Shown here piece after piece: positions 1 to 54,889 of a stretch of DNA of 54,889 nt. The translations under genes and the position numbers were made by a program. A model generated the notes under the pieces. It did no database searches. It saw only the letters and a program-made list of their open reading frames with translations, and was not told the DNA's origin. Origin of the DNA: Nanobdellati archaeon (GTDB lineage Archaea; Nanobdellota; Nanobdellia; UBA10117); assembly GCA_018304345.1 (NCBI GenBank), contig JAGVWI010000003.1, forward strand, positions 1 to 54,889, in the 5' to 3' direction. Within the stretch, counting starts at the first letter, position 1; the number at the start of each line of letters is the position of its first letter.

Positions 1-597
1 TCTTCTCACGCCTCAAAAGCAGGTGTAAATTCATTTAGTGCTCATCCGACCGGCAATTTTGATACAAATGATTTAGGCGGAGATAAAAAGACACTTTCAG
101 TGGCACCGGCACTCTATTTGAGAACAGCTTTATTGGGATTAAGAAAACACGCTAAACGCCGTGGCTGTCTTGAATACCAAATTACAATTGAAGCGACGCA
201 CCACAGTCCGACTTTTGATTATCCTTTATTGTTTGTTGAAATCGGTTCAAATGAAGAAGCGTGGAAAGATGAGCTTGCGGCCGAAGTAGTCGCAGATGTA
301 GTTTATGATTTAGTCTCAAAACCTCTTGAAAAAGGAACCATAGCGGTCGGTTTTGGAGGAAATCATTATTCTCCAAGATTTCAGAAAATGATTGAAGAGA
401 AGGGCTATGCTTTCGGTCATATTTGCCCAAAACATAAATTAGACGACCTAGACGAAGAAATGATTTTACAAATTATTAACAAAACAATTCCAAAGCCAGA
501 ACAAGTAGTTTTAGATTGGAAAGGAATGAATAGTGCTCAAAGAAATAAAATTGTAGAAGTATTAACTCGTAACAGGATAGAGTTCGTCAGAGTATAA
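1..597 (+). CDS. dtdA: D-aminoacyl-tRNA deacylase (DtdA/GEK1 family), 3' part
   Basis: The frame is open from the first base, so the gene starts outside the window and only about the last 198 residues are seen. The GTG at 100 is internal, because conserved-looking sequence with a HPTGNF motif precedes it. The family hydrolyses the ester of D-aminoacyl-tRNAs in the cytosol and protects translation from D-amino acids. Diagnostic motifs are EATHHSPT (near base 190) and GGNHYSPRF (near base 355), the histidine-rich signatures of the archaeal/plant type. The 3' end overlaps the convergent gene at 562-969 by 36 bases. The identification is firm for the part seen. Confidence 0.93.
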   Translation, partial: SSHASKAGVNSFSAHPTGNFDTNDLGGDKKTLSVAPALYLRTALLGLRKHAKRRGCLEYQITIEATHHSPTFDYPLLFVEIGSNEEAWKDELAAEVVADVVYDLVSKPLEKGTIAVGFGGNHYSPRFQKMIEEKGYAFGHICPKHKLDDLDEEMILQIINKTIPKPEQVVLDWKGMNSAQRNKIVEVLTRNRIEFVRV

Positions 598-969
598 TAC
601 GGTTTCCAATTCACTAAAAAGTTCTGGATGCATTTCAACTAATTTTATACCTTCTTTGATAGCTTTTTTATGGCATACAATTATCTTGCCGTTATTATCG
701 CTGTCTGCAATTCCTATTAAGTTATCAGCCATTAAAGACTGCACTACTCTTTCTAAAGCAGAGCATTTTGGATGTGATGATTTATTTGCAGGATCATACG
801 TACTAGTATCAAATTCTAACTGAATTTGAGAGAATTTTTCCCGTTCGGAATAAAATTTTCTATAAAATCCCGCAAGTGAGTAATAACCAGTTAAACAAAA
901 ATAACCTAAAACATAATCTGTAAGAGATAAATGTATTTCTTCGGGTTCGGGCATAGTTTTTCGTAACAT
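562..969 (-). CDS. Hypothetical protein, about 135 residues
   Basis: I do not recognise a family. The protein has a hydrophobic, aromatic patch (YVLGYFCLTGYYSLAGFYRKFY) near its N-terminus and a polar C-terminal half, and no clear transmembrane helix. The frame stays open upstream to 1065. An alternative ATG at 1032 would abut the divergent ATG at 1033 and leave no promoter space, so I prefer the ATG at 969. An A/T-rich TATA-like stretch around 993-1005 could then serve both directions. The stop is inside the end of dtdA (36-base tail-to-tail overlap). Existence of the gene is likely; start and function are unknown. Confidence 0.55.
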   Translation of the reverse strand: MLRKTMPEPEEIHLSLTDYVLGYFCLTGYYSLAGFYRKFYSEREKFSQIQLEFDTSTYDPANKSSHPKCSALERVVQSLMADNLIGIADSDNNGKIIVCHKKAIKEGIKLVEMHPELFSELETVLYSDELYPVTS

Positions 970-1032
970 TATAAGTTTTAATAGTTTATCCCTAAACACA
1001 TAAAAACCCGAATTGTTTTGTTTAGAAGTCAT

Positions 1033-1566
1033 ATGACCTTTAAGTGGAAGGAGACTGCTAAGCAAAAGAAGTTTCTAGAGATAGCCGAAGATATAATAGA
1101 CGTATCTATACTGCCAGCTACGATTTTACTGATAATCTTAATTGTCGGAGAATTCTTCGGTATAAGCGCATATGAGCCTTATGCAACATATGCCGACTGG
1201 TTAATCATACTTATATTCGTAGCAGATTTATTGTTCAAATGGCGCCACACCCATAACTTACGTAAGTTTTTCAAATACTATTGGCTCGATATACTAGCAA
1301 TATTTCCGTTTTATCTACTGACAAGAACTTATATTAGTCTTAGTGGTTTAGTAGGCAGTGGAGCAAATCTGCAAGAAGTTTTTCATACTGTGGCAGGTAT
1401 ACGGCAGAGCCAAATATTGAAAGAACTTAAGGTAATTAGAGGTCTAAGAGGATTACGTTTAGGGCAAAGGGTGTTGAGATTTATTGCACTTAGATTGAGA
1501 TCAGGGCACCACGTTATGGTGCATATACACTTAAAGAGGCAGAAAAAGAGGTTTAATCGCTGGTGA
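1033..1566 (+). CDS. Voltage-sensor-like membrane protein without a pore domain
   Basis: The 177-residue protein has four predicted membrane segments: S1-like about 25-44, S2-like about 53-70 with Asp65, S3-like about 83-96 with Asp86, and an amphipathic S4-like helix. In the last, Lys133, Arg136, Arg139 and Arg142 are spaced every three residues, followed by Arg146 and Arg149. This is the voltage-sensor layout of the ion-transport superfamily. The protein ends in a basic tail soon after S4, so S5, the selectivity filter and S6 are absent. The ATG at 1033 has an AT-rich TATA-like stretch about 30 bases upstream. The 3' end overlaps the uS2 gene by 14 bases. It could be a stand-alone voltage sensor or proton pathway, or a truncated channel. 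Confidence 0.62.
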   Translation: MTFKWKETAKQKKFLEIAEDIIDVSILPATILLIILIVGEFFGISAYEPYATYADWLIILIFVADLLFKWRHTHNLRKFFKYYWLDILAIFPFYLLTRTYISLSGLVGSGANLQEVFHTVAGIRQSQILKELKVIRGLRGLRLGQRVLRFIALRLRSGHHVMVHIHLKRQKKRFNRW

Positions 1567-2090
1567 AATCATCAGCTGTTAATTGTAATTGCTCGCCTTC
1601 TTTCAATTCGCCTCTTGCTTTAAGATACTCGTTTGCAAGTATCCAGAATATTAGTCCAAGAGATTTTGCACCTTTGTTGTTGCACGGTACAATTATGTTT
1701 AGATTTTCAGTAGTGTTATTTGAATCGCATAAACCGATTATAGGTATGCCAAGTTTCAAGATTTGTATTTGTTATTGTACCAGCAGGATATCTACCGGCG
1801 AATACGTGTTTTATATTTGTTACTTTCGCAAAAGTTTTTACTGGTTTCCAGCCGTTTTCTCTTCGCGATACAATTACAATATCTTCTGGATTGTATTTTG
1901 AAAGTTCTGCAGCAGCCATTTTTAGACCATCGTTTACTTTTTCTATATCTAAAATACATAAACCATTTGGGTTAATTTTGTAAATGTAAGAAGCCATAGG
2001 TTTAGTTTTGAATTTTGTACCAATATGTATTCCTGCTGCAATCATTGTTTCAAGTGCAGTAAGCGTTTCTTTGGTTTGTGTTTGTTCCAT
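1553..2090 (-). pseudogene. rps2: 30S ribosomal protein uS2, internally deleted and frameshifted
   Basis: The N-terminal piece (2090 down to about 1762) is a good uS2 N-terminus: IAAGIHIGTKF, IYKINPNGLCILDI and AGRYPAGTITN are family signatures. Immediately after TITNTNLE the frame runs into unrelated residues and stops at 1716. The C-terminal piece continues in another frame from about 1756 to the stop at 1553 and carries KLGIPIIGLCDSNN and PCNNKGAKSLGLI, also diagnostic. Archaeal uS2 normally has roughly 30 residues between these blocks, with the EP...VTDP segment. Here only about seven fit, so some 20-25 codons are missing and the frame is lost. uS2 is essential, so an assembly error or a second intact copy should be suspected. 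Its ATG at 2090 overlaps the rpoK stop. Confidence 0.9.
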
Positions 2091-2284
2091 TATTCTCCTA
2101 TTTTGATTGCCTTAGGTCTCTTTATGTTTATTGGCAGAATACCTTCTTTTAGTTCTAATTTCGCTAAAACTATTGTATTAAAAATATCTTTTGGCTTTTT
2201 TATTAAAAGTGGCGCGCCCATGGACAGCTGAAGTGCTCTCGCACCTATAATTCGGGCGATTTCGTATTTAGTAAATTCAACCAT
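2090..2284 (-). CDS. rpoK: DNA-directed RNA polymerase subunit K (Rpo6)
   Basis: This short protein of about 64 residues is the archaeal counterpart of eukaryotic RPB6, a small subunit that stabilises the polymerase core. The motif [21 protein letters not shown] followed by ...[10 protein letters not shown] is the family signature. The ATG at 2284 is preferred over an in-frame TTG at 2290. The gene touches the start of uS2 by one base, a neighbour often found beside rpoK in archaea, which supports both calls and suggests co-transcription from the exosome side. Confidence 0.95.
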
Positions 2285-2316
2285 AACCAAATTCTATATT
2301 TTTGCCTTTTAAACCT

Positions 2317-3093
2317 TTACTTTGAAGGTACTAGCTTCCTTAATTTCTTTCCAAGCTCAGCAGATTTTTCTATTAGTTCTATTACATCGTCTGCTGTAAA
2401 CATTCCTGCTCCGCCTTTTTGCATTGCGGATACATTTCCATCTTCAGTAGTTACTATAGATAATCTAGTTTCAATTGCTTTTTCCTCTCTCATGGTACTG
2501 TCAGAAAATTTGTTGTTGCCAATTTTTCCGAATGTTGTCATAACGGGCGAATGCACTAAAGGAAGTTTTGTTTTAGTAAGCTCTTTGTGAATAACTTTTT
2601 CTTCCTTTTCGTCATATTTTGGTAACACCGTAGTTTTTAGTGCAGCTATTGCACCAAGTGCTCCAGCATCCAAAAGATTACCATCATCGTTTATTGGATA
2701 GATATCTACGAAAACCATCCAAACTTTTTCTTTTGCCTTTATGCAAAGCTTGTCTAAGTCTATTGCGTGGCATTCTCTTATACCCCGGTCTATAACTCTT
2801 GAAAGTTCAACAGAATCTTTGCTTGGTGGTCCAAATTCAAAATTTGGGTTTGCCAATGGAAGCAATTCCGCATTTACCATTAGTATTCCGCTTTCTGGAC
2901 CATCTGGAAATGGTGTTCCAACATCAAGTTTAACTCCAACAAGAACTTCTGTATTTCCAATTTTAACTCTTGCAGAACCATTTGCGCGGGCAATTACGCC
3001 AGTTTCAACAGAAACATCTCTATACTCAAATGGTTTTCTACCATCTTCGCGTTTATCTTTTTCAAGTAATTCTATGAAATATTGTTTTAACAT
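2317..3093 (-). CDS. rrp42: Exosome complex subunit Rrp42 (RNase PH-like, non-catalytic)
   Basis: Rrp42 pairs with Rrp41 in the hexameric RNase PH ring of the archaeal exosome, which degrades and tails RNA 3' ends. The sequence has the REDGRKPFEYRDVSVETGVI opening, GSARVKIGNTEVLVGVK, and the SVELSRVIDRGIRE block. It lacks the catalytic arginine pattern of Rrp41, as expected. The ATG at 3093 is chosen because a GGAG lies about ten bases upstream inside rrp41. The alternative GTG at 3102 directly abuts that GGAG. It is one base away from the rrp41 stop, so translation is probably coupled. Confidence 0.95.
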   Translation of the reverse strand: MLKQYFIELLEKDKREDGRKPFEYRDVSVETGVIARANGSARVKIGNTEVLVGVKLDVGTPFPDGPESGILMVNAELLPLANPNFEFGPPSKDSVELSRVIDRGIRECHAIDLDKLCIKAKEKVWMVFVDIYPINDDGNLLDAGALGAIAALKTTVLPKYDEKEEKVIHKELTKTKLPLVHSPVMTTFGKIGNNKFSDSTMREEKAIETRLSIVTTEDGNVSAMQKGGAGMFTADDVIELIEKSAELGKKLRKLVPSK

Positions 3094-3094
3094 T

Positions 3095-3829
3095 TTATTC
3101 ACTCTCCTTTTCAGATCCGTATTTTTCTTTCAAAGCTTTTTTCTGCAATTCATAGATTTGTTCACAAGCTTTCATACTCATTTCTATTAGCTTTTTAGCT
3201 TCAGCTTTAGTTAACATACCATCCATTTGCAACAATGTTATTTGTTTTGTATTTGGAAGTATTGCAAGAGGCATATCAACTTCTCCAAAATTGTCTTCTG
3301 GTTCAAACAAATCAAGCATCAATTGCCCGTCTGCTTTTCCAGATGCGACCGAGCATACAAGGTCTCGCATTTCAATTCCAGCATCCGCTAAAGCAACAGA
3401 AGCCGCATTTATTGCTGCAGTCCTTGTTCCAGCATTTGCATTTATTATTTCCATAATTACTGTTATCTCAAGTCCAGCATATTTCTCCATAAATATTGCA
3501 GGAGCTAATGCATCTGCTATAACTTTAGAAATTTCAGTGCTTCGTCTGCTTGGTCCTGGTCTGTTTCTTTCTGATGTAGAGAACGAAGCCATACCATAAA
3601 CACAGTTCAAGAATGCTTTTTCGGAATCAAGATTTCTTCTTGGCAAGACTTCTTTTGGTCCATAAACAGCACAAATTACTTTTGTTTCGCCTAATGTAAC
3701 CATAGCTGAGCCATCAGCATTTGGAATAACTCCGACTTTGATTTCCATTTCACGCATTTCGTTTAGTTTTCTGCCGTCAAGTCTTTTTCCGTTGACGATT
3801 AATTTTTCAGGTCCACCTACGCCACCCAT
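3095..3829 (-). CDS. rrp41: Exosome complex subunit Rrp41 (catalytic RNase PH subunit)
   Basis: This is the phosphorolytic subunit of the archaeal exosome ring. The 244-residue protein has RLDGRKLNEMREMEIKVGVI at the N-terminus, the RNA- and phosphate-binding RPGPSRRSTE block (about 90-100), GTRTAAINAASVAL (about 131-144), and the acidic VDMPLAILPN active-site segment. The ATG at 3829 follows GGAGGG seven bases upstream and overlaps the rrp4 stop (TAATG), so the two are translationally coupled. The C-terminus has a lysine/glutamate-rich tail. Length and order Rrp4-Rrp41-Rrp42 are typical of archaea. Confidence 0.97.
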   Translation of the reverse strand: MGGVGGPEKLIVNGKRLDGRKLNEMREMEIKVGVIPNADGSAMVTLGETKVICAVYGPKEVLPRRNLDSEKAFLNCVYGMASFSTSERNRPGPSRRSTEISKVIADALAPAIFMEKYAGLEITVIMEIINANAGTRTAAINAASVALADAGIEMRDLVCSVASGKADGQLMLDLFEPEDNFGEVDMPLAILPNTKQITLLQMDGMLTKAEAKKLIEMSMKACEQIYELQKKALKEKYGSEKESE

Positions 3830-4515
3830 TATTTGCCCTCCAGCATTGCTTTTACTTTTTCAGTCAAACCAGAATGATGGCTTTCTTGTTCTATTAGTTT
3901 TATCGCATTTGCAACTTTCGCTTCGTTTTCTGCATTGCCTTTTATCCAAACCAATCCATTTTGTCCGACTAATATTTCGCAATTAGAACTGTCTTTCAAA
4001 ATTTTAATCATAGAGCCCTGCTTTCCAATTATTCTTGGAATTTTTACAGGACTAACTTTTATTACATTTCCGCCAACTAATTTTCTGTATGGCATTCTTT
4101 TTGCAGTCAAACTGATGTAGCCTGACTCGCTTATATCTAATATTTCGCCGAATACGTAATCACTTATTTTGAAGTAATCAGCAAGTTTGCTGTTTTTCAA
4201 ATCAACATAGTTCATTGAAATTTCGCCGACATTTAGATCTATTTTGTATGGGCTTTCTATTTCACAAGTCCATCCAAACTTTCCGAAACCATTTATTTTT
4301 GCGATTATTACGTCGCCTCTCTTTGGCGCATATTTGCCTGCCAAAGGTATTACTTTTATAACTCTGCCTTTAACAGAGATAAGTCCGACTGTAGATGAGT
4401 ATATGTTTTCGCCGTCACGGAATGCTTTTCCAGATGGCAAATATTCTAGTCCTTCAGCTAATAGTGTGCCCGGGACAATTACATCTTTATCTTTTATGTG
4501 TATTTTCTCAACCAT
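3829..4515 (-). CDS. rrp4: Exosome cap subunit Rrp4 (S1 and KH domains)
   Basis: Rrp4 forms the RNA-binding cap on the exosome ring. The 228-residue protein has three parts: an N-terminal beta domain (DVIVPGTLLAEG), an S1 domain (about 60-130, GDVIIAKI...WTCEIESPY), and a KH domain with the invasive loop (VSPVKIPRIIGKQGSMI, about 150-170). It lies two bases from SBDS and overlaps rrp41 by one base. A lysine/glutamate tail follows the KH domain. Confidence 0.96.
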   Translation of the reverse strand: MVEKIHIKDKDVIVPGTLLAEGLEYLPSGKAFRDGENIYSSTVGLISVKGRVIKVIPLAGKYAPKRGDVIIAKINGFGKFGWTCEIESPYKIDLNVGEISMNYVDLKNSKLADYFKISDYVFGEILDISESGYISLTAKRMPYRKLVGGNVIKVSPVKIPRIIGKQGSMIKILKDSSNCEILVGQNGLVWIKGNAENEAKVANAIKLIEQESHHSGLTEKVKAMLEGK

Positions 4516-4516
4516 A

Positions 4517-5242
4517 TTATTTTTCCTCGTTTATTATTACTTCACCAGAAGTCAAGCCGTTTGCAAGATTGAAAAAATCAATTTTCAAGCCCGCAGGAAT
4601 TTGAATTGTCACTTCTACTGAGCCATCGTTGTTCCATTTTTCACTGATGAATTTGTATTTTCCTTTTAGTGCTGAATAAGCACTGCCAGAATATCTAGCT
4701 GGTATAATAATTTTCAATTTGACCTTTTCTAAACTTATGGGTAAGACAACTCTTAGACTTTCTATGATTTTGTCAAGTTGTTCTTCAACAGATTTGTTAC
4801 CATCAATTTGAACTTTTGCCTGCTCCAATGCGTTTTCAATTCTTTGTCTTGGGTGTGGCAAGCCGGTTTTTGAGTCAGAAGCATTTGTTTGTATATAATC
4901 TATAATTTTTAATTTCTTAGCGTCAAACATCTTCTTTCTTTGTTCTTGTGTTAGTGCTAAGTCGCCTTTCTTTAGAATTATTTTTGCAACTTCTTTTTCT
5001 TCGGAAGTGCCGAGCCATTTTGTCATATCGCCAGGAGCTGCCAATTCACCTTTTTTTGCATCGTTAAATATTTTCGGCGTTTCAAGAATATCTCTTAAGT
5101 CTTCATCTTTGCCGTTTCTGAAGTCTAATGCTAAATCCGGATTGCGAATTACAATTTCAAAAGTTACGCCACCTTTTTTTATTCGGGCTATATTCATACT
5201 TAATTTTTCTCTGTCGTAAGTTTGTGTTGCTTTGAATCCCAT
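4517..5242 (-). CDS. sdo1: Ribosome maturation factor SBDS (Sdo1)
   Basis: SBDS acts with EFL1/EF-2 in late maturation of the large ribosomal subunit. The 241-residue protein shows the N-terminal FYSH domain (FEIVIRNPDLALDFRNG, then DILETPKIFNDAKKGELA) and a helical middle domain with the HPRQRIENALEQAKVQID signature. A ferredoxin-like third domain ending in GLKIDFFNLANG follows. Length matches archaeal family members. It overlaps psmA by one base and is followed by rrp4, the usual archaeal superoperon order. Confidence 0.96.
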   Translation of the reverse strand: MGFKATQTYDREKLSMNIARIKKGGVTFEIVIRNPDLALDFRNGKDEDLRDILETPKIFNDAKKGELAAPGDMTKWLGTSEEKEVAKIILKKGDLALTQEQRKKMFDAKKLKIIDYIQTNASDSKTGLPHPRQRIENALEQAKVQIDGNKSVEEQLDKIIESLRVVLPISLEKVKLKIIIPARYSGSAYSALKGKYKFISEKWNNDGSVEVTIQIPAGLKIDFFNLANGLTSGEVIINEEK

Positions 5243-5940
5243 TATGCTACTAATTCTACCTTTTGCATTTTACCGTCTGCATTTACTGCAGCGGCTTCAA
5301 GTCTTTCCAGAGAAAACTCTTTTCCTAAAACTTCCTTGAAGATATCAAGCGCAAGCTTCTGTGCTTCAACGCTGCTCAGGCCTTGTTTCCATTTTTTTTC
5401 CAAAATTGCATTGGCTTCGGGCGCACCGCCGCCGATTGATTTGGCATAATATTGCGTGTAGATTCCAGATGGATCTGTTTCAAACAGTCGTATTCCGGTT
5501 TTATCTACTCCGCCAAAAAGGAAACTTACACCAAAAGGTCTTATTCCTCCGTATTGAGTATATTGCTGTTCAATGTCCGAAATGTATTTCACAATGTCTT
5601 CGACTGCGGGTGGCTCGCCGTAAGTTAATTTGTACTGCTGTGCGAAAACTCGCGAACGTTTAATTATTACTCTTGCATCATTCATATAACCAGAGAAAGA
5701 TGAAATTATGTGCTCATCTATTTCGGCGATTTTTTTTACTGATTCTGCAACTAAAAGTCTTTCACTTAATCTTCTGTCAGCCATAAGTAAAATACCATCT
5801 TTGTAAATTATACCAAGTGTCAATACACCAAGACTTACAGCTTTTTTTGCATATTCTACTTGCAAAAGTCGTCCATCAGGAGCGAAGACCGTAATTGCGC
5901 GGTCGTATCCCATTGCTTGTTGCGGTAATAAATTTGCCAT
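5242..5940 (-). CDS. psmA: Proteasome alpha subunit
   Basis: This is the 20S core alpha ring subunit, which gates substrate entry. The N-terminal gate segment is GYDRAITVFAPDGRLLQVEYAKKAV (about 11-35), the alpha-type signature; there is no propeptide or catalytic threonine. Later blocks are RPFGVSFLFGG and GGGAPEANAILEKKW. Its place between the RNase P protein and SBDS is the conserved archaeal exosome/proteasome superoperon. Confidence 0.97.
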   Translation of the reverse strand: MANLLPQQAMGYDRAITVFAPDGRLLQVEYAKKAVSLGVLTLGIIYKDGILLMADRRLSERLLVAESVKKIAEIDEHIISSFSGYMNDARVIIKRSRVFAQQYKLTYGEPPAVEDIVKYISDIEQQYTQYGGIRPFGVSFLFGGVDKTGIRLFETDPSGIYTQYYAKSIGGGAPEANAILEKKWKQGLSSVEAQKLALDIFKEVLGKEFSLERLEAAAVNADGKMQKVELVA

Positions 5941-5944
5941 TAGA

Positions 5945-6265
5945 TTATTTCACCTTATCGATATTGCCTGAAACTTTGACTGCTGATATTGATGCTTTGC
6001 TTCCATTTATTTCTTTTACTAGCGTAAGTGCTGCTATAGTATCATCTACGAATTTGTGTCCTGTTCTTACTATTGCGTTTTTTCCATCCCATGTATCGGA
6101 TAGTAGTTGCATACCTGCACGAGCCATATTTAACTCTCCGAGAAATTGTAGACCAGCCTGGATGACCGTCTTGTCTAAATCACCTTTCTCGACTCTCTTA
6201 TTAGAATCGACTTTTATCCTTATATAACGTTTTCGCTCTTTAGAAGTCGGCTTAATCTTTGCCAT
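5945..6265 (-). CDS. rnp2: Ribonuclease P protein component 2 (Pop5)
   Basis: Pop5 is a protein subunit of archaeal RNase P, which matures tRNA 5' ends. The 106-residue protein opens with SKERKRYIRIKVDS, equivalent to the family RERKRYI motif. It contains LQFLGELNMARAGMQLL and IVRTGHKFVDDTIAALTLV, matching the conserved blocks of the ferredoxin-like fold. It is the first gene of the psmA-SBDS-exosome run. Family members are often slightly longer, so this is a compact version. I am fairly sure of the call from motif order and genomic context. Confidence 0.9.
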   Translation of the reverse strand: MAKIKPTSKERKRYIRIKVDSNKRVEKGDLDKTVIQAGLQFLGELNMARAGMQLLSDTWDGKNAIVRTGHKFVDDTIAALTLVKEINGSKASISAVKVSGNIDKVK

Positions 6266-6323
6266 TATTATTACCTAAGATGCGCCACTTTAAAAATCTA
6301 ATTAGTAGTAAATAATTAAATTT

Positions 6324-6393
6324 TCAGCCTAATCTGTGGATTAGTCAACCTTGCTTCGGCAAAGTCAGCCTAATCTGTGGATTAGTCAACCTT
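6324..6393. repeat. Two 29-bp direct repeats, each with an internal hairpin
   Basis: A 29-bp unit occurs exactly twice, at 6324-6352 and 6365-6393. Each contains the palindrome CTAATC-TGTG-GATTAG. Between them lies a 15-bp segment (6349-6363) that is also present inside the end of the neighbouring gene (6441-6455). It contains TTGC-TTCG-GCAA, a UUCG-type tetraloop stem on plus-strand RNA. The array separates two minus-strand operons, so it may end the upstream transcript. Confidence 0.85.
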
Positions 6394-6411
6394 AAAAATC
6401 AGTTGATTTTT
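6394..6411 (-). terminator. Hairpin downstream of the EF-Tu-domain-like gene
   Basis: AAAAATC-AGTT-GATTTTT forms a perfect 7-bp A/T-rich stem with a 4-base loop, just 3' of the minus-strand gene ending at 6425. It could act in termination or 3' end stabilisation. No function can be proven from sequence. Confidence 0.4.
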
Positions 6412-6424
6412 GAGACTAGAAAAA

Positions 6425-6820
6425 CTAATGTTTTTCTTTGCCTTGCTTCGGCAAAATGTAAACTAAGTCTTTTGATTTTACAGGTTTATTTGTTTTCATA
6501 CCAATGTTATCGCCTTTGTTCGCAGTTTTAATGCTAGAGTGTTCTATTTGCATTGATTTGATATTTTGTTTGAAATTCGTTTGTGGCCCTTCTATTGAAA
6601 TAGTATCGCCTACGCTTAAGGGTCTCTTAACATCAATTACTGCAACTGAAATCTTGTCAAAGAAATGTACAACACTTCCAACTAACATCTTACCAGCTGA
6701 TTTTGCTGGAGATTTGACTTTTGCTGTAGTTTTGCTTTTAGCTTTGCTTGTTTTATGTTTTACAACTTTTCGTTTCGCAGTCTTTGAGACAACTTTTTTC
6801 TTAGACTTATGTTTGACCAT
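6425..6820 (-). CDS. EF-Tu domain II-like protein with lysine-rich N-terminus
   Basis: Residues about 45-131 match the small translation-factor-like beta-barrel family: VGSVVHFFDKISVAVIDV, LSVGDTISIEG, QIEHSSIKTANKGDNIGMK and SKDLVYIL. This is domain II of EF-Tu-type GTPases, with no GTPase domain. The first 44 residues are a run of Lys, Ser, Thr and Ala, likely a disordered RNA-binding or DNA-binding tail. The 3' end of the coding sequence contains a 15-bp segment repeated in the intergenic region downstream. The role of stand-alone members is not established. Confidence 0.75.
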   Translation of the reverse strand: MVKHKSKKKVVSKTAKRKVVKHKTSKAKSKTTAKVKSPAKSAGKMLVGSVVHFFDKISVAVIDVKRPLSVGDTISIEGPQTNFKQNIKSMQIEHSSIKTANKGDNIGMKTNKPVKSKDLVYILPKQGKEKH

Positions 6821-6873
6821 TAATTACCTCATAAATATACTACATAGGTAGAATAAATAATTTACTATTAGAA

Positions 6874-7056
6874 TTATTCAGATTTTACAGCTTTAGCGCT
6901 TCTTGTCCACTTCAATCTTTTTGGACTTCGCTTGATTTTTAACATATATTTTTCGCACTTTTTAGAATGAAACCAAAGGATTTTACCGGTGTTTTGGATT
7001 AACATAACTCCGCTGCCACGGTCAAACTCTTTGTTACAATATGAGCACTTTGGCAT
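6874..7056 (-). CDS. rpl24e: 50S ribosomal protein eL24
   Basis: This zinc-binding large-subunit protein has 60 residues. Cys4 and Cys7 (CSYC) form one half of the zinc site. In the second half the usual first cysteine is replaced by His30, giving H-x3-C with Cys34, so the site is probably C2HC. The C-terminal KIKRSPKRLKWTRSAK is the family signature. The gene lies two bases after eS28, in the conserved eL8-eS28-eL24 order. Confidence 0.95.
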   Translation of the reverse strand: MPKCSYCNKEFDRGSGVMLIQNTGKILWFHSKKCEKYMLKIKRSPKRLKWTRSAKAVKSE

Positions 7057-7058
7057 AA

Positions 7059-7316
7059 TTACCTCTTACGTCCTTTTAGCGGACTTGCCTCAATTTCAGT
7101 TTCGTTTAGCATTAATATGTCACCTATTCTTACTGGTCCTAAAACATTTCTTCTGATTATTTTGCCGTTATCTCTGCCGGCAAGAACTTTTACTCTTACT
7201 TGTCTTCCGCCTTCCCTAGTTCCCATAGAACCTGCTATTTCCATTACTTTGGCTGGAAAAGGTCCTGCATAACTTTCAGCATTTTCTTTTTCACTATTTT
7301 TTGAAGGCTTAGCCAT
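7059..7316 (-). CDS. rps28e: 30S ribosomal protein eS28
   Basis: The 85-residue protein carries the eS28 core: AKVMEIAGSMGTREGGRQVRVKVLAGRDNGKIIRRNVLGPVRIGDILML. It ends in the expected E...GRKR basic tail. The first about 18 residues (SKNSEKENAESYAGP) are a short acidic extension. It lies between eL8 and eL24 with gaps of a few bases and is presumably co-transcribed with them. Confidence 0.96.
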   Translation of the reverse strand: MAKPSKNSEKENAESYAGPFPAKVMEIAGSMGTREGGRQVRVKVLAGRDNGKIIRRNVLGPVRIGDILMLNETEIEASPLKGRKR

Positions 7317-7323
7317 GTGAGAA

Positions 7324-7704
7324 TTATTCAGCAGATTTGGCAGTTGAGCCAGTTATTGCATTTAATTCAGTAATAATTTGAGCCATTTTTTTTTCAGATT
7401 CGCCCGCTTTAGCAATTGCAATAGCGCTTGTTCCTACTGGTAATCCAGCAGCGGCTCCTAATTCCGCTTTTGACGGAACAAAAACGTAAGGTATTTTCTT
7501 TTCCCCGCATAACATTGGTAAGTGTAATATGATCTCTGGAGGATTTACATCTTCAGCAATTATGACTAATTTTGCTTCAGATCTTTCAATAGATTTAGTA
7601 GCTTCGTTAGTGCCCTTTCTGATTTTTCCGCCGGAACGAGTTTCCTGAATAAGTGTGAGAACTTTAGCGCTCAATTCTTTTGGTACATCAAATTTTCCTT
7701 GCAT
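7324..7704 (-). CDS. rpl7ae: 50S ribosomal protein eL8 (L7Ae)
   Basis: L7Ae binds kink-turns in 23S rRNA, box C/D and H/ACA guide RNAs and RNase P RNA. The RNA-contacting motif GGKIRKGTNEATKSIER (about 25-41) and LPMLCGEKKIPYVFVPSKAELGAAAG are diagnostic. The alanine-rich C-terminal tail is typical. The ATG at 7704 follows ATGAGGAT, a Shine-Dalgarno-like GAGG that can pair with the upstream leader. It is the first gene of the eL8-eS28-eL24 operon. Confidence 0.97.
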   Translation of the reverse strand: MQGKFDVPKELSAKVLTLIQETRSGGKIRKGTNEATKSIERSEAKLVIIAEDVNPPEIILHLPMLCGEKKIPYVFVPSKAELGAAAGLPVGTSAIAIAKAGESEKKMAQIITELNAITGSTAKSAE

Positions 7705-7742
7705 TTTATCCTCATTTGGGCAACGATGGTTTTCATCGGATA
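7705..7742 (-). promoter_or_regulatory. Structured leader of the L7Ae operon
   Basis: On the mRNA strand, TATCC (7742-7738) can pair with GGATA (7711-7707), which includes part of the GAGG ribosome-binding site and lies just before the start codon. An inner hairpin CGATG-AAAAC-CATCG (7738-7724) is also possible. GATGA and ATGAGG elements recall box C and box D halves. A TTTTTAAATA box about 7762-7772 would place the transcript start near 7742. L7Ae is known in some archaea to repress its own mRNA through a leader kink-turn; that this leader does so is my inference. Confidence 0.4.
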
Positions 7743-7823
7743 TTTAAAACGTTAAATAGTGTATTTAAAAACATATCGTATTTGAGGTAGTTATATACTA
7801 TAATTTTCCAACCCCCATTAAAG

Positions 7824-7831
7824 TTATAAAT
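7824..7831 (+). promoter_or_regulatory. TATA box for the 7852 gene
   Basis: TTATAAAT centred about 25 bases before the ATG at 7852 gives the archaeal leaderless spacing. It is the reason for preferring that ATG to an in-frame TTG at 7831, which would overlap the box. Confidence 0.6.
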
Positions 7832-7851
7832 TGGTAAGTTCTGCCAAAAAG

Positions 7852-8241
7852 ATGCATAAATTTACCAGCGAAAATTTAGCGTTTACTATACCAAAAGAAA
7901 AACTTCTTGAAGTACACGTTGATATCAGTTTTAGAATATATGATTTAATAGCATCTTACTCTGAATTTGGAAGCCATATTTGTAGTAAATATATGTTAGA
8001 TAATTATCAAAATGTGCTACAACTTGGTAGTTCTGAAGCTCACGAAGCTATGGTAGAAAGCGTAAAGGCCGTATATAATTTAGATAAGATAAGAAGAGAA
8101 ATAAGAATTCTTGCCGATATAAAAGAACAAATTGAACGAAAATTTCCTCAAGTTGCAAAAGAAGGAGAAAAGCAAATAGGAGAAATTATCCATGCAAATA
8201 TGCAAACGTTAGAAGGGCATTTGAGCGAGAATCAAGAGTGA
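7852..8241 (+). CDS. Hypothetical helical protein, about 129 residues
   Basis: I do not recognise a family. The protein looks mostly alpha-helical and soluble: VHVDISFRIYDLIASYSEFG, then YNLDKIRREIRILADIKEQIERKFPQVAKEGEKQIGEII, which has heptad-like spacing. No metal or nucleotide motifs are visible. The start is set by a TATA box about 25 bases upstream. It converges on gltX and the two coding regions overlap by 56 bases at their 3' ends, unusually long for a tail-to-tail pair. Confidence 0.6.
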   Translation: MHKFTSENLAFTIPKEKLLEVHVDISFRIYDLIASYSEFGSHICSKYMLDNYQNVLQLGSSEAHEAMVESVKAVYNLDKIRREIRILADIKEQIERKFPQVAKEGEKQIGEIIHANMQTLEGHLSENQE

Positions 8242-9862
8242 CAAAACCAAATCTCTCAAATTGAATTACACTTCCTTGCTTTAACTTTTTGAGAGAATCT
8301 TCACCTATGCCTGTTATTATTTTACCATCTGGCATAAGCACTTTTACTTTTATGTTTCTATCTGGAAGCCACTGAATCTTTTGAATGTTTTTGTTTTCCC
8401 CACTTGTAAAATCAGAAGTTTTGCTTAACTTAACATTATAGAGATGCATCAGTCTAACTTCTTGGCCTTTGAATTTTTTCAAATCATTATTTGTTACGTA
8501 GAGTTCGGAACTGACGTCTATATTTCTTGTTTGTTTCTTATTTGGATGTAATTTTGCCTTAATGTGTTTTATTTTCGGAGCTTTTTTGATAGATATTTTT
8601 GTTGGAGCTTCAACGAACCAATATCTATCTGCCGATTTATCAATTATATCTCTGTTGTAGGCATTCAAATTCTCAAAAAATTCATTTAATGAGACGTGCT
8701 TATCATTTTCGCTTACTCCCAATTCAACAGCAAGTTTAGAAAATGCCTGCGGCGTATAGCCTCGCCTTCGTAATGCGCGCAGGAAAGGAAGTCTTACATC
8801 ATTCCAACCAGAATATTTATTTTTTTGTATGGCTTTTCTTGTTTCTGTTGTGCTTAATTTTAAGTCTTTGAAATTTATACGTCCTACGAAAAGAGATGTA
8901 GGAATTTTCCATCCCAAATATTTTTGTATTATTTCCTGTTTTTTAGAATTATCTCTATGATCTTTTCCTCTAATAGAATGCGTTACACCTAATTCGTGAT
9001 CATCAACAGCAACAGCTAAGTTCATCAATGGCCAAACTTTGTATTTCTTGCCGACTCGCGGATGGGCTGAGTGATTTATTCGGGCGACAGCAAAATCGCG
9101 CATAGCAGGATTTTTATCCGACATATTAGTTTTCAATCTTATAATTGCAGTTCCTGGCTTTACTTTTCCATCTATCATTTGTTTGAACAGCTTTAGATGT
9201 TCTGATGCTTTGACGTTTCTTCCAGTACAGCCTTCGCCTTTTTCTACTGAAGCTTTCCATCTTTCTTGACTGCATTTGCAAACATAAGCGTGCTCCCGCT
9301 TCAATAATTCTTTAATCCATTTGTAATAGAGCTTCATCCTATCGGATTGTATTACAATTTTTGAAACGTGTTTAGTAGCCCACTTAGCGTCTTCTGGAAT
9401 CATTTTGTAAGCATCAAGTTGAATATTTTCTGGGTTAGTATCCTCAATTCTTAGTATGAATTTACCTCCGTACTTTTTAGCATATTCGGCATTCAAATTC
9501 ATTACATAGATATGTCCAATATGCAGTGGACCAGACGGCGAAGGAGCAAATCTTGTAATTACTTTGCTATGCACTGCATTTTGTAAATCTGGCAAAGTTT
9601 TTTCTTTTACAACAACTTTATCAAAAAATTCATTATATGTTTCTCTTAGTTCAGCTTCCTTTTCAGCTGGATTTAATTTATCTACATCGGCGATAGTTTT
9701 ACTGATTATTGGCAGAAGTAACTTTATGTGCAATTTCAAGTGCGGTCTCTCATTTAATAGCTTACCTAAAACAGCTCCAGTTTGAGCATTACCGTGAGTA
9801 TGTGAATTAGCAAGTGCAAATTTCCTTATATCAACTTCCAGATTTGTTTCTTTGGAAAGCAT
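8186..9862 (-). CDS. gltX: Glutamyl-tRNA synthetase, archaeal type
   Basis: This class I synthetase charges tRNA-Glu, and in many archaea also tRNA-Gln for later amidation. Family features are an N-terminal helical region with NSHTHGNAQTGAVLGKLL, then ITRFAPSPSGPLHIGHIYVMN with HIGH at 114-117. FILRIEDTNPEN, DDHELGVTHSIRGKDH and LKLSTTETRKAI, the KMSKS-equivalent loop of archaeal enzymes, follow. The C-terminal anticodon-binding half is beta-rich, as in GlnRS-like members. The 558-residue length is normal. It overlaps the convergent 7852 gene by 56 bases. Confidence 0.95.
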   Translation of the reverse strand: MLSKETNLEVDIRKFALANSHTHGNAQTGAVLGKLLNERPHLKLHIKLLLPIISKTIADVDKLNPAEKEAELRETYNEFFDKVVVKEKTLPDLQNAVHSKVITRFAPSPSGPLHIGHIYVMNLNAEYAKKYGGKFILRIEDTNPENIQLDAYKMIPEDAKWATKHVSKIVIQSDRMKLYYKWIKELLKREHAYVCKCSQERWKASVEKGEGCTGRNVKASEHLKLFKQMIDGKVKPGTAIIRLKTNMSDKNPAMRDFAVARINHSAHPRVGKKYKVWPLMNLAVAVDDHELGVTHSIRGKDHRDNSKKQEIIQKYLGWKIPTSLFVGRINFKDLKLSTTETRKAIQKNKYSGWNDVRLPFLRALRRRGYTPQAFSKLAVELGVSENDKHVSLNEFFENLNAYNRDIIDKSADRYWFVEAPTKISIKKAPKIKHIKAKLHPNKKQTRNIDVSSELYVTNNDLKKFKGQEVRLMHLYNVKLSKTSDFTSGENKNIQKIQWLPDRNIKVKVLMPDGKIITGIGEDSLKKLKQGSVIQFERFGFVTLDSRSNALLTFAYLHG

Positions 9863-9894
9863 ATTAAGAAGTTAAGATAATTGAATATAAGCTT

Positions 9895-10509
9895 TTACTC
9901 TACTTCTGGAGCGCTAGTTACATCATTGTTCTGAACTTTTAGAATTTTCTTTGTTAAGTCTATTAGGAATTTCTGATCCTCATCTTGATTTATATCTGTG
10001 TAGGCTGGCTCTTTGGTTGTTTTACCAACCATATTGTAGTAGAAAATATAAACCATATCTTGATTCTTAGACAAATAAATCATTAGCGGATCATTTGCGT
10101 TGTCAATACGTCTTACGCCAACAAGTCCAACATCTGCGTAGAGCAAAATTGTTTGTGTTCTCCATGCACCAGTTGCCAAATAATTATTTAACTGTAACTG
10201 ATGAAATATATCTGAATCATCTATTTTTTTAGTCCAAATTCTTGCAACTAAATCACCTTTTTGATACTCCCAAAAAGCAACGTCTGAAACGCCTTCAAGC
10301 AAAAGATTTTTCCTGATGTTATCGGGCATATCTGCGAGATTTTTGTTTTCGTGATTTAATGTCCAGCCGTCTAAGTATGGCTGCGGGTTATATTTATCAT
10401 AAAGAGAATTTGTAGCAGTTGCTCCGCCAGTCCAAGGAAATTTTATATCTGGAGTAGTACATCCGCTGACTAATACAATACCAATTATCAATAATGGTAG
10501 ATATTTCAT
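9895..10509 (-). CDS. Secreted lipoprotein of unknown function
   Basis: The N-terminus is a lipoprotein signal: a lysine, a hydrophobic stretch (YLPLLIIGIVLV) and the lipobox LVSGC with Cys17. The mature part of about 187 residues shows no catalytic motif I recognise; aromatic- and acid-rich strands suggest a folded surface domain. The next gene upstream encodes a membrane-anchored DsbA-like protein on the same strand, so both act outside the membrane. Confidence 0.7.
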   Translation of the reverse strand: MKYLPLLIIGIVLVSGCTTPDIKFPWTGGATATNSLYDKYNPQPYLDGWTLNHENKNLADMPDNIRKNLLLEGVSDVAFWEYQKGDLVARIWTKKIDDSDIFHQLQLNNYLATGAWRTQTILLYADVGLVGVRRIDNANDPLMIYLSKNQDMVYIFYYNMVGKTTKEPAYTDINQDEDQKFLIDLTKKILKVQNNDVTSAPEVE

Positions 10510-10551
10510 CTAAACAAAACTAAAAGTTAAGGATTTAAAACTTTTGAACTA

Positions 10552-11277
10552 TTATTGACTGCTAAGAACTTGTTTGAATACAGTATAAGGCTGTGCACCG
10601 ACAACTAATTGGTAGCCATCTTTTTCATTTCCAATTAAGAAGCTTGGAGTACCGCTTACGCCAACAGTATTGCCGTCAGCCATATCTTTGTTTATCTTGC
10701 CGTCATATTTAGTAGATTCAAAACAAGTATTAAACTTTTCAACATCTAATTCAATTTCTGCTGCCCACGTGCTGAAGATTCCTTCAGTAGCTAATTTAGC
10801 TTGATTTTCAAATATTATGTTATGGTATTCCCAGAACTTGCTTTGCTCTGCTGCACATTCAGTTGCTTTTGCTGCAGGCATTGCTTGTGGATGGAAACTT
10901 AAAGGATATTGTAAGTAATATAGTTTAACTTTACCTGTGTCAATCCACTCTTTTTCTATACTTGGCAAAGTTTCTTTGTAAAATCTACTGCAGAATGGAC
11001 ATTCAAAATCTGAAAATTCTACGATAGTGATAGGAGCATCAGCATTACCAATCATATGTGCGCCTTCAGGAATAGTGTATTTTATTATTGATGGTGCATT
11101 TCCGTTATCTATTGTTGCTGGACCGAAGCCAGTTATACCGCTAAATACACCTGTAAAGAATAACGTACCTACTAAGGCTATCGCTAAAATCACTGCAACA
11201 GTCATCCAAAGAAAACTCTTAGAAATTGTAATTGTTTTCTTACTGCTTTCATCGCCTTGAGAAACGTTATCTGTCAT
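10552..11277 (-). CDS. Membrane-anchored DsbA-family thiol oxidoreductase
   Basis: The 241-residue protein has a short cytoplasmic tail, one transmembrane anchor (about 22-44), then a DsbA/thioredoxin-like domain. The catalytic pair is in EFSDFECPFCSRFY (Cys93-Pro-Phe-Cys96) and the cis-proline loop is GTPSFLIG. Such proteins make or repair disulfides in exported proteins. The ATG at 11277 is chosen because ATTATAAAGC (11298-11307) lies about 25 bases upstream, whereas the longer in-frame start would overlap that box. Candidate clients here are the cysteine-rich anchored protein at 47311-47700 and the neighbouring lipoprotein. Confidence 0.9.
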   Translation of the reverse strand: MTDNVSQGDESSKKTITISKSFLWMTVAVILAIALVGTLFFTGVFSGITGFGPATIDNGNAPSIIKYTIPEGAHMIGNADAPITIVEFSDFECPFCSRFYKETLPSIEKEWIDTGKVKLYYLQYPLSFHPQAMPAAKATECAAEQSKFWEYHNIIFENQAKLATEGIFSTWAAEIELDVEKFNTCFESTKYDGKINKDMADGNTVGVSGTPSFLIGNEKDGYQLVVGAQPYTVFKQVLSSQ

Positions 11278-11297
11278 ATGATTATGGGGGCAAATTA

Positions 11298-11307
11298 GCT
11301 TTATAAT
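11298..11307 (-). promoter_or_regulatory. TATA box of the DsbA-like gene
   Basis: ATTATAAAGC on the minus strand is centred about 25 bases before the ATG at 11277, the spacing expected for a leaderless archaeal transcript. It excludes the longer start at 11310. Confidence 0.65.
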
Positions 11308-11312
11308 CATTT

Positions 11313-12038
11313 CTATTGTTTGCTATTTAGATTTTTAATCTTGCCAAAATACAGCACTTTATCAAATTCTGGAACTGCAAATGCTTCAAAGTTTGATACA
11401 TCTTTTAGAAATGGCGATAATAATCTGTCAGATTTAACATCGGTTCCTTCTGTTACGAGATTGAAACTCGGAAGCACAATTATAATTTTGTCTTTCCATT
11501 TGCCTTTAATAAAACTCTTTACTCGTTCAGTTGTAATGCCATCTGATACAGAAATAGCCGGATGCTCGTGTCCCATTATTATGACCTTTTCTTTTACTTC
11601 GTTTTTTGGTAATATGTCTCCGTGCATAATTAAGAAATCTTTTAGTCTATAACTATTTCTTAGAGTTATGCCTTTTCGTTTTACTATGCTTGGAAGCAAA
11701 GGATCGTGATTACCTTTTAGTAAGATTATTTTATCTGTATACTCACCGAATAAATTTAGGATTGAATTTACATCGCGCCACTCTTGTCTGTTAATAGTTC
11801 CAAATTCGTGTTTCAAATCGCCCGTAATTATTATAGCTTTTAATTTTATACCGATTTTTTCAAATATTTTTTTGAGGCGTTCTTCGGTATCTTTAAATTG
11901 ATATCTCGGTAAAAGCACACCGCCACGAGCCATAGCTTCTTCGTAGCCAAGATGAAAGTCGCTAAATATGATTATATTTTCTTTAACTAAGTACAAACCT
12001 AAGTCAATTATTTCAAGTCCGGGGTGTATTTGTACCAT
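11313..12038 (-). CDS. Calcineurin-like metallophosphoesterase linked to Lhr helicase
   Basis: The two-metal phosphoesterase motifs appear in order: FSDFHLG (about 26-32), ITGDLKHEFG, LKGNHD, and MGHEHP. Proteins of this family are often encoded beside Lhr-type helicases in archaea, and here the gene follows lhr by four bases on the same strand. The shared operon suggests a joint DNA or RNA repair role, but the substrate is not known. Confidence 0.88.
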   Translation of the reverse strand: MVQIHPGLEIIDLGLYLVKENIIIFSDFHLGYEEAMARGGVLLPRYQFKDTEERLKKIFEKIGIKLKAIIITGDLKHEFGTINRQEWRDVNSILNLFGEYTDKIILLKGNHDPLLPSIVKRKGITLRNSYRLKDFLIMHGDILPKNEVKEKVIIMGHEHPAISVSDGITTERVKSFIKGKWKDKIIIVLPSFNLVTEGTDVKSDRLLSPFLKDVSNFEAFAVPEFDKVLYFGKIKNLNSKQ

Positions 12039-12042
12039 AGTA

Positions 12043-14649
12043 TTAAGATATAGCTTTAACAGGTTTGTATTTTTGTCCTATTTTGGCAAGCGTCATTTGA
12101 TGCATACGCTTAATGAATTCAAGCCGGTCTTCCATTTTAATTATATCTGAAAAACCTCTTGCTATAAGATTTAATGCAAATGGACTTGGAATTTTTGTTT
12201 CTATTTCTTTTATATATGATTTACCGTTTTTGATTTTATCTAAAATCAAATCCGCGTTTTTTACATCCATTAAATCATCTAAAACTTCTCTGCGAGCTTC
12301 TTTTAAGATTGGGAAATCATTTGAAATTCGTTTTACAGCATTTATCAAAATTTGAGATGACACTTGTTGCCTGCCTACAGCTTTTCTTTGTCCTTTATAA
12401 TTTCTCAAAATCATTAGACTTCTACCGGCACAATGTCTAAATCGTCTCTTTAGAATTTCAGTTTTATCTACTGCTAATTCCATAAGCTTTTGAAGATTTT
12501 CTTTCTTTAACTGTTCAATTCCTTCGGCCGCGCCAAGTCTTTTGCTGCTCTGGAGATAGAAATTGTGATCTGTTATAGATACTATTATGTTTGTGTGATG
12601 AAGTTTAGAATATATGTAAGCTAAAGCTCTTGATAATACATCATTTACGCGTCTGCCAAAGCAAGTGTGGAAAATCAAATAGTGTTTGCCTTCAAAATAA
12701 AGATTTTCTGCTATAATTCTGTCAGCCGTAGGTATTTCGGCATAATCAAACTGTTCTTTGAAATAGTTGTAAATTGCTTCTGCGGTGGAACCTTCAACAT
12801 ACAAGTATTCGTTTATGAAAGCGAGAATTTCTTCTTTGCTTTTATATTTGGAAAACCTTTCGCCAACAAGAGCTCTAAATTTTTGTATCGACATTGCTAA
12901 TTCATAATTCAATGGAAGCATATCGGAGAACCAGCTTGGAATTGTTGGCACTCTACCCGGTGCAGCAACGACCTGCGCTACCATACCTCTGCTAAAATTA
13001 TATTGATATGTATTTCCACCTAATACAAAAACATCTCCGCGTCTCATTCGGTATAAGAAATCTTCATCTATTTTTCCAATTGGCTGGTCGCCTAATTTTA
13101 CAGTTACAAAACTTTCATCTGGAATTGTACCAATGTTTGTCGCATATAGAACTCTTGCTAACTTTCCGCGTTTGCCAATGTTACCTGTCGTTTCATCATA
13201 CCATATTTTTGCATAAACGTGCCGTAATTCTAATTCGGCATAATCGCCCGTAAGATATTTTATTACATTTGAGAAATCATCACGAGATAAATTTCTGTAA
13301 GAGTAACAGCGTTTTATTGTCGCAAAAATATTTTCAATGTGGTCAACTTGTTCAATAGCCATACCATAAATTTGCTGCGATAAAACGTCAAGACAATTTT
13401 CTGGAATGTAGATATTGTCTATGCGCTTTTCAATCGCATTTTTTAAAATTAAAGCGTCTTCCAGCATATCATCTCTATCTAATACAAGAAAGCGGCCTTT
13501 GATTCTGTCGTGCAGTTTGTGTCCGCTTCTTCCTATCCTCTGCAAAGCTCGCGAGACAGATTTAGGACTACCAAGCAGAACTACTAAATCAACATAACCT
13601 ATATCTATTCCTAACTCAAGAGAAGTTGAACAAACCACGCATTTTAATTCACCATTTTTTAATCTCTCTTCTGTTTTTAGTCTGCTTTGTTTGGAAAGCG
13701 AACTGTGATGCGCTTCTATGTTTAAGGTATAGTCTTTCGGATAACGTTCTTTCAGATTATGAACTACTCTTTCTGTTGCAGCTCTCGTATTAGTAAAAAT
13801 CAAAGTAGTTTTATGCTCCTGAATTAACTCGTGAAGCATTCTATAAGTAGTTTTATCTAAACGTGCTTGTGTAACATCAACTAAATCATCTACTGGACAT
13901 AAAACTTTCAAATCTATATTTTTATCAAACGATGCATTTACAATTATGCAGTCTCTTTCTTTTCCGTTATTATTGATTCCAACTAAATACTTAGCAACAT
14001 CTTCTAATGGTGAAACAGTTGCGGATAGACCAATTCTCGTAAATGCCCCCGCGAGATTTTGTAGTCTTTCAAGAGATAATGCCAAATGTGTTCCGCGTTT
14101 GTTTGTAGCAAGAGCGTGGATTTCATCAATTATGGTCCATTTAACATCTTTTAGTAATGCTCTGAATTTCGGAGCTACAAGCATTAGAGCTAAACTTTCG
14201 GGAGTGGTAATCATAATATGTGGTGCTTTTTTTAGCATTTTATTTCGTTCGTGCGGTGTTGTATCGCCCGTTCTTAGAGCTACCCTAATGCCGAATTTGT
14301 GTTCGACTATATCTGCCATTTCTTTAAGTGGCTCAAGAAGATTTTTTTCTACATCATTAGCGAGAGCTTTCAAAGGAGAAATATAAATGCAATATACTTT
14401 GTCTTCTAATTCGCCTTTTTCTGATAAAGTAATTAGCTCATTTATGACGGATAAAAAAGCTGTAAGAGTTTTACCGCTACCCGTTGGGGCAGAAACTAAA
14501 ATATTATTTCTATTGTGTATTTCTTTTACTGCAAAAGTCTGCGGTGGCGAGAAATTTTTGAATTTCTTTCTAAACCAATTACTAACAATTGGATTAAGTA
14601 AGTTGTATATTTCTTCATCTGTATTGGGATTTATTTTATATTCTACCAT
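12043..14649 (-). CDS. lhr: Lhr-family ATP-dependent helicase
   Basis: This superfamily 2 helicase has 868 residues, the length of the archaeal Lhr core. Motifs: Walker A APTGSGKT (54-61), YISPLKALANDV, TTPESLALML, DEIHALATNKRGTHL (motif II), IGLSATV (motif III), FTNTRAATERVVHNL (IV) and ALQRIGRSGHK (VI). After the RecA domains come the winged-helix and Lhr-specific domains (VYAKIWYDETTGNIGKRGKL and following). The family unwinds 3'-tailed duplexes and RNA-DNA hybrids. It forms an operon with the phosphoesterase at 11313. Confidence 0.95.
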   Translation of the reverse strand: MVEYKINPNTDEEIYNLLNPIVSNWFRKKFKNFSPPQTFAVKEIHNRNNILVSAPTGSGKTLTAFLSVINELITLSEKGELEDKVYCIYISPLKALANDVEKNLLEPLKEMADIVEHKFGIRVALRTGDTTPHERNKMLKKAPHIMITTPESLALMLVAPKFRALLKDVKWTIIDEIHALATNKRGTHLALSLERLQNLAGAFTRIGLSATVSPLEDVAKYLVGINNNGKERDCIIVNASFDKNIDLKVLCPVDDLVDVTQARLDKTTYRMLHELIQEHKTTLIFTNTRAATERVVHNLKERYPKDYTLNIEAHHSSLSKQSRLKTEERLKNGELKCVVCSTSLELGIDIGYVDLVVLLGSPKSVSRALQRIGRSGHKLHDRIKGRFLVLDRDDMLEDALILKNAIEKRIDNIYIPENCLDVLSQQIYGMAIEQVDHIENIFATIKRCYSYRNLSRDDFSNVIKYLTGDYAELELRHVYAKIWYDETTGNIGKRGKLARVLYATNIGTIPDESFVTVKLGDQPIGKIDEDFLYRMRRGDVFVLGGNTYQYNFSRGMVAQVVAAPGRVPTIPSWFSDMLPLNYELAMSIQKFRALVGERFSKYKSKEEILAFINEYLYVEGSTAEAIYNYFKEQFDYAEIPTADRIIAENLYFEGKHYLIFHTCFGRRVNDVLSRALAYIYSKLHHTNIIVSITDHNFYLQSSKRLGAAEGIEQLKKENLQKLMELAVDKTEILKRRFRHCAGRSLMILRNYKGQRKAVGRQQVSSQILINAVKRISNDFPILKEARREVLDDLMDVKNADLILDKIKNGKSYIKEIETKIPSPFALNLIARGFSDIIKMEDRLEFIKRMHQMTLAKIGQKYKPVKAIS

Positions 14650-14789
14650 TTGAATTTGTGAACTGACTGACAGACTGCATAAGCACTGTGGACTGACGAA
14701 AGCTTTACTTTGGCTGGAGTTTAGGCAGTGTTTACTTTTAAGGCTTCGCTATAGAAATACGTTATAACATACTAGCGATACTTACTATT
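14650..14789. other. Intergenic region between tyrS and lhr
   Basis: 140 bases with no gene. It contains a run of ACTGACTGACAGACTG-like short repeats near 14663-14678 and A/T-rich stretches that can hold the lhr promoter. I see no convincing RNA gene or box C/D motif. Confidence 0.4.
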
Positions 14790-15746
14790 TTACTTCTTGA
14801 ATCTTTTTCCAATAGGTTCAAGTATGTCTATTAGCGCATCTGCGACACCGGATTTCAAATCTGCAGGATGCAGTCCCCCAGAAATATAAGTGTGCTTTAA
14901 TTCGTCATAATTAGAAAATTGTAAATTTCCGCCAAATTTATCTGGCCTAGTAATCTTGAAAAAGCCAGTTAGGTTTGGAAATATAATTAACTGAGCTATT
15001 TGCATTATGGGGTTATTTTCAACAATTTTTTCTGGACAGTGTGCGCCCTTTATTGCACTTCTAATTTCAGCAGATGAATCTATTACTGAAATCATAGAGC
15101 CTTTGATAGATGAGCTCATCTTTCCTTCGCCTTTAAGACTTGAGATTAAAGGAGTATGAATTGCAATAATTGGTTTGTAATTAACTAACGGCAAAGTTTC
15201 ACGTGCTAACATTTGCACTTTTCTTTGCTCCATTCCTCCTAAACCTATATCTACTTTCAGAGCTTTCATATCAACTGCCTGCATTACGGGATAAATCATC
15301 TGTGAAATAGTTGCATTGTCAATTTCTCTCGCAATTTCAGTCATACTTCTCAGACCTCTGTTCAAGGTTGTCTTTAGCGAAATTTCAAGAACGTCGTTCC
15401 AGTAATCTTTATCATACTGGAAACTTGAGCCTTTGATGAATTCAGCATCTAGACCTATTGCTTTGATAGCTTTTTCCCAAATTTTACACTGCTCATCAAG
15501 AAAGTTCCAGTCGCCTTTTTTATTCAAATAAGCGTGTACGTCTGCGAGAAGTATTTTGACTTTGAAACCAGCTTCCTGCAAGTCTTTTAGTTTTGTAATG
15601 GTAACCATATGCCCGAGATGCAGTGGACCACTTGGTTCGTAACCACAGTACACTACTGGATTTTTCTTTTTTTTCAGCAATGAAACCAGCTCTTCTTCCT
15701 TGACAATTTCTACAACATTGCGTTTAATTAGTTCAAGCTTATCCAT
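14790..15746 (-). CDS. tyrS: Tyrosyl-tRNA synthetase
   Basis: The 318-residue enzyme is the archaeal/eukaryotic type. YCGYEPSGPLHLGHM carries the HIGH motif (HLGH, 43-46); the tyrosine pocket includes QAVDMKALKVDIGLGGMEQRK. The KMSKS loop reads GKMSSS (about 206-211). The C-terminal part is the short alpha-helical anticodon-binding domain of archaeal TyrRS, without the bacterial S4 domain. Confidence 0.95.
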   Translation of the reverse strand: MDKLELIKRNVVEIVKEEELVSLLKKKKNPVVYCGYEPSGPLHLGHMVTITKLKDLQEAGFKVKILLADVHAYLNKKGDWNFLDEQCKIWEKAIKAIGLDAEFIKGSSFQYDKDYWNDVLEISLKTTLNRGLRSMTEIAREIDNATISQMIYPVMQAVDMKALKVDIGLGGMEQRKVQMLARETLPLVNYKPIIAIHTPLISSLKGEGKMSSSIKGSMISVIDSSAEIRSAIKGAHCPEKIVENNPIMQIAQLIIFPNLTGFFKITRPDKFGGNLQFSNYDELKHTYISGGLHPADLKSGVADALIDILEPIGKRFKK

Positions 15747-15823
15747 GTAAGGTTTATATTCTGTTAATTATAAAAGCTTTTTATAAAGCTAACGAAATCG
15801 TTAGCTAATATTGCTAACGCAAC

Positions 15824-16573
15824 ATGAGACTACAAGTTTACTTAGCCAGAAGTGGCTACGGTTCAAGGCGAAAATGCGAAGACCTAATTAGACAAGGGAA
15901 AGTAAGAGTTGATGGTTTTGTCGCGAAGTTAGGAACGAAAGTTTCAGATGAGCCAAATGTAACTGTTGACGGAAAATTAGTTTTGAAAACTGATAAGAAA
16001 ATTTATGTTATGTTAAATAAGCCAAAAGGCTATTTGACTTCTAGAGAAGATACAAGAGGAAGGAAAACTGTTTTTGATTTGTTAACAAATATGGATGAGG
16101 CTGTAAAGAAAACTTTGTTTAATGTAGGCAGGCTAGATTTTGATACGTCTGGTTTATTATTATTTACAAATGACGGCGCATTTGCACAAGAGTTAGCTCA
16201 TCCAAAACACGATGTAGATAAGACATATGTCGCAAAAGTTAGAGGTATAATTAACAGAGCCGCGATTGCGAGATTAAGAAAAGGTTTGAAAGTATTCATA
16301 AAATTCGGACACAAATTAAGTAAATACAGAACTAGACCAGCTCAAGTGAAATTAAAAAACAAAGGACAAACTTACTCTATAGTTGAGATAACGATTTCAG
16401 AGGGAAAGAAAAGACAAGTAAGACAAATGCTGAAATCTGTTGGTTTTCCGGTAATGAGTTTGAAAAGAATTCGTATAGCCAATTTAGATTTAGGCAGATT
16501 AGAAGAAGGCAGATGGCGTTATCTTACTAAGTTTGATATGTCGCAACTCGGATTTAAAAACAATATCAATTAG
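15824..16573 (+). CDS. Bacterial-type RsuA/RluB-family pseudouridine synthase
   Basis: The 249-residue protein has an N-terminal S4 RNA-binding domain (RLQVYLARSGYGSRRKCEDLIRQGKVRVDG) and the RsuA/RluB/E/F catalytic domain. The YVMLNKPKGYLTS and NVGRLDFDTSGLLLFTNDG blocks contain the catalytic aspartate of GRLD. EGKKRQVRQMLKSVGFPVMSLKRI is the family C-terminal motif. These enzymes modify single rRNA uridines and are common in bacteria but sparse in archaea, so transfer from a bacterium is likely. A/T-rich DNA surrounds it with no mobile marks. Confidence 0.92.
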   Translation: MRLQVYLARSGYGSRRKCEDLIRQGKVRVDGFVAKLGTKVSDEPNVTVDGKLVLKTDKKIYVMLNKPKGYLTSREDTRGRKTVFDLLTNMDEAVKKTLFNVGRLDFDTSGLLLFTNDGAFAQELAHPKHDVDKTYVAKVRGIINRAAIARLRKGLKVFIKFGHKLSKYRTRPAQVKLKNKGQTYSIVEITISEGKKRQVRQMLKSVGFPVMSLKRIRIANLDLGRLEEGRWRYLTKFDMSQLGFKNNIN

Positions 16574-16598
16574 CGTGTCAATGAGCCTAAATTTATAT

Positions 16599-18116
16599 TC
16601 ATAATTTAGTTTTTCTAAGAAACTCTAAATCTTGACTAAATAATTGTCTGATATCTGAAATGTCTTCTTTTAGCATAAATAATCTGCTGATACCTATTCC
16701 CCACGCCAATACTGGTGCATCAATACCCAGAGGTCTTGTAACTTCTGGACGCAAAATTCCTGCTCCTAATATCTCTACCCATTTTTTTAATTTTGGATGC
16801 CATACTGATGCTTCTACACTTGGTTCTGTAAATGGAAAATAACCTGGTTTGAATTTTACTTTGTCTGAACCGGTAAATTTTTTAGCAAAATTTTCTAACA
16901 AACCTAATAAGGTTTGGAAGTCTGCATCATCACTTATAACAATTCCTTCGCACTGATCAAATTCTGCTAAATGAGTAGCATCAACTTTTTCTGGTCTAAA
17001 TACTCTGCTAATAGCAAAATATGCTCCAGGGATTTTTAGATCTTTGTTTGCTAATGTTCTTGCAGAAAGCGCAGTTCCCTGCGATCTCAAGATTAATCTT
17101 CCCGCAGTCTTTTCGTTGTAAGTATAATTCCAGCCGGTACTTCCTGACTTGCCTCCAATTTCGTGGGTATTTTTTATATTTTTTATCAAATCTTCGTATT
17201 GTTCTACGTTACCATACTTGGGATTTTTTACAAAAAAGATATCGTGTATTCCTCTTGCAGGATGGTCTTGTGGCATAAATAATGCATCATTATTCCATAA
17301 TTCTGCTTCTACAAGCGGTCCTGTCATTTCCTGAAAGCCGAGACTTATTAGTTCTCTTTTTGCATCATCAAGAAACGCACGATAAACTTGCTTTTTTCCA
17401 CCATAGATTTTCGGAGTTTGGGTTTCCACATCATACCTTCTGAAAGTATATGTATCGTGATTTTTTATTATTTCAGTTGTGAGTTGTCCAACTCGCATTC
17501 CTGATGGTATAGCTGATATTACCCTTTTTGCAGTTTCGTTTATAGAGAAGGTTCTTATTTTCTTTTCTGATAGTTTTGCTAAACCTCTTTTGTTGAGATT
17601 ATCAAATGCTGACTTTTCTTCTGCTAGTAAATTATCTCTTTCGCCTTTTGCAAGCTTAAGTAATAATTTTTCTTCAGGGGTTTCAGTCTCTAATAAATTT
17701 TTACCATAATCTGTAAGTTTTACAACTCCATTTTCTATATCTATAAAATTATATTTTTTTCCATAACCTATGGCTGCGGTAGTTTCTTGTTTACTTAAAT
17801 TAGTTTTTTCTGCAATCTCATCGAAGTGTAATGGTTTTTCTGCCAGTTTCAGAACTTTGTATAATCTTCTTTCAGGAAGAGAATCTTTAGCGTCTTTTTC
17901 TCCGAGTTCAGTTAGAGCGTATAATGGGCTAGTTTTTTCTTCTATTTGGATTAACCCTTTATTTTGAAGCCAAAGAGCTGCACGCGATATTGCTCTTTCT
18001 TGAAGCATAGTTTGTTTTGCAAGTTCTTCAGTTGTAGCTGGCTTTTTAGTTAAAGCCTTTAGCACTACGATTTCGGCATCTTGTAAGGCTTCAGCTATTT
18101 TTTGTATGTCCGTCAT
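16599..18116 (-). CDS. pheS: Phenylalanyl-tRNA synthetase alpha subunit
   Basis: The 505-residue protein is the archaeal/eukaryotic form. The first about 200 residues contain several winged-helix DNA/RNA-binding units, for example KALTKKPATTEELAKQT and EIAEKTNLSKQETTAAIGYGKK. The class II core has MTGPLVEAELWNNDALFMPQDHPARGIHD (motif 2 region), YFAISRVFRPEKVDATHLAEFDQCEG, and GAGILRPEVTRPLG...WGIGISRLFML (motif 3). The beta subunit is encoded far away at 50282, so the pair is split as in many archaea. Confidence 0.96.
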   Translation of the reverse strand: MTDIQKIAEALQDAEIVVLKALTKKPATTEELAKQTMLQERAISRAALWLQNKGLIQIEEKTSPLYALTELGEKDAKDSLPERRLYKVLKLAEKPLHFDEIAEKTNLSKQETTAAIGYGKKYNFIDIENGVVKLTDYGKNLLETETPEEKLLLKLAKGERDNLLAEEKSAFDNLNKRGLAKLSEKKIRTFSINETAKRVISAIPSGMRVGQLTTEIIKNHDTYTFRRYDVETQTPKIYGGKKQVYRAFLDDAKRELISLGFQEMTGPLVEAELWNNDALFMPQDHPARGIHDIFFVKNPKYGNVEQYEDLIKNIKNTHEIGGKSGSTGWNYTYNEKTAGRLILRSQGTALSARTLANKDLKIPGAYFAISRVFRPEKVDATHLAEFDQCEGIVISDDADFQTLLGLLENFAKKFTGSDKVKFKPGYFPFTEPSVEASVWHPKLKKWVEILGAGILRPEVTRPLGIDAPVLAWGIGISRLFMLKEDISDIRQLFSQDLEFLRKTKL

Positions 18117-18151
18117 CCCAAAATTAAGTTATGTTATTATAAAAATCTTAG

Positions 18152-18225
18152 TGGGCCCGGGGAGATTTGAACTTCCGACCTCTGCCTTATCAGAGCAGCG
18201 CTCTACCGGGCTAAGCTACGGACCC
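18152..18225 (-). tRNA. tRNA-Ile (GAU), no intron
   Basis: A 74-base cloverleaf: acceptor GGGTCCG/CGGGCCC with discriminator A, D-arm GCTT/GAGC, anticodon stem CTGCT/GGCAG with loop CTGATAA (anticodon GAT), variable AGGTC, and T-loop TTCAAAT. CCA is not encoded. The T-stem GGAAG/CTCCC has an A-C mismatch at its middle pair, unusual for a functional tRNA. A TTAAAAA stretch upstream near 18250 may be the promoter. Confidence 0.93.
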
Positions 18226-18274
18226 TTGGTTTTAGTTTTATCAAGGCGTTTTTAAGTTTAGCGTATGTAATGTA

Positions 18275-18376
18275 TGGACCGAGCGAGACTTTCAAGCAGG
18301 AGCCTACTCCTGTCATTTTGAACTCGCGGCCTCTTCGTTGCGAACGAAGCGTTCTGCCGGACTGAACTATCGGCCC
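18275..18376 (-). tRNA. tRNA-Ala (CGC) with a 28-base T-loop intron
   Basis: The acceptor GGGCCGA/TCGGTCC, D-arm GTTC/GAAC and anticodon stem CTTCG/CGAAG close the loop TTCGCAA (anticodon CGC). The T-stem GCGAG/CTCGC is perfect but the T-loop has 35 bases instead of seven. Removing 28 bases (18289-18316) leaves TTCAAAT, the same T-loop as tRNA-Ile. TTCAA/TTGAA forms a central helix, AGT a 3-base bulge on the 3' side, and CAGGAG-TAGG-CTCCTG the intron hairpin: a bulge-helix-bulge-like splice site between positions 59 and 60. The boundary may be one base different. A TATA-like TTATATAATC lies just upstream (18384-18395). Confidence 0.93.
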
Positions 18377-18420
18377 ATAATAAAGATTATATAATTGCTG
18401 TTTTAAAGGCTACTCATACT

Positions 18421-19224
18421 ATGACAGACAGAATTATCTTCTTAGGGACTGGCGGCGGACGAATCGTTTTAGCGAATCAATTTGCTGCTACTGGTGGTTT
18501 TGTTATCCAAACAGAAGGTAAGCAAATATGGATAGATCCGGGTCCAGGAGCATTAGTAAGAGCAAAGCAATTCGGAGTCAGACCTAAAAATACAGATATA
18601 ATTTATGTTTCACATCATCATTTAGATCACGCTAATGATTTGAACGCTCTGATAGATGTAATGACTCTTGGTGGCATATACAAAAAAGGTATTTTGATTT
18701 CAACGCCTACAACTATAGATGGCACTGGCGACGATGGTCCAATTTTATTGAAATACTATAGAAAGTTTTTAGATGAAGTGCATGTTGTAAAAACTGGTGA
18801 TATAGTAAATATGAAAAATCTAAGATTTACTGCAACACCCATACAGCACGATGTTGAATACGGAAGTGGACTGAAATTAGAAACCCCAAAATTTACATTG
18901 TCTTATGTTGGTAACTCTGCTCCGATTATTGATGAATTAGCAAAAGCTCATTTGGGTGCAGATATTCTGATAATGGATGTTTTAAAGCCAGGCAACCAAA
19001 AATGGAAGACACATTTTTGCACTCAAGATGCAATTGATTTGACACAAAAAGTCAAGCCACAGCTATCTGTTTTAACACATTTTGGAGCTAAAATGATACG
19101 CGAGAATCCAGTTTATGAAGCGAGAGAAGTACAAAAACAAACAAATATTAGAACTATCGCTGCGCAAGATGGTATGAGAATAGATTTAGAAGGATTCAAA
19201 AACGTTCAAAAAAAGGCTACCTAA
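18421..19224 (+). CDS. Metallo-beta-lactamase-fold hydrolase
   Basis: The 267-residue protein shows the MBL zinc motif SHHHLDH (His65, His67, Asp69, His70), an early FLGTGGG strand, a later histidine in IQHDVEYG and the strand LTHFGAK. The fold includes RNase Z, lactonases and nucleases. The GTGGG opening resembles the RNase Z-like branch, but the tRNA-binding exosite is not evident, so I leave the substrate open. It lies divergently from the tRNA pair and just upstream of valS. Confidence 0.88.
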   Translation: MTDRIIFLGTGGGRIVLANQFAATGGFVIQTEGKQIWIDPGPGALVRAKQFGVRPKNTDIIYVSHHHLDHANDLNALIDVMTLGGIYKKGILISTPTTIDGTGDDGPILLKYYRKFLDEVHVVKTGDIVNMKNLRFTATPIQHDVEYGSGLKLETPKFTLSYVGNSAPIIDELAKAHLGADILIMDVLKPGNQKWKTHFCTQDAIDLTQKVKPQLSVLTHFGAKMIRENPVYEAREVQKQTNIRTIAAQDGMRIDLEGFKNVQKKAT

Positions 19225-19255
19225 GTCTTAAAAATACGTAAATCTTGATAGATAT

Positions 19256-21595
19256 ATGTTAGAACAAAGACCAGATTTCAAGAAATTAGAAAATAAATGG
19301 CAGGATTACTGGCTTAAGAATAAAATTTACAAATTTGACAATAAACTAAAGAAAAAAGTTTATTCTATTGATTCCCCGCCGCCAACACTTTCTGCAAAGA
19401 GTACGCATATCGGACACGCAATGAGTTATACTCAGTTTGATTTTATTGGCCGATACAAAAGATTGATTGGCTACAATGTTTTTTTGCCAATGGGAATTGA
19501 CGACAACGGTTTACCAACAGAAAGATATGTTGAAAAGAAATTGAATATAAATTCTAGATTTGTTCCGCGAGATGAATTCAATAAAATTGTTATGAAAGAA
19601 CTTCCAGAAGCGAGAGAAAAGATGAAAGAAATTTTTATACGGCTGGGAGAAAGCTATGACTGGGATCTTGAATATTATACCATTTCAAAAGACTCGCAAA
19701 GAGCTGCGCAATTATCATTCTTAGATTTATACAAAAAAAAGTTGCTGAGTCGCAGGGAAGAACCAACAATATGGTGTATTAGATGCGGAACTGCAACAGC
19801 GCAAGCAGATATAGAACCAATTGAACGCAAAACAAAATTAAATTATATTGATTTTGAAATTAAAGGCGGCGGAACGATACAAATTGCTACAACGAGACCT
19901 GAATTATTGCCTGCGTGTGTTGGTATTTTTGTAAATCCAAAAGATAAAAGATATACAAAATACATAGGCAAAAAAGCTAGTGTGCCTTTGTTTGGTAGAG
20001 AAATTCCAATATTGAAAGACGATAAGGCTGATCCAAACTTTGGAACTGGCGCGGTAATGATTTGCACTTTTGGTGATGTAACCGATATAGGTTGGTGGAA
20101 GAAGCACAAATTACCATTGAGAATAATAATAAACGAGCACGGAATATTAAATGAAAATGCAGGAGATTACGCGGGATTAAAATTACAAGAGGCCAAAGAA
20201 AAAATACTGCAAGATATTGGAAAGAAACTAATCAAGCAGGAAGATATAACGCAGCAAGTTAGTACTTGCTGGAGATGTGCAACACCTGTTGAGTTCATAG
20301 TTACAAAACAATGGATGATAAAGTTACTTGGAAATAAAAAAGATTTCTTAAAACGTGCGAAGCAGCTTAATTGGATTCCAAAATACTATCAAGAAAGATA
20401 TAACCAATGGGTTGAAAATCTAAGCTGGGATTGGATTATTTCAAGACAAAGACATTTTGGAGTTCCACTGCCAGTTTGGTACGATAAAAAAGGAAATGTA
20501 ATTCTACCAAAAGAAAATGAGTTACCCGTAGAACCTCTTACAGATACGCCAAAAGGTTATAAAAAAGACGAATTGACTCCAGAAACAGATGTTCTTGATA
20601 CTTGGATGACATCTTCTCTTACACCAGAATTTGCATTAGGCTGGGGTAAGAAAAATAATTTGATGAAGCACTTTCCAATGGATTTAAGACCACAGGCACA
20701 CGATATAATTAGAACGTGGGCGTTTTATACAATTGTAAAAGCTCATTATCATTTTGGTAAACTTCCCTGGAAAAACATAATGGTTTCAGGACATTTGCTT
20801 GATTCAAAAGGAAGAAAAATGTCAAAAAGTTTAGGAAATGTAATTGAGCCGGAAGAAATATTAGGTAAATACGGCGCTGATGCTTGGAGATACTTTGTAT
20901 CAACTGTAGATATTGGGAGTGATTTAAGTTTTCAAGAAAAAGAAATACTAAGAGGACAAAAATTAGTTACAAAACTTTGGAATGTTGCAAGATTTGCAGA
21001 AGGTAAAATCAAAAAAGGAAAATCTTCTAACGTGATTGACAAATGGATACTTTCAAGATTAAGCGAAGTTACAAAAGAATACAAACAAAAATTTGATAAC
21101 TACGATCCTATAAATGCGAGACGAGTTTTGGAAGACTTTTTCTGGCACGAATTCTGTGATTATTATATAGAGATGATAAAATACAGACTTTACGGGCAGA
21201 ACAAAAAAGATAAATCAGAAGCTGAAGGAACGCTTTACACAAGTTTGCTAACAATTTTGCAGTTGTGGTCGCCATTTATTCCACATATTACAGAAGAGTT
21301 ATATCAAGAATTATTTGAAAAGACTGAACGTATAAAATCAATTCATATTAGTCAATTACCTAAGGAGACTAAAATAGATAAAAAGTCCATATCTTGCGGT
21401 AATTTAGCTGTAACTATAATTGGCGAAATACGAAAATGGAAATCAGAGAAAAATATGAGTATGGGCGCAGAAGTAGATAAGTTAGTCTTATGGTACGATA
21501 ATATTAATTCTATAAAAAATATAAAAAATGAAATTATGTCAACGATGAGAATCAAAGATTTAGAATTTAAGAAAGGTTCATTAAAAATACTGTAG
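19256..21595 (+). CDS. valS: Valyl-tRNA synthetase
   Basis: This class Ia synthetase has 779 residues, compact compared with common 850-900-residue members. SPPPTLSAKSTHIGH contains HIGH (51-54). A zinc-like WCIRCGTATAQADIEP block, the editing-domain ATTRPE motif, SWDWIISRQRHFGVPLP, DTWMTSSLTPEF (valine-type) and GRKMSKSLGNVI (KMSKS near 521) follow. The C-terminal coiled arm appears shortened. A TATA-like stretch precedes the ATG. Confidence 0.96.
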   Translation: MLEQRPDFKKLENKWQDYWLKNKIYKFDNKLKKKVYSIDSPPPTLSAKSTHIGHAMSYTQFDFIGRYKRLIGYNVFLPMGIDDNGLPTERYVEKKLNINSRFVPRDEFNKIVMKELPEAREKMKEIFIRLGESYDWDLEYYTISKDSQRAAQLSFLDLYKKKLLSRREEPTIWCIRCGTATAQADIEPIERKTKLNYIDFEIKGGGTIQIATTRPELLPACVGIFVNPKDKRYTKYIGKKASVPLFGREIPILKDDKADPNFGTGAVMICTFGDVTDIGWWKKHKLPLRIIINEHGILNENAGDYAGLKLQEAKEKILQDIGKKLIKQEDITQQVSTCWRCATPVEFIVTKQWMIKLLGNKKDFLKRAKQLNWIPKYYQERYNQWVENLSWDWIISRQRHFGVPLPVWYDKKGNVILPKENELPVEPLTDTPKGYKKDELTPETDVLDTWMTSSLTPEFALGWGKKNNLMKHFPMDLRPQAHDIIRTWAFYTIVKAHYHFGKLPWKNIMVSGHLLDSKGRKMSKSLGNVIEPEEILGKYGADAWRYFVSTVDIGSDLSFQEKEILRGQKLVTKLWNVARFAEGKIKKGKSSNVIDKWILSRLSEVTKEYKQKFDNYDPINARRVLEDFFWHEFCDYYIEMIKYRLYGQNKKDKSEAEGTLYTSLLTILQLWSPFIPHITEELYQELFEKTERIKSIHISQLPKETKIDKKSISCGNLAVTIIGEIRKWKSEKNMSMGAEVDKLVLWYDNINSIKNIKNEIMSTMRIKDLEFKKGSLKIL

Positions 21596-21631
21596 CAGTG
21601 CGTTTAAAAACGTCATTCTGTATATGCTAAT

Positions 21632-22741
21632 ATGACAGATCAAAATGATAAACAAAGCAAAATAGCAAAACTGAAGTTGCTTAGGATAGTCAGAGATCTC
21701 TCAAAAAAACGAGCGAGGCATACCGAATTTATTACGGTATACATACCTGCCGGTTATAATATTCAAGGTACTATAGATCAAATATCAAGTGAATTAGGTA
21801 CAGCTAGAAATATCAAAACAACAAGTACTAGAAAAAATGTTACGGGTGCATTAGAAAAAATGCTACAGACGCTTAGACTTTACAAGAGAACTCCAGAACA
21901 CGGACTTGCAATTTTCTCTGGAAATATTTCCGAACGTGAAGGACAAATGGATTTTAAAGTTTGGGAAATTGAACCGCCAGAAGACCTGCGCGTAAAGATG
22001 TACAAATGCGATCAGGTATTTTATCTTGAACCATTGATGGAGCAAATTGAAACCAAAATAGTTTATGGACTTTTAGTTGTTGACAGAAGAGAAGCAAATT
22101 TAGCGTTTCTAAAAGGTAAACACATAATTCCAATAATGCGATTAGATTCTATGGTGCCTGGGAAATTTAGAGTTGGCGGACAATCTGCGCAGCGATTCGC
22201 CAGAACAATTGAAGGAATGGCAAAAGACTGGTACAAAAAAGTTGGCGATAAGGCTGTAAAATCATTTAATCCGCACGAAATTGCTGGTTTGATAGTCGGC
22301 GGTCCTGGTCCGACAAAAGAAGATTTTGTTAAGGGAGATTTTTTGTCAACAGATTTGAAAAATAAAGTTATAGCAGTAAAAAATATCGGTTATACGGACG
22401 AATACGGACTAAAAGAATTAGTTGAAAAATCTGAAGATGTTTTGAAAGAATCTGAAGCGATGTTAGAAAAGAAAGCTGTTGAAAAAGTTCTTACTTTACT
22501 TGCAACCAGAAAAGAATTAGTTGCAAAAGGCGAAGAAAATGTAAAGCGTGCGCTTGAAATGGGTGCAGTTGAAGAGTTAATAATATCTGAATCACTTGAC
22601 GAGAGCATATTTGACCAAATGATTGACAAAGCGCACGAAACTGGAGCAGATGTAATCATAGTTACAAATAGAACACAAGAAGGAAAACAAATAGAATCTC
22701 TTGGCAAAGCCGCAGCAATATTAAGATATGCACTTGCCTAA
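21632..22741 (+). CDS. prf1: Peptide chain release factor aRF1
   Basis: aRF1 reads all three stop codons and triggers release. The 369-residue protein has three domains: stop-codon recognition with NIKT (60-63) and YKCDQVF (the YxCxxxF motif, near 124), the GGQ domain with RVGGQSAQRFAR (GGQ near 181), and the L7Ae-like third domain. The usual NIKS is NIKT here, in the loop that contacts the first stop base. Genes in this window end in TAA, TAG and TGA, so the standard set is in use. The TATA-like CGTTTAAAAACG about 30 bases upstream suits a leaderless start. Confidence 0.95.
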   Translation: MTDQNDKQSKIAKLKLLRIVRDLSKKRARHTEFITVYIPAGYNIQGTIDQISSELGTARNIKTTSTRKNVTGALEKMLQTLRLYKRTPEHGLAIFSGNISEREGQMDFKVWEIEPPEDLRVKMYKCDQVFYLEPLMEQIETKIVYGLLVVDRREANLAFLKGKHIIPIMRLDSMVPGKFRVGGQSAQRFARTIEGMAKDWYKKVGDKAVKSFNPHEIAGLIVGGPGPTKEDFVKGDFLSTDLKNKVIAVKNIGYTDEYGLKELVEKSEDVLKESEAMLEKKAVEKVLTLLATRKELVAKGEENVKRALEMGAVEELIISESLDESIFDQMIDKAHETGADVIIVTNRTQEGKQIESLGKAAAILRYALA

Positions 22742-22779
22742 ATAAGTAAAACATTAAACAGTTTCGTTAAAGACTAAGT

Positions 22780-23526
22780 TTAATGTGAAATGTGTTTTAT
22801 CGTTTTAATTAGGTATATATTCAACTCTTCAGTTTTTTTAAATCGAGTGTCTACTTTATCGAAATTTTGATTTAGCGATTTTTCTATAAAATGAGAAATT
22901 CTTTCATCCACTAATATTTCAGCTTTCTCTGTTGTATTCTTTTGAATAACACACCTTTCAAAAAAACCCCTTACATAATCAGGTAAACAAGCAATAACTT
23001 CTTTGTATGGCAAAGGTGGAAGCCTTTTTTCTTTTTCTATGTAAATGGCACAAGCTAAGCCTCTGAGAGTATACAAATACTTTTTACATGAATGCGATAT
23101 GCCGATTCCCAAGTATTTATAATAATTCTGCTTTGCCATCCTAATATAATGCTGTCTTAGAAATTCTAAAGAGCAACCCTCATCAAAATATTTTTTAAAT
23201 TGCTTCTTTATTGGAGAATCAATATAGGCTATAGGACTTCTTAGCCATTCAGCGATTTGTGGATTAGATTTGAGAGTAAGTTCGGCAAACTTCTTTATAT
23301 CCCAACTTTCAAGGTCTAATACATCTGTCGTAAGATTAATTTGTTGGGGGTGAGGATATAGTCCTAAATAATCATCTAACTTTCCAATGTGCATACATCT
23401 GATATCATAATCTGAATCTTCAGAAGCGAAACCCCAAGCTCGTGAGCCTGATTCGATAGCCCAGATTATTTTTACTTTATTTTTCTTTTCAGCTTCTCTT
23501 ATAAGTTTCATTATTTCTTTTTTCAT
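22780..23526 (-). CDS. RlaP/YcgL-type nucleotidyltransferase
   Basis: This polymerase-beta-fold nucleotidyltransferase has 248 residues. AIESGSRAWGFASEDSDYDIR (about 23-43) holds the GS signature and the DxD metal residues (Asp39, Asp41). The following QINLTTDVLDLESWDIKKFAELTLKSNPQIAEWLRSPI and the C-terminal helices match the COG3541-like family, sometimes found with RNA ligases. No ligase gene is nearby here. Its own substrate is unknown. Confidence 0.85.
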   Translation of the reverse strand: MKKEIMKLIREAEKKNKVKIIWAIESGSRAWGFASEDSDYDIRCMHIGKLDDYLGLYPHPQQINLTTDVLDLESWDIKKFAELTLKSNPQIAEWLRSPIAYIDSPIKKQFKKYFDEGCSLEFLRQHYIRMAKQNYYKYLGIGISHSCKKYLYTLRGLACAIYIEKEKRLPPLPYKEVIACLPDYVRGFFERCVIQKNTTEKAEILVDERISHFIEKSLNQNFDKVDTRFKKTEELNIYLIKTIKHISH

Positions 23527-23567
23527 TTTGTTATTCTTTGAACGATTTTCTCGTTTAATAATCTTCC

Positions 23568-23739
23568 TTACCCACCGTATAATCTAATCAATCCCAACCA
23601 CTTATTTTCTCCTAATTCTAGATTAACCCCCGCTCTTTCACAAGGAACTTCACTCGTAGTTGAATGGTTTTCTATAAAGTTATGCTGAATAACTAAGGCA
23701 TTTATCAATATGGGTTCTGGTGGCGCCTCCAATAATGAT
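23568..23739 (-). pseudogene. Relic of a DDE transposase C-terminus
   Basis: The minus strand is open before a stop at 23568-23570. The translated end contains LVIQHNFIENHST and then LELGENKWLGLIRL. This parallels the C-terminus of the intact transposase at 39367-40272, which has YYNFIRAHQ and LKLGVNKWLDLIKL at the same spacing. Upstream the match fades and no start or DDE residues remain, so it is a decayed fragment. It lies between the nucleotidyltransferase and aIF5A genes. Confidence 0.75.
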
Positions 23740-23871
23740 AGAATAATTAGGGTGGAAAGAAGGGCAAGAAATGAAAGCTGAAATTAAAGATAATAAATTG
23801 ATTGTTGAGAAAGATTAATTTTTTTTTACGTGAAATAACTCCATTTAACTTTACAGCTTGGCTGAGCAAAG
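23740..23871. other. Gene-poor stretch upstream of aIF5A
   Basis: No gene is supported here. A 15-codon open frame (23771-23818, MKAEIKDNKLIVEKD) looks like the beginning of a lost gene. The left part may still be decayed transposon sequence. Confidence 0.4.
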
Positions 23872-23880
23872 TTTATAAAG
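23872..23880 (+). promoter_or_regulatory. TATA box of the aIF5A gene
   Basis: TTTATAAAG is placed about 28 bases before the ATG at 23904, a textbook archaeal TATA box for a leaderless or nearly leaderless mRNA. It drives aIF5A and probably eL40 and dedA. Confidence 0.7.
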
Positions 23881-23903
23881 AAACAAGCTCGGTTTTGTAA
23901 ATT

Positions 23904-24308
23904 ATGGATATTAAACGAGAGGAAGTTAGCAAAAGTTCTATACGAGAAGGAAAGTATATACTAATTGATGATAGGCCTTTTGAAATAGTAGGTGCAGACT
24001 GGTCAGCCCCTGGAAAACACGGGCACGCTAAGTGTAGAATTACTGCAATGGATTTGCTAACGCATAACAAAAAACAAGTTGTTTATGCAGCTCATGATAA
24101 AATTGACTGCCCCGTAATTGACAGAAAAACAGCTCAAATTCTTTCGGTGCAGCAAACTAAAGCACAGGCGATGAATATGGAGACCTACGAAACTTTTGAG
24201 ATTGAAATACCAGAAAACTTAAAAGACCAGATAAAAGAAGGAGTAGATATAGTTTACTGGGATATTCTTGGTACAAAAGTAATTAAGCAAGTAAGGAGTA
24301 CTGATTAA
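23904..24308 (+). CDS. eif5A: Translation initiation factor aIF5A (hypusine-containing)
   Basis: aIF5A relieves ribosome stalling and needs a hypusine on one lysine. The 134-residue protein carries the modification loop SAPGKHGHAK with Lys38, followed by the S1-like C-terminal domain. The family pattern MDIKREEV at the start and the two-beta-barrel length agree. A TATA box lies about 28 bases upstream. eL40 follows two bases after the stop. Confidence 0.97.
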   Translation: MDIKREEVSKSSIREGKYILIDDRPFEIVGADWSAPGKHGHAKCRITAMDLLTHNKKQVVYAAHDKIDCPVIDRKTAQILSVQQTKAQAMNMETYETFEIEIPENLKDQIKEGVDIVYWDILGTKVIKQVRSTD

Positions 24309-24310
24309 CA

Positions 24311-24493
24311 ATGGCAAAAGTTCCGGAAGCAATGGCGAGATTATTTGGAAGAAAATGGGTTTGCAGAAGATGTAAAACCGTGATTAAAGGAGACTCCGGA
24401 AAAATTAGAGCAGGCGAAATACATTGTCCAAAGTGCGGACAAAGACATTTTAGACCAAAGTCAAAAGAAAAGAGAATACTAAAGGGTAAGTAA
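24311..24493 (+). CDS. rpl40e: 50S ribosomal protein eL40
   Basis: The 60-residue protein begins KVPEAMARLFGRKWVC and ends FRPKSKEKRILKGK, the eL40 pattern. A zinc ribbon is formed by Cys18, Cys21, Cys39 and Cys42. The spacing between the cysteine pairs is somewhat longer than in most euryarchaeal members, which may be lineage-specific. It is co-transcribed with aIF5A. Confidence 0.88.
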   Translation: MAKVPEAMARLFGRKWVCRRCKTVIKGDSGKIRAGEIHCPKCGQRHFRPKSKEKRILKGK

Positions 24494-24552
24494 TTAGATG
24501 GCAGCGCTTAAATGTCCACATTTAGCTGGTCATCTTTGGAGACTAAGTTAAG

Positions 24553-25173
24553 ATGGCTCTTGAAATACTAATTAATTATATTACTCAATTTATTTCTACT
24601 ATCGGATATGCTGGTATATTTGTCTTAATGACCTTGGAATCTATGATTGCTCCAATACCCTCTGAAGCAGTTATGCCATTCGCTGGTTTCTTGGTGGCAT
24701 CTGGAAGATTTAGTTTTTCTAATGTTATAATTATAAGTTCTATAGGTTCAATTGTCGGCTCATTAGTAAGTTATTATCTGGGTTATTTTGGCGGCCAGCC
24801 ACTAATTAAAAAATTTGGTAAATATCTTTTTTTGGAAGAACAGCATCTTGATTGGACAACTCATTTTTTTGAAAAATACGGAACCGCAACAATTTTTGTC
24901 AGTAGATTTATTCCCGTTGTAAGACACGTAATATCCATACCGGCAGGCTATGCTAAAATGGATATCGCGCAATTCGTAATCTATACTTTTATTGGAGCCA
25001 CATTATGGAACGGCTTTTTGACTTATGTTGGATTAAGATTAGGAGAAAATTGGGACATCATTAGGTCTTATACAGAGATTTTAGATATAGCTATAATTGG
25101 AGTTATCGTATTGGGACTAGCAGTTTGGATACTTTTACACTTTAGACGTAAAGCTGTTCACAAGACTGGCTAA
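24553..25173 (+). CDS. DedA-family membrane protein
   Basis: The 206-residue integral membrane protein carries the DedA (SNARE-associated) motifs: ESMIAPIPSEAVMPFAGFL near residue 29, and FEKYGTATIFVSRFIPVVRHVISIPAGYAKM with the conserved arginines. Recent work on the wider family supports lipid scramblase or polyprenyl-phosphate transport roles; which applies here is unknown. Predicted helices span the whole chain, with a final anchor at about 176-196. Confidence 0.9.
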   Translation: MALEILINYITQFISTIGYAGIFVLMTLESMIAPIPSEAVMPFAGFLVASGRFSFSNVIIISSIGSIVGSLVSYYLGYFGGQPLIKKFGKYLFLEEQHLDWTTHFFEKYGTATIFVSRFIPVVRHVISIPAGYAKMDIAQFVIYTFIGATLWNGFLTYVGLRLGENWDIIRSYTEILDIAIIGVIVLGLAVWILLHFRRKAVHKTG

Positions 25174-25205
25174 ATACTTTTATTTTAAGTTGATTTTGAA
25201 TAACT

Positions 25206-26285
25206 ATGATTGAAGCCTTAGTTAGAGGTATACTGCCAGATTTTATGTTGAAAGGCATAGTGGAGAATACAACTAGACAAGATCAAATACAGCCAGCATC
25301 ATATGAGCCTTTTGTTTTGGAAGAAGCCTGGGAAGTAAAAGGCTTTGGTAATATGTCTCCATCATCAAGAATTGAAAATAGAATCCAAAAAATTAGAGAT
25401 ATAAGATCTCAAGAGCTAAAGAGGGGAAAAATTTACGAAGTGCAGTTTGCAGAAAACTTATCTATACCACCAGCACTTTTTGGAAAAGTAAGTCCCAAAA
25501 GTACCATAGGTAGAACAGGAACATATGTTTTGACTTATACCGAAGACGGCAAATACGTAAACAAAACACCTTTTGGATATAATGGAAAATTATTTGCTTA
25601 TGTTCAGCCACGTTCTTTCAATATAATTTTGGGAAAAATAGCGTTATCGCAAATTAGATTTCAGACAATTGATGCACAGGTAACTGAAAATGAAATTAGA
25701 CAAATCTGGACTGAAACTCCTTTGCTAAGAGATGTAGATTATAGCATACCAATACCATCAAATGGTATAGAGTTTAATTCAAACGGATTAGTATTACACG
25801 CAGATGTTGGTGATGCATACATACCAACACCAAACGATGTTGCGGTAAAATTAACGAAAGAAAATTTAGCTAAGGTATATTGGAAAAATGTTGGAATACA
25901 AAACAAAAGTTTTGTTGCCGAAGAAGGCGCGTGTCATATTTTAGGAAGTTTAGAAGGAATAGTAACTCCAAACTACTTAGCATCTGAATTAAGAGAATAT
26001 TCTGAAGGTTATATGTCATTTCATCAAGCACATATAGCTGGTTTTATAGATCCGGGCTTTGGCTATCCACGGGGTAATTCTCTAACATTTGAACTTACTC
26101 CTTATTCACCTATGAGTATTAGACACGGTCAGCCTTTGGGCGTTATAGATTATTACAAAATGATTTCAGAGCCAAAGAAACCTTATGATGGTAATTACGT
26201 TAAATCTAAACACGTGAGATTAGCTAAGTGTTTTGTTGATTTGTTAGAAGAGAATGAAAATCAGCAGACACTAATCTTAGATTAA
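25206..26285 (+). CDS. dcd: Two-domain dCTP deaminase (Dcd)
   Basis: The protein has 359 residues, double the usual dCTP deaminase. The N-terminal half has RQDQIQPASYEPFVLEEAWEV and GKVSPKSTIGRTG. The C-terminal half has FVAEEGACHILGSLEGIV and AHIAGFIDPGFGYPRGNSLTFEL, the dUTPase/Dcd core. This tandem form (PF06559-like) is best known from alphaproteobacteria and is uncommon in archaea, which suggests transfer. The enzyme makes dUTP from dCTP for thymidylate synthesis. Confidence 0.85.
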   Translation: MIEALVRGILPDFMLKGIVENTTRQDQIQPASYEPFVLEEAWEVKGFGNMSPSSRIENRIQKIRDIRSQELKRGKIYEVQFAENLSIPPALFGKVSPKSTIGRTGTYVLTYTEDGKYVNKTPFGYNGKLFAYVQPRSFNIILGKIALSQIRFQTIDAQVTENEIRQIWTETPLLRDVDYSIPIPSNGIEFNSNGLVLHADVGDAYIPTPNDVAVKLTKENLAKVYWKNVGIQNKSFVAEEGACHILGSLEGIVTPNYLASELREYSEGYMSFHQAHIAGFIDPGFGYPRGNSLTFELTPYSPMSIRHGQPLGVIDYYKMISEPKKPYDGNYVKSKHVRLAKCFVDLLEENENQQTLILD

Positions 26286-26289
26286 TCAT

Positions 26290-26331
26290 AGAAAATCAAG
26301 AGATTTTCTTGCCTCGCAAAGTAATACTTTG
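26290..26331. terminator. Two tandem hairpins between dcd and aIF2 gamma
   Basis: AGAAAATC-AAGA-GATTTTCT (26290-26309) is a perfect 8-bp stem. CAAAGTA-A-TACTTTG (26317-26331) is a perfect 7-bp stem. They sit just after the dcd stop and before the aIF2 gamma promoter region, suggesting a 3' end structure or transcription end. Confidence 0.45.
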
Positions 26332-26393
26332 TGTAGTTTAAAACAAAATCAACGTAAGTTAAAGCTTTTAAAGAGACTACTGAAAATTAGCTT

Positions 26394-27620
26394 ATGGTTA
26401 AAAAAGAACTATTGCCAGAGATAACAATAGGATTAACTGGGCACGTAGACCACGGAAAAACAACAATTACACACGCTTTAACTGGCAAGTGGACTATGAT
26501 TCATTCTGAAGAATTAAAGAGAGGAATTACTATAAAATTAGGTTATGCTGATGCATCTATTAGAAAGTGTAAGTGTAAAGATATACCATATACCGTTGAT
26601 GAGATCTGTCCAAAATGCAGTGCTAAATCGGAAGTTGTAAGAAAAATTTCTTTTGTTGATGCACCCGGACACGAAACATTAATGGCCGTTATGTTATCTG
26701 GTGCCGCAATTATGGACGGCGCTATATTAGTTATTTCTGCAACTGAAGAAGTTCCGCAGCCGCAAACTCTTGAGCATTTAACAGCTTTGAAAATCTTAGG
26801 AATTGAGAATATTATAGTTGTACAGAATAAAGTTGATTTACTTACAAAAGAGAAAGCGAAAGAAAATTATTTGCAGATAAAGAATTTTGTCAAAGAAACT
26901 TTAGGAAGAGATGTACCGATCATTCCAGTTTCAGGACAAAAGAAAGTAAATATTGATGCACTTGTAACAGCAATCCAAGAATTAATTCCAACTCCTGAGA
27001 GAGATTTGAAAAAAGATCCAATATTTATGGTTGCAAGAAGTTTTGATGTAAATAGACCCGGTACAGATATAGACAAACTTACTGGCGGAGTTTTAGGTGG
27101 AGCTGTAGCTCAGGGTTTATTCAAAATCGGACAGGAGATGCAAATAAAACCCGGATTAAAATTAGAAAAAAAAGGCAGCGTAGTTTGGAAACCTATTATA
27201 GCAAAAATTACGGGAATATTTTCTGGTAACGCATCTATAAAAGAAAAAGGTCCAGGAGGCTCTGTTGCTTTAGCAACATCATTAGATCCAGCTATTACTA
27301 AATCAGATTCATTTGTCGGAAGTTTGGTTGGTATTGAAGACCATTTGCCAAGAGTTGTTGAAGAGTTTGATTTAGAACCGCATTTATTTGAATATGTTGT
27401 TGGCGCAAAAGAAAAATTGAAATTATCTCCGTTCAAACAATATGAACCTCTAATGCTAAACGTCGGCACTGCAACAACAGTTGGTATAGTGCAGTCATCC
27501 GGCAAGAAGATGAGATTAAAATTAAGACGGCCAGTCTGTGCTGACAAGGGAACTAAAGTTGCTATTGCAAGACAGATACAAAATAGATGGCACTTAATTG
27601 GCTATGGTGTAGTTCTATGA
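26394..27620 (+). CDS. eif2G: Translation initiation factor aIF2 subunit gamma
   Basis: The GTPase subunit of aIF2 delivers initiator Met-tRNA. GTPase motifs are GHVDHGKTT (16-24), the switch regions, DAPGHET, and NKVD. A zinc knuckle (KCKCK ... CPKC, about 57-75) is typical of the gamma subunit. Domains II and III follow with KPGLKLEKKGSVVWKP and LKLRRPVCADKG. The 408-residue length is normal. The stop overlaps the ATG of the next gene (ATGA), so the two are coupled. Confidence 0.97.
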   Translation: MVKKELLPEITIGLTGHVDHGKTTITHALTGKWTMIHSEELKRGITIKLGYADASIRKCKCKDIPYTVDEICPKCSAKSEVVRKISFVDAPGHETLMAVMLSGAAIMDGAILVISATEEVPQPQTLEHLTALKILGIENIIVVQNKVDLLTKEKAKENYLQIKNFVKETLGRDVPIIPVSGQKKVNIDALVTAIQELIPTPERDLKKDPIFMVARSFDVNRPGTDIDKLTGGVLGGAVAQGLFKIGQEMQIKPGLKLEKKGSVVWKPIIAKITGIFSGNASIKEKGPGGSVALATSLDPAITKSDSFVGSLVGIEDHLPRVVEEFDLEPHLFEYVVGAKEKLKLSPFKQYEPLMLNVGTATTVGIVQSSGKKMRLKLRRPVCADKGTKVAIARQIQNRWHLIGYGVVL

Positions 27621-28471
27621 ATAGAAATCGTGAATTTGCGAAAACAATAATTCGTAGAAACAGAAGACAAGCAGAAAAAGATTTGAAAGGAGGCGACAGA
27701 GTACTCACTAGAATTATTGAAGATAATACTAAAGCTATTAGAAAAACTGAGAGTGACTTTAAAAGTGAAATAATAGACCAAAAGAGAGATATCGTTATAG
27801 AACTACACAAAAAAGGCATACCAGTATATAATATAATGCAGCAAACTGGCTTAAGCTCACATACAGTTAGTACTATTATTTCTGTTTATATGACTGCAAA
27901 TAGACCAGAGAATTTAATTACAGAACTAATGAAAAAATCCATATATCAACATAAGCCAAGAGCTAATGGAGAATATCCTAAACACTTATTTGATTTTGAA
28001 GGAATCTATGAAGCAACTAAAGATGATATATCTTTGACTAAACAGGAGACTATAGATTATATTATTTCTGTATCTGAAGACGTTGCAAAACGAAGATCAA
28101 ATCAAATTAGAGATATAATTAGAGAAAAAGAAAGTAAACTTAAGATAAAATCTAGACTAAGTTATCGTGATCTTGAGCAAATTGCTAAACAAGTTGATAC
28201 TCATCACGAAATAGTTGAATTAGAATATCAGTCACTTGGCGGTAGAGGAGATGGTACTAAACTAGCAGCTATCGCTAAGAAATATAAGTTACATCCATCA
28301 TGTGTGTTTGAGTTAGATAGACATTTTAAGGATTCTGCAAATAAAACAAAATACGGCATAAATTATATAAGAATTGCAATGAAACTAGAAACTAAATTGA
28401 GTCTTGACGAAATTGTTACCATACACAGGACAGAATATCAGCAGCCTAATTCTGAATTAGGGTCGCAATAA
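27617..28471 (+). CDS. Helix-turn-helix protein of unknown function
   Basis: The 284-residue basic protein is coupled to aIF2 gamma through ATGA. I see one helix-turn-helix-like unit, ELHKKGIPVYNIMQQTGLSSHTVSTI (about 62-87), and a later helix-rich region with KLAAIAKKYKLHPSCVFELDR, possibly a second one. The N-terminus is very rich in Arg and Lys. No family is recognised. Coupling to a translation gene could mean an RNA- or tRNA-related role, which is an inference. The 3' end overlaps the rhodanese gene by 34 bases. Confidence 0.7.
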   Translation: MNRNREFAKTIIRRNRRQAEKDLKGGDRVLTRIIEDNTKAIRKTESDFKSEIIDQKRDIVIELHKKGIPVYNIMQQTGLSSHTVSTIISVYMTANRPENLITELMKKSIYQHKPRANGEYPKHLFDFEGIYEATKDDISLTKQETIDYIISVSEDVAKRRSNQIRDIIREKESKLKIKSRLSYRDLEQIAKQVDTHHEIVELEYQSLGGRGDGTKLAAIAKKYKLHPSCVFELDRHFKDSANKTKYGINYIRIAMKLETKLSLDEIVTIHRTEYQQPNSELGSQ

Positions 28472-28992
28472 GCGCTGTTAGAGTTAATCGCATCACTACT
28501 TCCGTATTCAGTTAAGTCTTTGTTAGAACCATAATCTGCTACCCATTCTGCTCCGCCTACATTAAGATGTTTGACATACATTCCATTCTTTGCAAGCATA
28601 TTTCCAACTCTTCGGCTTAACATACAGTGCGAAGAATAACAATAAGTTATGATTTCTTTGTTTGGGTTTTCAGATATTATTTTTGTAAAAGCAGCCATAA
28701 CAGAAGCTTCATCTGTATTTGGAACATTAACGGCTCCAGCAACGTGGCCGGCATTATATGCGCCTTCATTTCTCAAATCAACCACTATAAAATTCGTATC
28801 ACCTTTATCCATTCTGCTCTTTAATTCTGTTGGACTAACAGAAGTTGCTGTTTCAGTTGCATAGTATTCAGCAATTAGCTGTTCTTGACTAAATGAGGGT
28901 TTTACGACATTCATAAAAGTATAAGTTCCAGCAATTCCACCTAAAGCGCCAAAGAATAAAGCTATCATCATTATAGCGAGTATTTTTTTCAT
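28438..28992 (-). CDS. Membrane-anchored rhodanese-like protein
   Basis: An N-terminal signal anchor (KKILAIMMIALFFGALGGIAGTYTFM) precedes a rhodanese domain: VSPTELKSRMDKG, FIVVDLRNEGAYNAGHVAGAVNVPN, then ITYCYSSHCMLSRRVGNML. The catalytic cysteine should be the first of YCYSSHC, with a second cysteine five residues on. The active-site loop differs from the common CxxGxR. Two more cysteines lie at the C-terminus (YCDPNSELGC), so an extracytoplasmic disulfide or sulfur-relay role is possible. The stop lies inside the 27617 gene. Confidence 0.85.
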   Translation of the reverse strand: MKKILAIMMIALFFGALGGIAGTYTFMNVVKPSFSQEQLIAEYYATETATSVSPTELKSRMDKGDTNFIVVDLRNEGAYNAGHVAGAVNVPNTDEASVMAAFTKIISENPNKEIITYCYSSHCMLSRRVGNMLAKNGMYVKHLNVGGAEWVADYGSNKDLTEYGSSDAINSNSAYCDPNSELGC

Positions 28993-29101
28993 AAATTAAC
29001 TTAAAACAATCGCCATATAAGCTTTACCACATTAAAATTGAGAATAACATATGAATAATATCACAATATGTGATTACTGCTATGCGATTTTTCTTCACAA
29101 G

Positions 29102-29110
29102 CTTTATATA
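29102..29110 (+). promoter_or_regulatory. TATA box for the 29132 gene
   Basis: CTTTATATA is placed about 26 bases before the ATG at 29132, the typical archaeal spacing for leaderless transcription, and supports this start. Confidence 0.6.
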
Positions 29111-29131
29111 GTATAATCTACATATTGAAAT

Positions 29132-29500
29132 ATGGAAAGGGAATTTAACGGTGCCATCACAAAACGTAAAATGTCATTGACTGCTACCGAAGTTGTTGAT
29201 GCTCCAGTCTTTGAATCACGACTTTCTGTCTTCAGAGTTAGAGCAAATTTCGTTGCGCCGTATAGAAAGTGTAAGTTTTTCTACCTAGATAGAAGTAATC
29301 TTAAGTCACGTAAGGGTTTTATGAATCACGTTCAAAATGTTTGTAGAGGCTGGCCAAATGGTGTTTATTTCTTAAAACTTACAAATGGTAAAGTCTTCGC
29401 TCGTTATGAAATTGTCAATGATGAAGTTCGAACAATATTCAAAGATTCTCCAACAACAAATAAAGAATATCCCGTTTGGGATCATTTCAGAAGACGTTAA
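29132..29500 (+). CDS. Hypothetical basic protein, 122 residues
   Basis: I do not recognise a family. The protein is strongly basic with several aromatic residues: FRVRANFVAPYRKCKFFYLDRSNLKSRKGF and CRGWPNGVYFLKLTNGKVFARYE. The last stretch resembles beta-strands seen in small nucleic-acid-binding folds, but no family can be named. A clear TATA box gives confidence that it is expressed as a separate unit. Confidence 0.6.
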   Translation: MEREFNGAITKRKMSLTATEVVDAPVFESRLSVFRVRANFVAPYRKCKFFYLDRSNLKSRKGFMNHVQNVCRGWPNGVYFLKLTNGKVFARYEIVNDEVRTIFKDSPTTNKEYPVWDHFRRR

Positions 29501-29517
29501 TTTTCACTTAAATCTTT

Positions 29518-30027
29518 TTAGGCTAAAATTTCTTCTAAAGGAAAGCGCATTAGACTTTCGTGCATAGCCAAAAATCTACGTAAGTTATTTGAGTCTTCTA
29601 CGACAGAGTATGCGCTTTTAATAAGCAGTACATCTGAACGTAATGTATATTTAGCAAGTCCATCAATCCACTCGTGCATTTCTGCATCTATTTTTTGTAA
29701 ATCCGATAGTACATTCTTATCTGAAGCCATCAATTTTAAATTACATAGATGTTCAAACTTTTCCTTATAGAGCTTTTCAAAAGTGGAGTATAATACACTA
29801 GGAGCTAAACTTTCAATAATCGTTTTATTGGCATATTTTGGCAGGAATTCTTGAGGCAAAACTTTCTCATAAATAACTAATTCAGTAACGGGCTTTTTTG
29901 AACTTCCTGTCGGCAAATAAAATCTGCCTATTCTTCTAAAAGCCGAAGTCTCTATTTCTGGTGTTTTGCATTCAAGGTTCATACAAACATCACTAAGTAT
30001 ATTTAAGAAGTCATAACTTTTTTCCAT
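29518..30027 (-). CDS. Hypothetical protein, 169 residues
   Basis: No family recognised. The sequence is mixed alpha/beta with FRRIGRFYLPTGSSKKPVTELVIYEKVLP near the N-terminus and a helical C-terminal half (DLQKIDAEMHEWIDGLAKYTLRSDVLLI). No signal peptide or membrane segment is visible. It lies two bases after the eL33 gene on the same strand and is probably co-transcribed with it. Confidence 0.6.
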   Translation of the reverse strand: MEKSYDFLNILSDVCMNLECKTPEIETSAFRRIGRFYLPTGSSKKPVTELVIYEKVLPQEFLPKYANKTIIESLAPSVLYSTFEKLYKEKFEHLCNLKLMASDKNVLSDLQKIDAEMHEWIDGLAKYTLRSDVLLIKSAYSVVEDSNNLRRFLAMHESLMRFPLEEILA

Positions 30028-30029
30028 AT

Positions 30030-30290
30030 TTATTCAATATCAACTTTTTGACCGATAGATTGACCTGGCAGACCTTTGTCTATGAATAAAATTCGTACTA
30101 CACCTTTGCCACCGTGGACTGCAGAAATCTTACCAGATATTTTCTTGCCAGATGGAGATGTCCAAGTGACAGTTTTACCAACCATTTTAGTGGCCTTCTC
30201 TTTAGAATCAATACCTTCAACTTGCAATAGCATTTGTTTGGTATTTTGTGTCTTGTGCGAGCCTCTGTATCTAAGTAATGTGCCTTTCAT
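30030..30290 (-). CDS. rpl35ae: 50S ribosomal protein eL33 (L35Ae)
   Basis: The 86-residue protein matches the L35Ae beta-barrel: GTLLRYRGSHKTQNTKQMLLQVEGI, GKTVTW and GKISAVHGGKGVVRILFIDKGLPGQSIGQKVDI, the C-terminal signature. Length and motif order are typical. Confidence 0.95.
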   Translation of the reverse strand: MKGTLLRYRGSHKTQNTKQMLLQVEGIDSKEKATKMVGKTVTWTSPSGKKISGKISAVHGGKGVVRILFIDKGLPGQSIGQKVDIE

Positions 30291-30354
30291 AATATTATCC
30301 TGTTTACCTGATTTTTAAGTCTAACGCTTTACTTTGGTCAACATCAGTGCATGA

Positions 30355-30651
30355 TTAGGACTTTAGTGTCTGAGAAGTTATTTGTTCAAGAGATAGCCAC
30401 TTTTCTCTAACAACAGTGATATTACCTAATATTTGTTCAAATTTAATAGAATATCTTTCTTCAGGTACGAGCTGTGAGCCGTCTAAGTGAATAGCTCGTA
30501 TACGAATATCAGATGGGCTAAAACCTTTATTTTTTAACACACGTACGGCATCAGAAAGATTAGTATATAGACCAAAAACATCAGCATCCTTTCCTGTAAC
30601 TATTTCTGACATTCTAACGCTTACTAGTTGATATGCAATTAGTGTTTCCAT
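30355..30651 (-). CDS. Hypothetical protein, 98 residues
   Basis: No family recognised. A small soluble protein with likely beta and alpha elements: YQLVSVRMSEIVTGKDADVFGLYTNLSDAVRVLKNKGFSPSDI. It is flanked on both sides by short gaps and shares the strand of the nucleotidyltransferase cluster, of which it may be a distal member. Confidence 0.55.
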   Translation of the reverse strand: METLIAYQLVSVRMSEIVTGKDADVFGLYTNLSDAVRVLKNKGFSPSDIRIRAIHLDGSQLVPEERYSIKFEQILGNITVVREKWLSLEQITSQTLKS

Positions 30652-30701
30652 AAACTAAATTAAGATATGTGTTTTTAAGTCTAAGGGTTTCGTCTAAAGA
30701 C

Positions 30702-32546
30702 TTAAGCACCAATCGTAATTTTGATATCTTTTGATAATACTTTCTTAAGAGATTCAATTGTTTTATTCGTAAGCTGTGTTGACGTTCCCGCGAATTTTTC
30801 TAATTCTTTATTAAGTTCTTTCAAATCTGATTTAACTGGATTTGATAATGCACCAGTTTTTTCAATTACGTATTTTTTAATAGGTGTATTTGGATCGTGT
30901 GCATCTTCAATTATAAACGCCATAGTTGTTAACACCCATATGTCTGCTTTCTTGTCTCCATATGTTGCTGAAATCTTAAATTTGTCAAACTTGTTGCCTT
31001 TTTCTGCTCTAATATATTCAAAAGCTTCTTTTGATAATCTTATCTGCTCAAAATGCAATGAATCTAAAAGTTTCTTATCCGCTTTTCCGTCTTTCTTAAG
31101 GTCTTCAATTTGTTTCAAAACTTCTAAATAGCGCGAACTCGCTAATTTCTTATCAACAATTTCTTTTTTGAAAGTGTCAATTAAATTGCCTGCCAATTTA
31201 ATATCAGCAGTCTTCAGTAAAGCCGTCATATCTTCAACAGATTTATCATATAATTCTGCAATTTGTTTCTTTGATGTTTTTATTTCAACGTCTTTTACTA
31301 ATTTATCAAGTCGCTTCAAATAATCTTCAGATTTGCTCATCAAATCTTCAATTTGTTTTGCACTTACTTCTTTTATTTTGTCGTGCTCAATATCTTTTCT
31401 TACTTGATTTATTTCTTCCCAAATCTTAACATATTTTTCTTCCAGTAATCCAGGTTTAACTAAATGTTTTCTCATAACTTCGGCAGCTTGTTTTGGTGCC
31501 GGAGCACTTATTCCAAGACTCATTAAAACGCCCTGCGTCGGTGTAATTAAAGCCCAATGGAAATCTTCCATAGCTATAGCTTTCAATTTTTGTTTTGTTC
31601 TCTCAATCAATTCATTTCCTGATTTTATATAAGATTCGATACTTTCTGGAGTTGGAGTAATTTTACCTTTTCTTAAAAGTAATTTCCAAGGCGCAAACAT
31701 ACCTCTGTCATATAGCGGTACACCATCTCTTAAGAAAGTAAATATAACTGGATTAGAGCTTCTAATATTATCCCACATATCTGTTAGAACATAAACCTGC
31801 GAGTGCGGAGCTTTCTTAACTCCTGCAGCAATTGCAGCTTCGTCTGCCATTCCCCAAATTATTCCCCTTAATCGTGATTTCAATTCCTGGCTAGTCATTC
31901 GTGTTACATCAGTATCATCAATTACAATAAATGTATCAATATCCGATTCTTCTGTTGCTTCTCCACGTACAACAGAACCGCTCAAAACATATGAAACAAC
32001 ATATTTCTCAAATTTTTCAAGAACCATTTTTTTATGTATTTCAACCGCTCTTAATGGCTTCAAAAAATTATTATCGTAAATTGATACAGCCATTGCTAAA
32101 GTAGAAATGAAATCGTGTTTGCCTTTTAGAGCCATCTCCCAAATCTCATCGTGCAAAGCTGTAACAACTTTCAAATTTTTAAGTTTCTTTTTGCTTATTT
32201 CTAATATTATTTTATCAATATCGTTTTTTTTCTTCAATTTTTCTTCAAATTCGCCTTCTAATTTTAATGTTATGAAAACATCCAAATTTTTATCTTTGCC
32301 TGCCGGAGGCAGTAATGAAATTGCTAAAATTTCTTTCTTAAATTTCTTTAAAACTTCTTTCTTGAAAGGCTCGCAGTCCTTTTGAGTTTTTTCAAGCATT
32401 TCCTTGACTTTCTTTAACGCTTCGGCTTTATTCTCTTGAGCGTCTTTTAATTTAGCTATTTGTTCTGGACTAAGTTTTTGTATAGGTATGTTTGATTTAG
32501 AATTTACTGGTTTAAATCCAGCTGGGCTTATTGTATTGTTATCCAT
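30702..32546 (-). CDS. Large nucleotidyltransferase with HEPN-like helical region
   Basis: The 614-residue protein begins with a lysine-rich coiled region and then a polymerase-beta nucleotidyltransferase core: GSVVRGEATEESDIDTFIVID (about 188-208), with the GS turn and DxD. The following helical part, from KITPTPESIESYI to RKDIEHDKI (about 381-389), shows an Arg-x4-His pattern like the RNase motif of HEPN domains. The rest is coiled coil and a small C-terminal domain. Its partner at 32789 has the same core in shorter form, so they are paralogs. A fused NTase-HEPN protein is my inference. Confidence 0.78.
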   Translation of the reverse strand: MDNNTISPAGFKPVNSKSNIPIQKLSPEQIAKLKDAQENKAEALKKVKEMLEKTQKDCEPFKKEVLKKFKKEILAISLLPPAGKDKNLDVFITLKLEGEFEEKLKKKNDIDKIILEISKKKLKNLKVVTALHDEIWEMALKGKHDFISTLAMAVSIYDNNFLKPLRAVEIHKKMVLEKFEKYVVSYVLSGSVVRGEATEESDIDTFIVIDDTDVTRMTSQELKSRLRGIIWGMADEAAIAAGVKKAPHSQVYVLTDMWDNIRSSNPVIFTFLRDGVPLYDRGMFAPWKLLLRKGKITPTPESIESYIKSGNELIERTKQKLKAIAMEDFHWALITPTQGVLMSLGISAPAPKQAAEVMRKHLVKPGLLEEKYVKIWEEINQVRKDIEHDKIKEVSAKQIEDLMSKSEDYLKRLDKLVKDVEIKTSKKQIAELYDKSVEDMTALLKTADIKLAGNLIDTFKKEIVDKKLASSRYLEVLKQIEDLKKDGKADKKLLDSLHFEQIRLSKEAFEYIRAEKGNKFDKFKISATYGDKKADIWVLTTMAFIIEDAHDPNTPIKKYVIEKTGALSNPVKSDLKELNKELEKFAGTSTQLTNKTIESLKKVLSKDIKITIGA

Positions 32547-32575
32547 ACAGATACATTGTATAAGTCATTTAAAAA

Positions 32576-32790
32576 GTTTAGCAGTTAGTTCTACTATTCT
32601 TTCTAAGAATACATTAAAGTAGTCAGAATCTCTGATTTGAGGTTTAGCAGTTAAACTTATCTCCTTATTAAAAATACATAAGTTATGTAGTCTAGTCCCA
32701 AATCTCTGATTTGAGGTTTAGCAGTTCCTTATTAAAAATACATAAGTTATGTAGTCTAGTCCCAAATCTCTGATTTGAGGTTTAGCAGTT
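32576..32790. repeat. Tandem 64-bp repeats between the two nucleotidyltransferase genes
   Basis: Two exact 64-bp units occupy 32663-32726 and 32727-32790. A degenerate unit ends at 32652, and a further short tail copy is at 32576-32586. Each unit has two palindromes: TACATAA-G-TTATGTA and CAAATC-TCT-GATTTG. The last unit ends on the stop codon of the 32789 gene. The array lies between two genes of one strand, so it may attenuate, process or promote transcription of the downstream gene. It is not a CRISPR array, since units abut without spacers. Confidence 0.9.
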
Positions 32791-33640
32791 ACTTTCTAAA
32801 AAAGTGCTTTTCTTCTGATCTTGTTAACTTGTCCATAACGTTTGTAAATTCAACAGCCCGTTCATACCACATTTCATATTCTTTCCCAGTAATATTAGCT
32901 ATTTTGTGATTTTTGATGTCGTGATAGTATTTGTACATATCATTATACCAGTTGACATAAATATTCTTTAATTTCTTTTTGCTTACGAATGCATCTATCA
33001 GCATTTCAGGAACGTGTTCTGGACTTGGCGGCGTATGACCTACCATCATTAAAGCAGCGTGGCTTGAATCAACAAAAGCCCAATACAAATCTTCTATTGC
33101 TGAAAGCGCTTTTACTCTTGCTCTAAGCATATGCCACGGAACTTTGTTTAGAGTCACATAAATTGATTCTGGCGTTGGAGAAATTCTTCCCAGCAAAAGT
33201 AGATATTTAAGCGGTTCAAAAAATCCTAAATCAACTAATGCAACACCATATCTTAACATATTCATAACTGCTGGATCGCCAGCCTTTACATTGTCCCAAA
33301 AGTTTGACAAAGTAAGCGTATTAACGTGTAATTTATCTCTTGCGATATGAGATTTAGTAATCTTAAACAATTCTTCTCTGTAGTAAGAGATTACTTCTTC
33401 ATCCCAAAGCTGCGAAACGTTATCTATAACTATTACAATATCTATATCTGATTCAGGTTTAGCTTCTTTTTTAGTTACGGAACCAAAAACTACTACCGAC
33501 AAAACTAATGGTCCAAATTTCTTGTAAACCTTGCCTGCAAAATCATAAGCTACTTTGTAATCCTCATTAGCGAGATTAATTTTTCTTAGCTCTTTGCGTT
33601 TAGTTGGTATAGGAGCTTTCTGTTCTTTAAAGTCGTCCAT
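32789..33640 (-). CDS. Nucleotidyltransferase, paralog of the 30702 protein
   Basis: The 283-residue protein has a nucleotidyltransferase core, VVVFGSVTKKEAKPESDIDIVIVID (about 46-70), with GS and DxD. A helical C-terminal region, RISPTPESIYVTLNKVPWHMLRARVKALSAIEDLYWAFVDSSHAALMM, is clearly similar to the 30702 protein. At the position where that protein has RKDIEH this one has YHDIKN, so the putative RNase motif is degenerate. It is separated from the TIM-barrel gene by 53 bases and from its paralog by the 64-bp repeats. Confidence 0.82.
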   Translation of the reverse strand: MDDFKEQKAPIPTKRKELRKINLANEDYKVAYDFAGKVYKKFGPLVLSVVVFGSVTKKEAKPESDIDIVIVIDNVSQLWDEEVISYYREELFKITKSHIARDKLHVNTLTLSNFWDNVKAGDPAVMNMLRYGVALVDLGFFEPLKYLLLLGRISPTPESIYVTLNKVPWHMLRARVKALSAIEDLYWAFVDSSHAALMMVGHTPPSPEHVPEMLIDAFVSKKKLKNIYVNWYNDMYKYYHDIKNHKIANITGKEYEMWYERAVEFTNVMDKLTRSEEKHFFRK

Positions 33641-33693
33641 TGTGGCCGATATAACTTCACAACTAGCTATATTTAAAGTTAGCTTCTTGCACT

Positions 33694-35466
33694 TTAATTC
33701 ATAGGTGTTCCAGAAAATTTGCTTTGCTGACCCGGACGCATTCCACCAGTTGCGGTTGGCAATTGCGAAAAGCCAGCACCATACTCTGAAAAGTGTCCCT
33801 GTGGAAGTATATTTCCGAAGCCAGCAGAAGCGTAATTACTGCCGCCAAAGAAATAGTTTTGTCCAATTTCATACCAATTAGGAGATGTTGACCAGGCTGG
33901 GGAACTAATTCCTAAATGTTGTAGAGCTTCAGAATGCGATGGAGGAATTCCAAGATGAATTGCAGTTCCAGCAGATTCCAAAACACTAGCAACATCTTTT
34001 AGTTTGCCGGTTTTTTGCATATGATCTAAAAATTCTTTAATCGGAACGTTTCCCATACCGGGCGCTAAATGCACATCGCTAAAACCAAAATTATCAGAGA
34101 TATGAATATGTCTGATATCTTTTTCTATTGCTTCAACTTCTTTTTTAATATGTTTTTCCCAAACTTCTTTTGAGGTTCTTTCTGGTACACCAAACTTACG
34201 CATCATATTTATGTGTGCAATATCCCACGTTGCACCAATTAGTCTTTCGGCAATTTCATTAGCTTTCTTAACAGGCAGTTTATCTTCTTTAACTAACTTT
34301 TCAACAAATTCTTTTCTGCCTAATTTCAAACCTTTTGCTAATTCCTCTCCGCGCCCCATAATATGCCAAGGATCCCAATTCTCAACCGCTAATTGCGGAC
34401 CATATTCGCCATATTTATCGTAAGAGTATTTTGCTAAATTTGCGAAAGTTTTAGCCGCTTTCTCTTTGCCAAACTCATCTGCCAACCTTACTATTTTGGG
34501 TCTTGGAGCATTTGGATCAACTCCTAAACGTGAAATTGCCGCAGTTAATGTTACAATATCATCAGAACTGCCAGTATATTGGTCAATAAATTCTTTAGCT
34601 ACGTTATCTGTTTCAGCGAGTTTATTATAAGTAGAATGTATAGCTGAACGTAAATGCTGCGTCATTAAATTTTCTCTTGCTTTCCATCTTTCTTTTTCTT
34701 CTTTAGATATATCCGTTCTTGCTGTCTCTCTTTGAGCTTCTTGAATTTCTTTCCACATTTGAGAAACTTTTTCCTGCTCTCTCTGCCATAGAGTATGATT
34801 CATTTGGTCTAAACTTGAAACAACACGGTCTTTTTGATTATATTCAACTCCTTCTACTTTGTAAGGAACATATTTTACTTTTTCGCCACCAGGATAAACT
34901 TTTTCTTCTGTTGTCAAAGGCACGAGTTCGCCTGTATCTGGAACTACGCCAAAAGCGTATTCCGGCATTACTCTTTTGTAATCATCATTCCATTTCCACA
35001 TCGTTCCAACTTGTCCGCTGGCGTGAAATGCAATTGGAACTGGTCTCTTGTCGTCCGTCTGAACCATTTGCGCTTTGTCAATTACATCTTTCATAAATTC
35101 TTCAGATTCAACTCTGTTATCTTCGGACCATCTGCCACCTTGCTGGGATGATTTGAAACCTGTTGGATCAACATCAACAGGCGCGTGCACAGACACAAGA
35201 GCTTTTTCACCCATTGTTAATTTAGCTATTTGCCTCGCCATGTTAAAATGCTCTCTTGGGATTGCTTCCCATTTTTGTGCGCCAATTTGTCCAATCTCTA
35301 CATTTTTTATTCCGCCGCCGGCTCTGTCAATTATATCTTTCAGCTGTTTACCAGGTTCTGTAGAAGAAGTCGGAGCGCTAAAGTAAATATTACGAAGAGT
35401 ATCAGTAGCCATAGTAGTTTGATATTTTTTATCCATAGCCGATTCATAACTTTCAGAGTAAATCAT
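33694..35466 (-). CDS. Xylose isomerase/endonuclease IV-like TIM-barrel protein
   Basis: The 590-residue protein has the metal-site motifs of the EndoIV/sugar isomerase TIM barrel in order: SVHAPVD, PIAFHASGQ, VENWDPWHIMG (about 358), ATWDIAHINMM (about 413), and RHIHISDN...DVHLAPGMGNVPIKEF (about 455-475). It is much longer than the usual about 280-residue enzymes because of inserted helices at about 200-300 and a Gly/Ser/Gln-rich C-terminal tail. Whether it acts on sugars or on DNA is open. It sits in the minus-strand cluster with two nucleotidyltransferases. Confidence 0.78.
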   Translation of the reverse strand: MIYSESYESAMDKKYQTTMATDTLRNIYFSAPTSSTEPGKQLKDIIDRAGGGIKNVEIGQIGAQKWEAIPREHFNMARQIAKLTMGEKALVSVHAPVDVDPTGFKSSQQGGRWSEDNRVESEEFMKDVIDKAQMVQTDDKRPVPIAFHASGQVGTMWKWNDDYKRVMPEYAFGVVPDTGELVPLTTEEKVYPGGEKVKYVPYKVEGVEYNQKDRVVSSLDQMNHTLWQREQEKVSQMWKEIQEAQRETARTDISKEEKERWKARENLMTQHLRSAIHSTYNKLAETDNVAKEFIDQYTGSSDDIVTLTAAISRLGVDPNAPRPKIVRLADEFGKEKAAKTFANLAKYSYDKYGEYGPQLAVENWDPWHIMGRGEELAKGLKLGRKEFVEKLVKEDKLPVKKANEIAERLIGATWDIAHINMMRKFGVPERTSKEVWEKHIKKEVEAIEKDIRHIHISDNFGFSDVHLAPGMGNVPIKEFLDHMQKTGKLKDVASVLESAGTAIHLGIPPSHSEALQHLGISSPAWSTSPNWYEIGQNYFFGGSNYASAGFGNILPQGHFSEYGAGFSQLPTATGGMRPGQQSKFSGTPMN

Positions 35467-35514
35467 ATACTCGTAATAAACTTATAGAATAAAAATCTTT
35501 GTAGTTAAACTACA

Positions 35515-35826
35515 CTACCAGAATTGTATGTCGCCTTCAAAACCTGCTTTTCTTACAACAGCTTCTAAGTCTATACGCTCTTTTTCATCTATCGTAAAAA
35601 CAATAGTTTTTACTAACGTTCCGTCTTCAGCAAATTCTTGCTTCCATATCTCTCCTAAAACGACAGTATATTTATCAGCAGTATAACTTTGAGATTTTTG
35701 TAATACTAATATTTCGGAACCATCATATTTGATACTTTTCTCTCTTAGAACTTTGTTACTATTTGCTGGTGTGTTAATGTGGTGGTATGTTTTTTCCACT
35801 CCATTTTTTAATTTAAACGTGCCCAT
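35515..35826 (-). CDS. Hypothetical protein, 103 residues
   Basis: No family recognised. The protein is beta-rich with alternating charges: GTFKLKNGVEKTYHHIN, SEILVLQKSQSYTADKYTVVLGEIWKQEF, VFTIDEKERIDLEAVVRKAGFEGDI. It begins one base after the stop of the coiled-coil gene and lies 48 bases before the TIM-barrel gene, so it is an internal cluster member. Confidence 0.62.
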   Translation of the reverse strand: MGTFKLKNGVEKTYHHINTPANSNKVLREKSIKYDGSEILVLQKSQSYTADKYTVVLGEIWKQEFAEDGTLVKTIVFTIDEKERIDLEAVVRKAGFEGDIQFW

Positions 35827-35827
35827 T

Positions 35828-37480
35828 TTAATCCCAAGTTAGCATACTGTGTAATTTCTTATACAAATAAATTAACATATATGCATCTTTCTTTGACTTT
35901 TCTTTTGCTAACTTTCTTAATCTTTGCGTATTCCATTCAGTCTGTTGTTCCGCGTTCCAGTTGCTTAATGAATTTACAACATTTGAAATCTTTTGCACTT
36001 GTTCTTTTATATTGCTGAAGTGTTTTTTAGTAATATTAATTGTATCATCTATCTGTCTTCCTAAATGTTTTCTTGATTTTGTTTCTTTCTTTTCTCCTTT
36101 ATCTTCATCTCCTAAAAATCTCTTAATGTCGTCTTCTAAAGCATCTAATGTATCTTTTGTTACTTCATCTACTAAAGATATAACTTCATTTTGTCTTGCT
36201 ATTTCTAAATTATCTAAATCTTTTTGCTGCATCTCATAGCCAACTATTTTTACGTCAACATTTCCAAGATGTCCGCGATATCCTTCCTGTGTTTGTCCGC
36301 CCGGTAAAACTCTATAAACAAATTTTACTTCAAGAACGGAATAAACATCATTGTCTTTCTCCTCTTCTTTTTCTTCGTCTTTAACCTTCTTTAATTTTGT
36401 ATATTTCTCAACTTTTATTACATCAGAACTTCCGGGTTTTTGAGCAATCTTGACTTTCTTTTTTGCAAAGAGATCTAAAAAAGTTAGCATAGTGTTAAAC
36501 GTTGTTGGTAATTCTCCCATATCTTCAGCTGCTAATTCGGCCGGCAAAAGTTTTTGTGTTGCAATCATATATGGGCGAGCCCACTTAGTATAAAGCTTAA
36601 GTGAATTAACTTGCGCTTTCAAATAAGTGCGTTCTATTTTGTATCTTTTGTCTAATTCTTTTTCGCTTAATTCGCGCCATTTCAGGTATTCTTTTACTCT
36701 GCCTTGTAGAATTCTCTTAATCATATCGGGAACGTCAAGTTCCTTCTGTATTTTGTTAAGTACATCTTTTTCAACTTTGTCTGCTTCTCCAACAGGCATG
36801 TGAATTGAAAAAAATGCATCTCTTAGCATTACATAATTCAAATTTTGTACTAATGAGTTAATTGAACCTGGTCCTTTTTTAGAATCAACTTCAGTCAACC
36901 AAATTGTTTTTAGTGCATAATCTGCGCCGTTTGAAACAGCTTCTTCATCAGAGTGCAATTTTTTATATTCATCTAATCGCAGTTCAAATTCCTTTAAATC
37001 ATAAATCAAATTAAGAATACTTTTGACAACCATATTTATGGTGCCCATCAATTCGCTGGCTCTTTTTTCCAGCTCAGTTCTCCTTCTACCTAGTTCTCCA
37101 TAAAATGCTGATGCTTCAGCGGCTGCAAACTCATCTCTTGTTTTCGCAACTAAATCATACTTAAGACCGAAAGTCGGACCTTTCAGAGCATCGTATATCC
37201 AATAGTAAACTGGTTCTAGAGAACTCTGGAAAGTTTCATATCCTAAAGTATATTCGGCAGTTTGATCGCCTTTAATAATATTTGGATTATTGTGTAATTT
37301 CTTTTTTACATTAGTTTCAAAGTCCTTTAATTTGTCTTGGTCTACTTCTTTATCATTTTTTAATTCTTTTATTTTATCTAATAAATCGTTTAAGTAATCG
37401 CGCTTTTCTGTTAGATTCCTTTTATCCGGTCCGATAGATTCAAGTTTTTTATCTACATCTTCTATCTGTAAAGTGACCAT
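35828..37480 (-). CDS. Large coiled-coil protein, 550 residues, unknown function
   Basis: Long helical segments with charged heptads dominate: DVDKKLESIGPDKRNLTEKRDYLNDLLDKIKEL at the N-terminus and ISLVDEVTKDTLDALEDDIKRFLGDE near the C-terminus. A lysine/glutamate-rich linker (EEKEEEKDND) interrupts a central beta-containing region. No signal peptide or membrane segment is seen. It is the first gene of the cluster and the ATG at 37480 follows TATTAAAAG by about 25 bases. The mobile element inserted just upstream, and its inverted repeat begins only about 14 bases beyond that box. Confidence 0.68.
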   Translation of the reverse strand: MVTLQIEDVDKKLESIGPDKRNLTEKRDYLNDLLDKIKELKNDKEVDQDKLKDFETNVKKKLHNNPNIIKGDQTAEYTLGYETFQSSLEPVYYWIYDALKGPTFGLKYDLVAKTRDEFAAAEASAFYGELGRRRTELEKRASELMGTINMVVKSILNLIYDLKEFELRLDEYKKLHSDEEAVSNGADYALKTIWLTEVDSKKGPGSINSLVQNLNYVMLRDAFFSIHMPVGEADKVEKDVLNKIQKELDVPDMIKRILQGRVKEYLKWRELSEKELDKRYKIERTYLKAQVNSLKLYTKWARPYMIATQKLLPAELAAEDMGELPTTFNTMLTFLDLFAKKKVKIAQKPGSSDVIKVEKYTKLKKVKDEEKEEEKDNDVYSVLEVKFVYRVLPGGQTQEGYRGHLGNVDVKIVGYEMQQKDLDNLEIARQNEVISLVDEVTKDTLDALEDDIKRFLGDEDKGEKKETKSRKHLGRQIDDTINITKKHFSNIKEQVQKISNVVNSLSNWNAEQQTEWNTQRLRKLAKEKSKKDAYMLIYLYKKLHSMLTWD

Positions 37481-37501
37481 ATTCTATGTAACTTAAGAGA
37501 A

Positions 37502-37510
37502 TATTAAAAG
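37502..37510 (-). promoter_or_regulatory. TATA box of the coiled-coil cluster
   Basis: On the minus strand CTTTTAATA centres about 25 bases before the ATG at 37480. The transposon target site starts only five bases further upstream, so the insertion may have replaced the natural upstream control sequence. Confidence 0.55.
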
Positions 37511-37514
37511 GTTG

Positions 37515-37523
37515 CCCAAAGAC
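37515..37523. repeat. Left target-site duplication
   Basis: CCCAAAGAC here is identical to the 9 bases at 41281-41289 and touches the outer edge of the left inverted repeat, the pattern expected of a target duplication made on insertion. Confidence 0.85.
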
Positions 37524-37547
37524 TGTATTGCTAACTCTGCGGGACTT
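37524..37547 (+). repeat. Left terminal inverted repeat of the R-M transposon
   Basis: 24 bp beginning TGTATTG and ending CGGGACTT; it pairs with 41257-41280 except at positions 8, 12 and 16. The restriction gene starts 39 bases inside it. Confidence 0.88.
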
Positions 37548-37585
37548 TTAGGAAGTCTTAAAAATATCTTTGTCGTTTAGATTTT

Positions 37586-38113
37586 ATGAGAATTGGGAAA
37601 CAAGATATTTTAATCAAGGGAAAGAAGATAGAGGCAGAAATTACTATAAAAGAGAAAGGCGATAGAGAGCTTCTGAAAAGACTTTATTCTGACTGGAATA
37701 AATTAAATAAGGAGCTTAAAGCAATTTCAACGAGAGGAATAAACTTGCCTGAAACAATAAGCGAGAATGCTTTTGCTTTGTTCTTTCCTGACTGCATGCG
37801 TGTTGTCGGCTTGAAAGGAATGAAATGCTCCTTTGACTGCATAAACATTAAGACTGGCTCAAGAATACAGATTAAGGCAACAAGCATAACTTCCGACTTA
37901 ACCACATTCGGACCTCGTTCAGAATGGGACGAGCTGTTCTTTTTGGATTTCTCGGCTTCAGACGGGAGCTTCAAAGCCTACAAGATAGAGCCTGACTGGA
38001 TTTACAAGCATATGGTTAATAAGAAACAGCAAGGCAGAAGACAAAGATTTTCCATAATTGACAACATAATCAAGCCAAAAGGGCTCAAACCTGTAAAAAT
38101 TTGTAAGTTGTAG
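37586..38113 (+). CDS. Bsp6I-family type II restriction endonuclease
   Basis: The 175-residue protein matches the Bsp6I family: INLPETISENAFALFF, DCINIKTGSRIQIKATSI, TTFGPRSEWDELFFLDFS and RRQRFSIIDNIIKPKG. The catalytic site is probably Asp84 with Gln95-x-Lys97, a PD-(D/E)XK variant. Known relatives cut GCNGC, but the specificity here is not shown. Codon choice differs from neighbours (more GAC, TTC, AAG and CTG), which points to recent transfer. A TTAAAAATAT box precedes the ATG by about 25 bases. The matching methyltransferase is at 40276. Confidence 0.85.
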   Translation: MRIGKQDILIKGKKIEAEITIKEKGDRELLKRLYSDWNKLNKELKAISTRGINLPETISENAFALFFPDCMRVVGLKGMKCSFDCINIKTGSRIQIKATSITSDLTTFGPRSEWDELFFLDFSASDGSFKAYKIEPDWIYKHMVNKKQQGRRQRFSIIDNIIKPKGLKPVKICKL

Positions 38114-38165
38114 TCTACTTCTTTAAAAACGAAGCATTTATAAATAAATGAATTAAATACTATAT

Positions 38166-38246
38166 ATGCTAAAATGTATGAAGTACTGGCTGTTGGGGTT
38201 TTATTTAAAGAATAGCAAAAATATACTCCTTTTGTCAGCTAATTAA
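38166..38246 (+). CDS. Possible 26-residue small protein
   Basis: ATG at 38166 begins 26 codons (MLKCMKYWLLGFYLKNSKN...) before TAA at 38246. A TTTATAAA box at 38137-38144 is centred about 25 bases upstream, the exact spacing of real leaderless genes here. The product is hydrophobic and could be a membrane microprotein or a spurious frame on a regulatory transcript. It lies between the restriction gene and the DUF5343-like gene. Confidence 0.3.
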   Translation: MLKCMKYWLLGFYLKNSKNILLLSAN

Positions 38247-38296
38247 ATATATTAATTAAGCACATTAAAGCTTAAAAAGGCATTTTGGCTATTGAA

Positions 38297-39046
38297 ATGA
38301 TGAAAATACAAGAAGATAAAAAATTAAGAATACCCTATGCAAGCCCAGGAGCAGCAAGGCAAGTAATTGATTTATTTAGAAGAATGACCCCCAAAAAGAT
38401 AACAACTAAGTTTATAGCAGACAATAAAATTGCAACTTTATCAAATGCTTTCACACTAATTGATATGCTACTATGGTTTGGAATAATTGACCGAGATGGA
38501 AATGTAAATAATAATGTGGCTCAAAAATTAAAGCTTGTTGGAAAAGATAAGGAAGATTTTATGAAAGAGATTATTAAAAAATCTTATGCTGAATTATTTA
38601 ATGCTATGGACTTAAAACAAGTAAGCCGAAATGATATTCAAAATTTTATAGTAAGCCATTATGGTTTCGGTCAAGCTCAAGCAAAATATGCTGCCATTTT
38701 ATTCCTTAATTTTTGTCAAACTTATGGTATTGAGATGTCTGAAGAACTGAAGAAAAGGCAGTATAAATTTTCTGAAAGAAAAAAAGGAGCAAGAACAGAG
38801 AAAAAGCCAAAAACTATTGGACAAATAGATAAACAAGAAAATAATGACAATTCATATCCTGAAACAAACGAACAAATAGCAATAATAATAAAAGCTCCAG
38901 GAATTAACTTTCCATTTTATGCAAAAAATAAAGAGGAATTTGAGGATATAGTAAAAAATAAACTTCCAAAAGCAATAATAGGAGTAAGAAGCTTTTTGGA
39001 TTTATTGCCAGAAGTAAAAAAAAGGGAAGAAGAAAATGTTGAATAA
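38297..39046 (+). CDS. DUF5343-like protein
   Basis: The N-terminal YASPGAARQVIDLFRRMTPKKITTKFIADNKIATLSNAFTLIDMLLWFGIIDRDGNV resembles the winged-helix-like DUF5343 family. The middle is helical and the C-terminal part is a separate small domain (APGINFPFYAKNKEEF). Start: an in-frame TTG at 38285 is open, but TTAAAAAGG at 38272-38280 fits the ATGs at 38297 or 38300 better. As transposon cargo beside restriction and methylation genes, it may be a regulator or accessory immunity factor; this is inference. Confidence 0.6.
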   Translation: MMKIQEDKKLRIPYASPGAARQVIDLFRRMTPKKITTKFIADNKIATLSNAFTLIDMLLWFGIIDRDGNVNNNVAQKLKLVGKDKEDFMKEIIKKSYAELFNAMDLKQVSRNDIQNFIVSHYGFGQAQAKYAAILFLNFCQTYGIEMSEELKKRQYKFSERKKGARTEKKPKTIGQIDKQENNDNSYPETNEQIAIIIKAPGINFPFYAKNKEEFEDIVKNKLPKAIIGVRSFLDLLPEVKKREEENVE

Positions 39047-39257
39047 CATCACAAATCATATTACGCGACCCGATGAAAAAACGAAGGGGCGAGAAACGTC
39101 AAGCCTTAGTAGTTTGAGGGATACAATAACGAGCGATAGCAAGTGAGTGAAAAAATAGGTTTTAGCTTTCCTTGGCGGGACGGCTTAACTGAACTCGCGT
39201 AGAGCTTATTTTAAAACTATAAGACTATCTTATGTATATCTCAAGCTCTTATTACTT
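39047..39257. other. Non-coding part of the transposon, upstream of the zinc-ribbon relic
   Basis: No gene is supported. The plus strand contains GC-rich bits (GGCGGGACGG, GAACTCGCG) and some short inverted bases (AGAGCTT ... AAGCTCT). I could not identify a structured RNA or further insertion-sequence ends here. Confidence 0.4.
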
Positions 39258-39374
39258 TTAAACCTTTTTACTGCCTTTTTTGTTTTTCGGCTCTTTATCC
39301 CAACGAGAGCTTTTACATTTAGGGCATATGAGAGGCTTTTCCTTTTGAGAACGAGGTGGCCATACTATGACTAA
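39258..39374 (-). pseudogene. Truncated zinc-ribbon protein gene
   Basis: On the minus strand a frame ending at 39258 encodes WPPRSQKEKPLICPKCKSSRW and then a lysine-rich end. Small archaeal zinc-ribbon proteins have an upstream CxxCG pair and then W-PR...CPKCKS; the first pair is missing here. No ATG, GTG or TTG occurs in frame before a stop at the left edge of the transposase gene, so the gene is cut at about 39363-39374. Confidence 0.55.
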
Positions 39375-39382
39375 TCATAGTA
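39363..39382 (+). promoter_or_regulatory. Hairpin over the transposase start codon
   Basis: TACTATGA-CTAA-TCATAGTA is a perfect 8-bp inverted repeat in which the ATG at 39367 lies in the left arm. As RNA it would hide the start; as DNA it could be a binding site. Either could limit transposase expression. An internal ATG at 39391 is an alternative start outside it. Confidence 0.5.
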
Positions 39383-40272
39383 ATAAGAAGATGAAACAAG
39401 AAATAAGATGTCCTCACTGCAACGGCGAAAACATAGTTAGACGAGGGCAAAGAAAAACACAGAATAGAGGAATAATCCAAAGATACGGCTGTCAAGATTG
39501 TAATAAGCGTTTTGTAGTTGATGACGGATTTTTCAAAATGAAGAACGCACCACAGAAAGTAACCTTATGTTTGGATTTGTTTTATAGAGGTATCTCTACA
39601 AGAAAAGTGCAAGAGCATTTACAAGCTTTTTATCCACATAATAGCTCTAATGTTTCTATCTATAAATGGATTATCAAATATTCAAAAATGATTTCAGGCT
39701 TTACAGATAATCTTAAATTGAAAGTCGGAAAGGAATTACAAGTTGATGAAATGGAATATAAGACAAAAGGAAGAAAGGCTTGGTTTATAGATGCAATAGA
39801 CACCGAAACGAGATATATGGTTTCTTCTGAATTTTCAAAGTTAAGAGGCAGAAAAGAAATAAGAAAAGTGATTATAAGAGCAAAGCAGAACACAGAAAAT
39901 CAAATTAAGATATGCACCACAGACGGCTATACTGCATATGAAAATATTGTTAAAAAGATTTTTGGATATTCTCTTAAAACACATACTTGGAATGTTACAC
40001 ATAACAAAGTAACCCAGCTAAAAGGCGAGGGATTTAATCATAAGGTTGAAAGAATGCATAGCAACATAAGAGCACGAACAAAAACTTTCAGAAGCTTTCA
40101 CGGCTCGGTTAAATCTGCAAATGCAGTTATGAAAGGGCTTTCAATTTATTATAATTTCATAAGAGCTCATCAGGCTATAAATTGCTGTCCTTATGAGCTT
40201 GCCGTCCCTGAATTGAAGCTTGGTGTGAATAAATGGCTTGATTTAATTAAACTTTCAAAGCAAAATAATTAA
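39367..40272 (+). CDS. DDE transposase, IS6/IS240-like, with N-terminal zinc ribbon
   Basis: The 301-residue protein starts with a CxxC...CxxC zinc ribbon (CPHCNGENIVRRGQ...YGCQDCNKRF) and an HTH-like region (LDLFYRGISTRKVQEHL). Then come the DDE residues: VDEMEYK, CTTDGYTAY, and KVERMHSNIR. The C-terminus has YYNFIRAHQ and LKLGVNKWLDLIKL, as in IS240-like enzymes. A decayed fragment at 23568-23739 belongs to the same family. It lies three bases before the methyltransferase and would mobilise the surrounding element through its terminal repeats. Confidence 0.92.
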   Translation: MTNHSNKKMKQEIRCPHCNGENIVRRGQRKTQNRGIIQRYGCQDCNKRFVVDDGFFKMKNAPQKVTLCLDLFYRGISTRKVQEHLQAFYPHNSSNVSIYKWIIKYSKMISGFTDNLKLKVGKELQVDEMEYKTKGRKAWFIDAIDTETRYMVSSEFSKLRGRKEIRKVIIRAKQNTENQIKICTTDGYTAYENIVKKIFGYSLKTHTWNVTHNKVTQLKGEGFNHKVERMHSNIRARTKTFRSFHGSVKSANAVMKGLSIYYNFIRAHQAINCCPYELAVPELKLGVNKWLDLIKLSKQNN

Positions 40273-40275
40273 AAG

Positions 40276-41241
40276 ATGATAAGAACTAAAACTAATATGG
40301 AAAGAGGCTTCAGAACATTAGATTTATTTGCTGGTGTTGGGGGCATAAGGTTAGGTTTTGAAAATGCTGGATTTAAAACAATATTTGCGAATGATTTTGA
40401 TAAAACCTGCAAAGATACTTATGATTTGAATTTCGGTGAGCCAAAACTTAACACGGAAGATATATGGAAATTAAATATAAAAGAAATTCCTGAATTTGAT
40501 ATATTACTTGGTGGTTTTCCTTGTCAGGCTTTTTCTATTGCTGGATATAGAAAAGGATTTAATGAAGCAAGAGGAAATTTATTTTTTAGAATAGCAGAAA
40601 TCTTAGAAGAAAGAAAACCCGAAGCTTTCTTATTAGAGAATGTTAAAAATCTTAAAGGACACGATAAAGGTAAAACTTTCAAAGTAATAATAGAAACTTT
40701 GGAAAAGCTCGGCTATCACATTAAAACAAAAGTGCTTAATAGTATGGAATATGGAAATATTCCACAGAATAGAGAAAGGATTTTTATTGTCGGCTTCTTG
40801 GATAAAAACAAAGCAGAAGCCTTTGAATTTCCGCAGTCGATTAAATTAACAAAGTCTTTTAGAGAATTTACAGCAAACGAAGCAGATGATAAGTATTATT
40901 ACAACGATAAACCTCTTTATGAGAGAATAAAAAACGACATCAATTCAGAGGATATGGTTTATCAGTGGCGTAGAAAATATGTCAGGACAAATAAAAAGGG
41001 GGTTGTGCCTACCTTAACCGCAAATATGGGACTGGGCGGTCATAATGTTCCTATAATCAAAAATCATAAAGGAATAAGGAAACTAACACCAAAAGAAACC
41101 TTTATGCTTCAGGGTTTTCCAAAGGGATTTAAACTTCCTGAAAACCTCGCAGATAACAAATTATATCATCAGGCTGGGAATAGTGTAGTCGTTCCAGTCG
41201 TTCAAAGAATAGCTGAAAATATGATAAAAGTTTTAGCTTAA
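40276..41241 (+). CDS. Cytosine-C5 DNA methyltransferase
   Basis: The m5C motifs occur in order: LDLFAGVGGIRLGFENAGF (I), GGFPCQAFSIAGYRKGF (IV, catalytic Cys), LLENVKNL (VI), QNRERIFIVGF (VIII), PTLTANMGLGGHNVP (IX) and HQAGNSVVVPVV (X). The 321-residue length is usual. It should protect the host from the Bsp6I-type endonuclease at 37586, giving a complete type II system. The gene starts three bases after the transposase stop; a second ATG at 40297 is possible. Confidence 0.94.
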   Translation: MIRTKTNMERGFRTLDLFAGVGGIRLGFENAGFKTIFANDFDKTCKDTYDLNFGEPKLNTEDIWKLNIKEIPEFDILLGGFPCQAFSIAGYRKGFNEARGNLFFRIAEILEERKPEAFLLENVKNLKGHDKGKTFKVIIETLEKLGYHIKTKVLNSMEYGNIPQNRERIFIVGFLDKNKAEAFEFPQSIKLTKSFREFTANEADDKYYYNDKPLYERIKNDINSEDMVYQWRRKYVRTNKKGVVPTLTANMGLGGHNVPIIKNHKGIRKLTPKETFMLQGFPKGFKLPENLADNKLYHQAGNSVVVPVVQRIAENMIKVLA

Positions 41242-41256
41242 TTTTTTTGGGAAAAT

Positions 41257-41280
41257 AAGTCCCGAAGAATTAACAATACA
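41257..41280 (-). repeat. Right terminal inverted repeat of the R-M transposon
   Basis: Reverse complement begins TGTATTG and ends CGGGACTT, 21 of 24 identical to 37524-37547. It ends 15 bases after the methyltransferase stop. Confidence 0.88.
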
Positions 41281-41289
41281 CCCAAAGAC
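41281..41289. repeat. Right target-site duplication
   Basis: CCCAAAGAC, identical to 37515-37523 and directly adjacent to the right inverted repeat. Joining the two copies would recreate an uninterrupted intergenic region. Confidence 0.85.
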
Positions 41290-41342
41290 TATTTGCAAAT
41301 TGTTTGCGACAACTATAAAAGAATTTGCAACATTAAAATAGC

Positions 41343-41855
41343 ATGGCAAAAGCTCTTTTTGTAATAGCACCTGAAAATTTCAGAGACGAAGAGTATTTCA
41401 AACCAAAAGAAATTCTCGAAAAAGCAGGACATATCGTTATAACTGCTAGTACTAAACGTGGTATTTGCAAAGGTATGCTGGGCGGCAAAGCTAAAACTGA
41501 TATCCTTATAGGCGATGCAATTGAAGATAATTTTGATAGTTTAGTTGTTATTGGTGGAAGCGGAAGCACAAAATTATGGGATCTTTCTGAACTGCAACAA
41601 TTATTTCACGCTTTTTATGATGCAAACAAACCAATCGCAGCTATATGTTTAGCAACCGTTGCATTGATGAGAAGCGGATTAACGCAAGGCAAAAGAGTTA
41701 CTGGCTGGAGTCCAGAAGCTAATATTGAAGCTGCTAAACAAGGAGCACAATATACAAATGCTGGTGTTGAAGAAGATGATTTATTTATTACCGGCAAAGG
41801 TCCAGAATTTGCTGAGCAATTTGGACGCAAGATATTAAAACGCCTGCAGAAATAA
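41343..41855 (+). CDS. DJ-1/PfpI-family protein
   Basis: The 170-residue protein has the flavodoxin-like PfpI fold: KALFVIAPENFRDEEYF with the conserved Glu, LVVIGGSGSTKLWD, and AAICLATVALMRSG with the nucleophile Cys102. The gene following is eight bases downstream, so the two are probably co-transcribed. Family members act as glyoxalases, proteases or chaperone-like proteins; the activity here is open. CTATAAAAG near 41311-41319 is its probable TATA box. Confidence 0.9.
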   Translation: MAKALFVIAPENFRDEEYFKPKEILEKAGHIVITASTKRGICKGMLGGKAKTDILIGDAIEDNFDSLVVIGGSGSTKLWDLSELQQLFHAFYDANKPIAAICLATVALMRSGLTQGKRVTGWSPEANIEAAKQGAQYTNAGVEEDDLFITGKGPEFAEQFGRKILKRLQK

Positions 41856-41861
41856 TAGCGT

Positions 41862-42266
41862 ATGGCCTTAGGCGATATATTCAAGAAGCGCAAGAAAAAA
41901 GATGATTTTGTTGAAATCGGTCCAAATGCCGATGAAGGTTCTTATGGTCCAGCACAAGAAGGTTTACCAAAAATCGAAGAGAAAAAGGACTCACACAGAA
42001 AGAGTCTAAATGAACTTGGAGCAATGCGTTCAGATGAAACTCCGCTTGACTTGCTTTCACGTCCGAATATTCCAAATCTACCAGATTTATCTCTACAAGA
42101 TGATTATACTTCGAGTAATGAAAAAGATTTGCACGAATTATCAACAAAAATTGATAACCTTAAACTCACTTTAGATCAAATTAATGCGCGATTAATTAAT
42201 TTAGAAAATGCACTAATAAAACCATCTGAAAGAAGAGAAGAAAAAGGCGAGGGTTGGACTTATTAG
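41862..42266 (+). CDS. Hypothetical coiled-coil protein, 134 residues
   Basis: No family recognised. The N-terminal about 90 residues are polar and low-complexity (KKRKKKDDF, QEGLPKIEEKKDSHRK), and the C-terminal LHELSTKIDNLKLTLDQINARLINLENALIK has clear leucine heptads. It likely oligomerises through the coiled coil. It follows the DJ-1-like gene closely. Confidence 0.6.
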   Translation: MALGDIFKKRKKKDDFVEIGPNADEGSYGPAQEGLPKIEEKKDSHRKSLNELGAMRSDETPLDLLSRPNIPNLPDLSLQDDYTSSNEKDLHELSTKIDNLKLTLDQINARLINLENALIKPSERREEKGEGWTY

Positions 42267-42315
42267 ACAATTTATTTCTACAAAGATTTATAATAATTCA
42301 GTAATCTAAAAACAT

Positions 42316-43125
42316 ATGTCTGTAAATGAATTCATACAACATTATTTTATAACGCCTATAAATTTAGACGAAGGTTATAACTTTGTTAATTCTGGCGTCT
42401 ATGCAGTTATAGCATTGATATTATTATTTGGAATTTACAAACTTCTTGAGAAATTAAAGATTGATATTGATTTGAAATTCTTTTACGCTGTTCTGCCGTT
42501 TGTATTTATCGGCTCGCTAGTAAGAAGTTTGACTGATTTCAGTTACATTCCTTATAACTTTTGGACGGTTTCGCCCGGTATATATATCGCAATTGCATCA
42601 ATTTTCTTAATCACGTTTGTATTATCTTACCTAATAGAAAAATATACTTACATTTCGTACTGGAAAATAAGTTTAGGAACGGGAGGTATTCTTTTGTTTG
42701 GTTTGCTCGTATATGCCTTGCTCAACGCTAAATTTAATGACGCTATATTTGGTGGAGTTGTTGTTGGTTTAGCCACTCTCGCAAGTGCAATTCTATATTT
42801 CACTTTCAAATATCTAAAACTAAACTGGACGCAAGGTTTAGCATTTATAATATTTCCAGCGCATATGCTTGATGCCAGTTCTACGTTTATAGCTGTAGAT
42901 TTCCTTAATGCTGTTGAAAAGCATCCAATTCCTGCATTAGTTAATACGCTCGCGGATACTGCGGCCATAATGTATATTTTGAAACTAATTGTTCTAATTC
43001 CAATTGCTTATTTCCTTCATAAAGATATAGAAGATAAAAACAAACGAAATTTCTTTTTAATTGCAATTGCGATTCTTGGTTTAGCTGAAGGCTTGAGAAA
43101 TTTGTTTTCTATTTTGATTGTTTAA
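42316..43125 (+). CDS. DUF63-family integral membrane protein
   Basis: The 269-residue protein has about seven hydrophobic segments, a YNFVNSGVYAVIALI opening like the family YNPVNT motif, and LAFIIFPAHMLDASSTFIAVDF. DUF63 proteins are confined to archaea and have no assigned function. The last four bases overlap the convergent CBS gene. Confidence 0.82.
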   Translation: MSVNEFIQHYFITPINLDEGYNFVNSGVYAVIALILLFGIYKLLEKLKIDIDLKFFYAVLPFVFIGSLVRSLTDFSYIPYNFWTVSPGIYIAIASIFLITFVLSYLIEKYTYISYWKISLGTGGILLFGLLVYALLNAKFNDAIFGGVVVGLATLASAILYFTFKYLKLNWTQGLAFIIFPAHMLDASSTFIAVDFLNAVEKHPIPALVNTLADTAAIMYILKLIVLIPIAYFLHKDIEDKNKRNFFLIAIAILGLAEGLRNLFSILIV

Positions 43126-43709
43126 ATCTTAAGAAATTTAAACTTCTTGAATATAGCTGGTTTACCGCAGTCTTCACACAAGAATTTTTCTTTTTTCAAA
43201 TACAGATGAGTATTATCGCCGCAAAGTTCACATTTACCAAATGCTGTTTTCTCTTCTTTCAATTCGCCTTTTATTTTGGCCTGCTCTAAAAGAGTTTCCA
43301 TATATTCGCTAGAATTCTGCAAGACATCTCTGTTTGTTACAATTCCAACTAACCTTCCTTTGTGATCGATTACTGGCAATCTCGTAACATCATATTTAGA
43401 CATCTTTTCAGCTAGTAAAGATAAGTCATCGTGCACATTTGCAATTGCAACTGGAGGAGATGTCATTACACCTCTAACTAAAGTTAAGCTCGGTTGTAAA
43501 TTTTTAGCTATAACTCTTCTCATAATATCTCTTTCAGTAACTATTCCGATAAGTCTTCCCTCTTCAACAACTGGCAATCCGCCAATTCTAAATCTATTCA
43601 TAAGTTCAGAAACTTCAACGATATTCATTTCTGGGTAAGCTATGACTATTTCTGTTGTCATAATATCAATTGCTCTTATGCCTGAATCCGTCATACTTTT
43701 ACTATACAT
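43122..43709 (-). CDS. CBS-domain protein with C-terminal zinc ribbon
   Basis: Two CBS domains occur at about 12-65 (DIMTTEIVIAYPEMNIVEVSELM...GIVTERDIMRR) and 78-130 (GVMTSPPVAIANVHDDLSLL...GIVTNRDVL). A zinc ribbon follows with CELC and CEDC (about 161-181). CBS pairs usually bind adenosine nucleotides. The combination fits a sensor for a DNA, RNA or enzyme partner; no partner gene is adjacent. It overlaps the DUF63 gene by four bases tail to tail. Confidence 0.85.
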   Translation of the reverse strand: MYSKSMTDSGIRAIDIMTTEIVIAYPEMNIVEVSELMNRFRIGGLPVVEEGRLIGIVTERDIMRRVIAKNLQPSLTLVRGVMTSPPVAIANVHDDLSLLAEKMSKYDVTRLPVIDHKGRLVGIVTNRDVLQNSSEYMETLLEQAKIKGELKEEKTAFGKCELCGDNTHLYLKKEKFLCEDCGKPAIFKKFKFLKI

Positions 43710-43747
43710 GTTAATCTTTTAACCTTTACACATCCACCAGCAAAAGG

Positions 43748-43845
43748 CGTTAGCCCTGTGGCGCTATGAAACGTTGCTTTAGTTGCACCAACATAAGCGA
43801 AGCCTGTGGCGCGATGAAGCTAAGCTTCAGCTGCGTTACCATACA
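43748..43845. repeat. Imperfect direct repeat upstream of the NrdD-like gene
   Basis: Two similar stretches, about 43748-43793 and 43797-43840, share GCCCTGTGGCGC(T)ATGAA-like and GTTGC/GTTACC-like segments. A GAAGC-TAA-GCTTC palindrome lies in the second. They sit just upstream of the promoter of the 43894 gene and could be operator-like. Confidence 0.35.
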
Positions 43846-43893
43846 AAAGGCTTAAAATTCTATAATTCGTGATATAACCTATTTGGGGTTGCG

Positions 43894-45594
43894 ATGGGTA
43901 AGTACGATATACTTGAAAGTATAGCAGATAAAGTAAAAGCTTTAGATAATCTAGTAAAACTCAAAATCCTTGCGCTTTTGATAGAAGAAGGCTCTAAATC
44001 TATTACAGCTATATCTAAAGAATTGAATATAAACTTCTCTACAGCCCACAAGTATCTTGAACAATTAGAAGCTGCTAGTTTGGTTACAAGCAAACAAGTT
44101 TCAGAAAATAGACTAAAGAGATTATTTTACATTAGTGATTTTGATGTGCAATTAAGTCCAAGCGGAATTGCTAATTTAATTTCTAGTTCAAGTAAAATAC
44201 CATCAAAAGCTAACACATTTAAGATCATAAACGAAAGCGGTGAGTTTGTGGATTTTGACGAGAAAATCTTCTCGCAGAAATATTTGAAGAGAGGTATGCC
44301 GCGCGGTTTAGTTGCAAATGCGTTAGCATCAGTTTTAGAACGAACTTACGATGGAATTACAGTTATTGAATTACGAGATATGTTTAAAGATGAGCTAAAT
44401 AAAAGAATGGAAAATATCTTAGATGTTACAAAACAAATTACAATCGCAGAAGGTCACAAAAGAACATACAAAACTGTTATGCAATTTTTCCATCCAGAAG
44501 CTCTAAAGGAGCACGCAAACGGCGATATTTTTATTATGAATCTTGATTCTCCGAAGCTTTTGGATTTCGTGCATGATGTTAGAGGAATAGCAATTCACGG
44601 CGTAAACGGGAAAACACCAGAAACTATGGAGAATTTATTTGAACAAATTCTATTCGCTGTAGATTTTGTTGCAAAATCAGCAGATAGATACCAATCTTTA
44701 GATTCTTTTAATTATTTTATAGCACCGTTATCAAAAAATATCAGCGACGCAGCACTGCGTTCTGAGATGAATAAATTCTTTGAAGAATTAAATAAAACAA
44801 GTTCAAGATCTTACATTTGTTTGGATATAGGTTTACCAGATGTATTGAAAAATCTGCCAACAACTTTTTGGACAAAGGACGGCACTACTTACGAAAACTA
44901 TGAAGAATCTGCTGATAATGTAACAAAAATTGTAAAAGATTTATTTGAAACTAAAGATTACAAAAATCTAAGACTATTGATTAAGCTTTGGAGGAAAACT
45001 AACTTATCTGATCTTCCAATAAATACATATGTAGCTAATATGATGCCAAGCTGGCAAAAACCTAATGCAGGTTTTGTGGGTTCTGTTAGATTAAATCCAA
45101 AATGGAAAAATCATATAGGAACAAACAGAGCTGGTGAAGCTCAAGAGATAGTAATTAATGTTCCAAGATTAGCACTGCAGTCTGCATCTTTCAAAGATTT
45201 TTTATACAAAATAGATACTATGATAAGAAAATGCTGCGACTACATTGAGAATATGGCGGAATTAAATCACGGAGAATTTCTTAGAAAAAAGCAAACACAA
45301 TTAAAGTCTACACAAAGAGTTAGATGGAGTTACATATCTATTGAAGATTGCCCATATATGATATCTTTTACTGGCGTAAAAAACGCTCTTGACGTATTTA
45401 ATAAATCTGGAGAAAAAAATATTCACGAAGTCTTTCTAAAGCACTGCGATAAAGCGCTATCAAAGCGAATTAAAATACCTATTAGAGTACTTCTAAAAGA
45501 AAATGTTTCTCAAGAATTAGCAAATAGATTTTATCACTTGGATTCTAAAAACCACAAAGTAAATACAGACACGACGTTAAAAAGAAAGATTTAG
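43894..45594 (+). CDS. HTH-ATP-cone-NrdD-like fusion, without glycyl-radical motif
   Basis: The 566-residue protein has three parts. Residues about 1-95 form a winged helix (VKLKILALLIEEGSKSITAISKELNINFSTAHKYLEQLE). Residues about 107-175 form an ATP-cone (FKIINESGEFVDFDEKIF ... GITVIELRDMFKDEL). From about 185 on the chain resembles anaerobic ribonucleotide reductase: GDIFIMNLDSPKLLDFVHDV, SLDSFNYFIAPL, and NRAGEAQEIVINVPRLALQS. The C-terminal glycyl-radical RVxGY-type loop is not seen, so it should not be an active class III reductase. A nucleotide-sensing transcription factor is my inference. TGATATAACC is near the expected promoter position. Confidence 0.8.
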   Translation: MGKYDILESIADKVKALDNLVKLKILALLIEEGSKSITAISKELNINFSTAHKYLEQLEAASLVTSKQVSENRLKRLFYISDFDVQLSPSGIANLISSSSKIPSKANTFKIINESGEFVDFDEKIFSQKYLKRGMPRGLVANALASVLERTYDGITVIELRDMFKDELNKRMENILDVTKQITIAEGHKRTYKTVMQFFHPEALKEHANGDIFIMNLDSPKLLDFVHDVRGIAIHGVNGKTPETMENLFEQILFAVDFVAKSADRYQSLDSFNYFIAPLSKNISDAALRSEMNKFFEELNKTSSRSYICLDIGLPDVLKNLPTTFWTKDGTTYENYEESADNVTKIVKDLFETKDYKNLRLLIKLWRKTNLSDLPINTYVANMMPSWQKPNAGFVGSVRLNPKWKNHIGTNRAGEAQEIVINVPRLALQSASFKDFLYKIDTMIRKCCDYIENMAELNHGEFLRKKQTQLKSTQRVRWSYISIEDCPYMISFTGVKNALDVFNKSGEKNIHEVFLKHCDKALSKRIKIPIRVLLKENVSQELANRFYHLDSKNHKVNTDTTLKRKI

Positions 45595-45634
45595 AAAAAC
45601 TTCCTAAAGAATTCGGATTAGTCAAAATTGTTAA

Positions 45635-46894
45635 TTAAAGATAACTTTTACCTCTTCTAATTCCATCTGTGAGTTTGTCTGATATATCATAAGGCGCTTT
45701 ATCTATAGTATAAAGCAAACCCTGTGCTAAGCTGTTACTGGCTGGCACTTCTCCAGTACGCGCCATATCACACATTACTTGTTCTAAAATACCTAAATAA
45801 AAATAAGAGTGCGATAGTGATGGATTATGATCGCCAGGAATTTGTTTGCCACTCCTCGGCTTACCAATATCAGTTTCTCTGCCTTTGTTAAATATTCCAG
45901 ATTCCACTAATGTTAACATTCTTTGGGAAAATAGTTCAGTAATATGCCTGTCTATGTTCTCTCTTAACCTTAGTGAGAAAAATAGTTGTCCTAAATTGTA
46001 TTCAAATCTTCCATAGAAACTAGCATTAAGCGCCTCTTCGGGTGATAAATCATATTTTTGCTTCCAATCATTTAATTGGCCTTCTGAATAACCTTGGTCA
46101 GTAATAGTCCATTGTTTCTTACCATCATTATTTTCAAGTTTTACAAAATTTTCAAGAAGAGCATCTGATAAAACCCACATAGATGATTCTTTTCTTACTA
46201 AACCTTTTATGGTTGATATAACTTTACTTATTTTTTCTATCCAATAATATTTTTGATTATCATTTAATGCTTCACTAATTGATATGCGTCTGGCTATACC
46301 AGATTCAACTAAATCTAGATGCAATTTTATATTTTCAGTAGGACCTATGTGATCTTTATTCAAAGAATAAGATTTTATGAAATCTAATATATCATTCAAA
46401 TCGGTTGGCAAAGGATCTGTTCTTTTTGAATCCGCAGAACGATCAATAACGGGTCTATCTGCGCCGCTAAACATTACTAAATATAATGGGTGTTCTTTGC
46501 CGCCACCATATCCAATCGCAGCGTTATATCCAGCTCCACCTTTAGCTCTTAAGAAATCTATGTGTTGTTTATTCTTGTATATTTGATTTGGGGCGTTAAA
46601 GCCTTTTAATCTCAATTCTAATTGTGAACCTTCTGGTCTAACACTAACGAAGAGCGATCTATTAGAACCCCTAATGTGTGGATCTTTGCTAATGACTCCA
46701 AATCTTTGAGCCACTATCTTTGCGATATCTTCTGCTCTAGATTGATTTACATCTCCTTTAGATAGCTCTTCATAAAAAGCGTTGTCTTCATCTGCAAATT
46801 CATCAAAAATAAAAGATGGTCTTTCTCTGCTGTCAAGCAAAGTGTCTGGATTTAGTATCTCTTCTAACTTCGCTTTTATTTGTTCTGCTACCAT
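45635..46894 (-). CDS. Hypothetical protein, about 419 residues
   Basis: No family recognised. The sequence is soluble, mixed alpha/beta, with HIRGSNRSLFVSVRPEGSQLELRLKGFN and KGGAGYNAAIGYGGGKEHPLYLVMFSGADRPVI near the middle, and a helical C-terminal half with SLSHSYFYLGILEQVMCDMARTG. The ATG at 46894 is preferred because it lacks the odd MNPRLYWIVH extension of the start at 46924, but either is possible. No cofactor motif is visible. Confidence 0.6.
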   Translation of the reverse strand: MVAEQIKAKLEEILNPDTLLDSRERPSFIFDEFADEDNAFYEELSKGDVNQSRAEDIAKIVAQRFGVISKDPHIRGSNRSLFVSVRPEGSQLELRLKGFNAPNQIYKNKQHIDFLRAKGGAGYNAAIGYGGGKEHPLYLVMFSGADRPVIDRSADSKRTDPLPTDLNDILDFIKSYSLNKDHIGPTENIKLHLDLVESGIARRISISEALNDNQKYYWIEKISKVISTIKGLVRKESSMWVLSDALLENFVKLENNDGKKQWTITDQGYSEGQLNDWKQKYDLSPEEALNASFYGRFEYNLGQLFFSLRLRENIDRHITELFSQRMLTLVESGIFNKGRETDIGKPRSGKQIPGDHNPSLSHSYFYLGILEQVMCDMARTGEVPASNSLAQGLLYTIDKAPYDISDKLTDGIRRGKSYL

Positions 46895-47018
46895 ATGTAC
46901 TATCCAGTACAATCTTGGGTTCAAAGGAGCTTTTTAAGGTTAATTACGAGAATAAGCCTCTAAATAGTAAGCTTTAGTTGTATTTATTCCTATCGCCTAA
47001 AATACTAAAAGAAACTAT

Positions 47019-47041
47019 TGGCTTAGTAAAGTACTAAGCCA
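47019..47041 (-). terminator. 10-bp hairpin at the end of the small zinc-ribbon gene
   Basis: TGGCTTAGTA-AAG-TACTAAGCCA is a perfect 10-bp stem with a 3-base loop that includes the stop codon of the 47023-47169 gene. It may act as a 3' end structure. Confidence 0.5.
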
Positions 47042-47169
47042 CATTTTCTACAGAACATTTCCCCGCTGAAATAATTGGTGGAGATCTCTGTGCTGTTGCA
47101 CGATGGGCATTCTTCAACACCCCAAGATTTTCTTTCACGCTTTTCTTCTAGTTTTGCAACTGCTCCCAT
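47023..47169 (-). CDS. Small TFIIB-type zinc-ribbon protein, 48 residues
   Basis: On the minus strand ATG at 47169 opens 48 codons. Cys21, Cys24, Cys40 and Cys43 make a zinc ribbon: ECPSCNSTEIS ... GEMFCRKCGLVLY, resembling the N-terminus of TFB. It ends right after the second cysteine pair, without cyclin repeats. GGGGTGAT lies about five bases before the ATG, a clear Shine-Dalgarno match. It may be a small regulator or a remnant of a tfb gene. Confidence 0.68.
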   Translation of the reverse strand: MGAVAKLEEKRERKSWGVEECPSCNSTEISTNYFSGEMFCRKCGLVLY

Positions 47170-47231
47170 TAGCAATCACCCCAGCTAAAACGAGGCAAAT
47201 GGTTTTAAAATATCTTTCTTCGTGATATGTG

Positions 47232-47301
47232 CTATTTAGAAAAGCGAAACTTTACAATTCGTGACACTATTTAGAAAAGCGAAACTTTACAATTCGTGAC
47301 A
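47232..47301. repeat. Two exact 35-bp tandem repeats
   Basis: The units 47232-47266 and 47267-47301 are identical and abut with no spacer. A partial copy of the TTCGTGAYATR motif lies just to the left. They sit upstream of the small zinc-ribbon gene (minus strand) and after the 47311 gene, so they may carry regulatory sites for either. Confidence 0.88.
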
Positions 47302-47310
47302 TATAGCCTT

Positions 47311-47700
47311 TTAAACGAGGCTAACTTGCGTTGATTTTAGTTTCTGGGCATCTACTTCTGACACACAATAATCTTCGCAATAAGTTGCGCACAATTCATT
47401 TCCGCCAGTCTTTGCCCGCTGTATCTCGCATTCATTTGTACAAACAATTACTTGATTGTTTTCGCATCCTAAGTCAGCAATATTATAATCAGTATTATCG
47501 GAACAAGTTATTCCATCAAAAGAATGCAGACATTGCAAAGTTGCAGAACCAGTAATCTGACCGAAACTTACTATGCCTGCTCCGCCAAAAAAGGATAATA
47601 AACTAATGCTTAAAATACTAATAGCTGCCATAATTATAATCCAAGTCGTATTTCGTGATTTATTTTTATTAACTTGTTTGCGTCTTCTTCGTGAAGCCAT
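47311..47700 (-). CDS. Membrane-anchored cysteine-rich protein, 129 residues
   Basis: A basic N-terminal tail (ASRRRRKQVNKNKSR) is followed by one transmembrane helix (TTWIIIMAAISILSISLLSFFGG, about 18-40). The outside domain contains eight cysteines within about 65 residues, an even number that suggests four disulfides. Orientation with the basic tail inside is expected from the positive-inside rule. No family recognised. The DsbA-like protein at 10552-11277 could help to fold it. Confidence 0.65.
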   Translation of the reverse strand: MASRRRRKQVNKNKSRNTTWIIIMAAISILSISLLSFFGGAGIVSFGQITGSATLQCLHSFDGITCSDNTDYNIADLGCENNQVIVCTNECEIQRAKTGGNELCATYCEDYCVSEVDAQKLKSTQVSLV

Positions 47701-47777
47701 AAAGACTACAGAAATATTTCAGATTTAAATCTTGCGTTAGAGAGTAATTATTAATATTACTATTTTATATTACTTTT

Positions 47778-48035
47778 ATGTATAAACTAACAACAAGAAG
47801 CAAGAAAGCGGAAAAACAATATTATAAAATTCTAAATTCCAGAAACGACATACCTCAAAAATTAGAAAAACTTAAGCTGGATCCTAAAACGGCCTTAAAT
47901 GCACATAAACTAAAAGGTAAATTAGAAGGTAAATGGAGTTGCTATTTAGGTTATGATATTAGGCTAATTTATGAGATAGATGATGCTAACAAAGAAATTA
48001 TAGTGGTGGCTACTGGTTCTCATAAAATATACTAA
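47778..48035 (+). CDS. RelE/ParE-superfamily toxin-like protein
   Basis: The 85-residue protein has the compact RelE-type pattern: KLTTRSKKAEKQYYKIL, LDPKTALNAHKLKGKLEGKWSCYLGYDIRLIYEIDDANKEIIVVATGSH. Members cleave ribosome-bound mRNA or poison gyrase; which applies is not clear. Its stop codon (48033-48035) interlocks with the stop of the convergent antitoxin-like gene, an unusual arrangement. Confidence 0.85.
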   Translation: MYKLTTRSKKAEKQYYKILNSRNDIPQKLEKLKLDPKTALNAHKLKGKLEGKWSCYLGYDIRLIYEIDDANKEIIVVATGSHKIY

Positions 48036-48190
48036 TTACTTTTATTAAGGTCCCAAGTTTTTACACCTTTCTTTTTTGCTTTATCGCTGTCCTTTATAGC
48101 TTCCATTATTTTAGCATTTCTTAGAATGCCAACTTCTTCTAAAAGTGATTCGTATTCTTTTCTTGAGATTTGTATCATTTCCTGCTTCAT
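48032..48190 (-). CDS. Antitoxin-like protein, 52 residues
   Basis: The short protein MKQEMIQISRKEYESLLEEVG, then ILRNAKIMEAIKDSDKAKKKGVKTWD, looks like RelB/Phd-type antitoxins: an N-terminal DNA-binding-like segment and a charged helix for toxin contact. The ATG at 48190 is supported by CTTTTATTATAC about 25 bases upstream. It is transcribed towards the toxin gene and overlaps it by four bases at the stops, instead of sharing an operon. Confidence 0.62.
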   Translation of the reverse strand: MKQEMIQISRKEYESLLEEVGILRNAKIMEAIKDSDKAKKKGVKTWDLNKSN

Positions 48191-48208
48191 AACTTTTATA
48201 TGGGGTTG

Positions 48209-48220
48209 TATAATAAAAGT
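48209..48220 (-). promoter_or_regulatory. TATA box of the antitoxin-like gene
   Basis: CTTTTATTATAC on the minus strand is centred about 25 bases before the ATG at 48190. It is separate from the promoter of the toxin-like gene, so the pair is independently transcribed. Confidence 0.5.
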
Positions 48221-48262
48221 CTTTCTCAATAACCTTTTGAACTGTTTATAAGTATTAATCTT

Positions 48263-49304
48263 ATGTTAATCGGTATTGTCGGAAAACCAAGCGTAGGAAA
48301 GAGCACATTCTTCAAAGCTGCAACTCTTGCAGAGGTTGAAATAAGCTCAAGGCCATTTACTACTATTAACCCAAATGAAGGAATTGGTTTTATCAGAGTA
48401 CCTTGTCCCGAAACTTTATTCAAAGTAAAATGTAATCCAAACAAAGGTTTTTGCATTGACGGCCAGAGATTTGTTCCTGTAAAATTACTCGATGTGGCTG
48501 GTTTAGTTCCGGGTGCGCATCTCGGCAAAGGTCTTGGCAATAAATTCTTAGCAGACTTAATTCAAGCTGATGTTTTAATTCACGTAATTACAGAAGCCAG
48601 CAGATAAAGCTCTCGCCGAACAGTTTTATGGTTTTAAAATTACGTTGCAGCAAATAACTGAAGCTATGAAAAAAGCGCAACTGAAAGAAAAGAAATTATC
48701 AGACTGGAGCGACGACGATATATTAAAATTTGCGGGTATTCTGCGACACTTATCAAAACCAACTATAATTGCTGCAAATAAAATTGATTTGCCTACTTCA
48801 AAGAAAAATCTTGATATTTTAATGCATAGATTTCCAAACCATTTGATAGTTCCGTGCTCTGCTGAATCCGAATTAGCACTTAGAGAAGCTGCTAAACTAG
48901 AACTTATAAAATATATTCCGGGCGACAATAAGTTTGATATCTTATATGCAAGTAAGTTATCAGATAGACAGCACGAGGCTCTAAAATTTATAGACCAAAA
49001 AATATTGAAAACGTGGGGCGACACTGGTGTACAAAAGTGTTTGAATGCTGCTGTCTTAGATTTTCTAAAAGAAGTAGTTATATTTCCGGGCGGATTAAAG
49101 AAACTTGGTGACTCTAAAGGAAATATCCTACCTGACGCTTTCATACTACCGCAACATTCTACCGCTTTAGATTTCGCGAGAAAGATTCATACAGATTTAG
49201 CTGATAATTTTGTAGCTGCAATTGATGTAAAAACTAGACAAAAAATAAGTAAAGAAAAAGAGCTAAAGCATCTTGATATAATTGAGATTATGACGAGTAA
49301 GTAA
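48263..49304 (+). pseudogene. YchF/Obg-like GTPase, internally deleted and frameshifted
   Basis: The first part (48263-48607) has G1 GIVGKPSVGKSTFF, the switch region and DVAGLVPGAHLGKGLGNKFLADL, then diverges after VLIHVIT and stops. The second part continues in another frame from about 48585 with KPADKALAEQFYG and carries KPTIIAANKIDLP (G4), CSAESELALREAA and the C-terminal TGS-like region to 49304. Archaeal relatives have about 60 residues between these blocks, including the PGTHDPIEDIEFLE-type segment, which is absent. The gene is thus shorter and out of frame in the middle, probably inactive or an assembly artefact. Confidence 0.88.
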
Positions 49305-49314
49305 GCCAGAAAGC

Positions 49315-49322
49315 TTATAAAA
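49315..49322 (+). promoter_or_regulatory. TATA box of the eS17 operon
   Basis: TTATAAAA is centred about 25 bases before the ATG at 49343, giving leaderless eS17; downstream genes are reached by read-through. Confidence 0.6.
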
Positions 49323-49342
49323 CGGCTAACAGAGCTTGATAT

Positions 49343-49540
49343 ATGGGAAGAATACGATCTGGACGCGTAAAAAGACAAGCTGAAAAGCTTATGCAGAAAT
49401 ATACTTCTTTTTTCAAGCCAAACTTTGAACAAAACAAATTAGTTTTATCTCAAGTTGCTATGGTACCAACAAAAAAACTTAGAAATCTTTTAGCAGGTTA
49501 TATAACTAAAAAAACCAAAATAGTATTGAAGGAACAATGA
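49343..49540 (+). CDS. rps17e: 30S ribosomal protein eS17
   Basis: The 65-residue protein matches eS17: MGRIRSGRVKRQAEKLMQKY, NFEQNKLVLSQVAMVPTKKLRNLLAGYITK. The TATA box lies about 25 bases upstream. Its stop overlaps the ATG of the Alba gene (ATGA), so they are translationally coupled. Confidence 0.95.
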   Translation: MGRIRSGRVKRQAEKLMQKYTSFFKPNFEQNKLVLSQVAMVPTKKLRNLLAGYITKKTKIVLKEQ

Positions 49541-49818
49541 CAGATTTTAGTTTATACATCGGCGGAAAGCCGACTATGAGTTATGTTACAAATGTAGTAA
49601 TGTATTTTACTACACAGAATGCCGAAGCTGTAATAATCAAAAGCCGCGGTAAATTCATCAGTTCTGCAGTTGAAGTTGCAGAAGTAATACAAAAACAATT
49701 TCTCAAAGATAAAGTTATAATAAGCGATGTAAAAATTGACAGCCAGGAACTTATCGCAAAAGACGGCAAAAAAGTAAGAGTTCCGACTATGGAAATATCT
49801 CTTACGAAGACAGATTAA
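49537..49818 (+). CDS. albA: Alba DNA/RNA-binding chromatin protein
   Basis: The 93-residue protein shows the Alba fold signature YIGGKPTMSYVTNVV with Lys11, the acetylation-site lysine of the family, then IIKSRGKFISSAVEVAEVI and the C-terminal beta-hairpin IDSQELIAKDGKKVRVPTMEISL. It coats DNA and also binds RNA. GAAGGA before the ATG is a likely ribosome-binding site. Confidence 0.96.
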   Translation: MTDFSLYIGGKPTMSYVTNVVMYFTTQNAEAVIIKSRGKFISSAVEVAEVIQKQFLKDKVIISDVKIDSQELIAKDGKKVRVPTMEISLTKTD

Positions 49819-50310
49819 ATGAATATCTCACAAGACATATCTTCTAATATGTGCCCCGGATGCGGAGGGTGCTGTATAGGTTCATATCCCGAACTCGGTA
49901 CAAGTAAAGAAGACAGCGAAGAAGCTTTTGAAAGATTTGCCAAAGAAACTGACGAATCTTTTGAAGTCTTAGTAAGCGTAGCTCTTCCATATTGTAGAAT
50001 ATATGGCAATATGACATCTAAAGACATTGAACAATTAAAAGACATAGATAGATTATTAGAAAATCACGTTCCTCGTTTTATATACTCCTTATCACCAAAG
50101 CCGGAAAATAGATATTGCTTTTTTCTTACTGATGACTTAAAATGTAGCGCTTATAATTTATCGCGGCCAAATATATGTCAAACTTATTTCTGTACTGCGG
50201 TAGAAAATGCTCAGCGCGAGTTAGATTCTAGCCTTATACCGCTTGAACAAATATTAAAAACCTACACATCCCAGTTAGTTAATGCCGCTAATAGAAGTAA
50301 GCAAAACTGA
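49819..50310 (+). CDS. YkgJ-type cysteine-cluster protein
   Basis: The 163-residue protein has CPGCGGCC near the N-terminus (Cys12, Cys15, Cys18, Cys19), then YCFFLTDDLKC and RPNICQTYFC, matching the CxxCxxCC family that probably binds zinc or an iron-sulfur cluster. The start directly follows the Alba stop and the end overlaps pheT by 29 bases, so it is an operon member between Alba and PheRS beta. The function is not established. Confidence 0.85.
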   Translation: MNISQDISSNMCPGCGGCCIGSYPELGTSKEDSEEAFERFAKETDESFEVLVSVALPYCRIYGNMTSKDIEQLKDIDRLLENHVPRFIYSLSPKPENRYCFFLTDDLKCSAYNLSRPNICQTYFCTAVENAQRELDSSLIPLEQILKTYTSQLVNAANRSKQN

Positions 50311-51931
50311 TTTGCAAAACTTAATAGGTAAAAAACTACCGAATGATTTAGAGGAACTTGATGCTATAATAAGTTATGCAAAAGGTGAAGTTGAATCGCT
50401 TGACGGCGATGTTTTGAAACTAAATCTTGAGGATTCTAACAGACCAGATTTATGGTCTACCGAAGGTTTGGCGAGGCATTTTAGAAGTTTTTTTAATATA
50501 AACTGCGATAAACCAAAAGTAGAATCAAGTGACTACAAAGTTTTTGTAACCGATAGTATGAGACATATCAGACCATTTATGGCCTGTGTAGTTGTAAAAG
50601 ACGTAAAGCTAAATGATGCTACTATAAAACAACTGATGCAAACACAGGAAAAAATTGATGCTACTTACGGCAGAAACAGAAGTAAAACATCAATCGGTTT
50701 ATACAAATTTGATAAATTGAAATGGCCGTTGAAATATACTTTGACATCTCCAGACGAACACGCTTTTGTTCCTCTTGGTTTTAATGAAAAGATGACTCCT
50801 AAAGATATTCTTAGCGAACATCCTAAAGGACAAATGTACGGCGAAATCCTAAAAGGTTTTGATAAGTATCCGCTTTTTATTGATTCTGACAATAAAGTTT
50901 TGTCTATGCCACCAATAATTAACTCAAGTGACCTTGGACAAATTGACAGCGACACAACTAATATTTTGATTGAAGTAACTGGTACAGATCACAAAACAGT
51001 GAATAACGTTTTAGAAATATTAGCCTTAATTATGACTGAAAGAAGCGGAAAGTTATACAGCGTTGCCATAGATTACACATACAGAACTCTTGAACGCACA
51101 CCAGCTTTCGCAACGAAGGATGCTAAATTAAAAGTTAGTGATGCGAATGAATTACTTGGAATTAAATTAAGTACGAAGGATATTGTAGCTTTGCTTAATA
51201 AAATGGGTTATGATGCGCAATTTGTATCAGATAAAGATGTTGCAATAAAAATTCCTAGCCATAGATTAGATATAATGCATCCAGTTGACGTAATTGAAGA
51301 TATAGCTATAGCTTACGGCTATAACAAATTTACAAGAAAGCAATTAGATTTGCCTGTATCTGGTGGTTTGTCTGACGATGATATGCTAATGGATAAAGTA
51401 AGAGAGCTGTGTATCGGTTTAGGCGGACAGGAGATTTTAAATTTCAATCTAACCGATAAAGAAAGTTTATTCTTGAAGACTAATTTGCCGGAAGAAGATG
51501 TTATTGAAATAGAAAATCCAGTTGTGCAAACTAATTCTGTGCTAAGACATACTCTTATTAGCTCTATTTTAGAATTTCTGTCTAAGAATACCTCACAAGA
51601 ATTTCCTCAAAAAGTGTTTGAAGTCGGAGATATAACTTTATTTAAACCTGGAGAGGAGACTGGAATCAAAGGAGAAAAGAGAATCTGTTTTGCAATTTCG
51701 CATTCAAATGCTAACTTTACAGAAATAAAACAACATCTAGATAACTTATTTTCTAATTTAGGATGGGATTTAAAGGTAAACGAAATAGAGCATCAGAGTT
51801 TTGTAACAGGTAGATGCGCAAATATAATCACGCCCGAAGGCGAAAATGGTGTAATTGGCGAAATTCATCCGCAAGTGCTAAATAATTGGGGCATTGAGCA
51901 ACCAACAGTAGTTTTTGAAATAAAATTATAA
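50282..51931 (+). CDS. pheT: Phenylalanyl-tRNA synthetase beta subunit
   Basis: The 549-residue archaeal-type beta subunit opens with VSKTDLQNLIGKKLPNDLEELD and LNLEDSNRPDLWSTEGLARHF (B1 region). The B3/B4 editing-like region and the B5 domain (HRLDIMHPVDVIEDIAIAYGYNKF) follow. The class II-like C-terminal region has NPVVQTNSVLRHTLISSILEFL and FEVGDI. It pairs with PheS at 16599-18116. The start overlaps the YkgJ gene by 29 bases. Confidence 0.96.
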   Translation: MPLIEVSKTDLQNLIGKKLPNDLEELDAIISYAKGEVESLDGDVLKLNLEDSNRPDLWSTEGLARHFRSFFNINCDKPKVESSDYKVFVTDSMRHIRPFMACVVVKDVKLNDATIKQLMQTQEKIDATYGRNRSKTSIGLYKFDKLKWPLKYTLTSPDEHAFVPLGFNEKMTPKDILSEHPKGQMYGEILKGFDKYPLFIDSDNKVLSMPPIINSSDLGQIDSDTTNILIEVTGTDHKTVNNVLEILALIMTERSGKLYSVAIDYTYRTLERTPAFATKDAKLKVSDANELLGIKLSTKDIVALLNKMGYDAQFVSDKDVAIKIPSHRLDIMHPVDVIEDIAIAYGYNKFTRKQLDLPVSGGLSDDDMLMDKVRELCIGLGGQEILNFNLTDKESLFLKTNLPEEDVIEIENPVVQTNSVLRHTLISSILEFLSKNTSQEFPQKVFEVGDITLFKPGEETGIKGEKRICFAISHSNANFTEIKQHLDNLFSNLGWDLKVNEIEHQSFVTGRCANIITPEGENGVIGEIHPQVLNNWGIEQPTVVFEIKL

Positions 51932-51974
51932 TTATTTGGATAGATATTTATACTTCTATAACTATTTTAGATGA

Positions 51975-52250
51975 ATGGGCTATTTCAGTCGACGGGGCAT
52001 AACGTACGTTAACGTGCAGCCTAATTTATTGCATCTTGGTGTAAAAGAAGATTATGGGCTAAGTATGTTAGAAATTAGTATAGTAAATAAAGGATTGTTT
52101 AGACGGAAGATTGCAGAAACATTTGAATACATAATAAAAGCTAATGAAAAAGATCTTAGAATTACCAACGTAGATGAGTTTGGTACTCTTGACGTTATAA
52201 TAAATAATAAACCACACGAATTACATCCAATTCATAGAAGTATTAACTAA
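51975..52250 (+). CDS. Hypothetical protein, 91 residues
   Basis: No family recognised. A small beta-rich protein (ITYVNVQPNLLHLGVKEDYGLSMLEISIVNKGLF). ATTTATACT is centred about 26 bases before the ATG at 51975. An alternative out-of-frame ATG at 51971 opens only a short frame. It overlaps the LysRS gene by four bases tail to tail. Confidence 0.58.
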   Translation: MGYFSRRGITYVNVQPNLLHLGVKEDYGLSMLEISIVNKGLFRRKIAETFEYIIKANEKDLRITNVDEFGTLDVIINNKPHELHPIHRSIN

Positions 52251-53785
52251 ACTTTAGAAAATAATTTACCCGCTTTTTCTTTTCCTATTGCTAATATAAA
52301 TGGCGCTAGTCTTGGGCCATTTTCCTTGCTGACTAAAATCCTGTAAGCGGCTTCAAAGAAATTCTTCCTTTCTATATTATGCTTGTCAGCCAGATTTCCA
52401 AATTCTACAAAAAGACTTTCAGCGGTATAATGTTTCTTCAAAAGTAACTCGCCTAACTCCATTATAGCTTCCCGCTCTCCTTTTCCTAATTTTATTTTAG
52501 GTGTCTTGTCATTAACAGAAAATTTATATTTTTCTGGTGCGTATTTGTCCAGCCAGTTTTTAGCGCATTCCAAAATAAGTTTAGCTCTCTTATCTTTGCC
52601 TATTTGCTTTTGTGCCTCTCCAACAGTTTTGTAAATGTTAATCAATTCAACAGCTTGTCTAAAACTAAATTGCACTGGAATTTTTTTGCTTGGCTTACCA
52701 ACGCAACTCATCTCGTAAACTCTGTCATAGTGTTTCTTTTTCTGCCCTGTTAGTTTATCTACGTTATAATAAATTCTCTCCGTCTCATAGAAATCTTCAT
52801 ACACTTTTATTACTTCTTCGTCAAATGGAATTGTAAATTCTGTTACAGGTTTTCCTGTAAATAAGAAACGTATTATTTCTGGCAGATATATATCGAGACA
52901 TTCGCTTAAAGTTACGACATCTCCGGCAGACGATGATATTTTACCGCCGGATTTTAATATTACAAAATCATACATCTGATAAACTGGCGGTTCTTCTTTC
53001 CATACTTCTCTTACGATTTCGACTGCCGTAGTTCTTGAACCACCTGGAGTTGAATGATCCTTTCCGCCAGGCTCAAAATCAACGTTCTCATAAGCCCACC
53101 TCATCGGCCAGTCAGCACGCCAAATTAGTTTTACATTTCCTTGCTTCTTGAAGTTAGTAGTCTTTGTTTTATTGTCGCATCTGCAAATATAAGTCAAAGT
53201 ATAATTATTATCATAATCAATCACTTTTGTTTCATCTGTATTGCAGGTCTCGCAAAATATTCCAACAGGATACCAGTGCTCTGGCAGCGGTTCTTTCCTG
53301 TATTTGTTTAGTATGACTGCAATTTTCCTTCTGTCTAAAAGAGCTTCCTTAATCTGCTCTGCATATTTCCTAGCTCTATACATTTTACTTTGGTAAATAA
53401 AATGCGGTTTGATTCCAACCTTCGGCAGATATTTTTCAAATTCTTTTTCTAAATGCTCTGCATAATTTTTGTATTTGTTAGTTGTATCTGGTACATCTAC
53501 TACTGGCTGAAATAAATATTTCTTTAGTAAAGTAGGATTTGGCATATTAGCTGGAACTTTTCTAAATCTATCGTAATCATCCCAGGAATAAATAAAACGC
53601 ACATCTTTACCTTTGCTTTTCAGTGCTTTTGCAACTAAATCAACGGTTATAACTTCACGGAAATTTCCAATATGAACTGTGCCGGAAGGTGTTATACCTG
53701 CTGCACAAGTATATTTCTTTTTATTGCCTCGTTCTTTTATTACGCTATCAGCAATCTGATCTGCCCAGTATAGACTATCAGCCAT
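52247..53785 (-). CDS. lysS: Class I lysyl-tRNA synthetase
   Basis: The archaeal class I enzyme has 512 residues, with GITPSGTVHIGNFREV (HIGN at 38-41) and YSWDDYDRFRKVP. A zinc-like CETCNTD...CRCDNK segment, GKDHSTPGGSRTTAVEIV, and the KMSKS-equivalent GKISSSAGDVV (near 281-291) follow. The C-terminal alpha-helix cage is typical. TTTTTATATG near 53805-53814 fits a leaderless ATG at 53785. The tRNA-Lys gene lies just upstream at 53905. Confidence 0.96.
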   Translation of the reverse strand: MADSLYWADQIADSVIKERGNKKKYTCAAGITPSGTVHIGNFREVITVDLVAKALKSKGKDVRFIYSWDDYDRFRKVPANMPNPTLLKKYLFQPVVDVPDTTNKYKNYAEHLEKEFEKYLPKVGIKPHFIYQSKMYRARKYAEQIKEALLDRRKIAVILNKYRKEPLPEHWYPVGIFCETCNTDETKVIDYDNNYTLTYICRCDNKTKTTNFKKQGNVKLIWRADWPMRWAYENVDFEPGGKDHSTPGGSRTTAVEIVREVWKEEPPVYQMYDFVILKSGGKISSSAGDVVTLSECLDIYLPEIIRFLFTGKPVTEFTIPFDEEVIKVYEDFYETERIYYNVDKLTGQKKKHYDRVYEMSCVGKPSKKIPVQFSFRQAVELINIYKTVGEAQKQIGKDKRAKLILECAKNWLDKYAPEKYKFSVNDKTPKIKLGKGEREAIMELGELLLKKHYTAESLFVEFGNLADKHNIERKNFFEAAYRILVSKENGPRLAPFILAIGKEKAGKLFSKV

Positions 53786-53843
53786 ATGACTGCTAAAAAT
53801 ATTAGCATATAAAAATGTTAAGTGAGCCAGACTATTAGTCAGA

Positions 53844-53869
53844 ATTACATAAAAGTCATAGTGTAATTC
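53844..53869. terminator. Inverted repeat between lysS and tRNA-Lys
   Basis: AATTACA and TGTAATT form a 7-bp stem around a 12-base loop. It lies 3' of the tRNA-Lys gene and upstream of lysS on the minus strand, so it could end the tRNA transcript or be a regulatory site. The rest of 53786-53904 has the lysS TATA box and no other gene. Confidence 0.35.
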
Positions 53870-53904
53870 CTATGCCCGTCTTTTGCAAATTGTATTATTA
53901 TAAA

Positions 53905-54071
53905 TGGGCCCGGAGGGACTTTCGACCTGAAAGCCAGCAACAACTGCTTTGCTGTTTCAGCATGTTCGAACCCTCGACATTTCGGTGTCTTCAGCTAAGC
54001 TTAGTAACTTAACAGCGTTTCTCGCTATTCATTAAAAGCCGAACGCTCTAACCAGGCTGAGCTACGAGCCC
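53905..54071 (-). tRNA. tRNA-Lys (UUU) with two 46-base introns
   Basis: The gene covers 167 bases and the mature tRNA would have 75. Acceptor GGGCTCG/CGGGCCC, D-arm GCTC/GAGC, anticodon stem TTCGG/CCGAA, T-stem GAGGG/CCCTC. Intron 1 (53987-54032) lies after position 37 in the anticodon loop CTTTTAA, the canonical site. Intron 2 (53919-53964) lies in the T-loop: TTCGA/TCGAA forms a central helix and AGT a 3-base bulge, the same geometry as the tRNA-Ala intron, and splicing leaves TTCGAAT. CCA is not encoded. A TTTTTAAAC-like box is about 25 bases upstream. Confidence 0.94.
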
Positions 54072-54133
54072 ACATATAAATGGCAGTTATATTGTTTAAA
54101 AATGTTATCAACCTATTTCACTGCCTAAATACC

Positions 54134-54889
54134 TTATAATTCCTGTTCAACAATTATCCTGCACTTTGGTAAAACAAACGCAATATTCTTTTTTATTGTC
54201 ATAGCTATTTCTGCTCCTTTTCCAACGTTTAAAGAATATATCGAAAAGTCTGATTCTTTTTTTGGCTCTGGCAGGAATACACCCATAGACTCTAAAGATT
54301 CGTGTCTAAGAATACTATTATCGCTTCCAGATGGAATATACAAAAGTTCTTCTTTTTCACCAATTCTAACGTACATACTAACTATTGGTGGGTTTTGTAT
54401 AATTTGTAATAATGATTTAGCTTTTTCATAATCTTTAATTACCGCAGTTATTTCCGATGCAGAGGTTCTTAAGTCATTGTAGCTCTTTCTTTCACTCTCA
54501 AATTCCGCTATTGTTCTTTTATATTCTGGTAGATTAGATTCCATAATATCGTAAATTTGCTTTGCACCACCAGGCAACGTTTCGGTTAATCCCTGCTTAC
54601 GCAACGTCTCAAGAAAATTTAGTGTTTTCAAGGCAGCATTATGCGTTTCAAAATTAGCGCTATAGAAAGTAGTTTCTTCAAAAGCAGGTATGTTTATTAT
54701 TTCTTTTATTAGCTCCTCTGATTGGAAATTTTCGTGCAATTCAGAATTCACATACTCAACTAAAGTCATTTTTGTTATCTTTAAAACGTTCGTGATATCT
54801 TCAAGCCCTTCTTCTTGAAGTTTTTGCTCATAATATCGCAAAGCTGTTGCAGACTCCGCAACTTCTTCGATTCTAAGTTGTTTTGGATC
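54134..54889 (-). CDS. Hypothetical helical protein, 5' end outside the window
   Basis: The frame is open to the right edge (a TTG at 54839-54841 is internal), so the gene is partial. The N-terminal region seen is coiled-coil-like (QLRIEEVAESATALRYYEQKLQEEGLEDI) and EYKRTIAEFESERKSYNDLRTSASEITAVIKDYEKAKSLL is a second long helix, followed by a beta-rich end (MYVRIGEKEELLYIPSGSDNS...). This alternation loosely recalls prefoldin-like proteins, but I cannot assign a family. Confidence 0.55.
   Translation of the reverse strand, partial: DPKQLRIEEVAESATALRYYEQKLQEEGLEDITNVLKITKMTLVEYVNSELHENFQSEELIKEIINIPAFEETTFYSANFETHNAALKTLNFLETLRKQGLTETLPGGAKQIYDIMESNLPEYKRTIAEFESERKSYNDLRTSASEITAVIKDYEKAKSLLQIIQNPPIVSMYVRIGEKEELLYIPSGSDNSILRHESLESMGVFLPEPKKESDFSIYSLNVGKGAEIAMTIKKNIAFVLPKCRIIVEQEL

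Follow-up and report, generated by a model that had tools for sequence, protein, structure and literature searches.

Restriction-modification (R-M) systems spread horizontally and have been called selfish, and their movement has mostly been inferred from plasmids, phages and flanking insertion sequence (IS) copies. R-M genes flanked by IS copies have been described as composite transposons, together with other IS-linked R-M movement (PMC3031569), and Tn1999.7 has acquired an R-M system (PMC9664867). In the account given in PMC3031569, the putative PluTI mobile element, cited there, has an R-M system as its inserted unit, and further R-M insertions are accompanied by long, variable duplications. 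Members of the IS6 family are ~0.8 kb long, generate 8-bp target duplications, and include a single passenger-carrying member, ISDsp3 (PMC7986276); the archaeal IS6-like elements have been argued to form a separate family (PMC6807381).

Here, a 54,889-nucleotide stretch of DNA from a Nanobdellati archaeon (hereafter, the window) was analysed. It contains a unit that is very probably a mobile, cargo-carrying, IS-like transposon enclosing a complete type II R-M system, and we read this unit as belonging to a transposon lineage with a recurrent role in the mobilisation of R-M systems. A literature search of incomplete coverage returned no description of a transposon lineage recurrently carrying R-M systems; what is apparently new is a lineage in which about a third of the elements carry R-M systems, which belong to numerous unrelated types and follow a regular layout. 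A defined transposon family that repeatedly carries R-M systems, swaps them between transposases and keeps a fixed layout makes two questions directly testable, namely by what means archaeal type II R-M systems are moved, and how a new R-M system spares an unmethylated host.

The element resembles IS-flanked R-M systems and Tn1999.7 in its transposase-type R-M mobility and in that the R-M system is thought to stabilise its carrier. Those systems use whole IS copies or larger transposons, whereas in the window a single transposase with a single pair of ends encloses the R-M system, an arrangement that recurs across a lineage; a composite R-M transposon was rejected on the single transposase gene, the genome holding elsewhere only a distant 42-aa fragment. 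Compared with PluTI and the long-duplication insertions as described in PMC3031569, the duplications here are 8–9 bp.

Structure and gene content of the element

The element spans 37524–41280, which by direct reading of the sequence gives 3,757 bp between its duplications. The left target-site duplication (9 bp, CCCAAAGAC, 37515–37523) is followed by the left terminal inverted repeat (24 bp, TGTATTGCTAACTCTGCGGGACTT, 37524–37547, + strand); the right terminal inverted repeat (24 bp, 41257–41280, − strand, reverse complement TGTATTGTTAATTCTTCGGGACTT) agrees with the left end at 21 of 24 positions and is followed by the second duplication copy (9 bp, CCCAAAGAC, 41281–41289). Both duplication copies were assigned from the sequence and a family-wide end/duplication search, and the left end from the sequence, a genome end search and a weight matrix for which it was the top match in the window. 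With one transposase, its own inverted repeats, a target duplication and passenger genes, the element is tIS-like, that is, a cargo-carrying IS-like unit transposon. The initial annotation had proposed a single-transposase element of this length that holds all of a type II R-M system between 24-bp ends and is flanked by a 9-bp direct repeat; direct reading confirmed the dimensions and the remainder is supported, as are the four gene identities that it gave, which were confirmed by Pfam.

Four open reading frames, all on the + strand, encode proteins of 175, 253, 301 and 321 aa. The first (37586–38113) encodes a Bsp6I-family restriction endonuclease (R; 175 aa; RE_Bsp6I PF09504, 7e-15; PADLOC REase_II, 1.3e-23), in which the D..QxK nuclease motif is conserved on alignment. 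Inside the left end, ~20 nt before the R start codon, lies a TATA-like box (TTAAAAATA, 37558–37566, +) that is probably the R promoter, and a comparable A/T-rich box occurs in the R-proximal ends of relatives. The second gene (38285–39046, +) encodes a DUF5343 protein (253 aa; Pfam PF17278, 6e-9; PADLOC candidate family PDC-M34A, 5e-8). It is followed on the opposite strand by the shortened remnant of a small zinc-ribbon gene (39294–39362, −), detected by tblastn over residues 20–41 only at 65% identity; an intact zinc-ribbon gene adjoins the transposase in other family members. The DDE transposase (301 aa, 39367–40272, +; DDE_Tnp_IS240, 1e-11) has a zinc ribbon (C15, C18, C42, C45) and catalytic residues D127, D186 and E228, and directly behind it lies the gene for a C5-cytosine DNA methyltransferase (M; 321 aa, 40276–41241, +; DNA_methylase PF00145, 5e-93), with the motifs of a cognate m5C methyltransferase intact and M.HhaI as its closest solved relative (3e-60).

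Homologous R and M genes lie side by side at six other loci, and the activity and specificity of the pair in the window are predicted from the two protein families. Bsp6I recognises GCNGC, and this motif occurs at 98 sites in the window against 134 expected; this uncontrolled count was set aside, the specificity being a predicted one.

A family of related transposons

Transposase homologues were found in 46 of 188 relatives (E ≤ 1e-8) and in 78 of 378 genomes of the same archaeal class (E ≤ 1e-40), with ~48–73% identity and a more distant group at ~30–39%. Around each homologue, about 100 loci in all, an exact 8- or 9-bp repeat enclosing 24-bp inverted ends was searched for. Ends matching at 18 or more of 24 positions with an exact duplication were found at 61 loci; a decoy that was reversed and not complemented gave 1. 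After dropping end pairs unlike those of the family (L055, L065, L145, L155 and L156, discarded by eye), and adding two clear 17/24 cases, the final set comprised 62 bounded elements (duplications of 9 bp in 36 and of 8 bp in 26), from genomes that are mostly draft and with ends and cargo assigned computationally. These elements are 1.7–6.9 kb long (median 3.5 kb), and since the transposase takes up 0.9 kb, there is cargo in nearly all of them. The 9-bp group has the end consensus TGCATTGTTACGTTAACGGGTGTT and the 8-bp group TGAGCTGTAAAGTTAACG...; in the family, 24-bp ends start with TGTATTG or TGCATTG.

The catalytic D127/D186/E228 triad is present in 58 of 58 family transposases, and the zinc-ribbon cysteines in 57 of 58. 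Structure prediction followed by a fold search gave a retroviral-integrase-like DDE core (pLDDT 88) for the transposase; a sequence search of solved structures produced no match. Searches of phage records and IMG/VR with the transposase likewise produced no match, a plasmid search gave only matches at 26–28%, and a scan of genome contigs gave one distant match in Pacearchaeota. The family is spread widely through a single class of archaea with small genomes and is apparently undescribed. About 50 of the 62 elements also have a small regulator-like gene (zinc-ribbon in 22, AbrB-like in 25, ribbon-helix-helix (RHH) in 5), nearly always of one kind per element (e.g. L049, L043, L063), which is a candidate regulator of the transposase or of the ends.

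In its DDE_Tnp_IS240 domain the family resembles the archaeal branch of IS6/IS26: the transposase in the window scored 45 bits against the IS6/IS240-type model PF13610 (cut-off 27), and the NCBIfam IS6 model was its best model and matched 36 of 36 transposases scanned. Plain IS6 membership was rejected on the NCBIfam equivalog cut-off (77 bits, cut-off 125), the duplication length (9 bp, as against 8 bp in IS6 and in the sister clades of the present family), and the size (3,757 bp, with three passengers). More generally, 9-bp duplications in the main clade, an N-terminal zinc ribbon, and lengths that include cargo set the family apart from IS6; the distant members L063, L154 and L186 share GGTTCTGT ends and 8-bp duplications with IS6, and these features may link the two. 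The target duplication of IS1 is 9 bp, and this length and the four-cysteine N-terminal zinc ribbon are the points of likeness to that family, from which the elements differ by a catalytic domain nearer to IS6 and by large passengers. The NCBIfam IS1 equivalog was the second-best model, with a score of 51 bits where the cut-off is 100, and plain IS1 membership was rejected on this score and on size; the IS1/IS1595 zinc model NF050000 scored 27.5 bits, just below its cut-off of 28.

R-M cargo across the family

The initial annotation had considered such an element rarely seen; R-M genes were found in 22 of the 62 bounded elements, including that in the window, which is therefore not an isolated rarity. 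Restriction function was assigned by family in 14 of the 22, and the other 8 have a methyltransferase and a partner gene. The former comprise 11 family-confirmed two-gene systems, with endonucleases of the Bsp6I (the window element, L138), MjaI (L037, L127, L130), BsaWI (L059), MvaI/BcnI (L060, L157) and PADLOC REase_II (L061, L144, and L168 through 85% identity to L144) families, and three fused type IIG enzymes (L054, L072, L164). In the latter (L038, L133, L044, L048, L074, L122, L123, L125), the partner of the DNA methyltransferase is probably R. The methyltransferases of L125, L127, L130, L133, L138, L157 and L168 were assigned by motif, by family search, or by blastp to Pfam-confirmed ones. 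The edge genes adjacent to the methyltransferases in L038/L133, L044, L048, L074, L122 and L123/L125 have no Pfam match or clear PADLOC match, and are candidates for new endonuclease families. The closest relative of the window's transposase (L120, 73.5% identity) is accompanied by an N6-methyltransferase gene; this element is truncated at the contig end and was left out of the count.

In the 50 element-bearing genomes, the elements hold 13 of the 73 strong PF00145/PF01555 methyltransferases and make up 0.48% of the DNA; this corresponds to an enrichment of ~37-fold, or ~35-fold without the window's own methyltransferase (12 of 72). The associated P value takes no account of kinship, related elements not being independent observations. 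Other cargo includes an ABC transporter, a radical SAM enzyme, a permease operon, Fic, PIN and membrane proteins. Outside the elements, Bsp6I/m5C pairs are likewise present, arranged in tandem or convergently and in some cases separated by a Vsr-like gene, and R-M systems of this kind therefore do not depend on the transposon vehicle. Among relatives, a Vsr-type mismatch endonuclease accompanies the Bsp6I/m5C pair of L138 (L138:4384–4737, Pfam Vsr 5e-23), and Vsr-like open reading frames were seen by eye in L182 and L183; none is present in the element in the window.

Exchange of cargo and transposase

The R and M proteins of L144 and L168 are 85% identical, and their transposases are 33% identical, with different ends and duplications of 9 and 8 bp; a sister relationship of the two transposases was rejected (p = 3e-48). 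The R and M proteins of the window element are 64% and 75% identical to those of L138, with the same order of R first and M behind the transposase, and sister transposases were again rejected (p = 0.0007). Since the same R-M systems are found in elements with differing transposases and ends, vehicle and cargo have been exchanged. Conversely, L053, L147 and L152 share a transposase end of ~1.3 kb at ~90% nucleotide identity and carry entirely different cargo (an ABC transporter in L053).

On the transposase tree, duplication length requires 3 changes, and the presence of R-M cargo requires 17, compared with 17.8 for shuffled labels. The varied cargo and the seemingly random spread of R-M systems across the tree are consistent with a real element in which the R-M genes, frequent as they are in mobile DNA, are passive passengers and their arrangement is without regulatory meaning. 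We regard this as quite possible, if somewhat short of probable; the enrichment of methyltransferases in the elements speaks against it, as does the position of the R genes.

Layout of R, M and transposase

The general rule is that R is outermost and M is on the transposase side. All 19 two-gene systems have R at the outside, eight of these R assignments resting partly on position, and R faces inward except in L059; when only the confirmed systems are considered (n = 11), R is outermost in 11 and inward-facing in 10. All 10 inward-facing confirmed R genes start 52–64 bp from the end (in L138, if an internal ATG is taken as the start) and are preceded by a TATA-like, A/T-rich box ~10 bp inside the end; in the other elements, a gene starts 40–75 bp from the end at just 7 of 53 inward-facing ends. 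The order of transposase (T), M and R among the 19 is T-M-R in 15, R-T-M in 4 and M-R-T in none, and M follows the transposase immediately, on the same strand, in 12, the two genes being divergent in the other 7. The placement of the transposase between R and M, to which the initial annotation had attributed the linkage of the two genes, thus holds for the window element and is a minority layout in the family.

In the mechanism that we propose, the transposase would bind both ends and move everything between them, whereby R and M would always travel together. M would be expressed with the transposase, whose gene lies 3 bp upstream, so that a new genome would be methylated early, and R would have a separate promoter, close to the left end within the element, at which the transposase, or the small regulator in relatives, could repress it initially. 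Once established, the R-M pair would repel foreign DNA and punish loss of the element, favouring retention of the transposon. Such coupling of M to the transposase and of R to the end is suggested by the gene order and the TATA-like box. Protection must come before the nuclease in a new host (2025 review, PMC12707154), and the layout of the element would be one way to meet this need. The fullest form of the proposal, an archaeal transposon lineage specialised in the spread of R-M systems, with a layout that times expression (M with the transposase, and R repressed at the end by the transposase or a zinc-ribbon, AbrB or RHH protein until methylation), is tentative, and we consider it rather doubtful.

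State of the element

The host genome contains one full copy of the transposase. A single copy, a shortened zinc-ribbon gene, and ends that match at 21 of 24 positions instead of being identical would be expected if the element were a fossil with a dead transposase, kept for host defence by selection on the R-M genes alone; with the transposase frame and all catalytic residues intact and the 9-bp duplication exact, this is unlikely. For a mobile element, the shortening of the zinc-ribbon gene may affect transposition activity.

Boundaries and insertion site

Inverted repeats spread through the genome in cargo-free form would, according to the initial annotation, have refuted its reading, and this is not the case: with up to 3 mismatches allowed, the end sequence had no match beyond these two positions in the 438-kb, 83%-complete host genome. 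A weight matrix built from 9-bp-type family ends assigned its two highest ranks in the window to exactly these two ends, and gave no additional end pair flanking the transposase gene within the element; the ends were not among the longest repeat pairs listed by a general repeat search. Their uniqueness in the genome, together with the decoy-controlled family search, rules out chance.

The left (35828–37480, −) and right (41343–41855, +, DJ-1/PfpI family) neighbours of the element form a divergent pair. In the same-genus genome G001, a gap of ~57 bp that holds no insert separates the homologues of these genes (65% and 73% identical), and the pair is likewise close in G007, G009 and G012. The element was inserted into the gap between divergent genes, and the empty locus is established at the level of gene order. 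Of the empty site with a single target copy that had been anticipated earlier, the adjacency of the flanking genes was found in G001, where the intergenic DNA is too diverged for the exact single-copy target to be read. Insertion of a plain IS between the R and M genes of a resident locus, with coincidental outer repeats, would account for the position of the transposase in the window and for Bsp6I/m5C pairs elsewhere without a transposase, but it is very improbable and largely refuted by outer ends that are the sole matches in the genome and fit the family matrix, the lack of an inner end pair, ~60 sister elements bounded likewise outside their cargo, and the empty locus in G001.

Eight transposase homologues, of both duplication groups, are present in one 0.83-Mb single-contig genome (G097); several are bounded, with differing cargo, making it a good place to seek recent activity. 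The window itself also contains a decayed second element of the 8-bp type at 23580–23860, consisting of a C-terminal transposase fragment (42 aa at 45% identity), the last part of an AbrB-like gene and, at 23860 (−), an end of the 8-bp type.
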